Shown here: piece by piece, positions 1 to 64,000 of the stretch
How positions within the stretch are numbered: the stretch's first letter is position 1
How the letters are laid out: every line of letters starts with the position of its first letter
Assembly: GCF_964355755.1 (NCBI RefSeq)
Contig: NC_092672.1
Location: 9,856,501 to 9,920,500 of the forward strand
Direction of reading: 5' to 3'
From: Antedon mediterranea
Taxonomy: Eukaryota > Echinodermata > Crinoidea > Comatulida > Antedonidae
Length of the DNA stretch: 64,000 nucleotides
The notes under the pieces: generated by a model
Seen by the model: only the letters and a program-made list of their open reading frames with translations
The model's database searches: none
What the model was told of the DNA's origin: nothing
Position numbers and translations under genes: made by a program

Positions 1-410
1 TTGTCAAAAGACCTGCATGGATTCTTGGTTGCTTCTCGCATGTGTCACATAGATTTAACTCTCATCACCAATCTCAGACCTGATGTGAAAGAAATCTCAC
101 TTCTGACAGCATGATATGGAGTCTATAACTTATCAGTTTCACATTTTCAATTTGGAAAATAAAGCACACTGATCCTGCTACTCACGATAACTTTTGACCT
201 TCTAATAGCCTGTCAGTATTTGCATAGTGCCAGTTCATCCTCAGTTGACTGAGAAAATGCTATGTTAAAACATCATCTATAAGATACCATTGCGATGCAT
301 TTATTTGTAATGTTTGTTTGTATCCCAATAATTGGCGATCTTGATTGGAAATACTGATTCTGTTTTATTTGCATCAAATTCTAGTGGGTTAGTCTTGAAT
401 CTTTGAACAG

Positions 411-461
411 AGGAGAATTCTGAGGCTGAACCGGTTTGGAGACATCATTTTTAGCTGGTGT
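411..461 (+). CDS. candidate internal exon upstream of the terminal exon
   Basis: The sequence ...ctttgaacag precedes the exon and a GTGAGT donor follows at 462. The 51 nt between are open in phase 0 and encode RRILRLNRFGDIIFSWC, which joins in phase 0 to the exon at 1051. The segment is visibly richer in GC than the surrounding AT-rich DNA. A second frame (from 413) is also open for 14 codons and ends at TAG, so this could instead be an alternative last exon. I do not recognise the protein. Splice sites and the matching phase are seen; that it is expressed is inference. Confidence 0.3.
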
Positions 462-1050
462 GTGAGTCCTATCTACCAGATATACCAGAGTTTAACTCAC
501 TCTCTGATGTTGTTACTCCCTTCCTCTATCTAAATAAAAAAAGAATATCCTAAAACAAATGTACTATTTTTTTGGTTTAGATTTTTATACTAATATTGCA
601 TCAATTATAGCTTTTTCTATATATAAAAAAATCTTCTTCTCCCTTTTAATGTATTATTTTTGTTCAATGTTCTTTTTGTTTTCTTTGATCTGTATTATTA
701 TTTCAAAGCAATGATAATTGTAGTAAAAAGTATCAAATATCAAGAAATGCATGATAGAAAGTTATTTAAAAAAAATTAAATTAAATAATTTAAATTTAAC
801 AATTGTGGCTTTCAATTGTTTTATGTTCTGTCAAAATATAGAGCATTGTTTTTTTTTAAGTACTGTATTATATTTTTGTTTAGGTGCACTAAATTCCAAA
901 ACTGAATTATAAACAACAACATTACAGTAGTTATTTTATGTTTTATAATAATTTAGTTTGAGTTTACTTATTACATTATTAATTGATTAAGATTATACAT
1001 TTTATTTAAATTAATTACAAACCCTAATTAACTGTATACAATTTTTTCAG

Positions 1051-1182
1051 GGTTCTGTCGGACGAGCTTTTGGCCGGAAATTTCGTCAGAGTGCAATGGA
1101 GTACCAGAACCAGGGCAACTTCTCACAGCCAATTCAGAAATCTCGAAGTCACGAACTCTTGAACAACTCGACCGTATCGTAG
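1051..1182 (+). CDS. terminal coding exon, unrecognised protein (C-terminal 43 aa)
   Basis: A textbook acceptor (attttttcag) ends at 1050. From 1051 the sequence is open in phase 0 for 43 codons to TAG at 1180-1182. The peptide begins GSVGRAFGRKFRQSAMEY and ends RSHELLNNSTVS. It is hydrophilic, basic in its first part and rich in Ser, Asn and Gln, as expected of a cytoplasmic tail. Base composition (about half GC) contrasts sharply with the flanks, and no donor is needed because the frame closes. The rest of the gene lies upstream of the window, apart from the possible exon at 411. The family is not recognised. Confidence 0.55.
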   Translation, partial: GSVGRAFGRKFRQSAMEYQNQGNFSQPIQKSRSHELLNNSTVS

Positions 1183-1488
1183 CAAATTTAGGACACTCTT
1201 CCAGACCAAAGATGATCTACTATTTATTCTTTTCTAAATTGTAAATGATGTGGTATTCTTAAAAGTGTAAGCAGCTGAATTTTAACACAATCTTTTATTT
1301 TACAAAATCTGTTGGATATCACAATTTCGTTTGATATTACCATTCACTTTGATATCAAAAACTTATTATTAATATTTGTTATGTGACCAGCAGGCAATAA
1401 AAATAATTGATATAAGATAATGTATGTTTATGTGGATAAAATCACTTTAATTAAAGTATAGACTCGAACATTAACATATCATCCTCAA

Positions 1489-1518
<30 letters not shown>
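1489..1518. repeat. (ATT)n microsatellite
   Basis: About ten uninterrupted ATT units. Confidence 0.9.
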
Positions 1519-1519
<1 letters not shown>

Positions 1520-2749
1520 AAATGAGGAACATATCAAGTAGCATAGTTTTCTATTAATACTATCAATACAATTTCATAAATTTAATACATGTTAACGTTA
1601 CATAAATAACAACTTTAGGCATGCATATCAAGCATTAATAACAGTGATAACCCAGAAAACAATAGAAGTTTGTACCAAATATGTTTCAACCAAATATAAT
1701 ATCATTGCTTTGGTTTATGTTTTTTTAAATTTTATTTAGTAATATTTTTGTGTCAAATTCTGATAGATATTACCAGGAAAAGTGTTTAACATGTGATATA
1801 TCATTACGCTGCCATGCGCAATACAAACAAATTAATTATTTTTTTTAAACTAGCAAAGCTTGTATAAAACAATAGATTTTATTGATTTTAAAAATTGTTA
1901 AAATGATGAGCACTCCGCCGCATCAAATATTGATTGCCCTCTGTTAAACTTGTGCTTGCAAAAATGATCTACACATTCTGGGATTCTTTCAACTGTGTAT
2001 AGGAGAAAGATAGTATAGCATAAGTAAATTCCATAATAAATTGGTCACTTTTCCGAGAGACGAACAAGGAGAAATGTATGTTTTAACCGTGTGGCCAACC
2101 CCTTTTCATGGGACACCCATATTTGTTGGGTGCTGAAGGACATACTCTATAGCGTATTCATCACATGTGATCCTGTATTTATACTAATTTCCATACAGAA
2201 CTCATGACACACTGATTCTGTCCATGATACTGTAAAATATATGCCATATAGCCTGAGAATCGTGTGTAGTTTCTGACTTAGTAACTTTTCAACTTGTTTA
2301 TTACTTTAAAACACGTCAACATATCAAGCTATAATAGGTGGTAACATAAATATAAAAATAATATATATTACGTAGTGTGTGCTTAGCTATTTTAAGAGTT
2401 TTAATTTGAGACCAATTATTATGAGTGTAAATGTAAATTTTAATAATAATCATGGCCTTATTTATTGTACATTGTTTGAATGACACTTGTATATACTTTT
2501 GGCTAATGCTATAATGTGAGAATGGGCGCTAATTTTTATGTGTGATAAAATTATTAATTTAAAACTTGTGAATTATGTTGGACAGTGTTGTTTAAGAATA
2601 AATTTGGGTGATTAAATAAAATATAATAACTTTAGAAAGTTCAATTATGTTTATTTTCGTTTTAAACATTTAATTATTCTATGCACAAAAATTAAGTTAA
2701 AGGTGTATAGATTAAGTAGGTCAAATAGTTTCTTTGAAATGTTGGTATA

Positions 2750-3010
2750 CAGTAGACCCCTTCTTTAGGACACCCTTATTCAGGACACCCTTATTCAAGG
2801 GACACATTACTGTGAAACGAGAGGAGATATATCTTTTAACACTACAGCCAACCCCACTCAGGGGAGACATTACTGTGAAAAGAGGGGAGATACAGTATAT
2901 CTTTTAACACTACAGCCAACACCACTCGGGGGAGACATTCTTATGAAAACGAGGGAAATGTTTTAACACTGCAGGCAACCCCTAATACTTGTGTCCCTTT
3001 AATAAGAATC
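2750..3010 (+). repeat. degenerate tandem units of a dispersed GGGACAC repeat family
   Basis: Three imperfect copies of a roughly 75-85 bp unit carry the blocks AGGACACCCTTATTCA, CATTACTGTGAAA and TTTTAACACTACAGCCAAC. The same blocks recur in reverse orientation at 10185-10275 and in weaker form at 2062-2135 and 30295-30440, so this is a dispersed element that was locally duplicated. No ORF and no terminal inverted repeat is clear. Confidence 0.6.
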
Positions 3011-5059
3011 CTTCTGTATAAACATTTTGTGTTTTTGTGCACAATTACATTGAATACTGTATCACCTTTGGGTCTTTCTTTTCCAAAATATACAGGTTCC
3101 TGCTTAGGTGTCAAATTCAATGTTTTTTTTTAACACAAAACATTAAATTAACACTAACTAACTAATTGATAAGACAGTAATGCAATGTAATTAATATATT
3201 TATATTTGTGATATTATAACATGTAAAGTGTAGATAATTATATATAACCCAATTATGATATAAAACACTCTAATTTAAACACATGTTCATGTAAATATGA
3301 ATAATGTGATTGGATACAAACAAAGGTTAATAACAACCATTGGCTTATTAATAAACGTATTCAATCACATTTTAGAAATAAAGAAAATCCCTTTCTTGTT
3401 TTTTGAATGCATACATTTGGATACATGGCAGTAAAACTAGATACTAAATGTTTCAGCCTTCTTTAGAATGGGAATTAAGACATTGTATCAGTGGGTATTT
3501 GTATGTGGTTTTAATTGAATCTAAACGTCAACTCATGTGACTTTTATTTCATGTTCATATTGAGAGATTGTTTTCAATTTTAAAGATTATTAAGTGATAG
3601 TGCTGACTTAGTACCAAGTATACTTTTTCTGCTTAAGTGGTTCTAATTATTTAGTACATTATTTTGTATCATTATGGCAAATGCACATTAATCTAATGTA
3701 CGGTATATGTTGATAAAACTGATATGCTTTCAAGCCTAACTAACACGGTTGTTTCAGATGTGCCCTCCACATGAAATATAGTCTTTCCAAAGTTATTTTA
3801 ATAGTCGTATAGCGTTTAACCTAGGTGGTGACTCTTTTATTTTTGTTTTAATAGCGTTGTATATGAATTTATTCAATAGATCTTGCGTTTTGCCCTTACA
3901 AAGTACTATAATGTCACCGTGCAATTTTAGTTGTATTTTGATGGTTTTGTTTGAAAAATAAAATGACTTTTTTTTCTTTAAAATGTCATAGTATCAACTT
4001 GCCACAAAATACTTATTGTTTTCTTTGTTATTGTCAGAAAGTAATTTTGTATCCAATAATAATATGCCAGTGAGTTTATAACTTACATTTAATATTCAAT
4101 TACATTAGATATACAGTATAATTTATTAATGTAATAAGAATTTCTTTTTATACATTGTGTTGCTATCTTTATAAAACTTTTGAACCCAATTCTTAGTGTT
4201 GTGTCCTCCACATATTGCAATATTTGCCCAGTGTCATAGGAAAATTCTGTAATTCATCATCTAGTTGATATGTGAAACACATGTGATGCTCTAATTACAA
4301 AGTTATCATATGATACTGGAGAAAGTATCGAGAATTGAGTGAAGTTTGATAGGAAATATACAAAATTAAATAGATATAATATAGCTATAGGCTAGGCTAC
4401 TATTGTAAGTTTGATGATCGTAATAGCTAAACTTCAGTTGATGACTCTGGAGTAGTTATCTAATATTTTCAATTTAAAGATAACTCATAATCAATTTAAT
4501 TTAATTACTTTAATTTATGTAGTGAAAATAAAATCATACCAAACTATTATTTACCTCTTATACAAGTATTTGGTATCCTATAAATATTTCATATTTTTGT
4601 ATCTGAAATGACTCTGTGAACCATTTAAATGTTGTTTTTATAGATAGATGAACATTTATAAAATAATTAAGACTATACATTGCGAAGAATGGACGTATTT
4701 TTAATTGTATATACTATACAACAGACTGGTGTATATAATATATTGTACTGTATTTGAAATCAAGAAAATATGAAGAAGTATGTAAAGAATAGTAGCTTGA
4801 AAATTGTGTGTTTGCAAGAGAATTTTAATAAAGATTTAGGGAGGCTTATGCATTGTTTTTTGTTATTTCTTTACTGGATGTTATTTTTACAGTACCGGTA
4901 AAACATTTGTAATCTTCTATATCATTATTACAATGTAGGCCTATCTTGATGTTCAATATAATAATAAATAAATAAGATAATGAAGTATAACAATAAAAAA
5001 AATATGAAATGCGATAATATACATCATTTCCATGAGTCCTTAATAATAATGTGATACTT

Positions 5060-5180
5060 TTCATATTGGTTGGTTTTCTGATTGGTTAGAAGTTGCCAAG
5101 ACTAGTTTACGTTATCTGATTGGCTACTCAGCAACCGGGGAGAAAGCGCGCGCTGCGCGTACAGACGATTGCCGTGGTGA
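5060..5180 (+). promoter_or_regulatory. CCAAT-box promoter
   Basis: Three inverted CCAAT boxes (ATTGG at 5065, 5081 and 5119, the last two in the form GATTGG) lie within 60 bp. They are followed by a short GC-rich block (aaagcgcgcgctgcgcg, about 5144-5160) in otherwise AT-rich DNA. This clustering is typical of NF-Y-dependent TATA-less promoters. The 5'UTR exon immediately downstream supports the reading. The start site cannot be placed exactly. Confidence 0.5.
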
Positions 5181-5363
5181 TATTCGAATGTTTCTGTCAT
5201 GGAATGCATAGTGATCGCTGCTGCTGAATAATCACAAGCTATCGCTCTGGACTGAAATTGGTCTGAAATGATTTCTGTTTCATTTCATAATATATTTTCT
5301 TGATGCATGCCTAGGAATAGTCTGCTACAACTTTCTACCGGTAACAGGATTACGTTATTTGAG
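5170..5363 (+). other. candidate non-coding first exon (5'UTR)
   Basis: The segment runs from the GC-rich promoter block to a consensus donor (GAG|GTAAGTAG, GT at 5364). It contains ATGs, but each opens only a short reading frame that stops before the donor (for example MECIVIAAAE from 5199), so it would be 5'UTR with upstream ORFs. Coding exons of this gene would lie downstream on the plus strand. Candidates are at 14757-14845 and 35665-35713, but linkage is inference. The start is approximate. Confidence 0.4.
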
Positions 5364-8300
5364 GTAAGTAGTGTGTATTTGGATGTGTAATTGTGCCTCA
5401 CACAAGGCTAGCTAGGCCTAGCCGCCTAGAATGACATGAAATGAATGTTGCGTCTGCGGTTCGAACTTATTTGGTCGCCTAGTAGGCGCCCTAAGCCCTA
5501 AGTAGTGGCTTAATGTCGTAGACGGTCTTCTTACTCTAGAACTACCTAGAACGGAATAGAGGGGCCTAGCTATTCTAGGATTAGATACGTTTCTGATTAT
5601 TAGGTTGTTAGGAACTTAGTCTTAGGCCTAAAAGTAAGTCTACTTTTTTATACTAAAAGCTTATTATTGATGAATAATAAAGTTGTAGGCTACTTGGCCT
5701 TAAGGTCAATTTTCACAAGAGCAGTAACGGTTAGCGGACGTTTAGGCTGACCGTGATATGCAATGGATGGTTATTTTATTGCAGAATTTTAATTAACATT
5801 TATTTTATTATTTTGTAAATAAAAACTGTAGGCATGATACATTAGATCCATATTAAATATTGATAAGGTTCTAAACTATTTAAAAATAGCGTAGATGTAT
5901 TCCATTCTTTGGAGCTCAGTGGCCTAGCTGCAGCAGGTAAAAGAGGAAGTTTATTTCCTTGATAAAATTGGCCTACACATTTTTTGGATTGTGCCCTTGT
6001 AGGGATGTGCATCAGATAGACGGATGTCCCTCAAAGGATGAGGAGTTGTAGTTAAATATAAACTCTGTATCGACCTTGACATCAGTGTCTATTGCATCGA
6101 TAGTTAATTGTTAATTATTAAGCAGGGGTTATAGAAGTTGTGATCCTATAACATAGCGATTTAACATTTAATATCTTAATGTGCTTACTGTTTTAGGGTC
6201 TCGTATGCATTGTTGAATGGTAATTTGGATTCATTAAACGTTTTGCATTATCTTGCAATTCAATCAGCAGGCCTAATTTTTATCCAATTATATAAAGATC
6301 ATATTGCATGAAACACGTGTCTCTATAGGTAACAATCATACGTTCTGATTTATACCGACGTTGGTGATCTTTCTAACATTCTATCATAATTTCAAAATAT
6401 GATGGTCCTATCAATCTTGATTGTGGTCAATACTACATTAATCGTCGACATTTTTGCCCCAGGCCATCCTTATTTCTAAATAGCCTACCCATTTTTTTGT
6501 AGTTTGATTAATCAGGGAAGTATACAAATAATAACCTATTTTGATACCACCCTGGATAAATTATAATCCTCCACTCCACTCGGATAATTGCTGGATGGAT
6601 CACCTCCTTATATATGCTAAAAAAACAAACAAAAAAACGGAATCTATGAAAATGGGAAACTCTCCAAACCAGACTTTTCTTGGACCAAAATTCAATTCAC
6701 ATTCGGAGTTTCTATCGACCAAACGGTACGTCGGTATGTCAGACTTGACTACTACATTGGTGTAAAGTAAACTTCTATATTAATAGTTGAGTATAACCAT
6801 ACCTCCATGGTATAACAGGCTGGTACAGTGGGTATACTGTAGGGTGTCGATGATTGCTGTGCTCTGGTCATCGATCTGAATAATATATATATATTTCATA
6901 TTTACGCATAGTAAAATAGTATATTTAGCATCGGGTTAAACTGTATCAAAACTTTTGCTTCAATGTTTGTTGATTCTTTGTCACTGTCGCCACTAGGTGA
7001 TTATCGTTGTCGTATGATCTAGGATATCACAAGTGACAGGATGTAGATTGATTTTAAAACGATAGCCTGAAACGTTATAAGGTAACGAAAATATGACATC
7101 CATCATCGGCTTCTTTTTCCCAGTATTAACTATTATTAATTTGTTTTTGACGTTTTAGAAGTTTGCTAAAGCATACCATATCGATCTTCCATGTTCTCTT
7201 GACGACAGGTAATATATATAACTGCACCTTTAAGTGGATGTTAGTGAAAAACCAAATTGTTGTTCATCGACAAAATACAATATTACGCCAGTCCGTCCAT
7301 TCAATTCAAGTTCCATTGTTGCTACTTGTATGGACATGGATAACTTTCATGTTGAAAGTGATGATAAAGAATAATTTCTTTAAAAAACCAAGTTAAATAT
7401 ATCTTGAAGGTCTGCACAAAAGATTGTAAATATTGTATTGTAAAACAAATATTGTTGAATTGCAGAATATTGTTTGAAGTGGGGTTCACACACTGCGAAA
7501 TTTAATGTATAAAGCAATATACAGTTGTTGTTCATGTTCATACAAGCAAGGTGGTCATATTTTGTTCAATTTATCTCTAAGCTGTATCTATACGGCTATG
7601 TAAGTTGACAACTGTCCAGTACACCCTAAGACTTTCTCAGCACGGTAATTTAAGGTAATATTACAAGATCTTCTGTTGATTATCTCTTATGTCATCACAC
7701 AGTAGAGGTAAGCTATTTAAAACAATAATGATACAACTCTTGATTCATTATGTGACATTATATGAACACACCCTACACAAATCGGCCTTTAACGCTTTGT
7801 TTTAGCTTGTGAAGTCAGATGCTTAACCTTTTCCATACGAGTGTTTATATTTGCTTAGAATTTAACCCATACCTTTCGAGGGAGGAGGAATGACGGTCTT
7901 TATGTAAAAAAAAAATGCTTGCGGTAATATTTAATATATAGTGTCCAATCAATTTAGCACATCGAGAATCATCGTAATACAAATTTCTGCATCATTGAGT
8001 TTTCACATCACTTTGGACTTATCATGATTGTACGGTAACACGTCAGCAGATTTTTTTTTCTTTGAAATGGTTTTTTGATTTGCTAACTGTAAGTATACGC
8101 TTTATTATACGTTTTTTTGGCTGTGTTGTAAAATGTATTGTATAGAATAATACGTATCTGAACAACAATATAAGATAGATCTAAGAAGATTATTTATTTG
8201 TGTAATTCACAAGCACAAACATTTTGACTCGTTAACATCAGCGCATATGTTCTCTATTTTGACTCTACAGCTCATTGTGTCGGTTGGTCGGTCGATTGGT

Positions 8301-9460
8301 CTGTAAACACTAACTCAAATTTGAGCACGCGACTGCAGCCATGTATTATGGCCTTCTTTTTCCAGATTGTACATTTTATAGAATGAACTAAGTTTGTTTT
8401 GGTCGAAGTATCTAAACCATTTTGTAAGTTGTCCAAGTATGATGAACATGTGCATATTATATTAGTTATTTTAATTTCTATATTTATTTAAATAAACATC
8501 GACTTTTTTAATTCTTTTGGAAAAGATTAATTGACAATAGAGTGTTCTAAAGCGCCCTCTGCGTATAATTATAAACGATACCTGTTTGCACGTAAAATCG
8601 ATCATCAATTTGAAGTATCTAAGTTATCGTGTCACCATTTATTGAAATTTCGTCAACGTTTTCCACAGCCTATGGTAATACAATTTATGTCATATACTAC
8701 AATAAGGTAGGACATTAATTTCTAAGACCGGCTTTCTTATTGTTTTCTTACTTTACCACGTAGGCCTAGGCCACGATTTATAATATCATGCTACGATGGG
8801 CCTACTATTTTATGTATGATTAGTATTTACTATTCGTTGGTGACATTCACGTTTGCAAAATTAGCATAGTTAGTTGCTAAGTTACAAAAAAAAATATTTT
8901 GATACAATAATTAAATGTAAAAGTAACGTTTATTTATTAAAGATTAGTTTTATGTTTAATATAACAATTTCATGTACTATACTCGCAGACACATTATTTA
9001 ACTCGATATTTTCCTAAGTACCTGATTATGTGCTGTTCATTAATAACCGTTTTATCCTTTTTTTCTTATGCGCTATAGGATATTTCAACAAAACTATTTA
9101 AATTTCTTTTTATGTTGATAATTCACTATAATTACCGTACAGTTCATTATACTATGTGTTTAAGTAAAACATTTGCTATCAATTCATGATACAACAACAC
9201 AGAATCGCACTACGATATTCAACGTAATAGCTGTAAATTAGCGCATGTATATATTTCATTTTTTACATTTATAAAGATCGACATATTTAAGGCTTACTCT
9301 TTTAATACGGTAATTATTATCAAAATATCATTAAACGATACACTTTGTATTTTTGAAAATGAGTTGATAATAATTACTAAGGAACACGGTAAAATGAATG
9401 TTATCACCGTAATTGCGGTACTATAAAGGACTTTATATTAATAATCACGTTAATTATGCA
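5364..9460. other. intron or intergenic DNA with no recognised gene
   Basis: AT-rich sequence with several TAGGCCTA octamers near 5.4-5.6 kb. Open frames at 6541 and 7163 lack codon character and splice context. An isolated AGCGCCCTCT motif lies at 8551-8560. No transposon was recognised here. Confidence 0.5.
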
Positions 9461-10184
9461 CATACATAATTTTTCCAAGGTCCATATTCGTTTTTCGTTT
9501 ACAAATTTAATAAGTACATGGATTCATTAATTCAATCATTCCTTGATAATAATATGAACGATTGTTTCCAAAAAGATGGTAAGCATCTGCCTAAATATAA
9601 AGGATTCAATACAGCTGAAAACCCCATGTTATGTTTAAAACACATTTTATAATCTACAAATCGATATTATTCGAGTATGGTCATTTAGGCCTATAAAAAC
9701 AGAAATACTATTTTTTTTTAAAGCTGCTTTGCATTTAGCTCAACGTAATTATAATAATCGGTAAAAAGAGATTTAAATCTAATACACGGTCTGGTGGGAA
9801 AACACAAAATGAGTTATACAGATTGATTTATCTATTTATACCTAATTGCGTTGGAAATTATGACTTTTTTTTAATGCATAGTTGTGTATTAATGTTAGTC
9901 TAGAGTGTAAATACAATGCTAACGTGTTTAGTGTGATACTTTGCCACACACATTTCGCTAACATGAGACATATCATCACAATCAATAAAATTGTGTGACG
10001 GTGTAATCAGTTCCGTTTTGGCGCCTTGTTATTACGGATATTGTGTAGGCCTACAGATCGGTATACTTTATTTCTCAACGATATAAGAAATAAGAAAAAC
10101 TAAAAAACCGAATAATAACAATTTAGTCAAATATAACTGTAGAAAATCCAGAAGTCTTACCCGGAGTTTCCCATGAGATATTGG

Positions 10185-10275
10185 CCGTAGTGTTAAAACA
10201 TTATTTTCCCTCATTCGTTTTTCGGGAAAGTGTCCCCTTAAAAGGGTGTCCTCGGAATATAGGCTGTCTCAAAAG
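10185..10275 (-). repeat. dispersed GGGACAC repeat, reverse copy
   Basis: Read on the minus strand it carries GAGGACACCC, AGGGGACACTTTCC, GAGGGAAAAT and TTTTAACACTACGGCC in the same order as the tandem units at 2750-3010. Confidence 0.6.
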
Positions 10276-10861
10276 ATATCAGGAAAATAGACCCAGATCT
10301 TGTCTTTATCCATCGGGTTGTTTGAAAGTGTTTGATTATATTGCAATTAAGCCATCATAAATATGGAGATGATATATTAAATCGTATAAAAGCAGAACGT
10401 TCTTTTGTCGGAACCATTTCTTAATATTCGATTGAATGTCACGTTAGGTCACTGGTGATGGAAATAAATTGTTATTGAAAGATATAATATCCACCCGTGC
10501 TTATTACATAAGATCTCCTGTTATACATTTCGGTACGCTTTCCTTTTATCTAAAACTAGATCAGGTCATATAATTGTTTTATTGTCTCAACTACGATTTT
10601 ATCGATAGTATCAACAGTAGTAGAAAATTGATAGTTTGATCGATGATTTGTTGTTGATTCCATTCCCATTAAGACAAAGTATAACTTTACCTGCTACGTG
10701 GACAGTTCCTGATTAATATCTGCAGATTCACAATGCCTAAACCCATGCTCTGGTTGTTGATTACGGTGGCTTTTATGCCTTTTATTTCTAAATACATATA
10801 AAGAAAGGTTATGTCTTTATAGTTGATTGCTTTTTAATTCACCAACACTGTTTTTAATCAA

Positions 10862-10980
10862 AGCTTGATTCCCACTTGTAGGCAACACAAGTGTGTTGAC
10901 CAATCCCAAACGACAGTTCTGACGATCCACCGCGTCGTGATTGGTTAATTTACTTCTGGTGCCAAATTGGAACCAAGCGT
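10862..10980. mobile_element. degenerate copy of the GGTTCCCACTAG MITE
   Basis: The left end reads GCTTGATTCCCACTTG and the right end TTGGAACCAAGC. Internally, TTGACCAATCCC and GTGATTGGTTAA are the facing CCAAT-containing arms seen in better copies at 13.8 and 32.8 kb. It has no coding capacity and is the most diverged of the five listed copies. Confidence 0.6.
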
Positions 10981-11397
10981 TACTTCTAATAAGCAAAATA
11001 CTGATAAGAATATGGGATTCAATGCACCAATAAATAACACATTTAGATGAATAAATTAAGAATGAACGTTGAAAATGACAAGGTTTGTCGCCTAATGCCC
11101 TTTCCATCCCGCCATATTGTCCCTTACAGCAACGGACATAATGAATACTTTTTTTTAATTCAAACCATTAATATGTTTTACGGACCATCAATTTAACTGT
11201 CGATGTTTAATGTGACGTTTAGAGTTGATGCTTCTTTCATAGCAAATAACTTTGTTCAGTGTTTCGAACAATTATGTTATTTTAGTAAATATTATTTTAT
11301 TATAACAGGGATTGCTTTAAAAACTAGCATATGCCCTTAACATTAACATTTGGTTTATGTAATACCATTATTGTGGCATTTATCAATATGTTTGCAG

Positions 11398-11480
11398 AAG
11401 TCAGTACAGTTCAGCAGTGTTTAGGTGAAAAAGGTCTATCAAACTTGGTAAAGCTCGTTACATCTAAAGAAATGTACTAA
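11398..11480 (+). CDS. candidate terminal exon, unrecognised
   Basis: An acceptor (atcaatatgtttgcag) ends at 11397. With two leading bases, phase 1 is open for 26 codons to TAA at 11478. The peptide includes VSTVQQCLGEKGLSNL and KLVTSKEMY. A possible donor (TTG|GTAAAG) lies at 11447-11448, so the exon could be internal. A phase-1 donor upstream (GATG|GTAAGC at 9578) follows an open frame starting MDSLIQSFLDNN at 9518 and would fit in phase. That pairing may be coincidence, because open frames of this size are common in this AT-rich window. Confidence 0.25.
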
Positions 11481-11608
11481 TTGTCTAAGATTTAAGAAAA
11501 ATTATGAAAATAATATATACTTACGTTATTTTTGAATTCGGACTTAAAACAAACTAAAGAAGATTCCATTTCTTTAGGGGTTAGCAAGTTTGATAACTTT
11601 GACCCCAG

Positions 11609-11825
11609 TGGCCGTATTCACCAATCACACTTAAGTGAGATATTTCCCTTAAATCTTAAGAATTTCCCTTAAATCAAGAAAATATTAAGGGTTTCACTTA
11701 AGTGGTATTCACAAATGGTTTAGGTTAAGGGAAACCCTTAACTTGGTCTATTTTCCCCTTAACTTTTAAGGGACCTCAGAGGTCCCTTAAAAGTTCCCTT
11801 AACTATTCAGTACCTTGGTTGTGCT
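11609..11825. mobile_element. CTTAAG-rich MITE-like element
   Basis: It begins GGCCGTATTCACCAATCA and contains repeated TTAAGGG/CCCTTAA blocks and a second TGGTATTCACAAATGG. At 11761-11795 there is a perfect hairpin with 17-bp arms (AACTTTTAAGGGACCTC) around a single base. Elements starting CCGTATTCACCAA with internal CTTAAG are common non-autonomous DNA transposons in animals, often linked to PIF/Harbinger. That class assignment is from general knowledge, and the right boundary is uncertain. Confidence 0.6.
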
Positions 11826-12039
11826 GACGATTTTGTATGTGCGAGTACATGCCTACTTGCAGATAGCCCCAGTCTAGGCTAGGTAGAGATGCTAAGGCCC
11901 CCTATTGATCTTTACACTTTAAACCAGTCTATATCTATGGTTATTTATTTGATGTGATGTTATTTTCTGTTGATAAGAAAAGGATAAAATAGTACAATAA
12001 ACTATACATTATATTCAAGGAGAGACTAGAATGGTGATG

Positions 12040-12168
12040 TTAGTTCCATTCTTCCATTTTGGTCTGGTATACCTCGGTGGTATTCTTGATATGAGGACGC
12101 TGTGTACTACGTCGTCGTCGTCGACCCTTCTTACCTTTCTGGACCGGGATGATGTCATAGGAGGTAGT
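12040..12168 (-). CDS. possible minus-strand coding relic or terminal exon with a poly-Arg stretch
   Basis: On the minus strand, 42 codons are open between in-frame stops. They include VQKGKKGRRRRRSTQ and HIKNTTEVYQTKMEEWN before TAA. A usable acceptor inside (atcatcccggtccag) would start an exon at AAAGG. GC content is well above background. It sits next to the MITE at 11.6 kb, so it may be a remnant of a DNA transposon's second ORF or of a host gene. I do not recognise the protein. The plus-strand open frame over the same bases is a shadow. Confidence 0.25.
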   Translation of the reverse strand, partial: TTSYDIIPVQKGKKGRRRRRSTQRPHIKNTTEVYQTKMEEWN

Positions 12169-12674
12169 TTAGCCCATCATACATTGCCATTTGATTTTAT
12201 TTTTTTCCCTAATTCAGGTGGATTATCTAACATTTTGTTAATGATTTTGCTTTCTGAATAATTTTAGTGTATGTGTTGTTATAGTTGAATGGTCACAAAG
12301 AGATTGTTTTTTTTTTTATTTCTGAAACACGTGCATAAGTGGCTTATATTTTGTGCGAATGTTGTTATTAGATAGAATAATCAATAATCAATAATTGTTT
12401 GATTTCGGAGATCGCTATTGAAACCGTTGTTAAAATAAATAATACGACTATGAAAGTAATAACCGGATATGTTTGTTATTCATGAGTTTATAATTTTGAA
12501 CATGCTGGTAAATACGCTTGTTGTTGATGACGGTTGAAGTGATAATGTTATGTAGATTGTTTTTTAATTTAATCTAGAGTATAATAATATAGATCAACTC
12601 CACAATAAATTGACTGTAAACACATTGAATCTCTGTATACTTGCTATACTTTTGATCAACTTTCGCAAATGCAT

Positions 12675-12892
12675 TTACACGTGGCGCGTCATAGAATTTA
12701 CTGCCTGGCCAGTGAACTAGGCATAATATTAAAATACATCGGCTGGGGTTTGAACCTCGACGGATATTTTTTTTCTGTTAATTGTTATATTGTTATATTT
12801 TATATTGTGAAGGATGCACCTTTGTGCTAAGTGTGCCACCGATCTAAAGGTGTAATTCCAAATAAATAAATAAATAAATAAAACATAATTAA
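12675..12892 (+). mobile_element. tRNA-derived SINE with (AAAT)n tail
   Basis: A degenerate tRNA-like head contains a B-box-like GGTTTGAACCTCG at about 12751. It is followed by a unique body (AAGGATGCACCTTTGTG) and ends in an (AAAT)n run at 12859-12892. The order pol III head, body, short-repeat tail is diagnostic of a SINE. The A box region (GTGGCGCGTCATAGA) is damaged, so it is an old copy. Confidence 0.6.
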
Positions 12893-13784
12893 TACAAACA
12901 ATAGTATTAGTCTGTAATAAACAGTTGGCAATTAACAGTTGGTATTTTATATATATATATAGGCCTATATCCCTGTGTGTTGTTGTATTGGTACTTATTT
13001 TATAATATATATGGAAAACAATAGTAATGGAAAATGTGATAATTATTATTATTATTATAAAAGAAAATGAATAGGTCTACAACTGTACAATTATATTTTA
13101 AGCCTAAACAGATAATAAACAAACATAGCTAATCGAATAGTATGTATATTGTGTATAGTATAACAATGAAAATAAGTTTAGAAAAAAAAATAATGTAGAT
13201 GAGGAACATGTAATATGAAAATAAAAAGTGGGACGAACCCACATAAGATAGAAAAATAATCAATAAATATTTGAAGATTACTTCAGTTTTCATACTGATT
13301 TAACATACATACGACTCGGGTGTAATATTTTACTGAACTCGATGACACTTATAATCCTAGTAATGTATAACCGGTGATCCCTTTAACTTATAATGCATGT
13401 TTAATGATTGCTATATGTCACAAATGTGGCATTTTATATATCAATTTGTTGGTCTGTCAAATCATGTTTTTCCGAATTAAAATCAGGGTCGATGCTTCAT
13501 TATGGTTCATCTTTAAAACTGTTCTAATGGCATAATTGTGTTATAATGTTACCTACGCCTATTCGATTCGTACAGTGAAACCTAAATACCCAAAACCCAC
13601 ACACACAAACCACCCCATATGAATATCAGTGGTGCTCGATTCAATGTAACATATATGATGAACCTTGTAATACCCGTAGTTGTTTATTGATACCTGGTTA
13701 TATTGTTGTGTATTAAAAACAAATACAAATCAACAAATGTGAATTTCATCCCCAGTGTCAAACATAACAGTAGAACTCCTATTG

Positions 13785-13966
13785 AAGCGTGGTTCCCACT
13801 AGCGACGCAACACAAGGACGTAACGCAACGCAAGTGAATTGACCAATCACAAGCGATGGCTTATTCGCTTGTGATTGCTAACTGTCTATAAATTCGCTTT
13901 TCATTGGTTAAAACGCTTGCGTTGCGTTTACGTCATTGCGTTACGTTCTAGTGGGAACCAAGCTTA
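13785..13966. mobile_element. GGTTCCCACTAG MITE, well preserved
   Basis: The ends are AGCGTGGTTCCCACTAG and CTAGTGGGAACCAAGCT, near-perfect inverted repeats. Inside, CGCAACGCAAGTGAATTGAC with CAATCACAAGCGA faces TTCGCTTTTCATTGGTTAAA with CGCTTGCGTTGCG, so most of the 180-bp element can fold on itself. There is no ORF. Inverted CCAAT motifs are present in both arms. It is one of the family from which the satellite at 49-54 kb appears to derive. Confidence 0.8.
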
Positions 13967-14756
13967 AGGGGACAATTTCTTGACGCAATGTATAGTGTCT
14001 TCTTAATTGAGTGTCCCTTGGCCGTAAATAGGTTAAAAAATACCATCTTTTTGAGAATATATACACTTAATGATAGTAGTATGGGTGTCCCAAATTAGAG
14101 GTTCTATTTTATAATATGGCCTAATTATTCCCAGTGTAAGGTACAAACGTATCTTTGCTTAACAGTCAAATACTCTATCCGGAAAGTAATGTTTACGTTT
14201 ATCATTTAAATTTTATTTGAGCATTAGTGATAAATTTGATTATGATGGTACTGGTAGGATAATAGTCTTTTCATATAATGAATTTGATGCATTTTAGTTA
14301 CTGATGCTCTGCAAGAAGCGTTCAGCAAGCCTGTAATAGGGTTATCGGGCGAAACGAGATGACTTAATTTAATAATTTCTCTAATTGAATGTTTACTCTA
14401 GGAGTGAATAAATATGTCATCTATGTACTAATGATAATTAGTAATGAAAACAACAGGGTGTAGATACTTTCACAGTCCGTCTGCTTTCATATTAAACGAC
14501 TGGAATTGCGACTACTGCTTGGCAACACACGGTGTATATACAGGATTCATTTCGTGATGCGCCATCGACTCGACGTTTTCGGACAGATGTGTTCTCTACG
14601 TGTTATTATACGTCTTACGTCATAGCAGGTCCCACAGCCTGACTACCTGGTTATGCTTGATAAAATATGTCAATGCTTTTGTTTTTAAAGAACTACAATG
14701 TAAGTTTTTTATTGTTTTAAACATGTTATCTAACTGGTGAATTTGTTTTTAATCTA

Positions 14757-14845
14757 ATGTCAATTAGTCCGATTTTGACCCGGCGTCCGAGTACACGAAT
14801 CAGCCTGAAGGCTATGAACGTGGTTGCGTTTCTTGATCAATATCA
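14757..14845 (+). CDS. candidate coding exon (MSISPILTRRPSTRIS...), unrecognised
   Basis: This is an open frame of 29 codons plus 2 nt ending at a consensus donor (ATCA|GTAAGTGGG, GT at 14846). The peptide starts MSISPILTRRPSTRIS and continues LKAMNVVAFLDQY. If the ATG at 14757 is not used, an acceptor at caattag (ending 14767) gives a 78-nt exon that is phase 2 at both ends. Base composition rises to nearly half GC only across this segment. RRPS is a possible basophilic kinase site. The phase-2 donor would join in frame to the exon at 35665. The family is not recognised and the other exons are not found. Confidence 0.38.
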
Positions 14846-15579
14846 GTAAGTGGGAATATCCAGTCTTTGAAATAATTACGATAATGTGCTGATTGCCATG
14901 GATTTTATCACATGTTAATTTATACGTCGTCCGCTTACGTTTAACACTGCTGTCGATTTCAGGATATATTATTATTATTATAAAGAACAATAACGGTAAG
15001 ATTTTCTTGATTGAACCATGTTTATCATATTCGCTTATCTTTTATATATTGTAATTTTGTCTAGTTATGAGCGAATGCAGTTTATTAAATGAACTAAAAT
15101 GTAGGTCTATAAGTGTGGATACTATCAGCGATATTGATGAAGACGTCGTTGGTGACAACTGGTGACGAAATGAACGATAGTTAGAAAACATGACAATGAA
15201 CAGTTGCAGGTCTAGAAAAGACTATTTCTTTTTAAATGTACTCAATATAAATAGCTTAATTATTCTGTGTTCTGGGCCATAGAGTATCTAGCCCACTTAC
15301 AGGTCCATTCATATTCTGACGTTATTGATTACGTTAGATAGATGATCATTACAACATTAACTATTGATCTAGCTAATTATATTGTTCAGAGTTATTTAAC
15401 GATGATTGTAATAATTTGTTTGGGGTATGATGTAACGTTGAATCGTGTTGATCTTTGTAAATTGATCAAACTTTTTATATACCTTAAACCGTTAAAATGT
15501 TACGGAATATACTTTTTTAAAATAATATCGTTACGTATTGAGTTCAGTAATTTTAAAGTGCTTACAGTAGTCTACCCAG

Positions 15580-15602
15580 GGAAGAGTGGAATTCACTCTT
15601 CC
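15580..15602. repeat. short hairpin GGAAGAGTG/CACTCTTCC
   Basis: Perfect 9-bp arms around a GAATT loop in otherwise featureless AT-rich DNA. Confidence 0.6.
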
Positions 15603-15639
15603 ATCGTTTTGTACTAGGCCTAATGCTGGTATGTTTCCA

Positions 15640-17140
15640 AGCGGCAGTATTTTTATAGTTGAATATACCAACCACATCAACAAGACAATACAAAAAATCC
15701 GACATCATAATTGTAATTCAGTGTCAGGTTCAAATTCAAATTTAAAACGATTTTATTTGATGGTTCCCCCGCTCGCCCTTTTTCGATACATCAACAACCT
15801 CTTTTGTATTATTTTACACTTTTGGCTCAGTGTCCATGAATCGTATGTTATTACCAACGCAGTTTAACGTATTTAGTAAGTTAAAATGTCTCCTTTTACT
15901 CTTATCTATCATATACTTTCTTGTGATTGGTACAATTTTAAATTTGGTAAGACGTACTGATATCAATCGTGATATTATATGTTGGTATTAATTCGTTATC
16001 TTATATTGAACAATACTTTCATTGCATTTTAATTATATTATCTTGTAGGTAGGCTCCAATCATGTCTGTTAGTTAATATCTGTACGTAGTTTTCAGAATA
16101 ATAATGTGCACTAGGCCTCTGTATAAGCCTAATCACTTAATCAAGCAATCAAAGTAACATGTATTTCTTATAATTTCATAATAAATAAAAATTAACAGTT
16201 TAATACGATTAAAATAAGAGGGGCAACATTCCAAAAAAGCAAAGCTTGAAGGCAGCCTAAGAAATACATTTTATCCATTATTTCATAACTGAAATATTCA
16301 TAACTAACTAGATTAATTATATTATCGGTATACTGCTGTCATAGTATTGTCTCTCTCTCTCTCTCTTTCTTCTCATCTTGACACTTGACATGATACCCCG
16401 TGTGCGCACGAACACGTTCCGAATGCCATTAACATATTTGTGAGTTTGCGCCACGGACTGCCGATGGTCAAAAGTATCGACATAAGTTCGCTTTTATATC
16501 AGATAGATATTTAGATAACATGAATGTGTAAAGTACATCCTACGGCGGTTTTTTTAACTGCCGTCATCTTGGGACAAGACCTACTTTCTATGCAAATTGT
16601 ACTCGTGGTTTTTGCACACATGTATAGGCCTATCTATACAACGTGTTATTGGCGAATCTGTATCGTTTCAAGTTGGAGTTACAATGGTAGGGGTTGCTAG
16701 TCTCCGTAATAGAAATCAATTAGCACTCAGTAGGCATGGGTTGAATATTAACCACACATCTTTGTACTAAATGTGACCCATCTAGACAAAAAGTCTTCAA
16801 CGTATCGGTCTAGTTTTGATGACATTTAGATCATTGTTAGTTGTTAAGTTTGCTCATTAATTTGTTCTTGAGAATGGTTCCATGATATTTGTCATTACAT
16901 TTTATTTTATAGTTACAGTAAACGTCTTTCCTTTCTTATTTTATAGAAAAATAAAGGGCGCTAAAAAATTGTGGGCTTTACAGTCTATACAAATAGTTAA
17001 GGAAAGTTATTAGGTTATACCTTTTGGGGGCTTAGAATACTTTTCATTAAGAATTATAGGCCTTATTGTTAGGAAAATTGCGTATTCTTTGAAGAAGAAT
17101 GCAATTTTATATTTTATTGTCATCAATACCGTAATGTAAT
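15640..17140. other. intron or intergenic DNA, no recognised gene
   Basis: A (TC)n tract lies at about 16347-16368 and several TAGGCCTA octamers are present. Open frames here are short and uneven in composition, and none has paired splice sites that I trust. Confidence 0.5.
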
Positions 17141-17149
17141 AATAATAAC

Positions 17150-17700
17150 TAGAGGGTACTCCGAGAGTACAAACCTCCGCCTACTGTCAAATTCCCCTAC
17201 ATAAAATGTCCCCGGAAAATATATATATTTTTTAACATTTTTTTTATTAGTTCTAACTGTAAATAGGCCAACTACACACTACGAAGTTGTGAATGAGAGT
17301 TTGGTGTAATGGTTATGTATCCAGGCTCTCACAGTTGAGATCGCTGGTTCAAGTCCCTTTGAGTTTTTTTTTTTTTTTTTTTGTGGACCTTATCTTTGAC
17401 CCTGACCTTTCAAAATTTAAACATAATTATATGATGAGTCATTGATCATTGTGACTAAGTTTGGTGAAAATTTGATAAAAACTGTGGTCTCTAGGCAGTA
17501 AAATAGTTTTTTTGTTAGTTGTAACCTTGACCTATGACCTTATCCCCTCACAATCGAACTCGTCCAAGCTTTTGGGGCATAGATCATTGTGGCCAAATTT
17601 GGTGAGAATCGGATGAAAACTGTGGCCTCCAGGCTCTTCACAGACACACACACACAAACATACAGGGGTGAAAATATAACCTCCTTGGCGGAGGTAATAA
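17150..17700. mobile_element. CCTCCGCC-ended repeat containing a tRNA-like segment
   Basis: The left edge holds AACCTCCGCCTA and the right edge AACCTCCTTGGCGGAGGTAA. In between are two diverged copies of a block with TTTGGTGA(A/G)AAT and AAACTGTGGYCTC, preceded by TGACC-rich sequence. At 17302-17315 and 17346-17356 lie an A-box-like TGGTGTAATGGTTA and a B-box-like GGTTCAAGTCC followed by a T run. Repeats ending in CTTGGCGGAGG are very common in marine invertebrates. I cannot say whether the tRNA-like part is an insertion or belongs to the element. Confidence 0.6.
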
Positions 17701-18689
17701 TAATATATAGTAGTATGGCAGACGTCTGTCGCAAACGACAATGTCAAAAATAGAATACCTATAATATATAGAATAAACTGTATAGCGAGCAAGAATATAT
17801 TTTTGTCAATGTTACTTCACCATTCTATCTGGAGTCCTATATAAAACTCTCTTGATTACTAACTTATCAATTCTTATTCTGTTTGTATGTTGCTATAAGT
17901 GAACATCCTTCTTACAGTCTCAATAGACTGTGTTAGTCTTTCTTCTGGCTGTAAAGAAAACGTTTAGGCGTCATTGACACAGTGGTCCATTGGGATAGAC
18001 TCGTTAAGGCAGGTAGTGCCAAATCCTCCTTGTATTAGGAGTTTCTTTGAAAGTTTACATAATAGAAAATACACTTCACCGAGTTCGTGGCCCCTACATA
18101 TTATTAATTAATACAAATAGTAGGCCAAATATACAGAGAAAAGCAACTGCAGTATTGAGGTGAACATTTTTCCATAATTAAACCCTGCGTATGTTCACCG
18201 TGTTTTTTTTTTACACCAACAATATGCCTTTACTTTATTCAGTTTTAAGGTAGGCTCAGATTGTTTTCTCTTTACAGTCATTATTATTAGTATAGTTTTT
18301 AAATTACCAAGCATGTTATTTAAGAATGTTTCTTCAAATCCACTACGGGATAGCAGCAGCCATATTTCGAACCGTGTTTTACCACTATATTGATAATTGA
18401 TAGGTTTAGTCGATGTATATTTAGAAATGATTTATAAGACAGTCCTAAATTTGTAGGACTAGGCCTACTAAGAGCAGCTGAATTTCGATTCATATAACAC
18501 ACTTTCCACTTTTACCATAAACTACTGAACAATTGCAATCTTTGATGTAATTATGTGATCACCATCTTCCTTTGATTTGGATATATTAGGCCTATAAACG
18601 AATTTGTAAAGCGTCAATTCCAGCAACAATTAGTGATCAAAGGTGATGTGGACTTAGATGTTACATCTTTTCAACAACATTCTTCTCCC

Positions 18690-18945
18690 CTAAGGGTCAC
18701 ATCGTGTCATCGGCAGCCAACTACGGCGCCATCACGTCTGTCCACGACAGTGTGTATGTATGAACTAGTACACCGGGGTAACCCCCTACTCATCTCGAAA
18801 GATGTACTAGGTTCTTTAAAGTGCACATGAGCCAGATGTACACTGGACCTACGGTTTATAGTCCTTATCCGAGAAGACATTGTTCTACCACCAGAACCAT
18901 GGAGCGAGTGAGCCTCGAACCCTTGCCGATGTTATGGCTATGGAT
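18690..18945 (-). mobile_element. tRNA-derived SINE, reverse copy
   Basis: On the minus strand it begins inside the tRNA head (B box GGGTTCGAGGCTCACTCGC). It then carries CTTCTCGGATAAGGACTATAA and GTGCACTTTAAAGAACCTAG, matching the plus-strand copy at 63.3 kb block for block, including the ACCCCGG and CTAGTACAT segments. The start of the head is lost near 18945. Confidence 0.8.
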
Positions 18946-19061
18946 TATAATAATATGTATTATGCTCTTTTAATCGTTTAGGAATAATACTGTAGTTTTA
19001 GTTGTAGGAGGCCTCAATGTGTATAATATATTTTTCAGCAGCCTTTTCAGAATTTAGGATT

Positions 19062-19219
19062 AGCTCTGTCTACACTATTAAACTTCATGTGCAAAATCAT
19101 GTGATTTGCCCATATATGGACATGATGATGTCATATCACACTACTATATTTTGGCATGTCACTACCATATTTGGGCACATCACACTTTTTTTGTCAAACT
19201 AGTTTGATAGTGTAGAGCT
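19062..19219. mobile_element. AGCTCT-ended MITE
   Basis: The ends AGCTCTGTCTACACTATTAA and TTGATAGTGTAGAGCT are inverted repeats. The body is built of repeated CATATTTGG, TGATGTCATATCAC and GGGCA blocks. A second copy lies at 29239-29364. No coding capacity. Confidence 0.75.
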
Positions 19220-20737
19220 TTATGTAGATATTAACATGTTTAGTATTGATGTTTAACACAACCATCTCGTTGTATTTATTACGTCGTTATCTGTTCTATT
19301 TCACATTACATTTAATAGCAATTAATAATAAAGCCATGTGACCTCAGTTAAAGATAAATCCTTTAAAGTAATCTAAACGACATTCATAATGTAACCAAAA
19401 TATGAAAAATACTCCATCCAGTTGTAAGGAACCACAAACAGACTAATTGAAATGTTCTATTTAAAACATATCTGAAGATTTATATGTTACTATCTTTAAA
19501 AGGGTCACGTTCGTACAGCGCGACATTGCTAAATCGTCAATTCAGTTTCGTAAAACCGCTTTGATCTGTGTATCTGTGTAGGTTTACTCCGATTTGGTCG
19601 TATTGCATCGATTTGTTCATTCATTCATCTAAAAATGTCTTAGAAAATACGCCAGACAAAAATAACCGTTTTACCGCATTTTCAATGTGTACAATATAAA
19701 CATATGAAGGAAGACGTGACCTACTTTTTTTTACAAATCATGCTTATGAATATGATTAATATAAATAAATACATTCTTTGAATGACGCAACCAGATACAA
19801 TACAATAACTTTAATAAAATTTTATTATAGGCATTTTGATTTTCCTTTGGGTGCAAAGATGCGACTACCCCTTAATATGGTATAGTTTGTGGTAATTTAT
19901 GTTGAATGTATTAATTACATAATAAGTATACCACAATAATTTATATTTTCCTTTTTACCAAAACTGTAACTAGTTATTGCATAGATTTTATGAAACCATT
20001 TTCGAATGTTTAAGAAGGTCATTAATGTGATGCAAAACTTTAATAAATCTCTTTATAATAAGTATGTTATTTAAATAAAATGGAGAATAATACACTAAAT
20101 ACGCTAAATTGTGTCTCCCACGAAAGATCTCAAGAAAGTGTTACAATCACCATTGAATATCACTGCGATGACGTCGTATTATATTATTTTGTATTCATAT
20201 CATAATTATTTAAAACGTATATCTATATTAACGTTCTTATTAATATTAATGTTATCAACGCAGTATGTGTGTTTGAAATCAATGTATATAGTTAGATTAC
20301 CCTAAGGGGCTTCATAGACTCATTACCCCCAGTTTATTGTTTCCCTGTCTGTTCAATCCAATCCAATCTAATCAGCTGTGATATGCACATTCCTTATACT
20401 ACTTTATAAGATTAACTCTAGGCATGGCGTTTCGGTTATTAGAAGCTAAACCATGTAGAAGAGTATAGAAGTAAATGTTGACAATTCCCTGTATAAACTG
20501 CAAATACACCTCATACAGTAGGATTTAAAGTAATAAAATCTCCCCGTGTACTCTATCTTGATTATTTATGCAGTATAGAAAACATTATTTTATTACTTAA
20601 CAATAAGAATATTGTAATTGAGGATTTTTTGACGTCCTAATTTTCTGCAATTTTGGACGAACATATTATTGTGAATATGACTATATCTATTTCAAAATTC
20701 AAAAGATTCAAGATTCAATTTATTGTCACATAATGTA

Positions 20738-20960
20738 ACATAGAATTGAATTGAATTGAATTTATTTGGAAATAATAAAATCATCATCATAAAAAATACA
20801 TACAAAGTGATAACATAAATTACGGACATTACAAATAATACATTTATAAAAGATTTTCAAGGATAGCCCAAAAAGCTTATCAGCTTATTTCCATTGGGAT
20901 CCTTGATGTTTGTTTTCCTGACCTTAGAAACATAGATACAATACAATTTAAAACACAATA
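20738..20960 (-). mobile_element. LINE 3' end with (TTCAA)n tail, minus strand
   Basis: Read on the minus strand, it contains AAGGATCCCAATGGAAATAA and GCTGATAAGCTTTTTGGGCT and ends in repeated TTCAATTCAA. This is the layout of CR1/L2/Jockey-group 3'UTRs with a short-repeat tail. No RT coding sequence remains here. Confidence 0.6.
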
Positions 20961-21124
20961 TAAAAACGTATCGTATCACCTTAACTAATTATCTTGAAAA
21001 ATGTACATTATATATATACAAGCATAGGCCCTATAGGAAAAAAGGAGTCCCATTGTTCTTTATTTGATAACTCAATAGAAAGGAAAAAAATAACACAATT
21101 CGATACAGACTAAAATGCATTGTT

Positions 21125-21445
21125 ACAGCTAGCAGGCCATTAACTACTCGTAACGTCTCCATCTCACACGGTTCTGGGTGATTCCTTCCAACCCTGTCCA
21201 GTTATATAACGAGTATTTCCACTTCCCTGTCAAGTTCTCGCATCTATAGGTGTTTCTTGGGCATCTTCTGTATCTTTCTTGTGAGCTCCAGGGGGCGTGC
21301 CTATGCATGGTTTGTCTCTCCTCAGTGTGTGACCATCCATATTTCCGTCTCCATCTCTCTTTCCACTGGCTCCATCTAAGTCTTTTCCCGCAGATGATAA
21401 TTACTTCTCGCCACCATATTCCTCCTCGCCACCGAATCCTTCGTA
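21125..21445 (-). pseudogene. LINE ORF2 C-terminus (RTE/craniofacial-2-like type), frameshifted
   Basis: Minus-strand frames carry the signature of the C-terminal tail of many non-LTR retrotransposons: GHTLRRDKPCI in one frame, MPKKHL then MRELDREVEIL in a second, and NWTGLEGITQNRVRWRRY before a stop. These blocks are the usual order 'W-GH-LR-, GRPK-TW, -EL-, AQNRVRWR'. They lie in different frames with an internal stop, so the copy is dead. The upstream RT domain is absent. The exact clade is from general knowledge and not tested. Confidence 0.6.
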
Positions 21446-21679
21446 AACATTATTGATGAAAACTTGAATTTTCGTTATTAATTAATTAGTAATTCTCAAT
21501 ATTTCGATCCATTATTATAGCAATTTTAATTATATTATAATTGAATACTTTGATCTTCGTCTGTATAAGTGTTATAATTGTATAGCATATCGCCTAAAAC
21601 GAATGAGCTATTAAAAAACAAACGATATTTCATGGTACCTTTTATAGTGTTAAGTTGTAGCCTACTTACTAGGCCTAAA

Positions 21680-21822
21680 CTATGACCATGGATTATTCAT
21701 TAATCCATGATATGGTCATAGAGATATTATGACCAATCGAGCGTGTATTGTTATGACAGAAAGTCCTCCCCTTATGAGGTTAAGGCAGAGATCATAAATT
21801 ATTCATGATTTCTGCCTTAACC
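21680..21822. repeat. two consecutive long hairpins
   Basis: Hairpin 1 (21680-21721) pairs CTATGACCATGGATTA with its complement, interrupted only by a 5-nt insertion. Hairpin 2 (21778-21822) has 18-bp arms starting GGTTAAGGCAGA, with one mismatch and a 9-nt loop. Both are AT-rich in the loop and share the ATTATTCATGA-like centre. No coding potential. Confidence 0.75.
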
Positions 21823-22910
21823 CCATAGAAAAAAATGGGATGATTTTCTATAATGTCTAGTTTTGTGGAAATCCGTGAGTCTAGTTGTAGCGGTTGGCTC
21901 CTTTCATCGTCTGGATTATCACACATGCAGCTGCCCCTTCACATTAATTACTAACAGCATGCTAGCTAGCCCCCTACAAAAACAGATAATTAAACTTTAG
22001 TTTATATGGTAAGGGAATGTTAATTATACTAGTCATTATATGTTTACGGGGGTTAGGCCTTATACTTAAAAAGCGTCAAATCATGGAAACTATAGTGGTA
22101 GGCCTACACATTGAAATCAGCAGTTCTGTAGTTTTTCTAATGCCATTTTTTTCTACAAACCTTTTAAATGATGTATTTAATGCCAGGATGGTCTACAAAT
22201 TGTTTTCTAGAACATATATTACAACATTTAAGTAGGCCATAACATATTGTATTTATACTTTATCATTTTAAAATAACTGCTGACTCGGTAGAAATGTACT
22301 ATTGATTTAAAATGATAGTTTTAGTGAGTTTAGCGTTATTGATACTGTAAAAACAAACATTATTTTAAATAGTTAACTGAAATTAATTCCCAATTCACCT
22401 ACTCCGACATTGTGGCATCTCATTCAACTAATAACATCACAGCCTATTATTAACAATTTTAAACTATAGATTGAATGTTCGTAATCGCCGTTACTGTAAT
22501 TGATACGTTTAGCGGTGATCAGATAAAACATTTAAACATTTATCTATTAACCATGATTTACCGTAATTCTATTATGTTCATCAAAATAAACGAATCAATT
22601 AGTGGTCTCGTTAATGTGTTCTTGTCATACTTTAATAAGATTAAGCTGTAAACATGTTACTACCAATTACCACCATGAATAGACTTTAAGAAATATTCAA
22701 CTGATATGATATCAATAAAAGATTTGCAATTTTGTTGAATAAGTTGAGTGTTGAGTCTATTTACATTGTGAGATTCTATGCTCGTGTTATCTTTACATTT
22801 AAGAAAGAGTTTTAATGAGTTGTATAAATATTCGTCTGCTTTTCATAATTATCAACATAACGGTATATTTTACATGCGGACGCACCCGATTCTCGTACGG
22901 CGTTGTTTCA

Positions 22911-23320
22911 TGCAATCGACGGCACATACAGCGTTGAAACACCGGTTCTCGTCAGATCATCGAAGTTAAGCAATGCTGGACCCGGTTGCATTCTGGTTAG
23001 GAGAAAGTCTGGAATCGCGGCAGGTGCTGTATATACCGGAGAGTGATGTGTAATGATAATATCGGACTAGCATTTGATCGAACCTATCTGTACCATATTA
23101 ACTTATCCTTAGGCAAGATGCTTTACTATCATTGCCTCGTCCTTCGGATGGGACGTAAAGCCGTTGGTCCCGTGTACATAGTGCACGTTAAAGAACTTGT
23201 TACACTATTCGCAAAGAGTATGGGACGTCTCCCGATGTGCTGATCTGGTAGGCGCTGCACTGCTGGCTGCCGTGGGTCCGCGGAGGGCCTAATCCGTATT
23301 TCCTCAGTTTCCAGTTAATC
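22911..23320 (+). mobile_element. 5S rRNA-derived SINE (SINE3-type)
   Basis: Positions 22915-23036 follow eukaryotic 5S rRNA closely: CCGGTTCTCGTCAGATCATC, GAAGTTAAGCAATGCTGG, CCCGGTT and GGTGCTGTA are all in register, so the internal pol III promoter region is recognisable. Downstream comes CTTCGGATGGGACGTAAAG, GTTGGTCCCGTGTACA and GTGCACGTTAAAGAACTTGT. This is the central domain that also occurs in the tRNA-headed SINE at 63.3 kb. The 5S part is too diverged to be a functional rRNA gene. The tail is not clear, and the end is approximate. Confidence 0.8.
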
Positions 23321-23865
23321 TTGAGGACAAATATAAAACATGTAAATACCTTATAGCCTATCCGCAATCCGCACGGATCATTGGTCTTTTATATAGTTCA
23401 CATCAGAGATTGCATGTTTGTATTTTTATGTATGACAATGAGAAATAGTATTTCTTTATTGGAAAATGAAGATGAACATTATCTGTATATTTCCAAATCT
23501 TTTAGTCTCTTTCTCCGAGCCATTGTATAATGAATCTTAATAATATTCACTATTATTATTCAAGAAATGTCTCCAGTCCCTTAATTTATAGTTAATTCAT
23601 TTTGATATTCTTCAATTTATTTTTTAATTTAATTACGTCTAGTCTTTATATAAACGCCCACTCTTTATGGCGTCTAGATTATTAATATTATTATGCCATT
23701 GTGATGAATATCTATTAACTAAGCTGAATTTTAATTTAATACAGTTTTTATTTTATAGAATAGGCTGAAATAATACTGTTTTTTTAAAGTGACGTAATGA
23801 ATTACGTTTTACTGTAGCACAATAGTAACCGTACCTTACACACGTGCGTTTTTGTCAGTCAAACA

Positions 23866-23994
23866 ATGGAGATCAATTGCTTTACCAAACTCTCGGAAAA
23901 CTCAGTCGATTATCGTGCGGTATCACGTCTAGCGACGTTAAACATTCTGCAGTATCGCGTCACTCTGCTGACACAGAAACATAGCATGCCTTAA
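23866..23994 (+). CDS. small ORF or first exon, 42 aa, unrecognised
   Basis: The ATG lies in a good context (aacaATGG: A at -3, G at +4). The frame is open for 42 codons to TAA; the peptide starts MEINCFTKLSENSVDYRAVS and ends LLTQKHSMP. GC content is near half, well above the neighbourhood. A possible donor (GCG|GTATCA) at about 23920 would make it a first exon. An ATF/CREB-like TGACGTAA lies about 70 bp upstream (near 23791). The protein is not recognised. A MITE begins 130 bp further on. Confidence 0.3.
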   Translation: MEINCFTKLSENSVDYRAVSRLATLNILQYRVTLLTQKHSMP

Positions 23995-24120
23995 CGTCCG
24001 GATACGGAATGTAATTTTATTTTTAGAGGCGTCGTCATGTTAGTTTGCGCACAATCCCTGTCGGCCACATATCTAAAGATTGGATGATCACCAATCACGT
24101 AGTAATTGGTCAATTTACGT

Positions 24121-24318
24121 AAGCTTGGTTCCCACTAGGACGCAACGTAATGGCGTAGACCCAACTCAAATGAGTTGACCAATGACAAGCGATAGTTCGA
24201 ATAATCCATCACTTGTGATTGGTCAAATTCCTTACGTTGCGTTACGTCGTTGTGTTGCGTCTCTAGTGGGAAGCACGCATTACGTTGCGCTTACGTCCTT
24301 GCGTTCCGTCCTAGATTA
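24121..24318. mobile_element. GGTTCCCACTAG MITE with a partial right-end duplication
   Basis: The element proper (24121-24278) starts AAGCTTGGTTCCCACTAGG and ends CTCTAGTGGGAAGCACGC, with facing GTTGACCAATGACAAGCGA and CACTTGTGATTGGTCAAA arms. Directly after the right end, TTACGTTGCGCTTACGTCC then TTGCGTTCCGTCCTAG repeats the right-terminal segment once more, incompletely. Confidence 0.8.
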
Positions 24319-24425
24319 TAAATATTAAAGCAAAAAAAAACAAAAACAAATTAATGAAGGTTAGGTTAGAACGTGATGTCTTTAACGTATACCATTTTGT
24401 TTCCCAAACGGGAAAGCATTTTAAT

Positions 24426-24588
24426 AGACGCAACGCAAGCGAGTTGACCAATTCCAAGCGGCAGTTTGAATAATCCATCGTCAAATCACTTACGTTGCGC
24501 TTACGTAAATTGTATTTCTTCTCTAGTGGGAACCAAGCATTACGTTGTGCTTACGTAATTGCGTTGCTTCTTTAGTGGGAACCAAGTA
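24426..24588. mobile_element. left-truncated GGTTCCCACTAG MITE with a 49-bp terminal tandem repeat
   Basis: The left terminal repeat is missing, and the internal arm GTTGACCAATTCCAAGCG and the right end CTCTAGTGGGAACCAAGC remain. The right end is followed by a second copy of its last 49 bp (CATTACGTTGTGCTTACG to TTTAGTGGGAACCAAG). GGGAACCAAG recurs 49 bp apart (24529 and 24578). This is the same terminal segment that underlies the satellite at 49.4-54.1 kb. Confidence 0.75.
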
Positions 24589-24599
24589 TTATGCTGTGT

Positions 24600-25770
24600 T
24601 AACCATGCGTTTGCATATCGGTTGACACCTTAAAACATTATCATCTCTCTAAAGTATTATAATTTCGCTATGTATTCACCTATGCTCAGATTCCAAGCTG
24701 TTTTACACTTGTCGTCCACACCTGAAAATACAATTTCTATTGTTGTCATTTGACGGGGATCACGCTTCTCAATTAAACCCCTGTGGAGCGATCACGCAAA
24801 ACAAGATCGTTTTCTTAAACGAAATATAATACAAATCGTTTCAACGGTATTCACAACCATAACGGCATATCTCATGACAGCATTTTAATAAACGTAAATT
24901 GAGTTATGTATATTGAAATGCCCATACGATGTACAGGATAGGTTGGCGTCGTATCGCTTATATGTGAATTTATAAGTTATTGTTATTTCATTCACGGTTA
25001 ATTAACAGTAGCCCATCGGTTAATTTGTTACGTTTCATTAGCGAACCCTTATAATCCACGTGCGTATGATATTACCACTTATTAACAAAGTGTTTGCAAG
25101 GATTCAGAGATGTTGATAATATATCGCATTCAAAAATGTAATAAATGCATTTCTTTCTGATGTGTGTTTTAAAAAATGATGCAGCTCACTTATAATGTAC
25201 CAATCATCTTAACATAACACAGACACTATGCATTGTAATTTGTTAAAATAATATTAATTTTGTAATATTATATATAGTTTAATATTTAATTTCTTTGTCA
25301 TTTTATTAATTTTTGATTTTGTTTTTGTCAATCAGCACATTGTTTATTTTTGTGTGTGTTTTTTTTTCTGTAATTTCTGTTTCTTTAAATTAATGAATAA
25401 AGGAAAACCAAATCAAAGTATTTTGTAATTATCGGTTAGCTCTCTTGACGTTATTTTTAATACATCGATGCTTGATTAATAAACTGATTATTAAGAATAC
25501 TATAAGTGTTTGTTGATGGCATTGGATTTTTACTAAAACTGTTGAATGCTAATTCCAGTAGAATCCATTAAATTTACAGGTTTAGCCTCAGTGATGGAAC
25601 TTAATTTAGTTTATTAATAATACTGCAAGATTTCATTAGTTAAATTACTTGGAACGGCATCTCATAAATATCGATAATTTGAAAAAAAATGGTCCGTTTT
25701 CTAATTACATAAATGGTAATAAGTCACGAAATTGCAGATTTGTAGAATTATTTATTTCTGCTGTAGTATT
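24600..25770. other. AT-rich DNA, no recognised feature
   Basis: No ORF with splice or codon support and no recognised transposon. Confidence 0.5.
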
Positions 25771-25773
25771 CTG

Positions 25774-25890
25774 TTATTTCAATTCAATTCAATTCAATTT
25801 ATTTATTTTCCAGAAGACATACAAAACATATAATACAATAAAAAATACAAACACAAGAAAACTGACACCAGTCTGGCGGATTGTAGTCAT
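25774..25890 (-). mobile_element. LINE 3' tail, minus strand
   Basis: The run TTCAATTCAATTCAATTTA is followed by ATTTTCCAGAAGACATACAA and ATATAATACAATAAAA. This is the reverse of a LINE 3'UTR ending in a (TTGAA)n tail, as at 20.74 kb. The long plus-strand open frame across it (25649-26146) reads through repeat sequence and is not accepted as a gene. Confidence 0.5.
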
Positions 25891-26215
25891 AAACATTATG
25901 AATGTATCTTGTTGCTTTTCAAATTCATTTAGATTTTCCACAAAAAAAATCATTGATTATCATCGTACGAGAATTGATTTCTATAGAATACCGTTTTTCG
26001 CCTGCTGTGAATACTTTCATTTTTTCTCTTTGAGACTTGATTTGAAATTCAAATCATTGCCCACCTCTTGTATTGTAAAAACATATATTTGTGGAGGTGG
26101 TTCTTTTTTTGGAACTTCCAAAACGATTGATGAACGCTCTGTTTGAACTCTGTGTCTATGTGTCGGTATTTACAATATACTGGTATTATTTTTGGGAAAT
26201 ATTCCATTTTTGTCA

Positions 26216-26313
26216 GTAGATAGAGTCTAACTGACTATCGCAAGTCATATAATATTTAATACAGCCACATTTGTTTCTACATGAATTGCGATAGTCAGTT
26301 AGACTCGATCTAC
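26216..26313. repeat. 28-bp inverted repeat around a 42-bp centre
   Basis: The arm GTAGATAGAGTCTAACTGAC... at 26216-26243 matches the complement of 26286-26313 with a single mismatch. It could be a small MITE or a structured RNA. No second copy was seen in the window. Confidence 0.8.
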
Positions 26314-26519
26314 CAACAGCTGCAAAAAGTGGTAGCCTGTCAGCAGTTCAAACTTTCGGTTTCCATAAACCATAATATACATTGCTGTTTAGTTAAAAAC
26401 ACTCTTATTACAGTATTATTACAGTCTTACACTATATTTGTTGATCTTTGTTGCCGCTGTATTTTTTGTGTTTGTTTTTCAATATGTTGATGTAATTTTC
26501 TCCGTTAAGAAGTAGCTAT

Positions 26520-28090
26520 GATGGCAATCTCGAATATAGTTGAAGGAGTTTGTTTAGCTGCAGATCCAGTCTATCGTATTCTGCGATACATATCGTTTAA
26601 AGTTTTTACTGTCGAACGAAAGGTTGTTCGCGTATCCGTTGCCACTCAAACATGTATTTGAATATTATGCGTTGGATATGGTTAAAGTTATTAAAACACA
26701 TAGATAAAATTGACTAACACTTTATTTCTTTTTATCTGCTCAATTAACTTCTCTCGTACCATCACCTCGTCGTTTAGTTGTATTTATTTTATTTACTCAA
26801 TTACGTCATTAAACACTAGTGACGCAGTTTCTAAGTATATCGATATATAATTTCAAATTCTGAAAAATCGTATTACAAAAATACTTCATATATGTCATCG
26901 TACTTTCGAAGGATCTAAATGATCTGTCTGTATCAATATCAGCTGATCTTTCTTAGAACTAGTCGATTTTAACTAGCACTAGGCCTATATAATCTCGTGT
27001 TATGGCTTACGGTATACTCCGTTTTATCGTCATACATTATCTCCACTTTATCGTTTTTAGACAAAATTGTCTGAGGAATGGTTAAACTATTGTACATTGC
27101 AGTCGGTCTTTCATTTCCACATCATGATATTTTATGTCTAGGAGTATATCATAGAGAAGAGTTATAATACAAATCATATAGGCCTCTATGTATCACATGT
27201 GTTAAGTTAAATGTTTGTTTTATATCCTATGATACTAGGTGTTGCATGTGATACCAATGACACTGTATTACATAGTTTGCCTGTGCTGTACATATTACAG
27301 ACATAGCATATAACATTTTATAAACGGTAACATCAAATACAAGCATATCCTTACACCCAATTGGGCCTGGAAACAAATATTATACAGAATATAGATTGTT
27401 GAGAATTAACATGCGGTGTAACTTGCGTAAATTGTTCTTAATAGTTAATGTAGATTTCAATTATGTATACATTATTGGTAACACATTAAATTAGGCCAAT
27501 AACTTCCTTATGTGTAGGTTCCATACATAACAAATGCGTTACTATGGCAGCAATGTATGTTTTTTGATTGGTTTATTTAATTATTTTTTGGCCTTCAAAG
27601 CATGTAATTAGAATCTTGAATAATAAAAAATCGTTGCATAATAATTTGTCTGAGTTGAAATAAATATTTATGATCTTTTTATCGTGAAGTTTTACTGCCC
27701 ATTCAAACTGTAGGCTATAATAACAGAAAATATACAAAAACAATACAGTTTAATGATTATAAAAATATATATATATATATATTCTAATTACTCTTCCATT
27801 TTTAACTTAAGTTGTTTTCTCTTCAAAAGGAAACGGTATTAATATATTATTAGTTCTTAATAGAATACCCGTGTTTAAAAACATTAACTAAATTCTCTGT
27901 TAAGAAGGTACATTTTTTTCTAGCTATTAAAACACTTGCATTTGTCATTATAGTACAAATCTGCGTTCTTGATAAAATAGAAGTGGTAGGGGAATAACCT
28001 GCGACATGTGAAAACACAACAACTTTCTTCTCTCTGCTAATAATCCACTGTGTCGTACAGCTAACAACAAACGGCGCTCATTCGTATTCC
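26520..28090. other. AT-rich DNA, no recognised feature
   Basis: Short (TA)n at about 27766-27782. Nothing else was identified. Confidence 0.5.
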
Positions 28091-28094
28091 GACA

Positions 28095-28225
28095 ATACCA
28101 GGGTTTAGGTGGTCGTCCGGTATATCAGGGTACAACTACTTCTCCGAAAGAGGGGTTGTTTAAAGTGCACACTTGAGCCAGATGTGTACACTGTACCTCT
28201 GGTCCATGCCAGTTTGCGGCGCCCC
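28095..28225 (-). mobile_element. SINE fragment, minus strand
   Basis: It contains TTTAAAGTGCACACTTGAGC, CCAGATGTGTACACTG and ACCTCTGGTCC, the reverse of the central domain of the SINEs at 18.7 and 63.3 kb. Neither a head nor a tail is present. Confidence 0.55.
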
Positions 28226-29238
28226 TGCCTTAACCGAATCGACATGTAAATAATAATAAATGATTATGAATTAATTTGAAGGCATTGAAGTACGACAATA
28301 GTTCAGTATTGAGTGGCATTGGTTTTAAAAGTCTCGGACTTTACATATGTCAAAATAAATATTAAATTTCGTGTCAAGTACGTCGTTAGATCTGAACTTT
28401 TACAGTTTATTATTAAGTTCACGTTTTCTTGTTGTTGAATGTTACATTAGACAATTATCATGTTATTCCAAATTACAAATCGTTCGTAAATCAAATGAAT
28501 TTAAGTCATTAAATTACTTATTAAGAAGGTTTAATCTTGTTTATTACATTTACCCGGGTCATCTGGGACGTATTTTGGGGAGAAATCGTACACAATCTGA
28601 AATTGATACTTCATATCAAGTATTATTGATATTTACAATGTAAACTGATAGTGATATTAATCGAAAATTCATCGGTGTGTAACAAAACGAATATTACACT
28701 TACGTATTGTGAACTTTGGATAAACATATGGATGTTCATCTTCATTATTTGACGGCTAGTACAATGTGCTAAACATTGCATCCGAAAAGGTCATTTATAT
28801 TTAACGAGTGAAAACTTATTTCCATATAATCACCCATATTTCACACCAATTCGATTAACTTATGACAGAAACTATTGTCGCTTATATTAATTATAACACC
28901 GTGCTAACTATACATAGCTGCTGAAATATACACATTTTAACGAATAGTATATAGATCTCAGAATTAATCCCAGAGGTGACTATCCGTTTTTGTTGTTTGG
29001 TTCGCATGAATTAACGTAATTTATTTTATTTAGCAGTGATATCTGGTGTATATTCTTCTATGGCTACATGAGCCTATAACAATACAATTGAAAAATGTAA
29101 TATTTTAATATTAAATTGTATGAAGAAAATTAATTATTAAAGATAATTATTACTGTATTTAATTATCACATATGCAACAAAAAAAATAACAACACATTCA
29201 TTGACATGCTTTGTTGTTATTACCTATACGTTAATCTT

Positions 29239-29364
29239 AAGCTCTGTCAAACTATACTGATATGCCCAAATATGGCAGTGGTATGACCAAATATGGTAGT
29301 GATATGACATCATCATTTCGATAGGCACATTACAATTGTTTGTCACATAAAGTTTGATAGTGTA
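29239..29364. mobile_element. AGCTCT-ended MITE, second copy
   Basis: It starts AAGCTCTGTCAAACTATACT and ends AAAGTTTGATAGTGTA. Internal CCAAATATGG and GATATGACATCATCAT blocks match the copy at 19.06 kb. The right terminus is cut by the adjoining TGAAC repeat. Confidence 0.65.
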
Positions 29365-29490
29365 CTGAACTGAACTGAACTTGTATTGTATCTCTTTTAA
29401 ATCAGAGGCACAGTCTCAATGAGATGTGCAACAAGTTTACAGTGAAAAATAATACATACACACTTAAATATAAATACAAAACAAGAAATT
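29365..29490 (-). mobile_element. LINE 3' end with (GTTCA)n tail, minus strand
   Basis: CTGAACTGAACTGAACTTG abuts the end of the MITE. It is followed by ATCAGAGGCACAGTCTCAAT and an A-rich region. Read on the minus strand this is a 3'UTR ending in a pentanucleotide tail, apparently inserted at the MITE's end. Confidence 0.5.
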
Positions 29491-30069
29491 AGACATAAGA
29501 ACAAAATAATAAAAAAATAAAAAATTTAAGAAAACTGAGACAGATTAAATACTAAGAAAATGAATAAATTAAGTTTGAGAAGGAATTGTATTATATATAT
29601 CATTTCGTGTGTTCCAAGCCATGGTCAGAAAAATTTTACAATGTTTGTCGAAAATAATACTTGCTAATTCGTATAGACAAGGCTTTATATACTGTTGTTA
29701 AAAAACGATTAGATTATGATTTCTATAGAAGTAATATTGATACACTAAACAAAACAATGATCTGCTTTATATATAAACAAATACGGCAATTGCTTGAAAT
29801 AACACATTATGTAACTGGCAATAGTTTGATCAAATCATATTCTGAATCAAAATAGAACGATATATATAACTGACCTTAATAATTAGCATTCAATTAAATC
29901 TACTTAATCACAATTTAATTTGACGTGCCCGCTGGCTTTTATCAATAATTCCTAAGTAAATTGTTGTAAAAGTAGATTAAATAACACAAAATAGAAGTCG
30001 ATATGGAGGGCACACTCATACTCGTCGAAAATAATCCATGTCCTTTGTTAATGTATATTGCTGCTTTCA

Positions 30070-30440
30070 TTATGGGTTAGGCCTGCTCAATATGCAGCAG
30101 AGCATCTAACAACAGGACACTGAGCTCACATTGCCAAGATATGAACTCGTAACAGTCATTTGATCTTATGTCTGGCTGCGACAAATACAGACAGTACTGT
30201 ACTAATATTCTCCTCGGTGCGCGGTGTCTGCAGGGTGATGGAACTGATCGTGTCGCAGCCACAGATAAACCCTTTGATCTCATCCTGATGTTGGATTGCT
30301 TTGGTAGAACCCCTTCTTTTGGGACACATGTATTTAAGGACACTTACACGAAAAAAAGTGGAGAATATGTTTTTTTTAGGGAAGAGTTCCTTTGTTTTTA
30401 CACTATATACAGCCATATTCAGAGGAAAACCTCGTATTAG
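30070..30440. repeat. GC-richer patch with an 11-bp inverted repeat and a GGGACAC repeat copy
   Basis: TGGCTGCGACA at 30173-30183 is complemented exactly at 30251-30261. From 30295 the sequence resembles the dispersed GGGACAC family (AACCCCTTCTTTTGGGACAC). Overlapping open frames on both strands across this patch have no splice or codon support. Confidence 0.4.
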
Positions 30441-30559
30441 GGAAACACTTGGTCTTACAGCTTTTAAATTCCAGTTTTATTATTTTCACTTCATTAGGCG
30501 CAAATTTACACAGACGAGCGCTTACTTGTCCGACGTAAAATATGTATCAACTTAGGCCT

Positions 30560-32330
30560 AAGCAATTTTTTCCGCTCAACCCACGTCCGCTCCTCATTTT
30601 GTGTAAATGTTCATAAAAAATAATTATATATGTATGTGTGTATTATATTTTGTTTTCCGCTTAGCTTTTACCGTTTTTACCCATACCGCTCGTCTGCGTA
30701 AATTGGCCTTTAGGCGTCAATGAAACAAAGTGGACAGGATACCTTGGTTTAATGCATTGAATTCTTATTTCATCTTAATGCTATAGATCATACTTTAACG
30801 AATCATTCTTTGTTAATGGAATTTGTTTTTCAGAATGGCCATGGATGATATTCTTTTGTGATAATATTAATGATGTTAATGTTTGCAATTGATTGGTTAT
30901 TGCTTAGTGCAATATAAGCCAATAAGACCGTCGTAGGAGATTCATCTATGGTAACATTAAGAACAAGGCTTATAATATCATTAAATTAATCATATTGTGT
31001 TTTTAAACTCGAATGAAATAGCTAAATTCGAAGTCTCCGAGTAGATTGTCTCAAATTCTTGACTCTCTAATTTTAAATATTCATTGTTTCTTTTTTTATA
31101 AAAAAATCCGCATCTTTTAATAACAGACATGAAATGTGTAAGCCTACAAGAAAAATATTTTAGTACGAATATATACAATTTTATAAGATAAATAGTACAT
31201 TTAAATAATACAAACAATACATTAAATTGTGTAATAGGGACGAATTAATTGAATTAACTCCCATGCAATTCTAATGTTTATGTTTGTGAGAATGGAGGGT
31301 ATAACTTATAATACATCTATTTTTTTTTCATTATGTCATTAGAGCCACCAAGTCATACCGGATTCAATTCGTATCGATGCGATTTATGAGGGTCCCTAAT
31401 GATCAGCCTGTTTAAATACTGTGTTAAAATATTTATTATTATTATTTTGTGATACCATGGAGAATTATTTATTCAGGCAAAAGATACATTTTACAAAATA
31501 TAATACAAATCAGCAAATTAAACAAACACGACGCAAGAAGAAAAAATAAAATCATAGTCACTAGCTGCCAGGAAAGCACAAACGCAGCCTAAGTCACTGT
31601 CACCAATTCGGTGTGTACCTCCAACCAGTGACTAATTATTACAAATAATATAGATGATAATAATATAGATAATATTATTATATTCTATAAGGCTCTTAAC
31701 ATTACATAGATACAGTTATATAATCTGATGTATTGCAAACTTGCATTGGGAAGCGATGATCTGCGTACATTAGTTGGTGAAATTAAACTAGTGAACTCAA
31801 CATTATTATGCGAACGATTAGTAACCAATTGTGATTAATAGATGGGCGCCAATAATGATAATTGAACTGACCACGTTAATGTTATTGTTTTGATGGCTTT
31901 ACTGATAGCATTAATGCGATATGTTTATCTATATGATTTTTCGATTGGCCACGTGTCTGCTCTCAGCAAAACAAGATGGATGTATTATACCTCTATTTAA
32001 TTGGTTTTATCAACCCTGTGGTTTGATGGTTAGTGTGCCTGTCTCATAAAGTCAAGTACACAAGTTCATTCTTTAGCCAGGTTTAATTCAATTTAACCGC
32101 GGATTACCAAATGGATTGAATATTTTACTTTATTTTTTAATTATACACAAAATATAGAACAAATTTAACACTATTATATAATATAGTTATTATATCTATA
32201 TATACAGTATATTAGTAAACGTATAGGCATGGAATGGAACAGACTCACTGAACACAACATTATGCATTTAACAATGTTCAACCTCACTGAAAGTAATACA
32301 CGTAGTATATTTTCTCTATTAATATTATAT
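30560..32330. other. AT-rich DNA, no recognised gene
   Basis: A weak tRNA-like segment at about 32018-32100 (GTGGTTTGATGGTTAGTG) may be a SINE head remnant. Nothing else is supported. Confidence 0.4.
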
Positions 32331-32336
32331 TGCGTT

Positions 32337-32500
32337 ACGTCAAGATACGCCGCCAATCTATAACTTTACGTCATTTAACGATATACGTTGGCGGCGCATG
32401 ATAAACACGGTTACAAATTCAAATGTGTCGTCGTTTTCACGTCAGTTGTGATAAAGTGACATCAACAATGTTCTAGTTGTCGTCTGCAACGTCAAAATCA
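32337..32500 (+). promoter_or_regulatory. cluster of CRE half-sites, probable promoter region
   Basis: ACGTCA occurs at 32337, 32368, 32439 and 32489, with a CCAAT box at 32353, all within 160 bp of otherwise AT-rich sequence. An ATG exon with a consensus donor follows at 32638. CREB/ATF-family factors bind TGACGT half-sites. That these are used is inference. Confidence 0.35.
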
Positions 32501-32637
32501 TGATTATGTGTAGAGTTATGGTATAGTAGTATCAATTAATGTAACTGTTGTTGAGACGACGGAAGGTTACGTTGTAGGTTTGAAATTACAAAATGATGTA
32601 GGCCTACTTTAGTTATGTACTATACGTATATATCAAG

Positions 32638-32657
32638 ATGCCAGAAGCGGCTGATGA
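32638..32657 (+). CDS. candidate first coding exon, MPEAAD
   Basis: The start context is tcaagATGC (A at -3). Six codons plus 2 nt (MPEAAD) end in a strong donor (GATGA|GTAAGTCT, GT at 32658). The phase-2 end joins in frame to the exon at 35665, giving the junction codon GAC. The upstream CRE cluster fits a promoter. It is very short, so it could be chance, and the protein is not recognised. Confidence 0.3.
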
Positions 32658-32785
32658 GTAAGTCTATTCATTAACAAACATACAGGTACGGTGTAAGCAA
32701 AGGCTACACCTTAAATCACATTCCTTTGTTTGAGCATTCTTCCAACTTAATTTCAATTAACACGTATCTTAAATCATGGATTCTT

Positions 32786-32945
32786 AAGCTTGGTTCCCAC
32801 TAGAACGTTACGCAAGGACGTAAACGCAACGCAAGCGTTTTAACCAATCAAATCAAGCGAATAAGACATCGCTTGTGATTGGTCAATTCACTTGCGTTGC
32901 GTTTACGTCCTTGCGTTGCGTCGCTAGTGGGAACCACGCTTTAGA
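32786..32945. mobile_element. GGTTCCCACTAG MITE, best-preserved copy
   Basis: The ends AGCTTGGTTCCCACTAG and CTAGTGGGAACCACGCT are inverted repeats flanked on both sides by TTA, a likely 3-bp target-site duplication. Inside, GTTTTAACCAATCAAATCAAG faces CGCTTGTGATTGGTCAATTC, and both halves carry CGCAACGCAAG or its complement. The total is about 155 bp with no ORF. A TTA duplication would suit PIF/Harbinger mobilisation, but that is inference from one copy. Confidence 0.85.
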
Positions 32946-33860
32946 TGTGTAGGCCTACGTACGTCTACTACGGTGTCAGTTTCAAGCGTCATGACTTAGA
33001 GTAGGCCTACATCAACGTCTTAAAGTGATCTAATTTTTTTCAAAATGTTAAACAAAAGCAATTCTGGGAGATCGTTCATATAATCGTAACCTACTCTCTG
33101 TCTATTCAATGTTCTCCTATTCTAAGAAATTTAATTAACATATGTGTTCTCACTGAACTTTAGCATCTCTTTAGGCATACTATTATGTAGGCCTACATTT
33201 TGTATTATTTATCTTTTGTAGATGTATGAGATTTTTACAGTTATATCTATTTATAAGACCTATAGGCCTAGACCTATGATTACTCTGACCCGCACATTAA
33301 AACAAGTTGGTGTTGGTTATTTTGTTTTTAATGTACTGCGGATACCAAGCGTATTTCCTGGGGAAAATATCCAACTTACACGAATATATACTTACTGAGA
33401 ATAGTATTTTCATTCTCGCAACGTTGCATCTGCAACAGTAGCAATGTTTGAACGGTTTGAATACATTGAATCTTGCATGGAAATTAAGAATAATCATGAT
33501 ACATCTTCTTTCACTAGTAAATTTAACAGTACAATGGTAGCCTTTGGTGATACAGAAATCTTACAAACACGTAGATCCAATACCGTACTAAATTTTAGTT
33601 AGTGCAAAGCCCTGATTTTAGATAGATTGACTCTCTAAAACCGCCAAAGGGATATTTTAGCGCACGGTACAAATAATTGTCTATAGTTTTATCTTGGAGC
33701 AAATTCATTCACGATTCAACTCGAACGCACAATGCATTCAAACAAAACATTCGGCGATTCCATTCTGTTAACAAGTTGCTCTATGTTTCGTCAATTGGTT
33801 AACATTAACTTTTACATAGCATATCAACATTAAATCATTGATAATCAATCAATCAATCAA

Positions 33861-33891
33861 TATGTACCAATCATAAATTGATTGGTACATA
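33861..33891. repeat. hairpin TATGTACCAATCA next to (TCAA)n
   Basis: Thirteen-bp arms around a short AT loop, directly after a TCAATCAATCAATCAA run. Confidence 0.6.
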
Positions 33892-34694
33892 CCGTAGTTC
33901 ATTTGTATTATTACGTTATACAACATATGCAATGCACACATAGCTTTTAGTTGTGGATTTATAAAGTAGGCCTAGACAGAGTCTTTTTATCGATTTTTGG
34001 AATTTTAGCTCTAAATAACATCATGACTAAAATACGTCGTTTTTATGTTACATTCAATGATATACTATATAGCATAACAACTATATTAGTGTGTCGCGCT
34101 ATAGTATTGATATTATTTATAGTCGAGAATGACATCAGAAAGCATCTGTGAATTATTAGCCTGAACTGTGATTTCAAAGATGCATTGTTTGGTAACCTGA
34201 CAATCTGATCAATAATGTTTGGGTAAACATTTTAGGGTTTGACACTTTCACCTGCTGTTTTATTCTGTTCTGAATCAAGAGTTACTTTCACCTATCTTTA
34301 TTGAGACAATACATTGACTGATGACGTGTCTTCGCCCATAATGAAGTTTAGCAATTGAAAAAAGGTCTTCAATCTGTATAATAAACAACAGAATAAATCT
34401 TAAAACATGAATCGATGACTGATTTATCAGACGTTACTTAAACTATACCGTAACAATTCATTCATCGTTATGTTTTTCTATTCGGGGTTGTATTACCTAA
34501 CATATTATCTAACTATGTACCTCAGTTCCATACCATGTATTTCTTCTCATGCTATTGCCTTTTTTTCAGCAAACTTGTTTTCTGCAGTTTGCCGAAGTTT
34601 GTCAGTAAACCTTGGAAAACTTCCCTTGACAAACCCGGGGTTTTCTGGAGTTTTCAACAGTTTGCCAGTGTAGATTAGGTTTAACAACCGTGAA

Positions 34695-34706
34695 TGCGCA
34701 TGCGCC
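34695..34706. promoter_or_regulatory. NRF1-like palindrome
   Basis: TGCGCATGCGCC matches the NRF1 core except for the last base. It is CpG-rich in AT-rich surroundings. No exon is apparent immediately downstream. Confidence 0.25.
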
Positions 34707-35254
34707 TTAGCACAACGTAAGCTATCGTATTGTGCTAATGTAAACTTTCTAGTTTTCCTGATTTCCGTACGTTTAGTAACGCATTGGATATACCTTCAAT
34801 AACGTAATGTAACGTTCTTTTACTATGTCGAAACCTTGCAATTATTTAGATACATGACTATCCTATTGGACCTAACGTTACGTAAATGTTCTGGCTTGCC
34901 TTGTGATCGTGTAAATGTTTACTTTTTTTTAGCTGCGGGCCTATATCCAAATAAAATCTAAACAATGGTAAATATGCACTTAATATGGTATGAACTTTTA
35001 TGAGATATTGGAGAAACTCCGTGCTACTGATAATGTTTTAATTAGAATAATCAATATAAGTATTATAACTGTACCATTGTTTACATTAAATATTACACCT
35101 ACCGAGTTGTTTAAAGGATAACTAGTTGATACTTGGAAAACCGAAATAGGCCTTTCCTCTCACTCAAAGGAAACAAACATACAAACTACGAAACCCTCCA
35201 AGACCAATATTATTATCTGGGATCTCTATCATACAAAAATCCTGGTTTCCTGAG

Positions 35255-35369
35255 TTTGTTCGCGCGAATCGAAGGCGTCAGCTAATACGCATGCGTAGAG
35301 AAGGATTTGGAAGACGTAAACATGAATACACATGCGTACAAGCTGGCGCGTTCGATTCGCGCGAACAAA
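35255..35369. repeat. long inverted repeat with CG-rich arms
   Basis: TTTGTTCGCGCGAATCGAA at 35255-35273 is complemented exactly at 35351-35369. Matching continues inward less perfectly through GCGTCAGCT / AGCTGGCGC. The centre holds two further CATGCGTA palindromic motifs. It may be a MITE or a structured locus. Confidence 0.75.
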
Positions 35370-35664
35370 TTCGCCTAGTGGAAAATCGGCTTTACTCCTT
35401 CATTTTCTTCCTGTTTTATATTTCAATTCCAATTAATATTATCACACCAGATAACCACATTTTTAAGCTACTGTTTCCATTGAAAATATTCAAAATTATA
35501 TTTCCCCCACTGTAAACCAGAATTAGATCTTTTTATGAGCATCATATAAAATATTTAATAATATGCATGCATATATAAATAATTTCATTTGATCCTATTA
35601 TCAATATTTCTTTTCACTGTCAATCAATTGTTATGTCATGTTTATATATATGTTTTTTTTTCAG

Positions 35665-35713
35665 CCGTAGGAACACATTTAAGAAGTATAGAGCAGATGC
35701 AGATGAAATTTAA
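35665..35713 (+). CDS. candidate terminal exon, RRNTFKKYRADADEI
   Basis: A strong acceptor (tgtttttttttcag) ends at 35664. One base completes a phase-2 codon, then 15 codons run to TAA: RRNTFKKYRADADEI. It is hydrophilic and charged, like a C-terminal tail. Phase-2 donors upstream at 14845 and 32657 would both join in frame. A second frame is also open for 17 codons, which weakens the call. No canonical AATAAA follows closely. Confidence 0.3.
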
Positions 35714-36226
35714 ATTTTAAATAATAGCGTTTAAAACAAGAAAATCCAAAGTAGTACGCAATTCCTGTTATTTCTGAAAAATGATAAATTAATTGTCATT
35801 TATTGATTCTGATGCACACGATAAGTTTATTCTAATGGACAATGATCAACTGGAGATAAACAATGTTGGCACCTAAGTATACGTATACACATGTGTGATG
35901 AATTATTCTATAACCCAGAGGCAGAATAAGTCATAATAACCAGAGATTAGCAGTCATATAACTGAACTACTTTACTATGGTGCGTACGGATACTGTCATA
36001 CTTTTGCGCCAATTGCTATGATGTCGGATATATATGCGTAAATGCGTATTGTGACGCGTATTTAACCCATGTATTAATCGTATTCTGATTTTTTATTATT
36101 AATCCATAAGAGATATATATATATGTTGGACACGTGTTGTAACATAACAGTCTCGAACATCTGCAACCTATAGCTATACTTTCGCACAGCAGATTTGATT
36201 TTATTGAGGAATTTATAATCAAAAGT

Positions 36227-36234
36227 TTATAAAT
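36227..36234 (+). promoter_or_regulatory. TATA box
   Basis: TTATAAAT lies 71-78 bp upstream of the signal-peptide ATG, leaving room for a start site at about 36258 and a 5'UTR near 47 nt. Confidence 0.4.
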
Positions 36235-36304
36235 GGAAAGTCTTTGACGAAGAACAAAACGCGATTTATTAAAGGAACAAAGTACACGAGAAAGCCAAGC
36301 CAAG

Positions 36305-36365
36305 ATGGAGTCGTGGATTTTGGAAATACTGTCCATACTATGTTTCGTTTTAGTATCATCAACTG
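36305..36365 (+). CDS. first coding exon of a secreted or membrane protein (signal peptide)
   Basis: The ATG has a good context (caagATGG: A at -3, G at +4). Twenty codons plus one base encode MESWILEILSILCFVLVSST. This is a short N-region, a hydrophobic core and small residues at the end, so a signal peptide ready for cleavage. The exon ends at a perfect donor (ACTG|GTAAGT, GT at 36366) in phase 1, the usual position and phase for an intron after the signal peptide in genes built from phase-1 extracellular modules. Downstream exons could not be fixed; phase-compatible openings follow acceptors at 38055, 38745 and 61010. The reverse-strand frame over it is a shadow. Confidence 0.5.
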
Positions 36366-36439
36366 GTAAGTTACTATTGTTTCTATTTTCTCAAATGATA
36401 TGATTATTCATATTTTGGGCTTGGTAAAGTTAATCGTTG

Positions 36440-37150
36440 TACTCGCATAGTCTCAACAAACAACGCGTTTTTCTCGCATATAGTCTCAACAAAAAACGCG
36501 TTTTACTTACATAGTTCAACGCGTTTTACTTGCATAGTCTTAACAAACAACGCGTTTTACTCGCATAGTCCAACGCGTTTTACTCGCATACTATAGTTTC
36601 CACAACGGTGTTTTACTCGGTCCCAACAACGCGTTTTTAACAATTTTTCATCAACGTGTATTTTAGACAAAACGTGCTTGTTTGCGTTTGAAAAACGTAG
36701 GACATATGATTATGTTCCTCGAGTATAGTACCTTGACCCGGTATATATAAAGTAGGCGTAGGAGAAAAGATTCTTTATGATTTTATGGATGGTGAGTATC
36801 ATTCATCTCACCGTCAGAATATGTTAAAACACATAAAATACTATTGATTATAAATTGAAGCGTCATGTTATAAAAGAATTAGCTTGATGTAGCTCAATAC
36901 ATTGTTTTTTAATCTCTCAAACAACCACGTCTCCTTATTAGTTACAGGTAGGCCAATTTATTAGATTGTGGTTCAATTCATTGCATTTATATTGATAGAT
37001 CTATTTGTTAATTACAATACAGTTACACTGCAGTACGTCAACACAAAAGTACAGTCAAAACTACGCGTTTTAACTTGCATATTCCAACGCGTTTTATTCG
37101 CATAGTCCAACGCGTTTTACTTGCATATTATAATCTCCAAAACGCGTTTG
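36440..37150 (+). repeat. CAACGCGTTTTACTCGCATAGTC minisatellite in two clusters
   Basis: A unit of about 22-45 bp built on AACGCGTTTTA and (C/T)GCATAGTC is repeated at 36440-36660 and again at 37055-37150. ACGCGT occurs ten times by hand count. It lies in the first intron of the signal-peptide gene. Confidence 0.8.
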
Positions 37151-37377
37151 CCGAATGTTTTAATATAATTTTCACGTTCATCTCTTGTCTGTTATATTTG
37201 ATAATGATTATGTTGATACCTAAAATTACATAATCTGTTTCTTATAAATTTAATATGATTTGGAAGACACTTGATATGTTGCTATTTTACCTTCAGTTGA
37301 TATAATACCGTTATATACAACAGTCTAATCACGTTCAATTGAAAAGTACACATATAATGTTCCCGACATTCATTTGG

Positions 37378-37385
37378 TGACGTCA
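37378..37385. promoter_or_regulatory. full CRE palindrome TGACGTCA
   Basis: Exact CREB/ATF consensus. Two more exact copies lie at 39299-39306 and 42194-42201. Confidence 0.3.
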
Positions 37386-38159
37386 TGATGGTAATATACC
37401 ATGGATTGAAATACGAAATGAAATATAAGGTGTTTCATTCGCTGCTTGATGTTTGACTTTCTTAAATAGCTCATCATAATAATGTTGTTTTAGCATTTAT
37501 CTGTGGTGTGATTAAACCCCGTGTATGTATTATGTAGTCGATTACCGTACCACACTGACACTGCACATCCAACACGCTCGCTTATTACATGGTGTTTCAT
37601 ATCATAATTACACTGTCACTTCAATATTTAAAGGGTTAGCATTCTATAACTCCCTCATGACGATCACATTAATTTAATGACATATGTTATTAGTACGATA
37701 ACCAATCTTTAAATTCTATTATGTTGATGTTGGCACATCCGTTTATTATACAAGACACCTTTCATAACATATTGTTATGCCTACCTCTCATCACGATCAT
37801 GACTACAGTTTTTCTGATAGCTCTCACGGGAATTAATACTTAAAGCGAATACTGACATCTTCGTTTAAAACGTGTATTCTATGTTTAAAAAAAAAGTAAC
37901 ATCACATGTGAACCTATTCCATTAGCATAGTTATTTTTTAAACAATCTAAACTGTGAACAAGAGCGACTGGTGTCGACACTGACGATCAACCAGGGTCTA
38001 TATCAAAACAAACATAACATTAACCTAAGCTATTACATTTCAGTGACGAATCAAGGCGTTGTACAGCCTGACAATATGTATAATTATATTACATTATACT
38101 GTGCATGCATTATGTGTTTGATCGAAGTGTGTAAATTAGTGTATGTAGGTTTATAAAGA

Positions 38160-40560
38160 GAACTTAGTTAGAGTTAAAATAATAATTATCGCACACTATA
38201 ACATACACAATTAAATCGAGTCTAAAGTTTTTATTTGGTTTTATTAAATATCAGTAAGACTAGATTACATATTATTGTAAAATTAAATTTGTTTATTGAT
38301 TTGATGATGGAATATTTATTCTATTTTATAATGGAATGGGCGGATAAACATATGTAGTAGTACGGTATATCTCTGTATATACCCAGAAGAACAATATTAA
38401 CTATTAAATGTAGACGTTGGTCTATCTCTTTTTTTCTATTTTCACAAAATTGTCCATATTAAAAAAAAAAAACATTATATACCTAAACATTTACAGTATG
38501 AGCATTGAACCAATCAACGTTTTTCTACTGAGCCGATTAGTCGCAATCATGTTAGGGGATTTGGGTAAAGATAGTTAGAATTATTTCAGCTGTCATACTC
38601 AGGAATGTCAAAGGTTGTTCGTATACGTTTACAGTTAATTTTGTACTAAAGTAAAGTGTCTTGACAATAGCAACTTGATACTATGTCCACTTAAGACTTA
38701 TTCACACTAACAATTAATTAAAATTCTCTACCTTACTTGCAGTTTCCCAAAATGTGTATCTTATAATAGGAGAATACACTTGTCAGATCCTAATTGTCTT
38801 AAAATACGCCGTCGTGAAAGAGCAACATTTTTTTAGAAAAGTTTTCCATCGATAGAGGGGGCAGTTTTAAATAGTAAGAATATTCTGTTAGTCCGTTTCT
38901 TAGTTCGCAATCTGCGCCCTCATTCGGTTCAATGTGAAAGTAAAACTCATGAGCCCGGAGAGCACAGCTTGTTGCCTTTTCTTACTTTACAATTTTGAAG
39001 CATTCGTATTATTAAGGGAAGACACATAATTCATGAGAAAAGAACAATATACATAGGTGACACGTAACATAGGCTGTGCGTAAAATGGGAAAATTAAATG
39101 ATTATGCCTACTTAGGTAGGCCTACGGATCATATGGGTGGATGGAATAGAGGATGGGTGAACTATGCAAATTAGTTTCTTATTTACCAAGTTAAGCTAGT
39201 AGGCCTAAGGCCAAATACTGAATTCTAACATTAACCACTACCAAAAACGTTAAATAGCAAATCTATTTTAAAAAGTCACGAGTGCCTCTAACATTTGATG
39301 ACGTCACATTGTTTTATTTGGCCTTAACTGTGCCTTGTTAGTTTATTTTTGTATTATTGTGTTTGGTTGCCATGACAATCTTATGAAAAAATATTAACGT
39401 TGTATTAACATGACAAAAACTTGACAATGACGTGTATAATGAAATAATAGCTAATTTTAGAAATCTGGCTTACGGTTTTATGGTTATACCGCCACCAATA
39501 TTAAACGGTACAATTCGGCGTTAGACTTACGGTAATTCACGGCTCTCAAAAATGAGCTTTCAGAGATACACGATAGCTTGAAATATCATGTTTGCTTATT
39601 ATTGTCTGTATATTAACACGTCATATAATCAATAGGCCTATTTTTAATACCATTTTAGTATTTCTAAGAACGGACCTTGTACGGAGGCAGTTGGTTATGG
39701 GTCTAGTAATCACACATTAATAAATAAATAAACTAGTTATTAATTAATAAATAGGTTAATAGATAAGATAGGAAATAAATAGATGTTGTGTGTCTGAATC
39801 ATTATAACGCCTTTTGAGGAGAAAATTAATGCTGAGAATAATTTCGCGCGCCAGCGTAGCAGCAAAGAAGCTATACAAAACTACCGTATTTTTATTACAC
39901 GTGTAAAATACAATGCAAACATATATATTTTTCTTGACACAAAAAATTCATTTTTAAAATTAACCTTTATCTGATTGTACCATGTATATAAATATAATTG
40001 TAAAAAAGGTTTTACTAAATTGTCGAAATTGTATATATATTAACATTCATAAAACACTTATTTAATTAATTTTGTAGCCACAGGTTTTACAGTGTCTCAA
40101 ACTAACCAAACACGTTCGCTAATACTATTACTAGCTTACTTGTAGTTTCTCTAAGAGTAGCATAAAACATTATCTGTGCATACAGTAAATACCTTAACAT
40201 CGTCGTGTACATAAATCGGCAAAGTGGGACACTTTAATGCTAAACGATCCGAACAAGCCTACTTGTCATTATGGCTTTACCTCACCGACTTATTACGAGT
40301 TCAATGGACGATATCTTAATATTCCTTCAAGATCAAAATATATACAAGGCTTAATGCGTTTCATATAGCATTTATTAAGTGATTTGACTAAGTAAATTGA
40401 TATCTTGTAAGCATGTAGAATCTAAATCATGTTTAAATTAATGTCGGTAGCTTTTAGTATCGCAAGAAAAGCATGACCTAGCTAATCATATTCAAATCGA
40501 ATCTTATTATTTCAATCTTGTTTTATTTTTCTAAATTATCCGTATTGCCTTATGTTTCGA
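38160..40560. other. intron or intergenic DNA with one CRE
   Basis: AT-rich; an exact TGACGTCA lies at 39299. Exon-like openings after acceptors at 38745 and 40566 are not strong enough to call. No transposon is recognised. Confidence 0.45.
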
Positions 40561-41696
40561 TTCCAGGCCTCTGACAATTTCTTAATCGATTATCTTAAAC
40601 AAATAAAATAAACAAAATAAATTACAGGTTCACATTTGCAAGGCTAACAACCCTAAACAAACCAACATAAACATGGCTAGATGATATTAGGACTGTATTT
40701 TTACTCCTTATATATTTTTGGGAATTTAAAACAAATCACATCGTTGCTTTAACATTCCAACTGTTATTAAATTATAAATCCTCATGATTTGTTTTACTAT
40801 ATTTTTCGTTTTCAATTCTCTCTCCCCCCCCCCCACTCCCAAAAGAGATCGTATTCTATTTGTGCCTAGCTTATCCGGATAAAGATTATTGTAGGGATGC
40901 TCCACTCATGTGGAGAGGACGTTTAATGGATTTTCGTGTTTAAAAATCCCGATCTTCGAGAATAGGCTTTAGACCTCATAAAGTTAGTTTATCTAAGTAA
41001 ATACCAACACCACTGTTGGTGTGTGTGTATTTAATGCGACATAAATATATTTAATACCGTGATGCTGCTGATGATAGTGTATGTGGGCCACACGATCATA
41101 ATGAATAACGCCCCTACCCCATAATATGTACAGACTATTATATCGCACAACATTTTTACTACAGTACTGATTGTTAATAAAAAATAATTTATATTAAATT
41201 ATAATTTCTTAAATTATTAAGAATATAGGCCAAATATTTAAAAAAAATACATTATTTAATGAAGAAAGAACAAATATTAAAGCTGTTACGTTAAAATGTC
41301 GTGCGGCGTTTTTTGTATTTATTTTTTCACATATTTGACAATGTAGCTAGTCCTACATTGTAGTTTGACACTGAGTGATGAATTAGCTCCGATACTAAAA
41401 CGCATCTGACAAGCGTGTGGAATATATGGTAATCCATACGTACACATTTTGTAAGAACTAATGTTTTTATTTATTTATATACGTTTGGTACTGTCAGATG
41501 TCTGTCTAAGATACATTAGTATCATGAATTCGTATAATGTTCGATAAAAATACATTCTTTTTGCGTCTTTATGAATATCGCACATGGTGCTGTCGTTTTC
41601 TCGCGTCCTGTTTTCTTGTGAATAAAAACGTCAACATTGGTTGGTTGAACTGCCGGACATTGTTCGTCACATCGGACTATTACATTTCAATCATGA

Positions 41697-41730
41697 ATTA
41701 CCGTAAAATTACCGTAAAATTACCGTAAAT
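41697..41730. repeat. three tandem ATTACCGTAAA units
   Basis: Exact 11-bp period at 41697, 41708 and 41719. Confidence 0.85.
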
Positions 41731-41894
41731 TTATAAGTCAGGGTAATACAGTAAAATGTACCTCATCGCTAAACCAGTCATATCATTTAAATCGCGGCGA
41801 AAGTACAACATAGGTGGTGCTGTTGTATTTCAAAAGCAATAGTATAAAACAAAATATTTTCCAAACGCGAAAAGATTTTCGTACACAAAAAAGT

Positions 41895-41918
41895 ACTATT
41901 AAACGATCGTTTAATAGT
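41895..41918. repeat. perfect 24-bp palindrome
   Basis: ACTATTAAACGA is followed at once by its exact complement, with no loop. Confidence 0.8.
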
Positions 41919-42579
41919 GCGTACTATTGCACGCTATGTGACCCACATTCGTCCAATCAAATGACAGGAATTTATTTAGGTGTTATCATAGCTAGGACGA
42001 AAACGCGTTTGATGTTACTGCTGTGTTCATACGCCCTATAATAGTCAAGCGTTAAAAAAAAAAGATTGAAATTGATACAAATCATATTCGAGTTAAATTC
42101 AACGTATACAAAACACGCCCTAATTACACGTGTGTTCGGTTAGCTTTCTTACCACGGCGTTCGTTGTCGTTTACGCCGATTAGATATCCGATGTGACGTC
42201 ATATGCGTGTGAACGCGAAAAGTAAAACACTGTATTTTACTCCAATAGACAACGGAGCGTGAAGTATATTACTGCCAACACTTAAAATAGAGCTATTACG
42301 CTGATTTGTTAGTAAATTACGCGTCGGTTTGTGCAAAACTGTAAACCTTGGTAATAACGGTCAACGGTAAAATTATTACTCGGCGCCGTTGAACACATCA
42401 CATTCTAGAGCTTTCCAAGTATCTGTAATGTAATTGACTGATTGATTGGTCGTTTTGAATGACTGCGAAATTAGTTACATGATTTGTTTGGTTGTGTGAT
42501 TAATTTGCTTAAGCTAAATATAATAAGTCATACTTAATACCGGTAATTGACATCAAAGTTCACAGATTGAAGCACGTTT

Positions 42580-43073
42580 GTCTTCTTTGCGGGCTTCCAG
42601 CTAAAACATTGCTGCCCGTCTGGTTCTTCGCATCCCAACATGTCAAAACACAACAACATTATTGGAACATCTACATTGGTTGCCAGTTGAGAAGAGAATA
42701 CTGTTTAAAATTCTTCTCATTACTTTGAAATCACTTTATAACATGGCTCCAACTTTTCTATCTGATATCATTTCTCCATACAAGCCAAAACGAACTGTCA
42801 GGTCATCATCTGAGGTTTTAATCAGGCCTATACCTACACGGCCTTCAACAAAACTGTATGGACAACGTGCCTTTTCGTTGTCAGCTGCTGTTCTCTGGAA
42901 CGCCCTTCAAAATTATATCAGGAATCACTCACCACACTCAAACAACCCCTGACCCACCTTTTTAATTTGCATTTGATTTAGTTTTTGCTCTTATTTTTTC
43001 TGTTGATTGTTCAGCGCTTAGAGGCGTCCTGCATTTTGCACTATAGTAAATTGAACATTATTATTATTATTAA
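42580..43073 (+). pseudogene. 5'-truncated L2/CR1-like LINE, 3' end
   Basis: From 42605 the frame reads NIAARLVLRIPTCQ, then LLEHLHWLPVEKRILFKIL, LYNMAPTFLSDIISPY and RAFSLSAAVLWNAL. This is the invariant order of the C-terminal region of CR1/L2-group LINE polyproteins downstream of RT. A TAA at 42602-42604 replaces the usual Gln just upstream. The coding part stops at TGA (42950-42952), followed by a 3'UTR with CAGCGCTTAGAGGCG and an (ATT)n tail. Everything upstream is missing, the normal outcome of truncated target-primed insertion. Confidence 0.88.
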
Positions 43074-44793
43074 GTATGTGTACAGTATACACCAACGATG
43101 TGATGATATTATAAATCTAATTCCTACAGAGATTTAGTCAAAATGTTCCTACATCTTAACTATACTATATTGCACACTTTTTGGTCAAATTACTTGCGCC
43201 GCGCTTACGACCACCTTGAAAGGTAAACTCCGGAGTTAGTTCAAAACACCGGTGTTAAACAGGTGAATGTTCACATCGAAACGGTTGGGGTGAAAGGTAC
43301 CAACATCAAACACCGGATTTTTTAAGAAGTCAACAGGTCATCCTCACATGATCAATCATTTAATTAAAAAAATTATTACTAAATATATAGCGGGTCTACA
43401 AATAAATACTATATATGACTGACACTCTTGAAAATAATTATTACATTAGAAATATTATCAATTAAAATGATTCTAATGATCGTCGCTATGCAAACAAACA
43501 GAGGGCGGTATTTAAAATTTTATTTAAAAAAAACAACCGTGTTGCTAGGTTGGTGTGAATGCGGTCTCTCCAGAGTTTCTCGACATGTGAATGATCATCC
43601 GGGGTGTCTCCGGAGATCAATACGGAGTTTTGGTGTGAAAGGGGTACTAGTTTTAGGCCTACAGTATGTTACCGTCTTGTCTAGTGGCAAACACTGATTC
43701 ACTCTCCGAGCTCTCGGTCTAAGATTAGGAACATTTCTAGTGTTTCATAATATGTAACTGGTACAAATTTTCAAAAGTGCAAAACCGAGTATGTTATTAT
43801 TATTATAGTTTTATAGTTGCACATTATCAGTAAATAAGTTCATTGAACATCTTTCTGTTTCTACTGACAGACATACATTTCACAATCATGAAATTAAAAT
43901 CATATCGATAGACGCGGCAATTCATTTTATAATTCAGTTTTATGGTCGACATTAAGATATCGTGTCATTTCGCTGACATCTATATATAAATGAATTATTG
44001 ATTTATAAGAGTATCATTTTAAAACCACTGATAATGAATTTTATTAATAGTATATTTGAAACGTTAACGCGTACTAAACTGTGAATTTTGCCCACTCACT
44101 ACAAACTTTAACTTCTATAGATTATCAACATTCTATTTTCAATTATTGTCAATTATTGACTTTATGATATCAATTAAACAGTTGACATTTTTTTCGTGTG
44201 GAGTTATTTTTTATTGATTTTCTATTGGTAAAATTCATATTATCCGTGTTTAAATAAAAACCTTCTCAATATCTCATTATGCAAACAGACTACTTCAACA
44301 AAACTATTCTCTATCTACAAACAATTGTTATAAATGCGCATGTGCCAGTTATTATGGTTACGATGTCCTGAACCGAATTGTAATGGAAAACTAACTAACG
44401 AATACAAATATTATACATATTGTACAATAAAGTTTGTTGTTGTGATTGACCTACAATCTAATACAAGGTGAACGTATATTTTCTTTTTTGTTACCGAAAG
44501 TATAACAATGACTCCGGTAGACATAAAATATATTGCGTTGATTAAAACGAAAATCCCATAAAGAATGCGCCTAAATTGCTTGAGTAATTAACTCGTATTC
44601 AGATAGCACGTATATTGCAATAACGTGGTGTCGTGGATTGCTTATATACCGTTTCTTTATTACTCCATTAACCCGTTGTATACATTCTCACAAGGCAGTA
44701 ACACTAACAGAGACTAAAATCGCTTTAAAATAAAAACGAAAAAAATCTGAATAATTTTTTTTATCAAAATTAAACCGAGCAATTTAAGCTTAC

Positions 44794-44867
44794 CGCAGCG
44801 GCATAAACGCTGCAAAACATTGGCTCTGATCTTGTGTGAATCTTCATTCGTTTTAGTAGATAAAAGT
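44794..44867 (-). CDS. second coding exon of an unrecognised minus-strand gene
   Basis: On the minus strand, an excellent acceptor (cctacttttaatttcag) leads into 74 nt open in the frame set by the exon at 45008-45054. They encode LLSTKTNEDSHKIRANVLQ and RLCRC, then a donor (CTGCG|GTAAGC). The junction codon AG|A is Arg. The exon ends in phase 1. The composition is GC-richer than its neighbours. The peptide is polar and probably helical (RANVLQRLCRC). Later exons would lie at lower coordinates and were not found. Confidence 0.45.
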
Positions 44868-45007
44868 CTGAAATTAAAAGTAGGACGAGAAAATGCAGTG
44901 TTTGAATTATTATATATTTTTACATATTCACAACTATTCAGTTGTAGGCCTACATCCATCAATCGTTTTTTTTTAAACTTGTACGTTATACTATCGATTT
45001 CTTTTAC

Positions 45008-45054
45008 CTGAGAGACCACATTTCACTCGGAAAGATGTCGTTTCCAGTTTCCAT
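45008..45054 (-). CDS. first coding exon of an unrecognised minus-strand gene
   Basis: Minus-strand ATG at 45054 (tttaATGG, G at +4). Fifteen codons plus 2 nt encode METGNDIFPSEMWSL and end at CTCAG|GTAAAAG. The frame continues without a stop into the exon at 44867, giving a 40-codon start with polar, acidic residues and no signal peptide. The upstream DNA (45060-45165) contains a TATAAATA, a CRE half-site and a CG-rich gcgcgcgcatgcgg. The family is not recognised. Confidence 0.42.
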
Positions 45055-45059
45055 TAAAT

Positions 45060-45165
45060 ATAAAGGGCCAGTATTATTTATATTGTGACGTTAGGGAGTA
45101 ACTGTGAATAATAATGTTCTCCGCATGCGCGCGCGTAGGTCAGGAATACATAGAGGGCGCTACAA
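45060..45165 (-). promoter_or_regulatory. probable promoter of the minus-strand gene
   Basis: Reading toward the ATG: AGCGCCCTCT, GCGCGCGCATGCGG (NRF1-like), TAACGTCACA (CRE half-site) and TATAAATA. The CpG density contrasts with the flanks. The TATA-like string is close to the ATG, so it may not act as the TATA box. Confidence 0.35.
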
Positions 45166-45516
45166 AACCTATTACTAATGTATAAATAGCTTACCTAGTA
45201 TTATGTTATATCAATATCTTTTATATCTGTTAATATCTATAATAATCAGATTAGTATGAATAGACACTGAAATACAGCACCATGTCTTTATCGTAAATAA
45301 TATTGATGTATGATTATTCCATATTATATTTTTTACGATAAATGTGTTAGAGAAATGCTGTAAGAAATTACAGTGTTTATAGCTATAATATTCCATGCAT
45401 ACTATCAATTTAATTGTCAAATATATTGCTGACAGATAGGCCTATTGGTTTCAAAAGATCAATACTATTATAACATAACGTGGCCATTGGTGAAGTCATT
45501 CACATTCTCAATAATG

Positions 45517-45529
<13 letters not shown>

Positions 45530-45601
<72 letters not shown>
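45530..45601. repeat. (TA)n microsatellite, left of the Penelope-like element
   Basis: About 36 uninterrupted TA units directly abut the first recognisable retroelement sequence. The open frame through it is an artefact of the repeat. Confidence 0.95.
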
Positions 45602-45603
<2 letters not shown>

Positions 45604-47028
45604 CAAGATAAGCAAAACTATACTCGATCGTATTAACAGCAAAATTACATCAAAACTGCGCACCAATCAATGGAAAAATACCTCATCGGTCATCGCAATG
45701 ACCTGCTGAATAAAGCACTAGACTTCGCTAATAGATACGATGATATTACCAACGACGAAAGAGACATCATCGTACATACTAAAAAATCAGTACTATCACA
45801 CAAACAGCAACCATGGCAAAAGAAAGGCCTCACAGCATTCGATGTGACTATGGGTAGTTATGATGGCGCAGAAACATGTGAACTTGTTGGAAACTTCCTG
45901 TTACACCAATTACAACAGAAACTAGGAATCAACATAGGACTTTACAGAGATGACGGCCTTGCAGTCACAGACACCACACCTAAAAGCACAGACAATATTA
46001 AAAAAGACATATGCCAAATATTCAAAGACAACGGCCTACGCATTACCATAGAAGCAAACAAACAAGTCATCAACTTCTTAGACGTCACACTCAACCTAGC
46101 GAAGAACACATACCAGCCCTACACCAAACCAAACGCCACGTTAAAGTATATCCATCAACAAAGTAACCACCCACCGACCATCCTAAAGAATATACCCGCC
46201 GGAATAAACAAACGACTCTCGTCCTTGTCATCCGACAAGAATTCATTCAACCAAGCCGCCCCTGTATACCAAAAAACTCTCAACGACAGTGGATACAAGT
46301 ACACACTAAAATACGAGCCGGTAACCCAGACAAGACGAAAAAACAGACAACGAAACGACATTCTGTGGTACAACCCACCGTTCAGCAAAAACGTCGGCAC
46401 AAACATTGGACAGAAATTCCTATCCCTAGTAGACAAACATTTTCCAAAAGATAACAAACTAAGAAATATCTTCAACCGAAACACTATCAAGATTAGCTAC
46501 AGTTGTATGAACAATATGAAATAGATAATAGACAGTCACAACAAGAGAATACTCAACCAGCCCGAAACAACATCCGTGGAAAACACGCAAGAAAACAAAA
46601 CATGCAACTGCCGACAGAAAAACACATGCCCGCTAAACGGAAATTGCTTACAATCATCTGTAATATACCAAGCCACAGTTACACGCAAAGACAAATCCAC
46701 CTCGGAAACTTATATCGGACTCACTGAAAATGATTTTAAAACACGATACAGAAATCACACCTCATCATTCCGTAATACACGTTCTAGAAACTCAACCGAA
46801 CTCAGTAAACATATTTGGACACTCAAGGACAACAACACAGACTATTCAATCTCATGGCGCATCTTGGCATCTACTAAAGCATATAGTAGCGCAAACAAAA
46901 AATGCAACCTCTGCCTCAAAGAGAAATTATTTATCATCCGCCACCCTGAATTATCGACATTAAACAAACGTAACGAACTTGTGTCCGCCTGCCGGCACAG
47001 AAAGAAAGCATTGTTACATAACAGCTGA
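45602..47028 (+). pseudogene. Penelope-like retroelement: RT remnant plus GIY-YIG endonuclease
   Basis: Penelope-like elements encode a telomerase-related reverse transcriptase followed by a GIY-YIG endonuclease. Frame 2 (45602-45703) starts inside the RT with [13 protein letters not shown]. The main frame 1 (45670-47028) resumes at [13 protein letters not shown], so the stretch that normally holds motif A (the FDI...FYPS Asp) has been deleted with a frameshift. Motif C survives as [10 protein letters not shown] (about residues 95-104), followed by FLDVTL. A single in-frame TAG at 46522-46524 separates RT from the linker. Beyond it come a Cys cluster (C-x-C-x5-C-x5-C at about 46606-46650) and the nuclease: VIYQATV, YIGLT, a conserved Arg in TRYRNH, Glu in CLKEKLF and Asn in LNKRNEL. 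The element is 5'-truncated, RT-dead, with a nearly intact nuclease. Confidence 0.9.
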
Positions 47029-47113
47029 CATTCCAAAACATATCACCTGTAAATGCTAATTCTACAAGTAAATGTGCTTATAAGCAACGTTGTAATTGAT
47101 TCTTCTCATTATA

Positions 47114-47162
47114 GTCTCCTGATGAGTGAGTTTCACGACTCACGAAACAAGCCTGTAGAGAC
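47114..47162 (+). ncRNA. hammerhead ribozyme (type I, short stem III) in the Penelope-like 3' flank
   Basis: All conserved parts are present in order. Stem I 5' strand GTCTC (47114-47118). Core CTGATGA (47119-47125). Stem II GTGAGT/ACTCAC (47126-47131 with 47138-47143), loop TTCACG. Core GAA plus A (47144-47147). Stem III ACA/TGT (47147-47149 with 47154-47156), loop AGCC. Cleavage-site A at 47157 (a GTA triplet, obeying GUH). Stem I 3' strand GAGAC (47158-47162). There are no mismatches in any stem. Self-cleavage is predicted 3' of 47157. Hammerheads with this very short stem III are known from the terminal regions of Penelope-like elements. Here it sits 86 bp after the endonuclease stop codon. 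No partner copy is seen upstream, as expected after 5' truncation. Confidence 0.92.
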
Positions 47163-47256
47163 CAAACTAGTTTTTACTTCTTTTCCAGACTTAACGTATA
47201 TTTTAGCTCTACTTTACCGTATTGAGCACTTTTTAGACGGTTACATTGAACCGAAC

Positions 47257-47259
<3 letters not shown>

Positions 47260-47299
<40 letters not shown>
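47260..47299. repeat. (TA)n microsatellite, right of the Penelope-like element
   Basis: About 20 TA units close the retroelement on its 3' side, mirroring the left (TA)n run. Confidence 0.95.
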
Positions 47300-47300
<1 letters not shown>

Positions 47301-47334
47301 AATTATTATTAATAATATATTATTAATAATAATT
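47301..47334. repeat. perfect 34-bp AT palindrome
   Basis: AATTATTATTAATAATA is followed by its exact complement, then (ATT)n. Confidence 0.8.
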
Positions 47335-47352
47335 ATTATTATTATTATTTAA

Positions 47353-48350
47353 CGACCGACAAGAGCCACCATTATGTACACGTGACAACGTGCATACAAG
47401 TTAGGCTCCATTGTACAGATTGTTTTTCTTTATTGTTAGATCTACATGTACGCGCAATGACCTGGTCCTGCTTGAATCAGAACTTACTTCAAACAAACTC
47501 ACACATATTGCATCTAAAAATACACGTCATATCTATGCTAAACATTTACATAATTAACATGTTTTAGCATCTAGTAGGATTGTCGAAAATCCTTTTTTTC
47601 GAATCTACATAAATGATGTATTTTGTGCCAGACCTACTACACTCATAAACAGAATGTTTATTAATTACTGTAAATTAGAAACACAAAGTATTAACGATTC
47701 CACTAAATCATTAACAACAATTTAGTTAAAATAAATGCGATAAAAATAATTATGTAGCGCCCTCTTGGGATTTTAATCTTTGCACAAAATTTAAAATAAA
47801 TTTGTGACAAGAATAGGATGAAATGGATTATCTTGTTTCTCTAACTTTGAACTATCTAGTAGTGAAGCCTTTGGTGTAACTAATTAATAACACACAGCGC
47901 TCATTTATTGGCCTAATAAAAACACCCAAAGGCTTTCAACAACGATAAGGTTCACTATTTACTATCGCCATAAAATATACATTTTGTTTAGAAGTAGTTC
48001 GTGTAACTAGAGAGACATTCCATTTACATAATAATCGCCTTAATACAATACGCAAAATCCAGTACATGTTTACATTTGATGCATTTAAGTGAAGACTGCA
48101 TCCTGTATAATTAACCTATGTATCATCATAATATTCAGTAGTTAATGTTTGACATAGACCTATCAATAAAGACTTGCCAATCGGTGGGAATGTATATGGG
48201 TTTATTGACTCATGCGATGAACTCTGTGTAACATTGCTAATGACAATTGAACATTTTGGCATGAAATACTTTCATTTGGTGTTTAAATCGCCCTCAATCA
48301 CAGGAAAAGAGTAGGTCAATGAGAAATGTAAATAAATTACTACATTAACG
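47353..48350. other. AT-rich DNA, no recognised gene
   Basis: It contains TGTAGCGCCCTCT at 47753-47765, facing a reverse copy at 45152. No ORF is supported. Confidence 0.45.
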
Positions 48351-48357
48351 AAAGTTA

Positions 48358-48770
48358 GATTAGGTCGGTATACCTTAATCCAAATGACACTTATTATGGG
48401 CATTACCACTAAAATACTAGTTCAACAAATGGATAAAGTGTTAGTAACCAAAGTTAGGTGAATGTTATAGGCTGCAATTCTAATTTTCACTTCTGTAACT
48501 AGGAAATGACTATCTTTTAAGTAAACCATAAAGCTATAGATTAGGTAGATATAATTTAATTCACATGAGCTTATCATGGGAATTACCACTAACTAAGTTC
48601 AACAAATGGATAGAGTTTAGTAATCACATTTAGGTGAATGTTATAGGCTACAATTCTTTTCTTCTTCTTCACTTCTTTAATGAAATGCCCATCTTTTAAG
48701 TACATCCTAAATCTAGATTAGATCGATGTAACTTAATTCAAATAGAACAAATAAATAGAGTTTAGTATGC
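48358..48770. repeat. tandem repeat, about 180-bp unit, 2.3 copies
   Basis: ATTAG(G/A)T anchors occur at 48359, 48540 and 48717. Shared blocks include CAACAAATGGATA, TAGGTGAATGTTATAGGCT and ATCTTTTAAGTA. Copies differ by substitutions and short indels. Confidence 0.85.
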
Positions 48771-49439
48771 GTCGAACTAAATCATCGACGCGGCGCTTAT
48801 TTTTCGACCATTAGTTTTCGTATGATATAAAATGTCACGTTTGCTTGTTATTAAATTGCTTACATTGTTTGTGTTTTCATGTGTGACGATCGTTAAATTA
48901 AAAATGATGATAATATACCGATCAGTGAGTGTTCAATTGATGATGACAACATGTCATTTGTCAGTAAATCTAGGCCTTAGTGCATTCGTGTCCACCTTTA
49001 CAGATAATAAAAATCGCTACTCTTTCTCGCGATTGATTACGAATCTTAAAATTACACACACTGATGACGCTGAATAATAATTTTCTCAGAACGCATTTCT
49101 ATCAGTTATTAAACTAGATCCCTAAAGTAACTTTGTTTTATTCAAAAGATACAATATCCATTACATTGTCACAGATACATACCTATGCCAGACTTTCCAA
49201 CGATCGTAAAACAGCTAACTACAAATACAGTTCGCAAGGAAATTAGCTTATATACGTTTCATACAGTTATGATGCTTTATTATTACACGGTAATCATACT
49301 AGTAATGCACAAAAATTATGTACTCGACCTAATTTCTATTTTTATCATATTTAATGACTATCTGTGTAGGTCAATGTGTATATATTTCATTGTGATATAA
49401 ACGTAGAAATGATGTAAATCAATTCATAATGTTACTGTT

Positions 49440-50800
49440 TAGTTTATGAAATCTGCACCACTCGAGTTTCTATTTCACAAGAGATTGGACACAAATGACT
49501 TGCTTTTCGCGCACTTCATAGCGTTCATGCATCCTAGTATGAACCAAGCTTTAGAAATTGTGCAGCTTTACAAAAATCGATTGGACATAAATGACTTGCT
49601 TTGCGCGTACATAGCTTTAGAAATTCTGTAGCTTGACAAAAAAAAGAGATTGAACACAATGACTTGCTTTGCGCGTTCTTCATTGTGTTCATGCACCCTA
49701 GTATGAACCAAGCTTTAGTAATTATGTACCTTGACAAATCACAAATAATTGGTCAAATGACTTGCTTGGCGCGTACTTTATTGCGTTTATGCATCCTAGT
49801 ATGAATCAAGCTTTAGTAATTGTCTTGTTTTATAAATAACAAGCGATTGGTCAAATGATTTACTTTGCGCTTCTTTCATTGCGTTTTTGTATCCTAGTAT
49901 GAACCAAGCTTTAGTAATTGTCTTGTTTTATAAACAACAAGCGATTGGTCAAATGATTTACTTTGCGCTTATTTAATTGCGTTTATGTATCCTGGTATGA
50001 ACCAAGCTTTAGTAATTGTCTTGTTTTATAAATAACAAGCGATTGGTCAAATGATTTACTTTGCGCTTATTTAATTGCGTTTATGTATCCTGGTATGAAC
50101 CAAGCTTTAGTAATTGTCTTGTTTTATAAATAACAAGCGATTGGTCAAATGATTTACTTTGCGCTTATTTCATTGCGTTTATGTATCCTAGTATGAACCA
50201 AGCTTTAGTAATTGTCTTGTTTTATAAATAACAAGCGATTGGTCAAATGATTTACTTTGCGCTTCTTTCATTGCGTTTTTGTATCCTAGTATGAACCAAG
50301 CTTTAGTAATTGTCTTGTTTTATAAACAACAAGCGATTGGTCAAATGATTTACTTTGCGCTTATTTAATTGCGTTTATGTATCCTGGTATGAACCAAGCT
50401 TTAGTAATTGTCTTGTTTTATAAATAACAAGCGATTGGTCAAATGATTTACTTTGCGCTTATTTAATTGCGTTTATGTATCCTGGTATGAACCAAGCTTT
50501 AGTAATTGTCTTGTTTTATAAATAACAAGCGATTGGTCAAATGATTTACTTTGCGCTTATTTCATTGCGTTTATGTATCCTAGTATGAACCAAGCTTTAG
50601 TAATTGTCTTGTTTTATAAATAACAAGCGATTGGTCAAATGATTTACTTAGCGCTTATTTAATTGCGTTTATGTATCCTGGTATGAACCAAGCTTTAGTA
50701 ATTGTCTTGTTTTATAAATAACAAGCGATTGGTCAAATGATTTACTTTGCGCTTATTTAATTGCGTTTATGTATCCTTGTATGAACCAAGCTTTAGTAAT
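49440..50800. repeat. satellite array, irregular edge then 98-bp units
   Basis: The left edge (49440-49890) has diverged units. From 49901 GAACCAAGCTTTAGTAATTG recurs every 98 bp exactly (49901, 49999, 50097, 50195, 50293, 50391, 50489, 50587, 50685, 50783). Variant sites (CCTAGTAT or CCTGGTAT; CTTCTTTCATT, TTATTTAATT or TTATTTCATT) repeat with a four-unit, 392-bp period over the first two blocks. Each unit contains GCGATTGGTCAAATGATTTA and GCGTTTATGTATCC. Confidence 0.95.
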
Positions 50801-53220
50801 TGTGTAGCTTGACAAATCAAAAAAACATAAGCATAAACAACTGGAAACGAATGTCTTGTTTGCGTTTACGCATCCTAGTATCAACCAAGCTTTAGTAATT
50901 TTCTTGTTTTATAAATAACAAGCGATTGGTCAAATGATTTACTTTGCGCTTATTTCATTGCGTTTATGTATCCTTGTATGAACCAAGCTTTAGTAATTGT
51001 GTAGCTTGACAAATCAAAAAAACATAAGCATAAACAACTGGAAACGAATGTCTTGTTTGCGTTTACGCATCCTAGTATCAACCAAGCTTTAGTAATTTTC
51101 TTGTTTTATAAATAACAAGCGATTGGTCAAATGATTTACTTTGCGCTTATTTCATTGCGTTTATGTATCCTTGTATGAACCAAGCTTTAGTAATTGTGTA
51201 GCTTGACAAATCAAAAAAACATAAGCATAAACAACTGGAAACGAATGTCTTGTTTGCGTTTACGCATCCTAGTATGAACCAAGCTTTAGTAATTGTCTTG
51301 TTTTATAAATAACAAGCGATTGGTCAAATGATTTACTTTGCGCTTATTTAATTGCGTTTACGCATCCTAGTATGAACCAAGCTTTAGTAATTGTGTAGCT
51401 TGACAAATCAAAAAAACATAAGCATAAACAACTGGAAACGAATGTCTTGTTTGCGTTTACGCATCCTAGTATCAACCAAGCTTTAGTAATTTTCTTGTTT
51501 TATAAATAACAAGCGATTGGTCAAATGATTTACTTTGCGCTTATTTCATTGCGTTTATGTATCCTTGTATGAACCAAGCTTTAGTAATTGTGTAGCTTGA
51601 CAAATCAAAAAAACATAAGCATAAACAACTGGAAACGAATGTCTTGTTTGCGTTTACGCATCCTAGTATCAACCAAGCTTTAGTAATTTTCTTGTTTTAT
51701 AAATAACAAGCGATTGGTCAAATGATTTACTTTGCGCTTATTTCATTGCGTTTATGTATCCTTGTATGAACCAAGCTTTAGTAATTGTGTAGCTTGACAA
51801 ATCAAAAAAACATAAGCATAAACAACTGGAAACGAATGTCTTGTTTGCGTTTACGCATCCTAGTATGAACCAAGCTTTAGTAATTGTCTTGTTTTATAAA
51901 TAACAAGCGATTGGTCAAATGATTTACTTTGCGCTTATTTAATTGCGTTTACGCATCCTAGTATGAACCAAGCTTTAGTAATTGTGTAGCTTGACAAATC
52001 AAAAAAACATAAGCATAAACAACTGGAAACGAATGTCTTGTTTGCGTTTACGCATCCTAGTATCAACCAAGCTTTAGTAATTTTCTTGTTTTATAAATAA
52101 CAAGCGATTGGTCAAATGATTTACTTTGCGCTTATTTCATTGCGTTTATGTATCCTTGTATGAACCAAGCTTTAGTAATTGTGTAGCTTGACAAATCAAA
52201 AAAACATAAGCATAAACAACTGGAAACGAATGTCTTGTTTGCGTTTACGCATCCTAGTATCAACCAAGCTTTAGTAATTTTCTTGTTTTATAAATAACAA
52301 GCGATTGGTCAAATGATTTACTTTGCGCTTATTTCATTGCGTTTATGTATCCTTGTATGAACCAAGCTTTAGTAATTGTGTAGCTTGACAAATCAAAAAA
52401 ACATAAGCATAAACAACTGGAAACGAATGTCTTGTTTGCGTTTACGCATCCTAGTATGAACCAAGCTTTAGTAATTGTCTTGTTTTATAAATAACAAGCG
52501 ATTGGTCAAATGATTTACTTTGCGCTTATTTAATTGCGTTTACGCATCCTAGTATGAACCAAGCTTTAGTAATTGTGTAGCTTGACAAATCAAAAAAACA
52601 TAAGCATAAACAACTGGAAACGAATGTCTTGTTTGCGTTTACGCATCCTAGTATCAACCAAGCTTTAGTAATTTTCTTGTTTTATAAATAACAAGCGATT
52701 GGTCAAATGATTTACTTTGCGCTTATTTCATTGCGTTTATGTATCCTTGTATGAACCAAGCTTTAGTAATTGTGTAGCTTGACAAATCAAAAAAACATAA
52801 GCATAAACAACTGGAAACGAATGTCTTGTTTGCGTTTACGCATCCTAGTATCAACCAAGCTTTAGTAATTTTCTTGTTTTATAAATAACAAGCGATTGGT
52901 CAAATGATTTACTTTGCGCTTATTTCATTGCGTTTATGTATCCTTGTATGAACCAAGCTTTAGTAATTGTGTAGCTTGACAAATCAAAAAAACATAAGCA
53001 TAAACAACTGGAAACGAATGTCTTGTTTGCGTTTACGCATCCTAGTATCAACCAAGCTTTAGTAATTTTCTTGTTTTATAAATAACAAGCGATTGGTCAA
53101 ATGATTTACTTTGCGCTTATTTGATTGCGTTTATGTATCCTTGTATGAGCCAAGCTTTAGTAATTGTGTAGCTTGACAAATCAAAAAAACATAAGCATAA
53201 ACAACTGGAAACGAATGTCT
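50801..53220. repeat. satellite array, 197-bp higher-order units
   Basis: TGTGTAGCTTGACAAATC recurs at exactly 197-bp steps thirteen times (50801 to 53165). Each unit is a 98-bp type followed by a 99-bp type carrying CATAAGCATAAACAACTGG. Units whose junction reads TATCAACC (C type) or TATGAACC (G type) follow the order C C G, C C G, C C G, C C C, G, so a 591-bp super-period is overlaid on the 197-bp one. Confidence 0.95.
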
Positions 53221-54135
53221 TGTTTGCGTTTACGCATCCTAGTATGAACCAAGCTTTAGTAATTGTCTTGTTTGCGTTTACGCATCCTAGTATGAACCAA
53301 GCTTTAGTAATTGTCTTGTTTGCGTTTACGCATCCTAGTATGAACCAAGCTTTAGTAATTGTCTTGTTTGCGTTTACGCATCCTAGTATGAACCAAGCTT
53401 TAGTAATTGTCTTGTTTGCGTTTACGCATCCTAGTATGAACCAAGCTTTAGTAATTGTCTTGTTTGCGTTTACGCATCCTAGTATCAACCAAGCTTTAGT
53501 AATTGTCTTGTTTGCGTTTACGCATCCTAGTATGAACCAAGCTTTAGTAATTGTCTTGTTTGCGTTTACGCATCCTAGTATCAACCAAGCTTTAGTAATT
53601 GTCTTGTTTGCGTTTACGCATCCTAGTATGAACCAAGCTTTAGTAATTGTCTTGTTTGCGTTTACGCATCCTAGTATGAACCAAGCTTTAGTAATTGTCT
53701 TGTTTGCGTTTACGCATCCTAGTATCAACCAAGCTTTAGTAATTGTCTTGTTTGCGTTTACGCATCCTAGTATGAACCAAGCTTTAGTAATTGTCTTGTT
53801 TGCGTTTACGCATCCTAGTATCAACCAAGCTTTAGTAATTGTCTTGTTTGCGTTTACGCATCCTAGTATCAACCAAGCTTTAGTAATTGTCTTGTTTGCG
53901 TTTACGCATCCTAGTATGAACCAAGCTTTAGTAATTGTCTTGTTTGCGTTTACGCATCCTAGTATGAACCAAGCTTTAGTAATTGTCTTGTTTGCGTTTA
54001 CGCATCCTAGTATGAACCAAGCTTTAGTAATTGTCTTGTTTGCGTTTACGCATCCTAGTATGAACCAAGCTTTAGTAATTGTCTTGTTTGCGTTTACGCA
54101 TCCTAGTATGAACCAAGCTTTAGTAATTTTCTTTT
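53221..54135. repeat. satellite array, 48-bp units
   Basis: Nineteen units of exactly 48 bp contain GCGTTTACGCATCCTAGTAT, (G/C)AACCAAGC and TTTAGTAATTGTCTTGTTT. Because 48 is divisible by 3, several frames stay open on both strands for up to 307 codons; these are artefacts. G/C variants at the GAACC/CAACC site are interspersed. The array stops at about 54135 in a run of T and unique sequence. Confidence 0.97.
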
Positions 54136-55620
54136 TTGTATAAATTAAAGCCCAAAAGGAACAATAAACAATAATATCACAATAAAAACATACAATTCAA
54201 GATAAAATACATTTTCAAAATAATAGTTTAAAGCCAAGATACTTAATCAATCATAGTGTTCAATAGTTAAGTGTTAGAGTCTCTTTCCATGGTATTAATT
54301 AGGTATTATTGAAGCCATTGTAACTACATTCATAAACTATACAATACTAAAAATAATATTTAAATACATAGTTGATAAACAGAAGTTGCTCTACTAATAA
54401 TTACGATGATTACAAAAACTAACTAAGTTATAAACGTGAACGATAACGACGGAGCCCCACGAGAACGATGTCTTTGATCATGTTGTATCTAAATTTATCT
54501 TGAACATCAATCCCTACGGCTGGTCGTTATATTATGCTCAATTTCATACTTTGAAGAAATAAATAAAATACTACTATAAAAAAAACTTATAAAAAGTAAA
54601 AAAATGAATCATTTAAAGGATGCCATTTTCAAAATTGTTACTACATACATTAAGTAGTAGCAAATCATATAGTATACTCAAGCAAACACTGCTTTTAACA
54701 TCACGTCATTTTTTTAAATGCGGTATAGATACATTTGTTACCTTTTAAACAAGTGATCATCACAACAGTGAACTATCGTTGTATGTAATAATGTTTTGTT
54801 TCGTTTATTATTTATATCGTATATCGACCAGAACACCATAATCACAATACATACAGTACAACATATGAAAATGCTTGGCAGTGTCGCTGTACTCAAATGA
54901 GCAAGCTACACATTATGTAGTATTAATATAACTGTTTATATGTTCCACGGGCATGATGGGTCATTAAAGCTTCTGGGGGAAACAAACCTAAGGCCACTTG
55001 TCGCTTATTGTCCAGTAAAGTGACAGGACCGCAAGTGATTTGACCAATCACATGCGATGCGAGCATCTTAACTGTCACTTGCTATTTGCTAGATTACTTG
55101 CGTTGTGCGCACTTGTCTTGTTTTGTCCAAGCAGGTTCTCGGTACAAGTAATTGGCACATTCTGTGATACAGTGTCACATATGTGTCCCAGGTCACACAG
55201 TAAGCCTAAACAACCATAACCTTAACACAATACAGCCACTGGAATCTGAAAATGTATGATGCTGTACATATTGCTAATGTGGAGATACAATACAGAAGAT
55301 TGGATGGAATAAGCGCCAAACATTTCAGAAAAACATACATATGATCGTGTGTTCAATCAGAATAATTTTCTTTGAAGTAATTATCAGTAAAATCTGTGTA
55401 GATGTAAAATGGATTGAAGTTCCGTATTGTATGGTTATCCTCTTAGTTCAAGAAGTGTATCGATCATCCTTTTTCATTTATTTTGTCACTTTGTTTAAAA
55501 TCTTTATAATACAAACGGACAGATTGAAAGCCACCAGAAATTAGTATTTGTCATGAGACGGAATTGGAAATCACAATAGCGAAACACTGTCATATAACCA
55601 TCCCGGTTTTTACAGGTTAT
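54136..55620. other. AT-rich DNA after the satellite
   Basis: A weak relative of the GGTTCCCACTAG MITE may lie at 54990-55135 (AAGTGATTTGACCAATCACA, ATTACTTGCGTTGTGCGC), too diverged to delimit. No gene is recognised. Confidence 0.4.
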
Positions 55621-55624
55621 CTGT

Positions 55625-55750
55625 TTAGTTCATAGTTCATATACATTTATTCAGTTATTATTAAACTGACAACAACAACTATGAGGCCCGCACTAGAAGA
55701 AGCTTGTCTCATGAGGGCCCCTACAAAACAAGTATGCAGAAATACATAAA
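55625..55750 (-). mobile_element. LINE-like 3' end, minus strand
   Basis: On the minus strand: GGGGCCCTCATGAGACAAGC, TTCTTCTAGTGCGGGCCTCA, then AATAAATGTATATGAACTAT. This has the form of a LINE 3'UTR with a short GAACTA-type tail. No coding part is present. Confidence 0.5.
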
Positions 55751-56774
55751 AATCTGTTTTTACGAAACAATATTTGTATTGAAATAGCACTGACGAATGC
55801 TATTATACAATGTCATGGTTGATCAATATGGATATAAGCGTATGGACAAATGGAAAAGTGGAACTTTATCAACAAGTTTGATCATCTTATATGCCAGCCG
55901 ATTCTCTCTTCTTTGTCTTATCTTGTATCTATAAACCATGAACATTAAATATGTATAACATGTGACTTCTGTATCTTAGACACATTATCACACGTAGCAC
56001 TGATAACTAGAGATATTCAACAATTTATTCTAAGCATTTTAATATCCCACAACAATAATACGATGCATAATTACATGAATCAACTCAATAGTTAATTGTT
56101 TAAAATATTTCGAGATTAAACTAAAAAATAGAAAAATTATATTATAGATTGGCATTCCTGCTGTGAACATGAGTAATGTTGCAATAAATAAAAATGTATA
56201 ACATCTGGCAAAACATTTCATACCAAAAAAAGAGAACAATAATATCATTGATTGTTATTCGTTTCTATAGAAATACACATACATAACATGTTTTTGGCGT
56301 TTTAGTGTGACAGACGAATATTATTATGTCGCTCTGGCGCCAATTTAATGTTTAGTTGTTATGTTCAATGCTGGTTCTATAATTACGATGTGTGTATTCA
56401 ATGAGCCCATGAATATGTTTTTAGTTTACATTACAGTAGAAGATTGTCTCATAAAGTTATTAACTCAGGTGGTTTTCATTTATGTTTATTTTGTCTTATC
56501 ACATTATATTGTATTTAAATCCATTTAACGATCACGTGACTACATCATGCCAAGTTACCCTCTGACTGCATACAATGGAAGTATTACAATATAGACTGTC
56601 TTCTATAAATAAGATACATGCATTTTCGCAACCCGATGGGCGCGATTTCAATAATTCAATTGCATTGTATATTATTAGTTTTGTCTGTAAATAAATGTTA
56701 TAGAACTTAAAATGAAACTAGATACATCAAACAAGTCGAGGTGTTTAGTCCATAATAAGGGAGACTGCGGCTGA

Positions 56775-57410
56775 CAGTTTCATCACCGATGTTTAGCAAG
56801 CCGAAGACTTTTTTAGACCATTTTGAAAGTTTCATCAGCATGCGTCCAGCGAGCCAACGCGGAGCCAGTGTACTTTGTGACCATTTGACCGAGGTCTAGC
56901 AAGTCGAAGAGTCCATATATATGGAAGATTTTACAAATTATTACTGCGGGTTAGCAAACCCTAGTGTCAACGTTTATGAAAGTTGCACCAGCAATGAAAT
57001 TCAGCAAGCCAATGAATACTTTGTAACCATTTTGTCCGTGTTATCGTTTATGTTTAGTAAGCCAATGAATCCATGTATTGCGACCATTTTGAAAGTTCTA
57101 TCAAAGAAGTTCAGCAAGCCAAAATATACTTTGTAACAATGTTGTCAGATTCACCGTTCATGTTTAGTAAGCCGATGCATCTATTTATTTGGACCATTTT
57201 GAAAGTTTTATCAAAGAAGTTCAGCAAGCCAATGAGCCAAATTATACATTGTAACCATGTTGTCAATGTCATCGTTCATGTTTAGTTAGCCATTGCATCC
57301 ATGTATTGGTACCTTTTTAAAGGTTCCATCAAATAAGTTTAACAAGCCAAAGAGTCATGTACTAGAACAATTTAGTAATTGTATCAAAGAGGTTACCAAA
57401 GTCAAGAAGA
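56775..57410. repeat. degenerate tandem repeat, 110-bp period of two 55-bp halves
   Basis: TTCAGCAAGCC recurs at 57000, 57110 and 57220 (period 110). The half-unit TTTAGTAAGCC falls between them. Shared blocks are GACCATTTTGAAAGTT, CTTTGTAAC(C/A)AT and CGTTCATGTTTAG. The edges fade over about 200 bp each side. Open frames inside it are repeat shadows. Confidence 0.85.
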
Positions 57411-58036
57411 TAATGTAGTTTTGGACAATTATATTGCATTTTTTTTTCTACTTATTTTATACAAACTTTACCAAAACTTTTGTTTAAATATCATTTTCTA
57501 ATCATTTCTGTCTACCTAAGGCAATTTAACGGCATTGTTAATGTATGTTTTTGATTATCGATTGAAATTGCAAAGTAAACTACTGCTTCAAATGGGAATT
57601 TAATTGCCAGGAGGGAGACTTGTGGTATTGAATTTAATTTGTTTCAAAGCTTAGTAAAATAAAAATTGTGACATGAAAATGACATAATCTTCATTATATC
57701 ATAAATCACAGAAATATTAGCTTTCTCTGCCTATACATGGACATTTCAATCGCTTGGCCACTTAATTGAAAATTCCGGAGTTATTGAAATATTTATTCCA
57801 ATTCAAATAGAATAATTGTTGTTATCGTTAAAAACAGAAGTACCGGTAGGCCTACAGAATAAAAAAAATAGCCTTTTGGGCACATTTTAAGCATGGTGAC
57901 AAGTCTAATGACTAGAATATAATTTTCAATTAATTTGCCATTACTCCCCACTTTATGATTTTAATGATTTCTTAGCGGATCACTACTACAACCAACCACC
58001 CCATGGCTATCTATAACTCATTATTCACAAAACATT

Positions 58037-58048
58037 TGCGCATGCGCA
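58037..58048. promoter_or_regulatory. NRF1 consensus palindrome
   Basis: TGCGCATGCGCA is a perfect NRF1 site in AT-rich DNA, 421 bp upstream of the ATG at 58469. Confidence 0.4.
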
Positions 58049-58468
58049 GAACGATAGTTAGCTAAGCAGTATTACCTTTGATTAAGCTACTACGACGTCT
58101 TATATTTAAGAAAGAATAATATAAAATCACATAACTCCTCGTTTATCATTTCTTAGCACCTAACAGTTCATAGTAGGCATATTAATGACAATGTAATTCA
58201 TTTGGGCTATTTTTCGATACGTTTTTTACGTTTTATAATCAGTGTATTTATGGCGTTGGTAATTATATGTTGCATCAGGCTTATTATTCCACATATAGAA
58301 AAAAACAAATGTTGTTTCGTCAGTTAAATTCCAGAATTGTTAAAGAAGCCGTTAAAATCAATATCATAATTAAATTGACATAATGATCTACTTTTTATTA
58401 AGCAATTAAAAAAAAAATTCGATAGATTCCGGAATATGGGCATCAAGACGTTTACATAGCGACGCACT

Positions 58469-58744
58469 ATGGCGTTTAGTGTTGTGTTGTTACTTGTGTT
58501 GCTAAGTTGTCTTCTTAACCTGTACAATGCCTCACCGGCGGTTAATCAACTTTATCCAGTCGAAAATACTACCTCATATCCTAGAATGATAGGTTGTTGC
58601 ACCCAGGGGACTTTTATATTAATTGGCTTGCTGTTTCATATCTTCGTGACAATGAGCGTAAATATAAATAATAGTTATATGGCAGAATATCAGTATGACA
58701 TTTTTGTTTTATTTTGGTTAGAGAAAGGAAGAAATTGTCAGTAA
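58469..58744 (+). CDS. hypothetical 91-aa protein with signal peptide or two TM helices
   Basis: The start context is strong (gcactATGG: A at -3, G at +4). The first 20 residues (MAFSVVLLLVLLSCLLNLYN) form a classic signal sequence with a plausible cleavage after NASPA. A second hydrophobic run (FILIGLLFHIFVTMSV, about residues 49-64) could span the membrane. One NTT glycosylation motif lies between them, and the frame ends LEKGRNCQ. It may be a first exon whose later part is intron read-through. No family is recognised, and no TATA box is clear. The overlapping minus-strand frame is a shadow. Confidence 0.35.
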   Translation: MAFSVVLLLVLLSCLLNLYNASPAVNQLYPVENTTSYPRMIGCCTQGTFILIGLLFHIFVTMSVNINNSYMAEYQYDIFVLFWLEKGRNCQ

Positions 58745-58799
58745 CCTTATGAGACGACTGTCATCACTTTTGATGAATATACTTCTCGAGGGATTCAAA

Positions 58800-59440
58800 A
58801 GAAATTTACAAATTATGAAAATTAAAATCATCTAGAAGTGCATACATGAGTGTGAATATCGACATTTTATAACGTAAATAAATCGTGCTGGTTATAAAGT
58901 GTATTGTTTCAGTGTCCAAATATTGACGTGAAATCTTGTATACTCAATGGAATCAATTATATTATAGATCATCGGGATTATATCAACATAAATCCGTCCC
59001 GATGTGTTTTTTTTTTCTCCTTAAATTGGATTCTAATCTGTTGAGATGCATGCCCCATTTAACTCTAATTATAGAACAAAAATACGGTTTAAAAAACACT
59101 TTGATTTTTAGAATTGTTTTAGAAGCTTCTATGATAATATACCGATGTAAGTTATGTATCTGTTAATCTTCCGATTTACAGATGTCTGTGATAAGAAAGA
59201 AGTAGACAGTGAAAGTAAAAATCAAATTGTGCATAGATTCTAAATAAGAGCAGATCTCCCTATGTTTTATATGAGGGTAAAGTCGAAATGTATGTAAAAA
59301 TATGTACAAACTTCATCAAATAAGACAATGTTTACAACGCCTCGAAATTATAATGTAGTATCTAAAATATGTTTGTACTGAAAACGTAAAAAGAGCGTCT
59401 TCTTTTTTTTTAAATCAAATTTTCGTTTTTCATGAAGGTG
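58800..59440. other. AT-rich DNA, no recognised gene
   Basis: The open frame at 58936 lacks splice or composition support. Confidence 0.45.
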
Positions 59441-59447
59441 AAAAATA

Positions 59448-59530
59448 AACGTTGAAACTTACCAACGTTTCGTGCGTTAGCATCGCACTTTCTCAAGGTA
59501 GTGGTGTCAGCTTGGTTTGCCGACACTGAT
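59448..59530 (-). repeat. structured hammerhead-like hairpin group
   Basis: On the minus strand: CTTGAGAAAGTGCG, loop, CGCACGAAACG, then CAACGTT and AACGTTG arms. The GTGCG/CGCAC stem is followed by CGAAAC as in hammerhead ribozymes, but the CUGAUGA core is replaced by CTTGAGAA, so it is not a functional hammerhead as written. A third arm pair (GTGTC/GACAC) lies at 59505-59526. Confidence 0.45.
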
Positions 59531-59984
59531 CATAGCGTCTTCTTTTATCTACTAGGTCTATATCGCGGAAGGTGTCAGACCCAGACTAGATTTTCTACCG
59601 TGTGCAAAATCTAATATCGAGATCTTGTATCCACCGATTTTCCGTAATTGTTTACTTTTTTCTAAATATAATCTGCAATAATTTGAGGAAATGTAACACT
59701 TTGAAATTAATAACAAATAATTATGCAAATGGACCTGTTGCTACGGTTTAAGAAGCATATGAAAATTAGCGCCCCCTAACGGTTTATTATGATTTAATAA
59801 CCAACTCGATTTTAGATTCACCATGTCCCTTAATTTATATATTTAGGAAATTTTCCATAAGCAAATTCATTCACTATCCTTGCTAAAAAAAATAGGAAAT
59901 CCTGTTCACAAGATCTCGCTCTACATAAACAAAGTCTTATTACAAGGAGTGAAATTGTAATTTGTCAAATCCTGACATGATAGG

Positions 59985-60060
59985 ACTTAGTGTCTCCAGG
60001 AACCCTGTATTGGTAGCCAAGCATCATAACCACCAAGCCACAACTCCACACTGTATATAT
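59985..60060 (-). mobile_element. tRNA-derived SINE head, minus strand
   Basis: On the minus strand: GTGGCTTGGTGGTTATGATG (A-box region) and ACAGGGTTCCTGGAGAC (B-box region) at normal tRNA spacing. No isolated functional tRNA fold is convincing. Confidence 0.45.
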
Positions 60061-61009
60061 AGCAAAGGCCTAAATAAGCATATCTTACATATAGGTTAGA
60101 AAAAATGCAATCATCATATTTTGTACTACGCTACAGCTAAAAATTTGTTTAAATTATGATATTTTGCATAATGTTGATAACATTAGGCATAATACTAGGC
60201 CTTCTTTTTTACACCATCATTTTATCTGAACATCAAAAATCAAGCAGTTTTAATCATTGAGCGAAGTAGAAAAATCAAATATAGATTCCTTCTTTACTGT
60301 TGAATGAATGATTTAAGAATCAGCAAATGATTTAAGGTAACGGTTGTCATTGAGTCATTTATGTTTGTGCTTTGAGGCAATTTCGATACCAATTGTAAAT
60401 GTTATGTATTATTTAGAAGCGCAGTAAAGTCATATACGAAAGGCGGTTCTTTTAAATCGCTGCTGAAACTTAGCTTTTGGCATTTAACGGTAGATTTATC
60501 ATTTCAAACAAGAGTAAATTATAGCTAACGTTGTGTTTATCTACAGATATCATCAAAGTAACCTTGAACGGGCAAGTCGTGTGATTACCCACAGAATGCT
60601 CGTTAATACGTTGGATTTGAACATTATTCCAGTAGCTATAGGTCCACGTTTGCCCGAGGTACGCTTTCCGCTGACAAGCTCATGAGGAATTGACGTTCAA
60701 ACAGTCTCCACGTCAGCTACGGTGGAGTTGTACGACTTTACTCTTTATTTCTGTTTCTACTAAACTAATAAAAATTCAAATTAAGTTTAGATGCATTATG
60801 ACCTGCAGAGTTACTATTATAATAAGATACATACAAATTATACTTTTTCACAACTATATTAATTAGTTGTTTTTTTTAGGATTTTATATAGCTTCTATAT
60901 ATTAAATTCTATGGTACAATTAACATTAAAAAAGGTAAATAACAAATAAATGCAATGTAAAGAGGAAATTAAAAAATATTTTCCAAATCAAAATTAACAT
61001 TTTTTTTAG

Positions 61010-61134
61010 TTATTTCCATTTCTTCTATAATCCGTCGTTTGTCAATCAACAATGCCTTGAAAGAAACGGAAGAATTATATTCGTCGATCTGTGATTATGG
61101 GGCAAATGTTGTAATGTTGTCTGTAAACGGATGA
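61010..61134 (+). CDS. candidate exon, ALKETEELYSSICDYGANVVM
   Basis: A strong acceptor (aacattttttttag) ends at 61009. After two bases the frame is open for 40 codons to TGA at 61132. A possible donor (TCT|GTAAAC) at 61122 would make a 113-nt exon, phase 1 in and phase 0 out. The peptide has balanced composition (INNALKETEELYSSICDYGA) unlike the Lys/Asn/Ile-rich random frames nearby. Phase 1 at the start is compatible with the signal-peptide exon at 36305, but 24 kb lies between and nothing else links them. The family is not recognised. Confidence 0.28.
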
Positions 61135-61139
61135 GGCTA

Positions 61140-63300
61140 TTGTAAACTTGGCAGTCTTTTCTGTGACTCTTTTCTTCAAATTCCGAGACAACCAACTGTG
61201 TATGACTATCTGTCCAAAGCGTTATGTCAGAGTCACCCTCCAGATCGATTGATTATACGAATAGTCTTCCATTTATTGACATCTGTAAAGGTCATTTATG
61301 TCTCCTTTTACCACTTCCTGCAGACGTCTAAAGTCATGGTTTTTACTTCTGACCGACACCGTCCTCAAAATAACTAATACATCTTCTTCTATCAATAAGA
61401 CAGTCTTAACAGGAAACATTTTCTGTACATATTCATATATTTATTAATGTTATAGACACAAACTTGTATAAATATAGGAAACATTTAGGACGGTCACTCA
61501 ATACACGTTAGGCCTGTCTGATAGTCATTTTTTTTCACATGTGAAATGATGTCTTTTTTACGTTATATGATATTTAAAAAACACCTTGTCGAAAAATTCT
61601 TGAGATGTGACAAAATCAATATGTTATCATGTTACTTCGATTAGAAGTTTCAGCAGACTCAATATTAATGGTATTTTGAACATCGTACATAGATATTACC
61701 GCCATAAATATAAAATGAAAATCAATTTAACACGTGAGTTGAGAGTAAATGATGTAGTTGTTATTTGAGCAGTGTCCCGACATTCTTTAATATCTAAAAC
61801 CTAGGTAAGTATTACAAATTAAGTGGAAAGCATTTGAAATTAATAGTCATTTTCTTATTACATTACCATTAGTTATTATCGATAGCAAGGTGACTTCGTT
61901 TTTGTGATAATTATATGTTATTCACGTAATGCAGTTCTCCTGTTTTCATTCTGTTTTTCCCTGGATTTTATCACCATCAACATGAGTAGACACTAAAATA
62001 ATTATACTGGTAACGGCCTTTTTGTTTTTCTATTGTATAATTAGGAGTTGCTGAACATATATCAGCATCAGAGTTAGGCCTACAATTAGTTTCAGAAGAT
62101 GGATGGATATACGTTGGTCATAATTGTAAAAAAAAGTTATAAGCCTAGGCCTACATACCAAGGAAGTCCTAGAGGCATATAATGTGTTAAAGTCAAAAAG
62201 CACTCCATCACCGACCGTATGCAGATAATTGAAATCACAAAATTGTTGCTGTCAAGTGACTTTGTTTAAAATCGGTGTTTACAAAGTAGAACAATGCAAT
62301 AATTATGTTATACATGACCCACTCTGACGGAAACCGGATCAAATTTTGCGCTACCAGGAAAAAAAAAAAAATAAAAAAATAAAAAATTGATATTTCGGTC
62401 AAATTCTGATTAAAAAAAAGAGATACATTTAATTTGTACCAAAATCCACTTTTAAAACACACAATTAATAATTATAATATATTAATTATTTTGATACACT
62501 CCAAGTTTCCGCCGATACAACATAATTATCTAATTTATGTGAAAAATCAATAGTTTATATAGATGTTGACGTACTTGGAGCCTTTAAAAGCTACTTTAGA
62601 CTTTGATTAATAAATTGCAAAGCATTGTGATACTTTATAAACATATATTATATTAGTTTTCCACGTCTTATTAAACCAGCGACATTTAAAAATGCCAGCA
62701 TTTTTTTTCTAATCAAAGGCATTGCATGTATTAGAGATACTCTTAAAGCGTTAGCAAATATAGTCGAAGGTGATGATTTATTTATGATTTCTAATATTAA
62801 CTCCGCCGATGATCAAACGCGAGAGTAATTTATTAGAATGGACATAACAGCAAAATGAACGAGGATTGAGTCTTTAAATTGATCATGTGAATCTTGCAAT
62901 CTTCTTTATTCACTCTTTGCTAGTTGATATTTTATTTATTCATCTTCTACGATATCCTAATACACGCGATCATGAAATAACACCACTTTTTCTTAACCAG
63001 TTCACAATAAACGTGTTTTACTCCATACATGATGCCAATCCAAGTAATAACATTGCAAGTTAAGTAAAGTAATTCTTTCATGCAATATTTTCCAAATATG
63101 TTTTTATTTTATATAGACCTACTTATTTTATTATTATTTAACGATCGAGATAAAAATAATATTCTCTGTAGTAGAAAAGTAAAATAATATTAACTATATT
63201 TCAGTTCACTGACATTTCTCTCGTTATAGGATTTATATAACAAATTGAGTTAGAATGTATTTATTTAAGTAATGTAAACAGAACAAAATATAATTAATAC
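61140..63300. other. AT-rich DNA, no recognised gene
   Basis: Only short open frames. The one on the minus strand at 62235 is Phe/Ile-rich and crosses a poly-A tract. Confidence 0.45.
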
Positions 63301-63326
63301 ATAAAAATACAAACAATTTTCACATG

Positions 63327-63620
63327 TGAGTGAGTGGCCGAGCGGTTAAGACAGTGGAACCGTAATCACGTAGCCATAACATCGGCAGGGGTTCGAGGCT
63401 CACTCACTCCATGGTTCTGGTGGTAGAACGAGTCTTCTCGGATAAGGACTATAAACCGTAGGTCCAGTGTACACAACTTGCTCGTGTGCACTTTAAAGAA
63501 CCTAGTACATCTTTCGAGACGAGTAGGGGGTTATTACCCCGGTGTATTAGTACATCACTGCCACTGATCACCAACTGGGCCCTCTGGGAGATCAGTCTTT
63601 GACTGAAGAGGTCACCCAGT
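63327..63620 (+). mobile_element. tRNA-derived SINE with conserved central domain
   Basis: The head (63327-63412) resembles a long-variable-arm tRNA: A box TGGCCGAGCGGTTAAG at 63335 and B box GGTTCGAGGCT at 63390, with matching CACTCACT/AGTGAGTG ends. The body carries CTTCTCGGATAAGGACTATAA, GTAGGTCCAGTGTACA and GTGCACTTTAAAGAACCTAG. It then continues with GATCAGTCTTTGACTGAAGA and fades near 63620. It is the youngest-looking SINE in the window and the reference for the copies at 18.7 and 28.1 kb. Confidence 0.88.
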
Positions 63621-63701
63621 ATAAAGATAAAAAACAAACAAACATACGTAAAAACATACGGTATACAAAATAATGTACATTACAAACTCATAAATAAATA
63701 A

Positions 63702-63770
63702 CTATTCATTAAAAACAATTGGTAATTGTTTGTAACAATTACCAAATTGGTAATTGTTTTTAATGAATAG
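63702..63770. repeat. 69-bp near-perfect palindrome
   Basis: CTATTCATTAAAAACAATT at the left is complemented exactly at the right end. The centre contains nested GGTAATTG/CAATTACC copies, so alternative folds are possible. Confidence 0.8.
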
Positions 63771-64000
63771 AAAGAAACAAACATTAACGGCTATGAGATA
63801 AACAATACAAATATGAAGATACATGTATTTTGCTTTCTTTCTGTTTAAATTAATCTTAAACTTGTAAAATAATACTGACATGGAAGTCCCAGTGTTTTCA
63901 CTAACATTGCAAAAGTAGAAGCATGCAACGAGGATGTATCGATGTTTTTACAGCATTCAGAAACATTTGTTTACGTCTGTGAGTACAATTATCATTTTTA

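Follow-up and report, generated by a model that had tools for sequence, protein, structure and literature searches.

Homogenisation usually removes the earliest copies of a satellite. The Xstir repeats of Xenopus and their MITE are reportedly the subject of a 2004 study by Hikosaka and Kawahara. The route from MITE to satellite is already established, and the relevant sections of reviews list Xstir, miDNA4, rye D1100, bivalve HindIII and BIV160 among such origins (PMC9659126, PMC6947457, PMC12628747). As described in these sections, Xstir occurs in MITE, composite and tandem array forms with the repeat drawn from the MITE, and the reviews disagree on whether its unit is internal or comes from the TIR (PMC12628747, PMC9659126, PMC6947457). 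According to the passages on Tetris of Drosophila virilis, this non-autonomous inverted-repeat element supplies tandem repeats, TIR-220, that grow into arrays, the repeats lying inside the terminal repeats of the foldback element and on many contigs (PMC4079207). For CMITE of Acropora, the pertinent sections report head-to-tail arrays of full-sized MITEs with TTAA target duplications, for which its authors suggest replication slippage (PMC2872659). In the review passages on miDNA4 of Xenopus tropicalis, short direct repeats are proposed to drive the length change of a captured repeat carried inside the MITE (PMC12628747, PMC9659126).

The locus described here lies in a window of 64,000 nucleotides (contig 3, 9,856,501-9,920,500, of a 354-Mb, 18-contig assembly). 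It holds an array that is real, MITE-derived and found at one locus, and that is an unusually well resolved case of the known route. As with Xstir, there are MITE copies, composites (loci L059 and L060 on other contigs, and 24404-24600 in the window) and an array; going by the published descriptions, the present case is set apart by the finding of one array, by a unit that includes the target-site TTA and by later period changes that can still be read. In contrast to TIR-220, the unit spans the element terminus and one array was found; in contrast to CMITE, a partial MITE is repeated and the flanks are TTA/TAA; in contrast to miDNA4, the MITE arm itself is the unit. Searches of an open-access library listed no paper recognised as reporting the present MITE or array. 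Side by side in one genome stand the source family, duplications of a single step at separate loci, and an array that keeps diverged units at its edges along with two higher-order stages; the change of period from 98 to 197 to 48 bp can be read with exact breakpoints. With all stages readable in one genome, models of slippage, unequal exchange and composite-MITE formation become directly testable.

The tandem array was placed at ~49,477-54,145 (~4.6 kb) by blastn with a doubled unit, and TRF returned repeats within it at 49658-53167 (98 bp), 49693-53273 (197 bp) and 53216-54138 (48 bp). The order of the units, numbered with the prefix t, was read by cutting the array at AGCTTTA, and gave the following parts:

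49477..49815, + strand, left array edge: diverged, partly truncated units, including the t05 unit with a left-arm-like spacer
49816..50795, + strand, 98-bp zone: ten units
50796..53258, + strand, 197-bp dimer zone: 12 dimers (99-bp B unit + 98-bp A unit) and a final B unit
53216..53225, + strand, 10-bp word TGTCTTGTTT: inside the last B unit, ahead of the 48-bp zone
53259..54122, + strand, 48-bp zone: 18 units, of which 13 are identical and 5 carry a one-base change (tatGaacc/tatCaacc)
54123..54145, + strand, right array edge: decayed A-type spacer (to ~54153 by eye), with flank beyond

The array is thus a series of several successive repeats, namely, diverged edge units, 98-bp units, 197-bp dimers and 48-bp units. 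From 49,620 onwards, ...AAGCT is followed by TTA throughout, at a spacing of 98/99 bp and later of 48 bp. A four-unit higher-order repeat of 392 bp, t06-t07-t08-t09, is present twice in the 98-bp zone in identical copies, and the first three consecutive 591-bp three-dimer blocks do not differ from one another, whereas the fourth departs from them at 7 positions. Exact copies across hundreds of bases would point to recent amplification or strong homogenisation. A classical satellite has long arrays at many loci, typically heterochromatic; at ~4.6 kb and as the sole array returned genome-wide, the present one more nearly resembles a young minisatellite or satellite-like array. We found nothing to suggest that the array has a function and take it to be a by-product of repeat instability. 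Open frames of 323 and 359 aa run through the 48-bp zone; these, together with the Pfam matches of the 323-aa frame (DUF1731, E 4e-16, and three others), were regarded as artefacts that arise because the period is a multiple of three.

The origin of the 48-bp period can be read from the dimers. Where a B unit is followed by the t15 form of A, TGTCTTGTTT occurs once in each of the neighbouring units, as a 10-bp direct repeat with starts exactly 48 bp apart, and the stretch delimited by its two copies is the 48-bp unit. The new period is explained by slippage or unequal exchange between these copies, and the t13 form of A has one mismatch in the word, so the event must have used the t15 form. 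The single-base variant tatCaacc of the 48-bp zone is also present in B units (t12), which suggests exchange between the zones or a second origin.

Four copies of the MITE family in the window bear on the origin of the unit:

32784..32945, + strand, MITE copy named in the first-pass annotation: TTA on both sides; a distant relative of the array
13785..13968, - strand, longer form of the MITE: an additional stem-loop at its centre
24120..24314, + strand, MITE copy: part of its right arm is repeated after it
24404..24600, + strand, MITE copy: terminal 49-50 bp tandemly duplicated (TRF 49 bp x 2.2)

The family has the features of a MITE. It is short and non-coding with terminal inverted repeats; in the copy at 32784-32945 the arms are complementary at 91% over the outer 22 nt and 87% over the inner 46 nt, and an open-frame search returned no frame of at least 120 aa. 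It has a target-site duplication, with identical bases on both sides in 7 of 16 copies (TTA in six, TAA in one; in the remaining nine the sides differ, or an end was missed or wrongly recognised) and TTA or TAA in 14 of 15 recognised right flanks. It is also abundant and dispersed: the genome search gave 840 first-look candidates, the best 40 of which were scored, on contigs 1-10, and MITE sequence was found in 4 of 19 readable random 10-kb regions, as 7 elements after adjacent hits had been merged by eye (20 regions from contigs 1, 2 and 4-7, one of which reads N). Membership of the PIF/Harbinger superfamily is judged by a 3-bp TWA target duplication and a related transposase, and the TTA/TAA flanks agree with the former. 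The end sequence of the MITE is AGCTTGGTTCCCACTAG, and a text search of the open-access literature with the terminus GGTTCCCACTAG found no paper. A decayed MITE remnant lies ~0.9 kb to the right of the array (55012-55139) and holds TTGTCTTGTTTT, 12 bases of the A-unit spacer, possibly by chance.

The proposal that the satellite was built from the right half of a MITE was borne out by the comparison with shuffled sequence that the first-pass annotation had itself suggested. Local alignment of the 98-bp unit with the MITE at 32784-32945 scored 45, a value reached by none of 1000 dinucleotide shuffles of that MITE (mean 17.0, sd 2.3, max 28). The match spans 71 columns, including 4 gapped positions (73% in blastn); the likeness stands, and its description as aligning position for position was slightly generous. 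Against 11 MITE copies on both strands, each of the five unit types tested outscored all of its 200 shuffles, with 71 for A (shuffle maximum 28), 69 for t05 (31), 52 for t04 (28), 47 for B (33) and 47 for the 48-bp unit (27). The retention of the flanking TTA was likewise confirmed, both by the recurrence of AAGCT-TTA in the array and by the same TTA/TAA on both sides of the 7 MITE copies above. The right arm scored better for unit A in 8 of the 11 copies, the left in two, with one tie; since the MITE is palindromic, which half counts as the right one depends in part on orientation.

A whole-genome search with the 98-bp unit gave 9 first-look candidates, all of which were scored, and these correspond to the array and 8 dispersed places with 77-83% identity to the unit; all 8 were fetched and all carry MITE matches. 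A search for other arrays of the same origin had also been proposed, and only this one was returned by a tool that skips very common words and may miss diverged arrays; the MITE copies with terminal duplications that were to be sought alongside were found both in the window and at other loci. At the 8 places the matches to the unit stop at its position 65-73, and the MITE terminus with TTA lies at position 69. This agreement is the strongest evidence for the origin of the unit, and the derivation of the repeat unit from one arm of the MITE together with the target-site TTA is supported.

The remaining 29 bp of the unit (positions 70-98) fall outside the earlier claim. In the older units this spacer reads as the inner left arm of the MITE joined straight to the right arm, the loop seemingly lost. 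An in-register comparison, with the left-arm stretch read off the copies by eye and 20,000 base shuffles each, gave matches at 15/22 positions for t01 (p 5e-5), 14/22 for A (p 5e-5), 14/21 for t05 (p 1.5e-4), 12/21 for t04 (p 0.006) and 9/19 for t03 (p 0.05). In a first in-register test neither t05 (7/22, p 0.41) nor B (9/22, p 0.14) was significant; t05 was then shifted by one base for the result given above, and the figure for B, which has an insertion here, is that of the first test. In free local alignment, the number of shuffles out of 400 that were as good was 399 for t01, 350 for t03, 275 for t04, 44 for B, 13 for A and 1 for t05, and the best match of the A spacer was not the left arm. 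For a consensus spacer made by eye, 2 of 1000 shuffles did as well with each of two scorings, and the consensus had 13 of 21 printed matches at MITE positions 50-75, just before the loop; in the repeat test under the two scorings, 9 and 5 of 1000 shuffles were as good for t05, and 30 and 168 for A. With tests this mixed, an origin of the spacer from the inner left arm is likely, not proven, and is less well supported than the match of the arm; the spacer's first ~12 bp are poorly explained. A reading of the spacer as host flank captured at the right edge was abandoned: that edge looks like a decayed A spacer, and the older units look like the left arm.

The following course of events is proposed, with the order of steps based on divergence and position rather than on outgroups. 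A palindromic MITE with a 3-bp TTA/TAA target duplication would have inserted at the array locus and lost its central loop. A tandem duplication would then have joined its right terminus and the target-site TTA to the inner left arm, producing the 98-bp unit, which slippage or unequal exchange presumably amplified into the head-to-tail array with its exact higher-order copies. A B variant would have arisen next, with B+A dimers amplified as a 197-bp unit and then as a 591-bp three-dimer unit. Last, the DNA between the TGTCTTGTTT direct repeats, which lie 48 bp apart across the B-A junction, would have been amplified to the 18 units whose boundaries are seen in the array. The recurrence of AAGCT-TTA through the array places the duplication breakpoint outside the element, which would favour the duplication of a copy already inserted over serial transposition. 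No intact founder MITE was seen at the array edges. We assign this whole course, from MITE insertion through the 98-bp unit and the dimers to the 48-bp array, a probability of roughly 0.8.

A variant of the first step, in which the right terminus of one MITE insertion was fused to the inner left arm of a neighbouring or tandem second one and this hybrid was amplified, in place of a duplication within a single element, is possible at clearly less than even odds; the later steps are the same, so that the two confidences overlap. Tandem or abutting MITE copies are frequent (for example, L033 and L037): among the best 40 of 840 candidates, a non-random set, an abutting partial piece was counted at 7 places and a second full copy 77 bp off at one more, a tally made by our reading of the table with the letters fetched for two of the eight. 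However, the repeated TTA junction fits both models, and a second element was unseen at the array edges. It is highly unlikely that the MITE family and the array both go back to an older sequence, or that the MITE obtained its arms from the array. At a similarity of only ~72-83% the direction is deduced, but the unit is arrayed at the one locus found whereas MITE copies are present on contigs 1-10 (840 candidates, 40 scored), and the units hold the target-site TTA, which belongs to an insertion. Slightly less probable again is an array forming the internal tandem block of a larger Helitron-like mobile element. Such carriers are known in oyster, in the part of the source concerned with them (PMC7492417), and as Drosophila DINE elements, in a review table (PMC9659126); this reading was rejected, since the whole-genome search found no arrays of the unit elsewhere, the right flank (54150-54550) matches itself alone in the genome and the two flanks bear no convincing likeness to each other (best E 0.02). 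Chance similarity or a compositional artefact, for which nothing but AT-richness speaks, was rejected with near certainty on the shuffle test, and outside the array the genome search gave MITE copies only.

Within the proposed course from inserted MITE to 48-bp array, the copy at 32.8 kb was rejected as the direct ancestor, and the claim that ancestor, intermediates and product lie within 40 kb was not upheld. This copy ranked ninth of 22 MITE sequences in likeness to the units (summed A, t05 and t04 scores); the ranking is biased, the top eight having been found by resemblance to the unit, and it still shows that closer relatives of the units sit on other contigs. The nearest relatives of the 32.8-kb copy itself (94-95%, among the best 40 of 840 candidates) are on contigs 6, 1, 5 and 8 and on contig 3 at a distance of 19 Mb. 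With 15 of the 19 random regions empty, a 40-kb stretch is expected to hold no MITE ~39% of the time; a MITE within 40 kb is expected more often than not, and closeness therefore carries little weight. The duplications in the 24-kb MITE copies have a unit of ~50 bp, and we read them as separate events, not steps to the 98-bp unit.

The first step is clearer at two loci on contigs 9 and 6 (L059 and L060) than in the window copies. At both, the right terminus GCTTTA of the MITE runs into GCAATCACAAGCG, followed by the loop and a second right arm, with a period of 96 bp and the junction sequence GCTTTAGCAATCACAAGCG. Since GTTAGCAATCACAAGCG is found inside a longer MITE form (L047), the terminal TTA and an internal TTA of the MITE could have paired here. 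The repeats of these dimers have 4-8 mismatches of 69, a figure that would fit either a dimer that moved as a unit or one that arose twice. A dimer of this kind as the direct precursor of the 98-bp unit was unsupported (rank 11th and 15th of 22 in likeness to the units, and a different junction), and we take the two as parallel cases. Other terminal duplications were found at 24,404-24,600 (~50 bp), at 8,414-8,640 of L047 (~65 bp) and in L037, where a 17-bp terminal segment is repeated. The MITE family may be a recurrent nursery of tandem repeats, in which the terminus and the TTA target duplication pair repeatedly with similar short words in the palindromic arms and yield duplications of ~17, 50, 65 and 96-98 bp at separate loci, one of which escaped into a multi-stage array where short direct repeats fixed one new period or more; we advance this tentatively, at somewhat under even odds.

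Several further repeats were noted in the window. A separate direct duplication with an offset of ~180 bp and 78% identity over 217 columns lies just left of the array (48356-48743), and a 110-118-bp tandem repeat is present in about three copies at 56992-57354. Neighbouring tandem repeats at 36435-36590 and 37063-37129 have related units (ACGCGTTTTACT...) that are not MITE-like by eye. Adjacent open frames of 295 and 167 aa at 45637-47028 have a retroelement-like look, with a resemblance to Penelope-like elements; they gave no family in a Pfam scan. A perfect (TA)41 run occupies 45520-45601.
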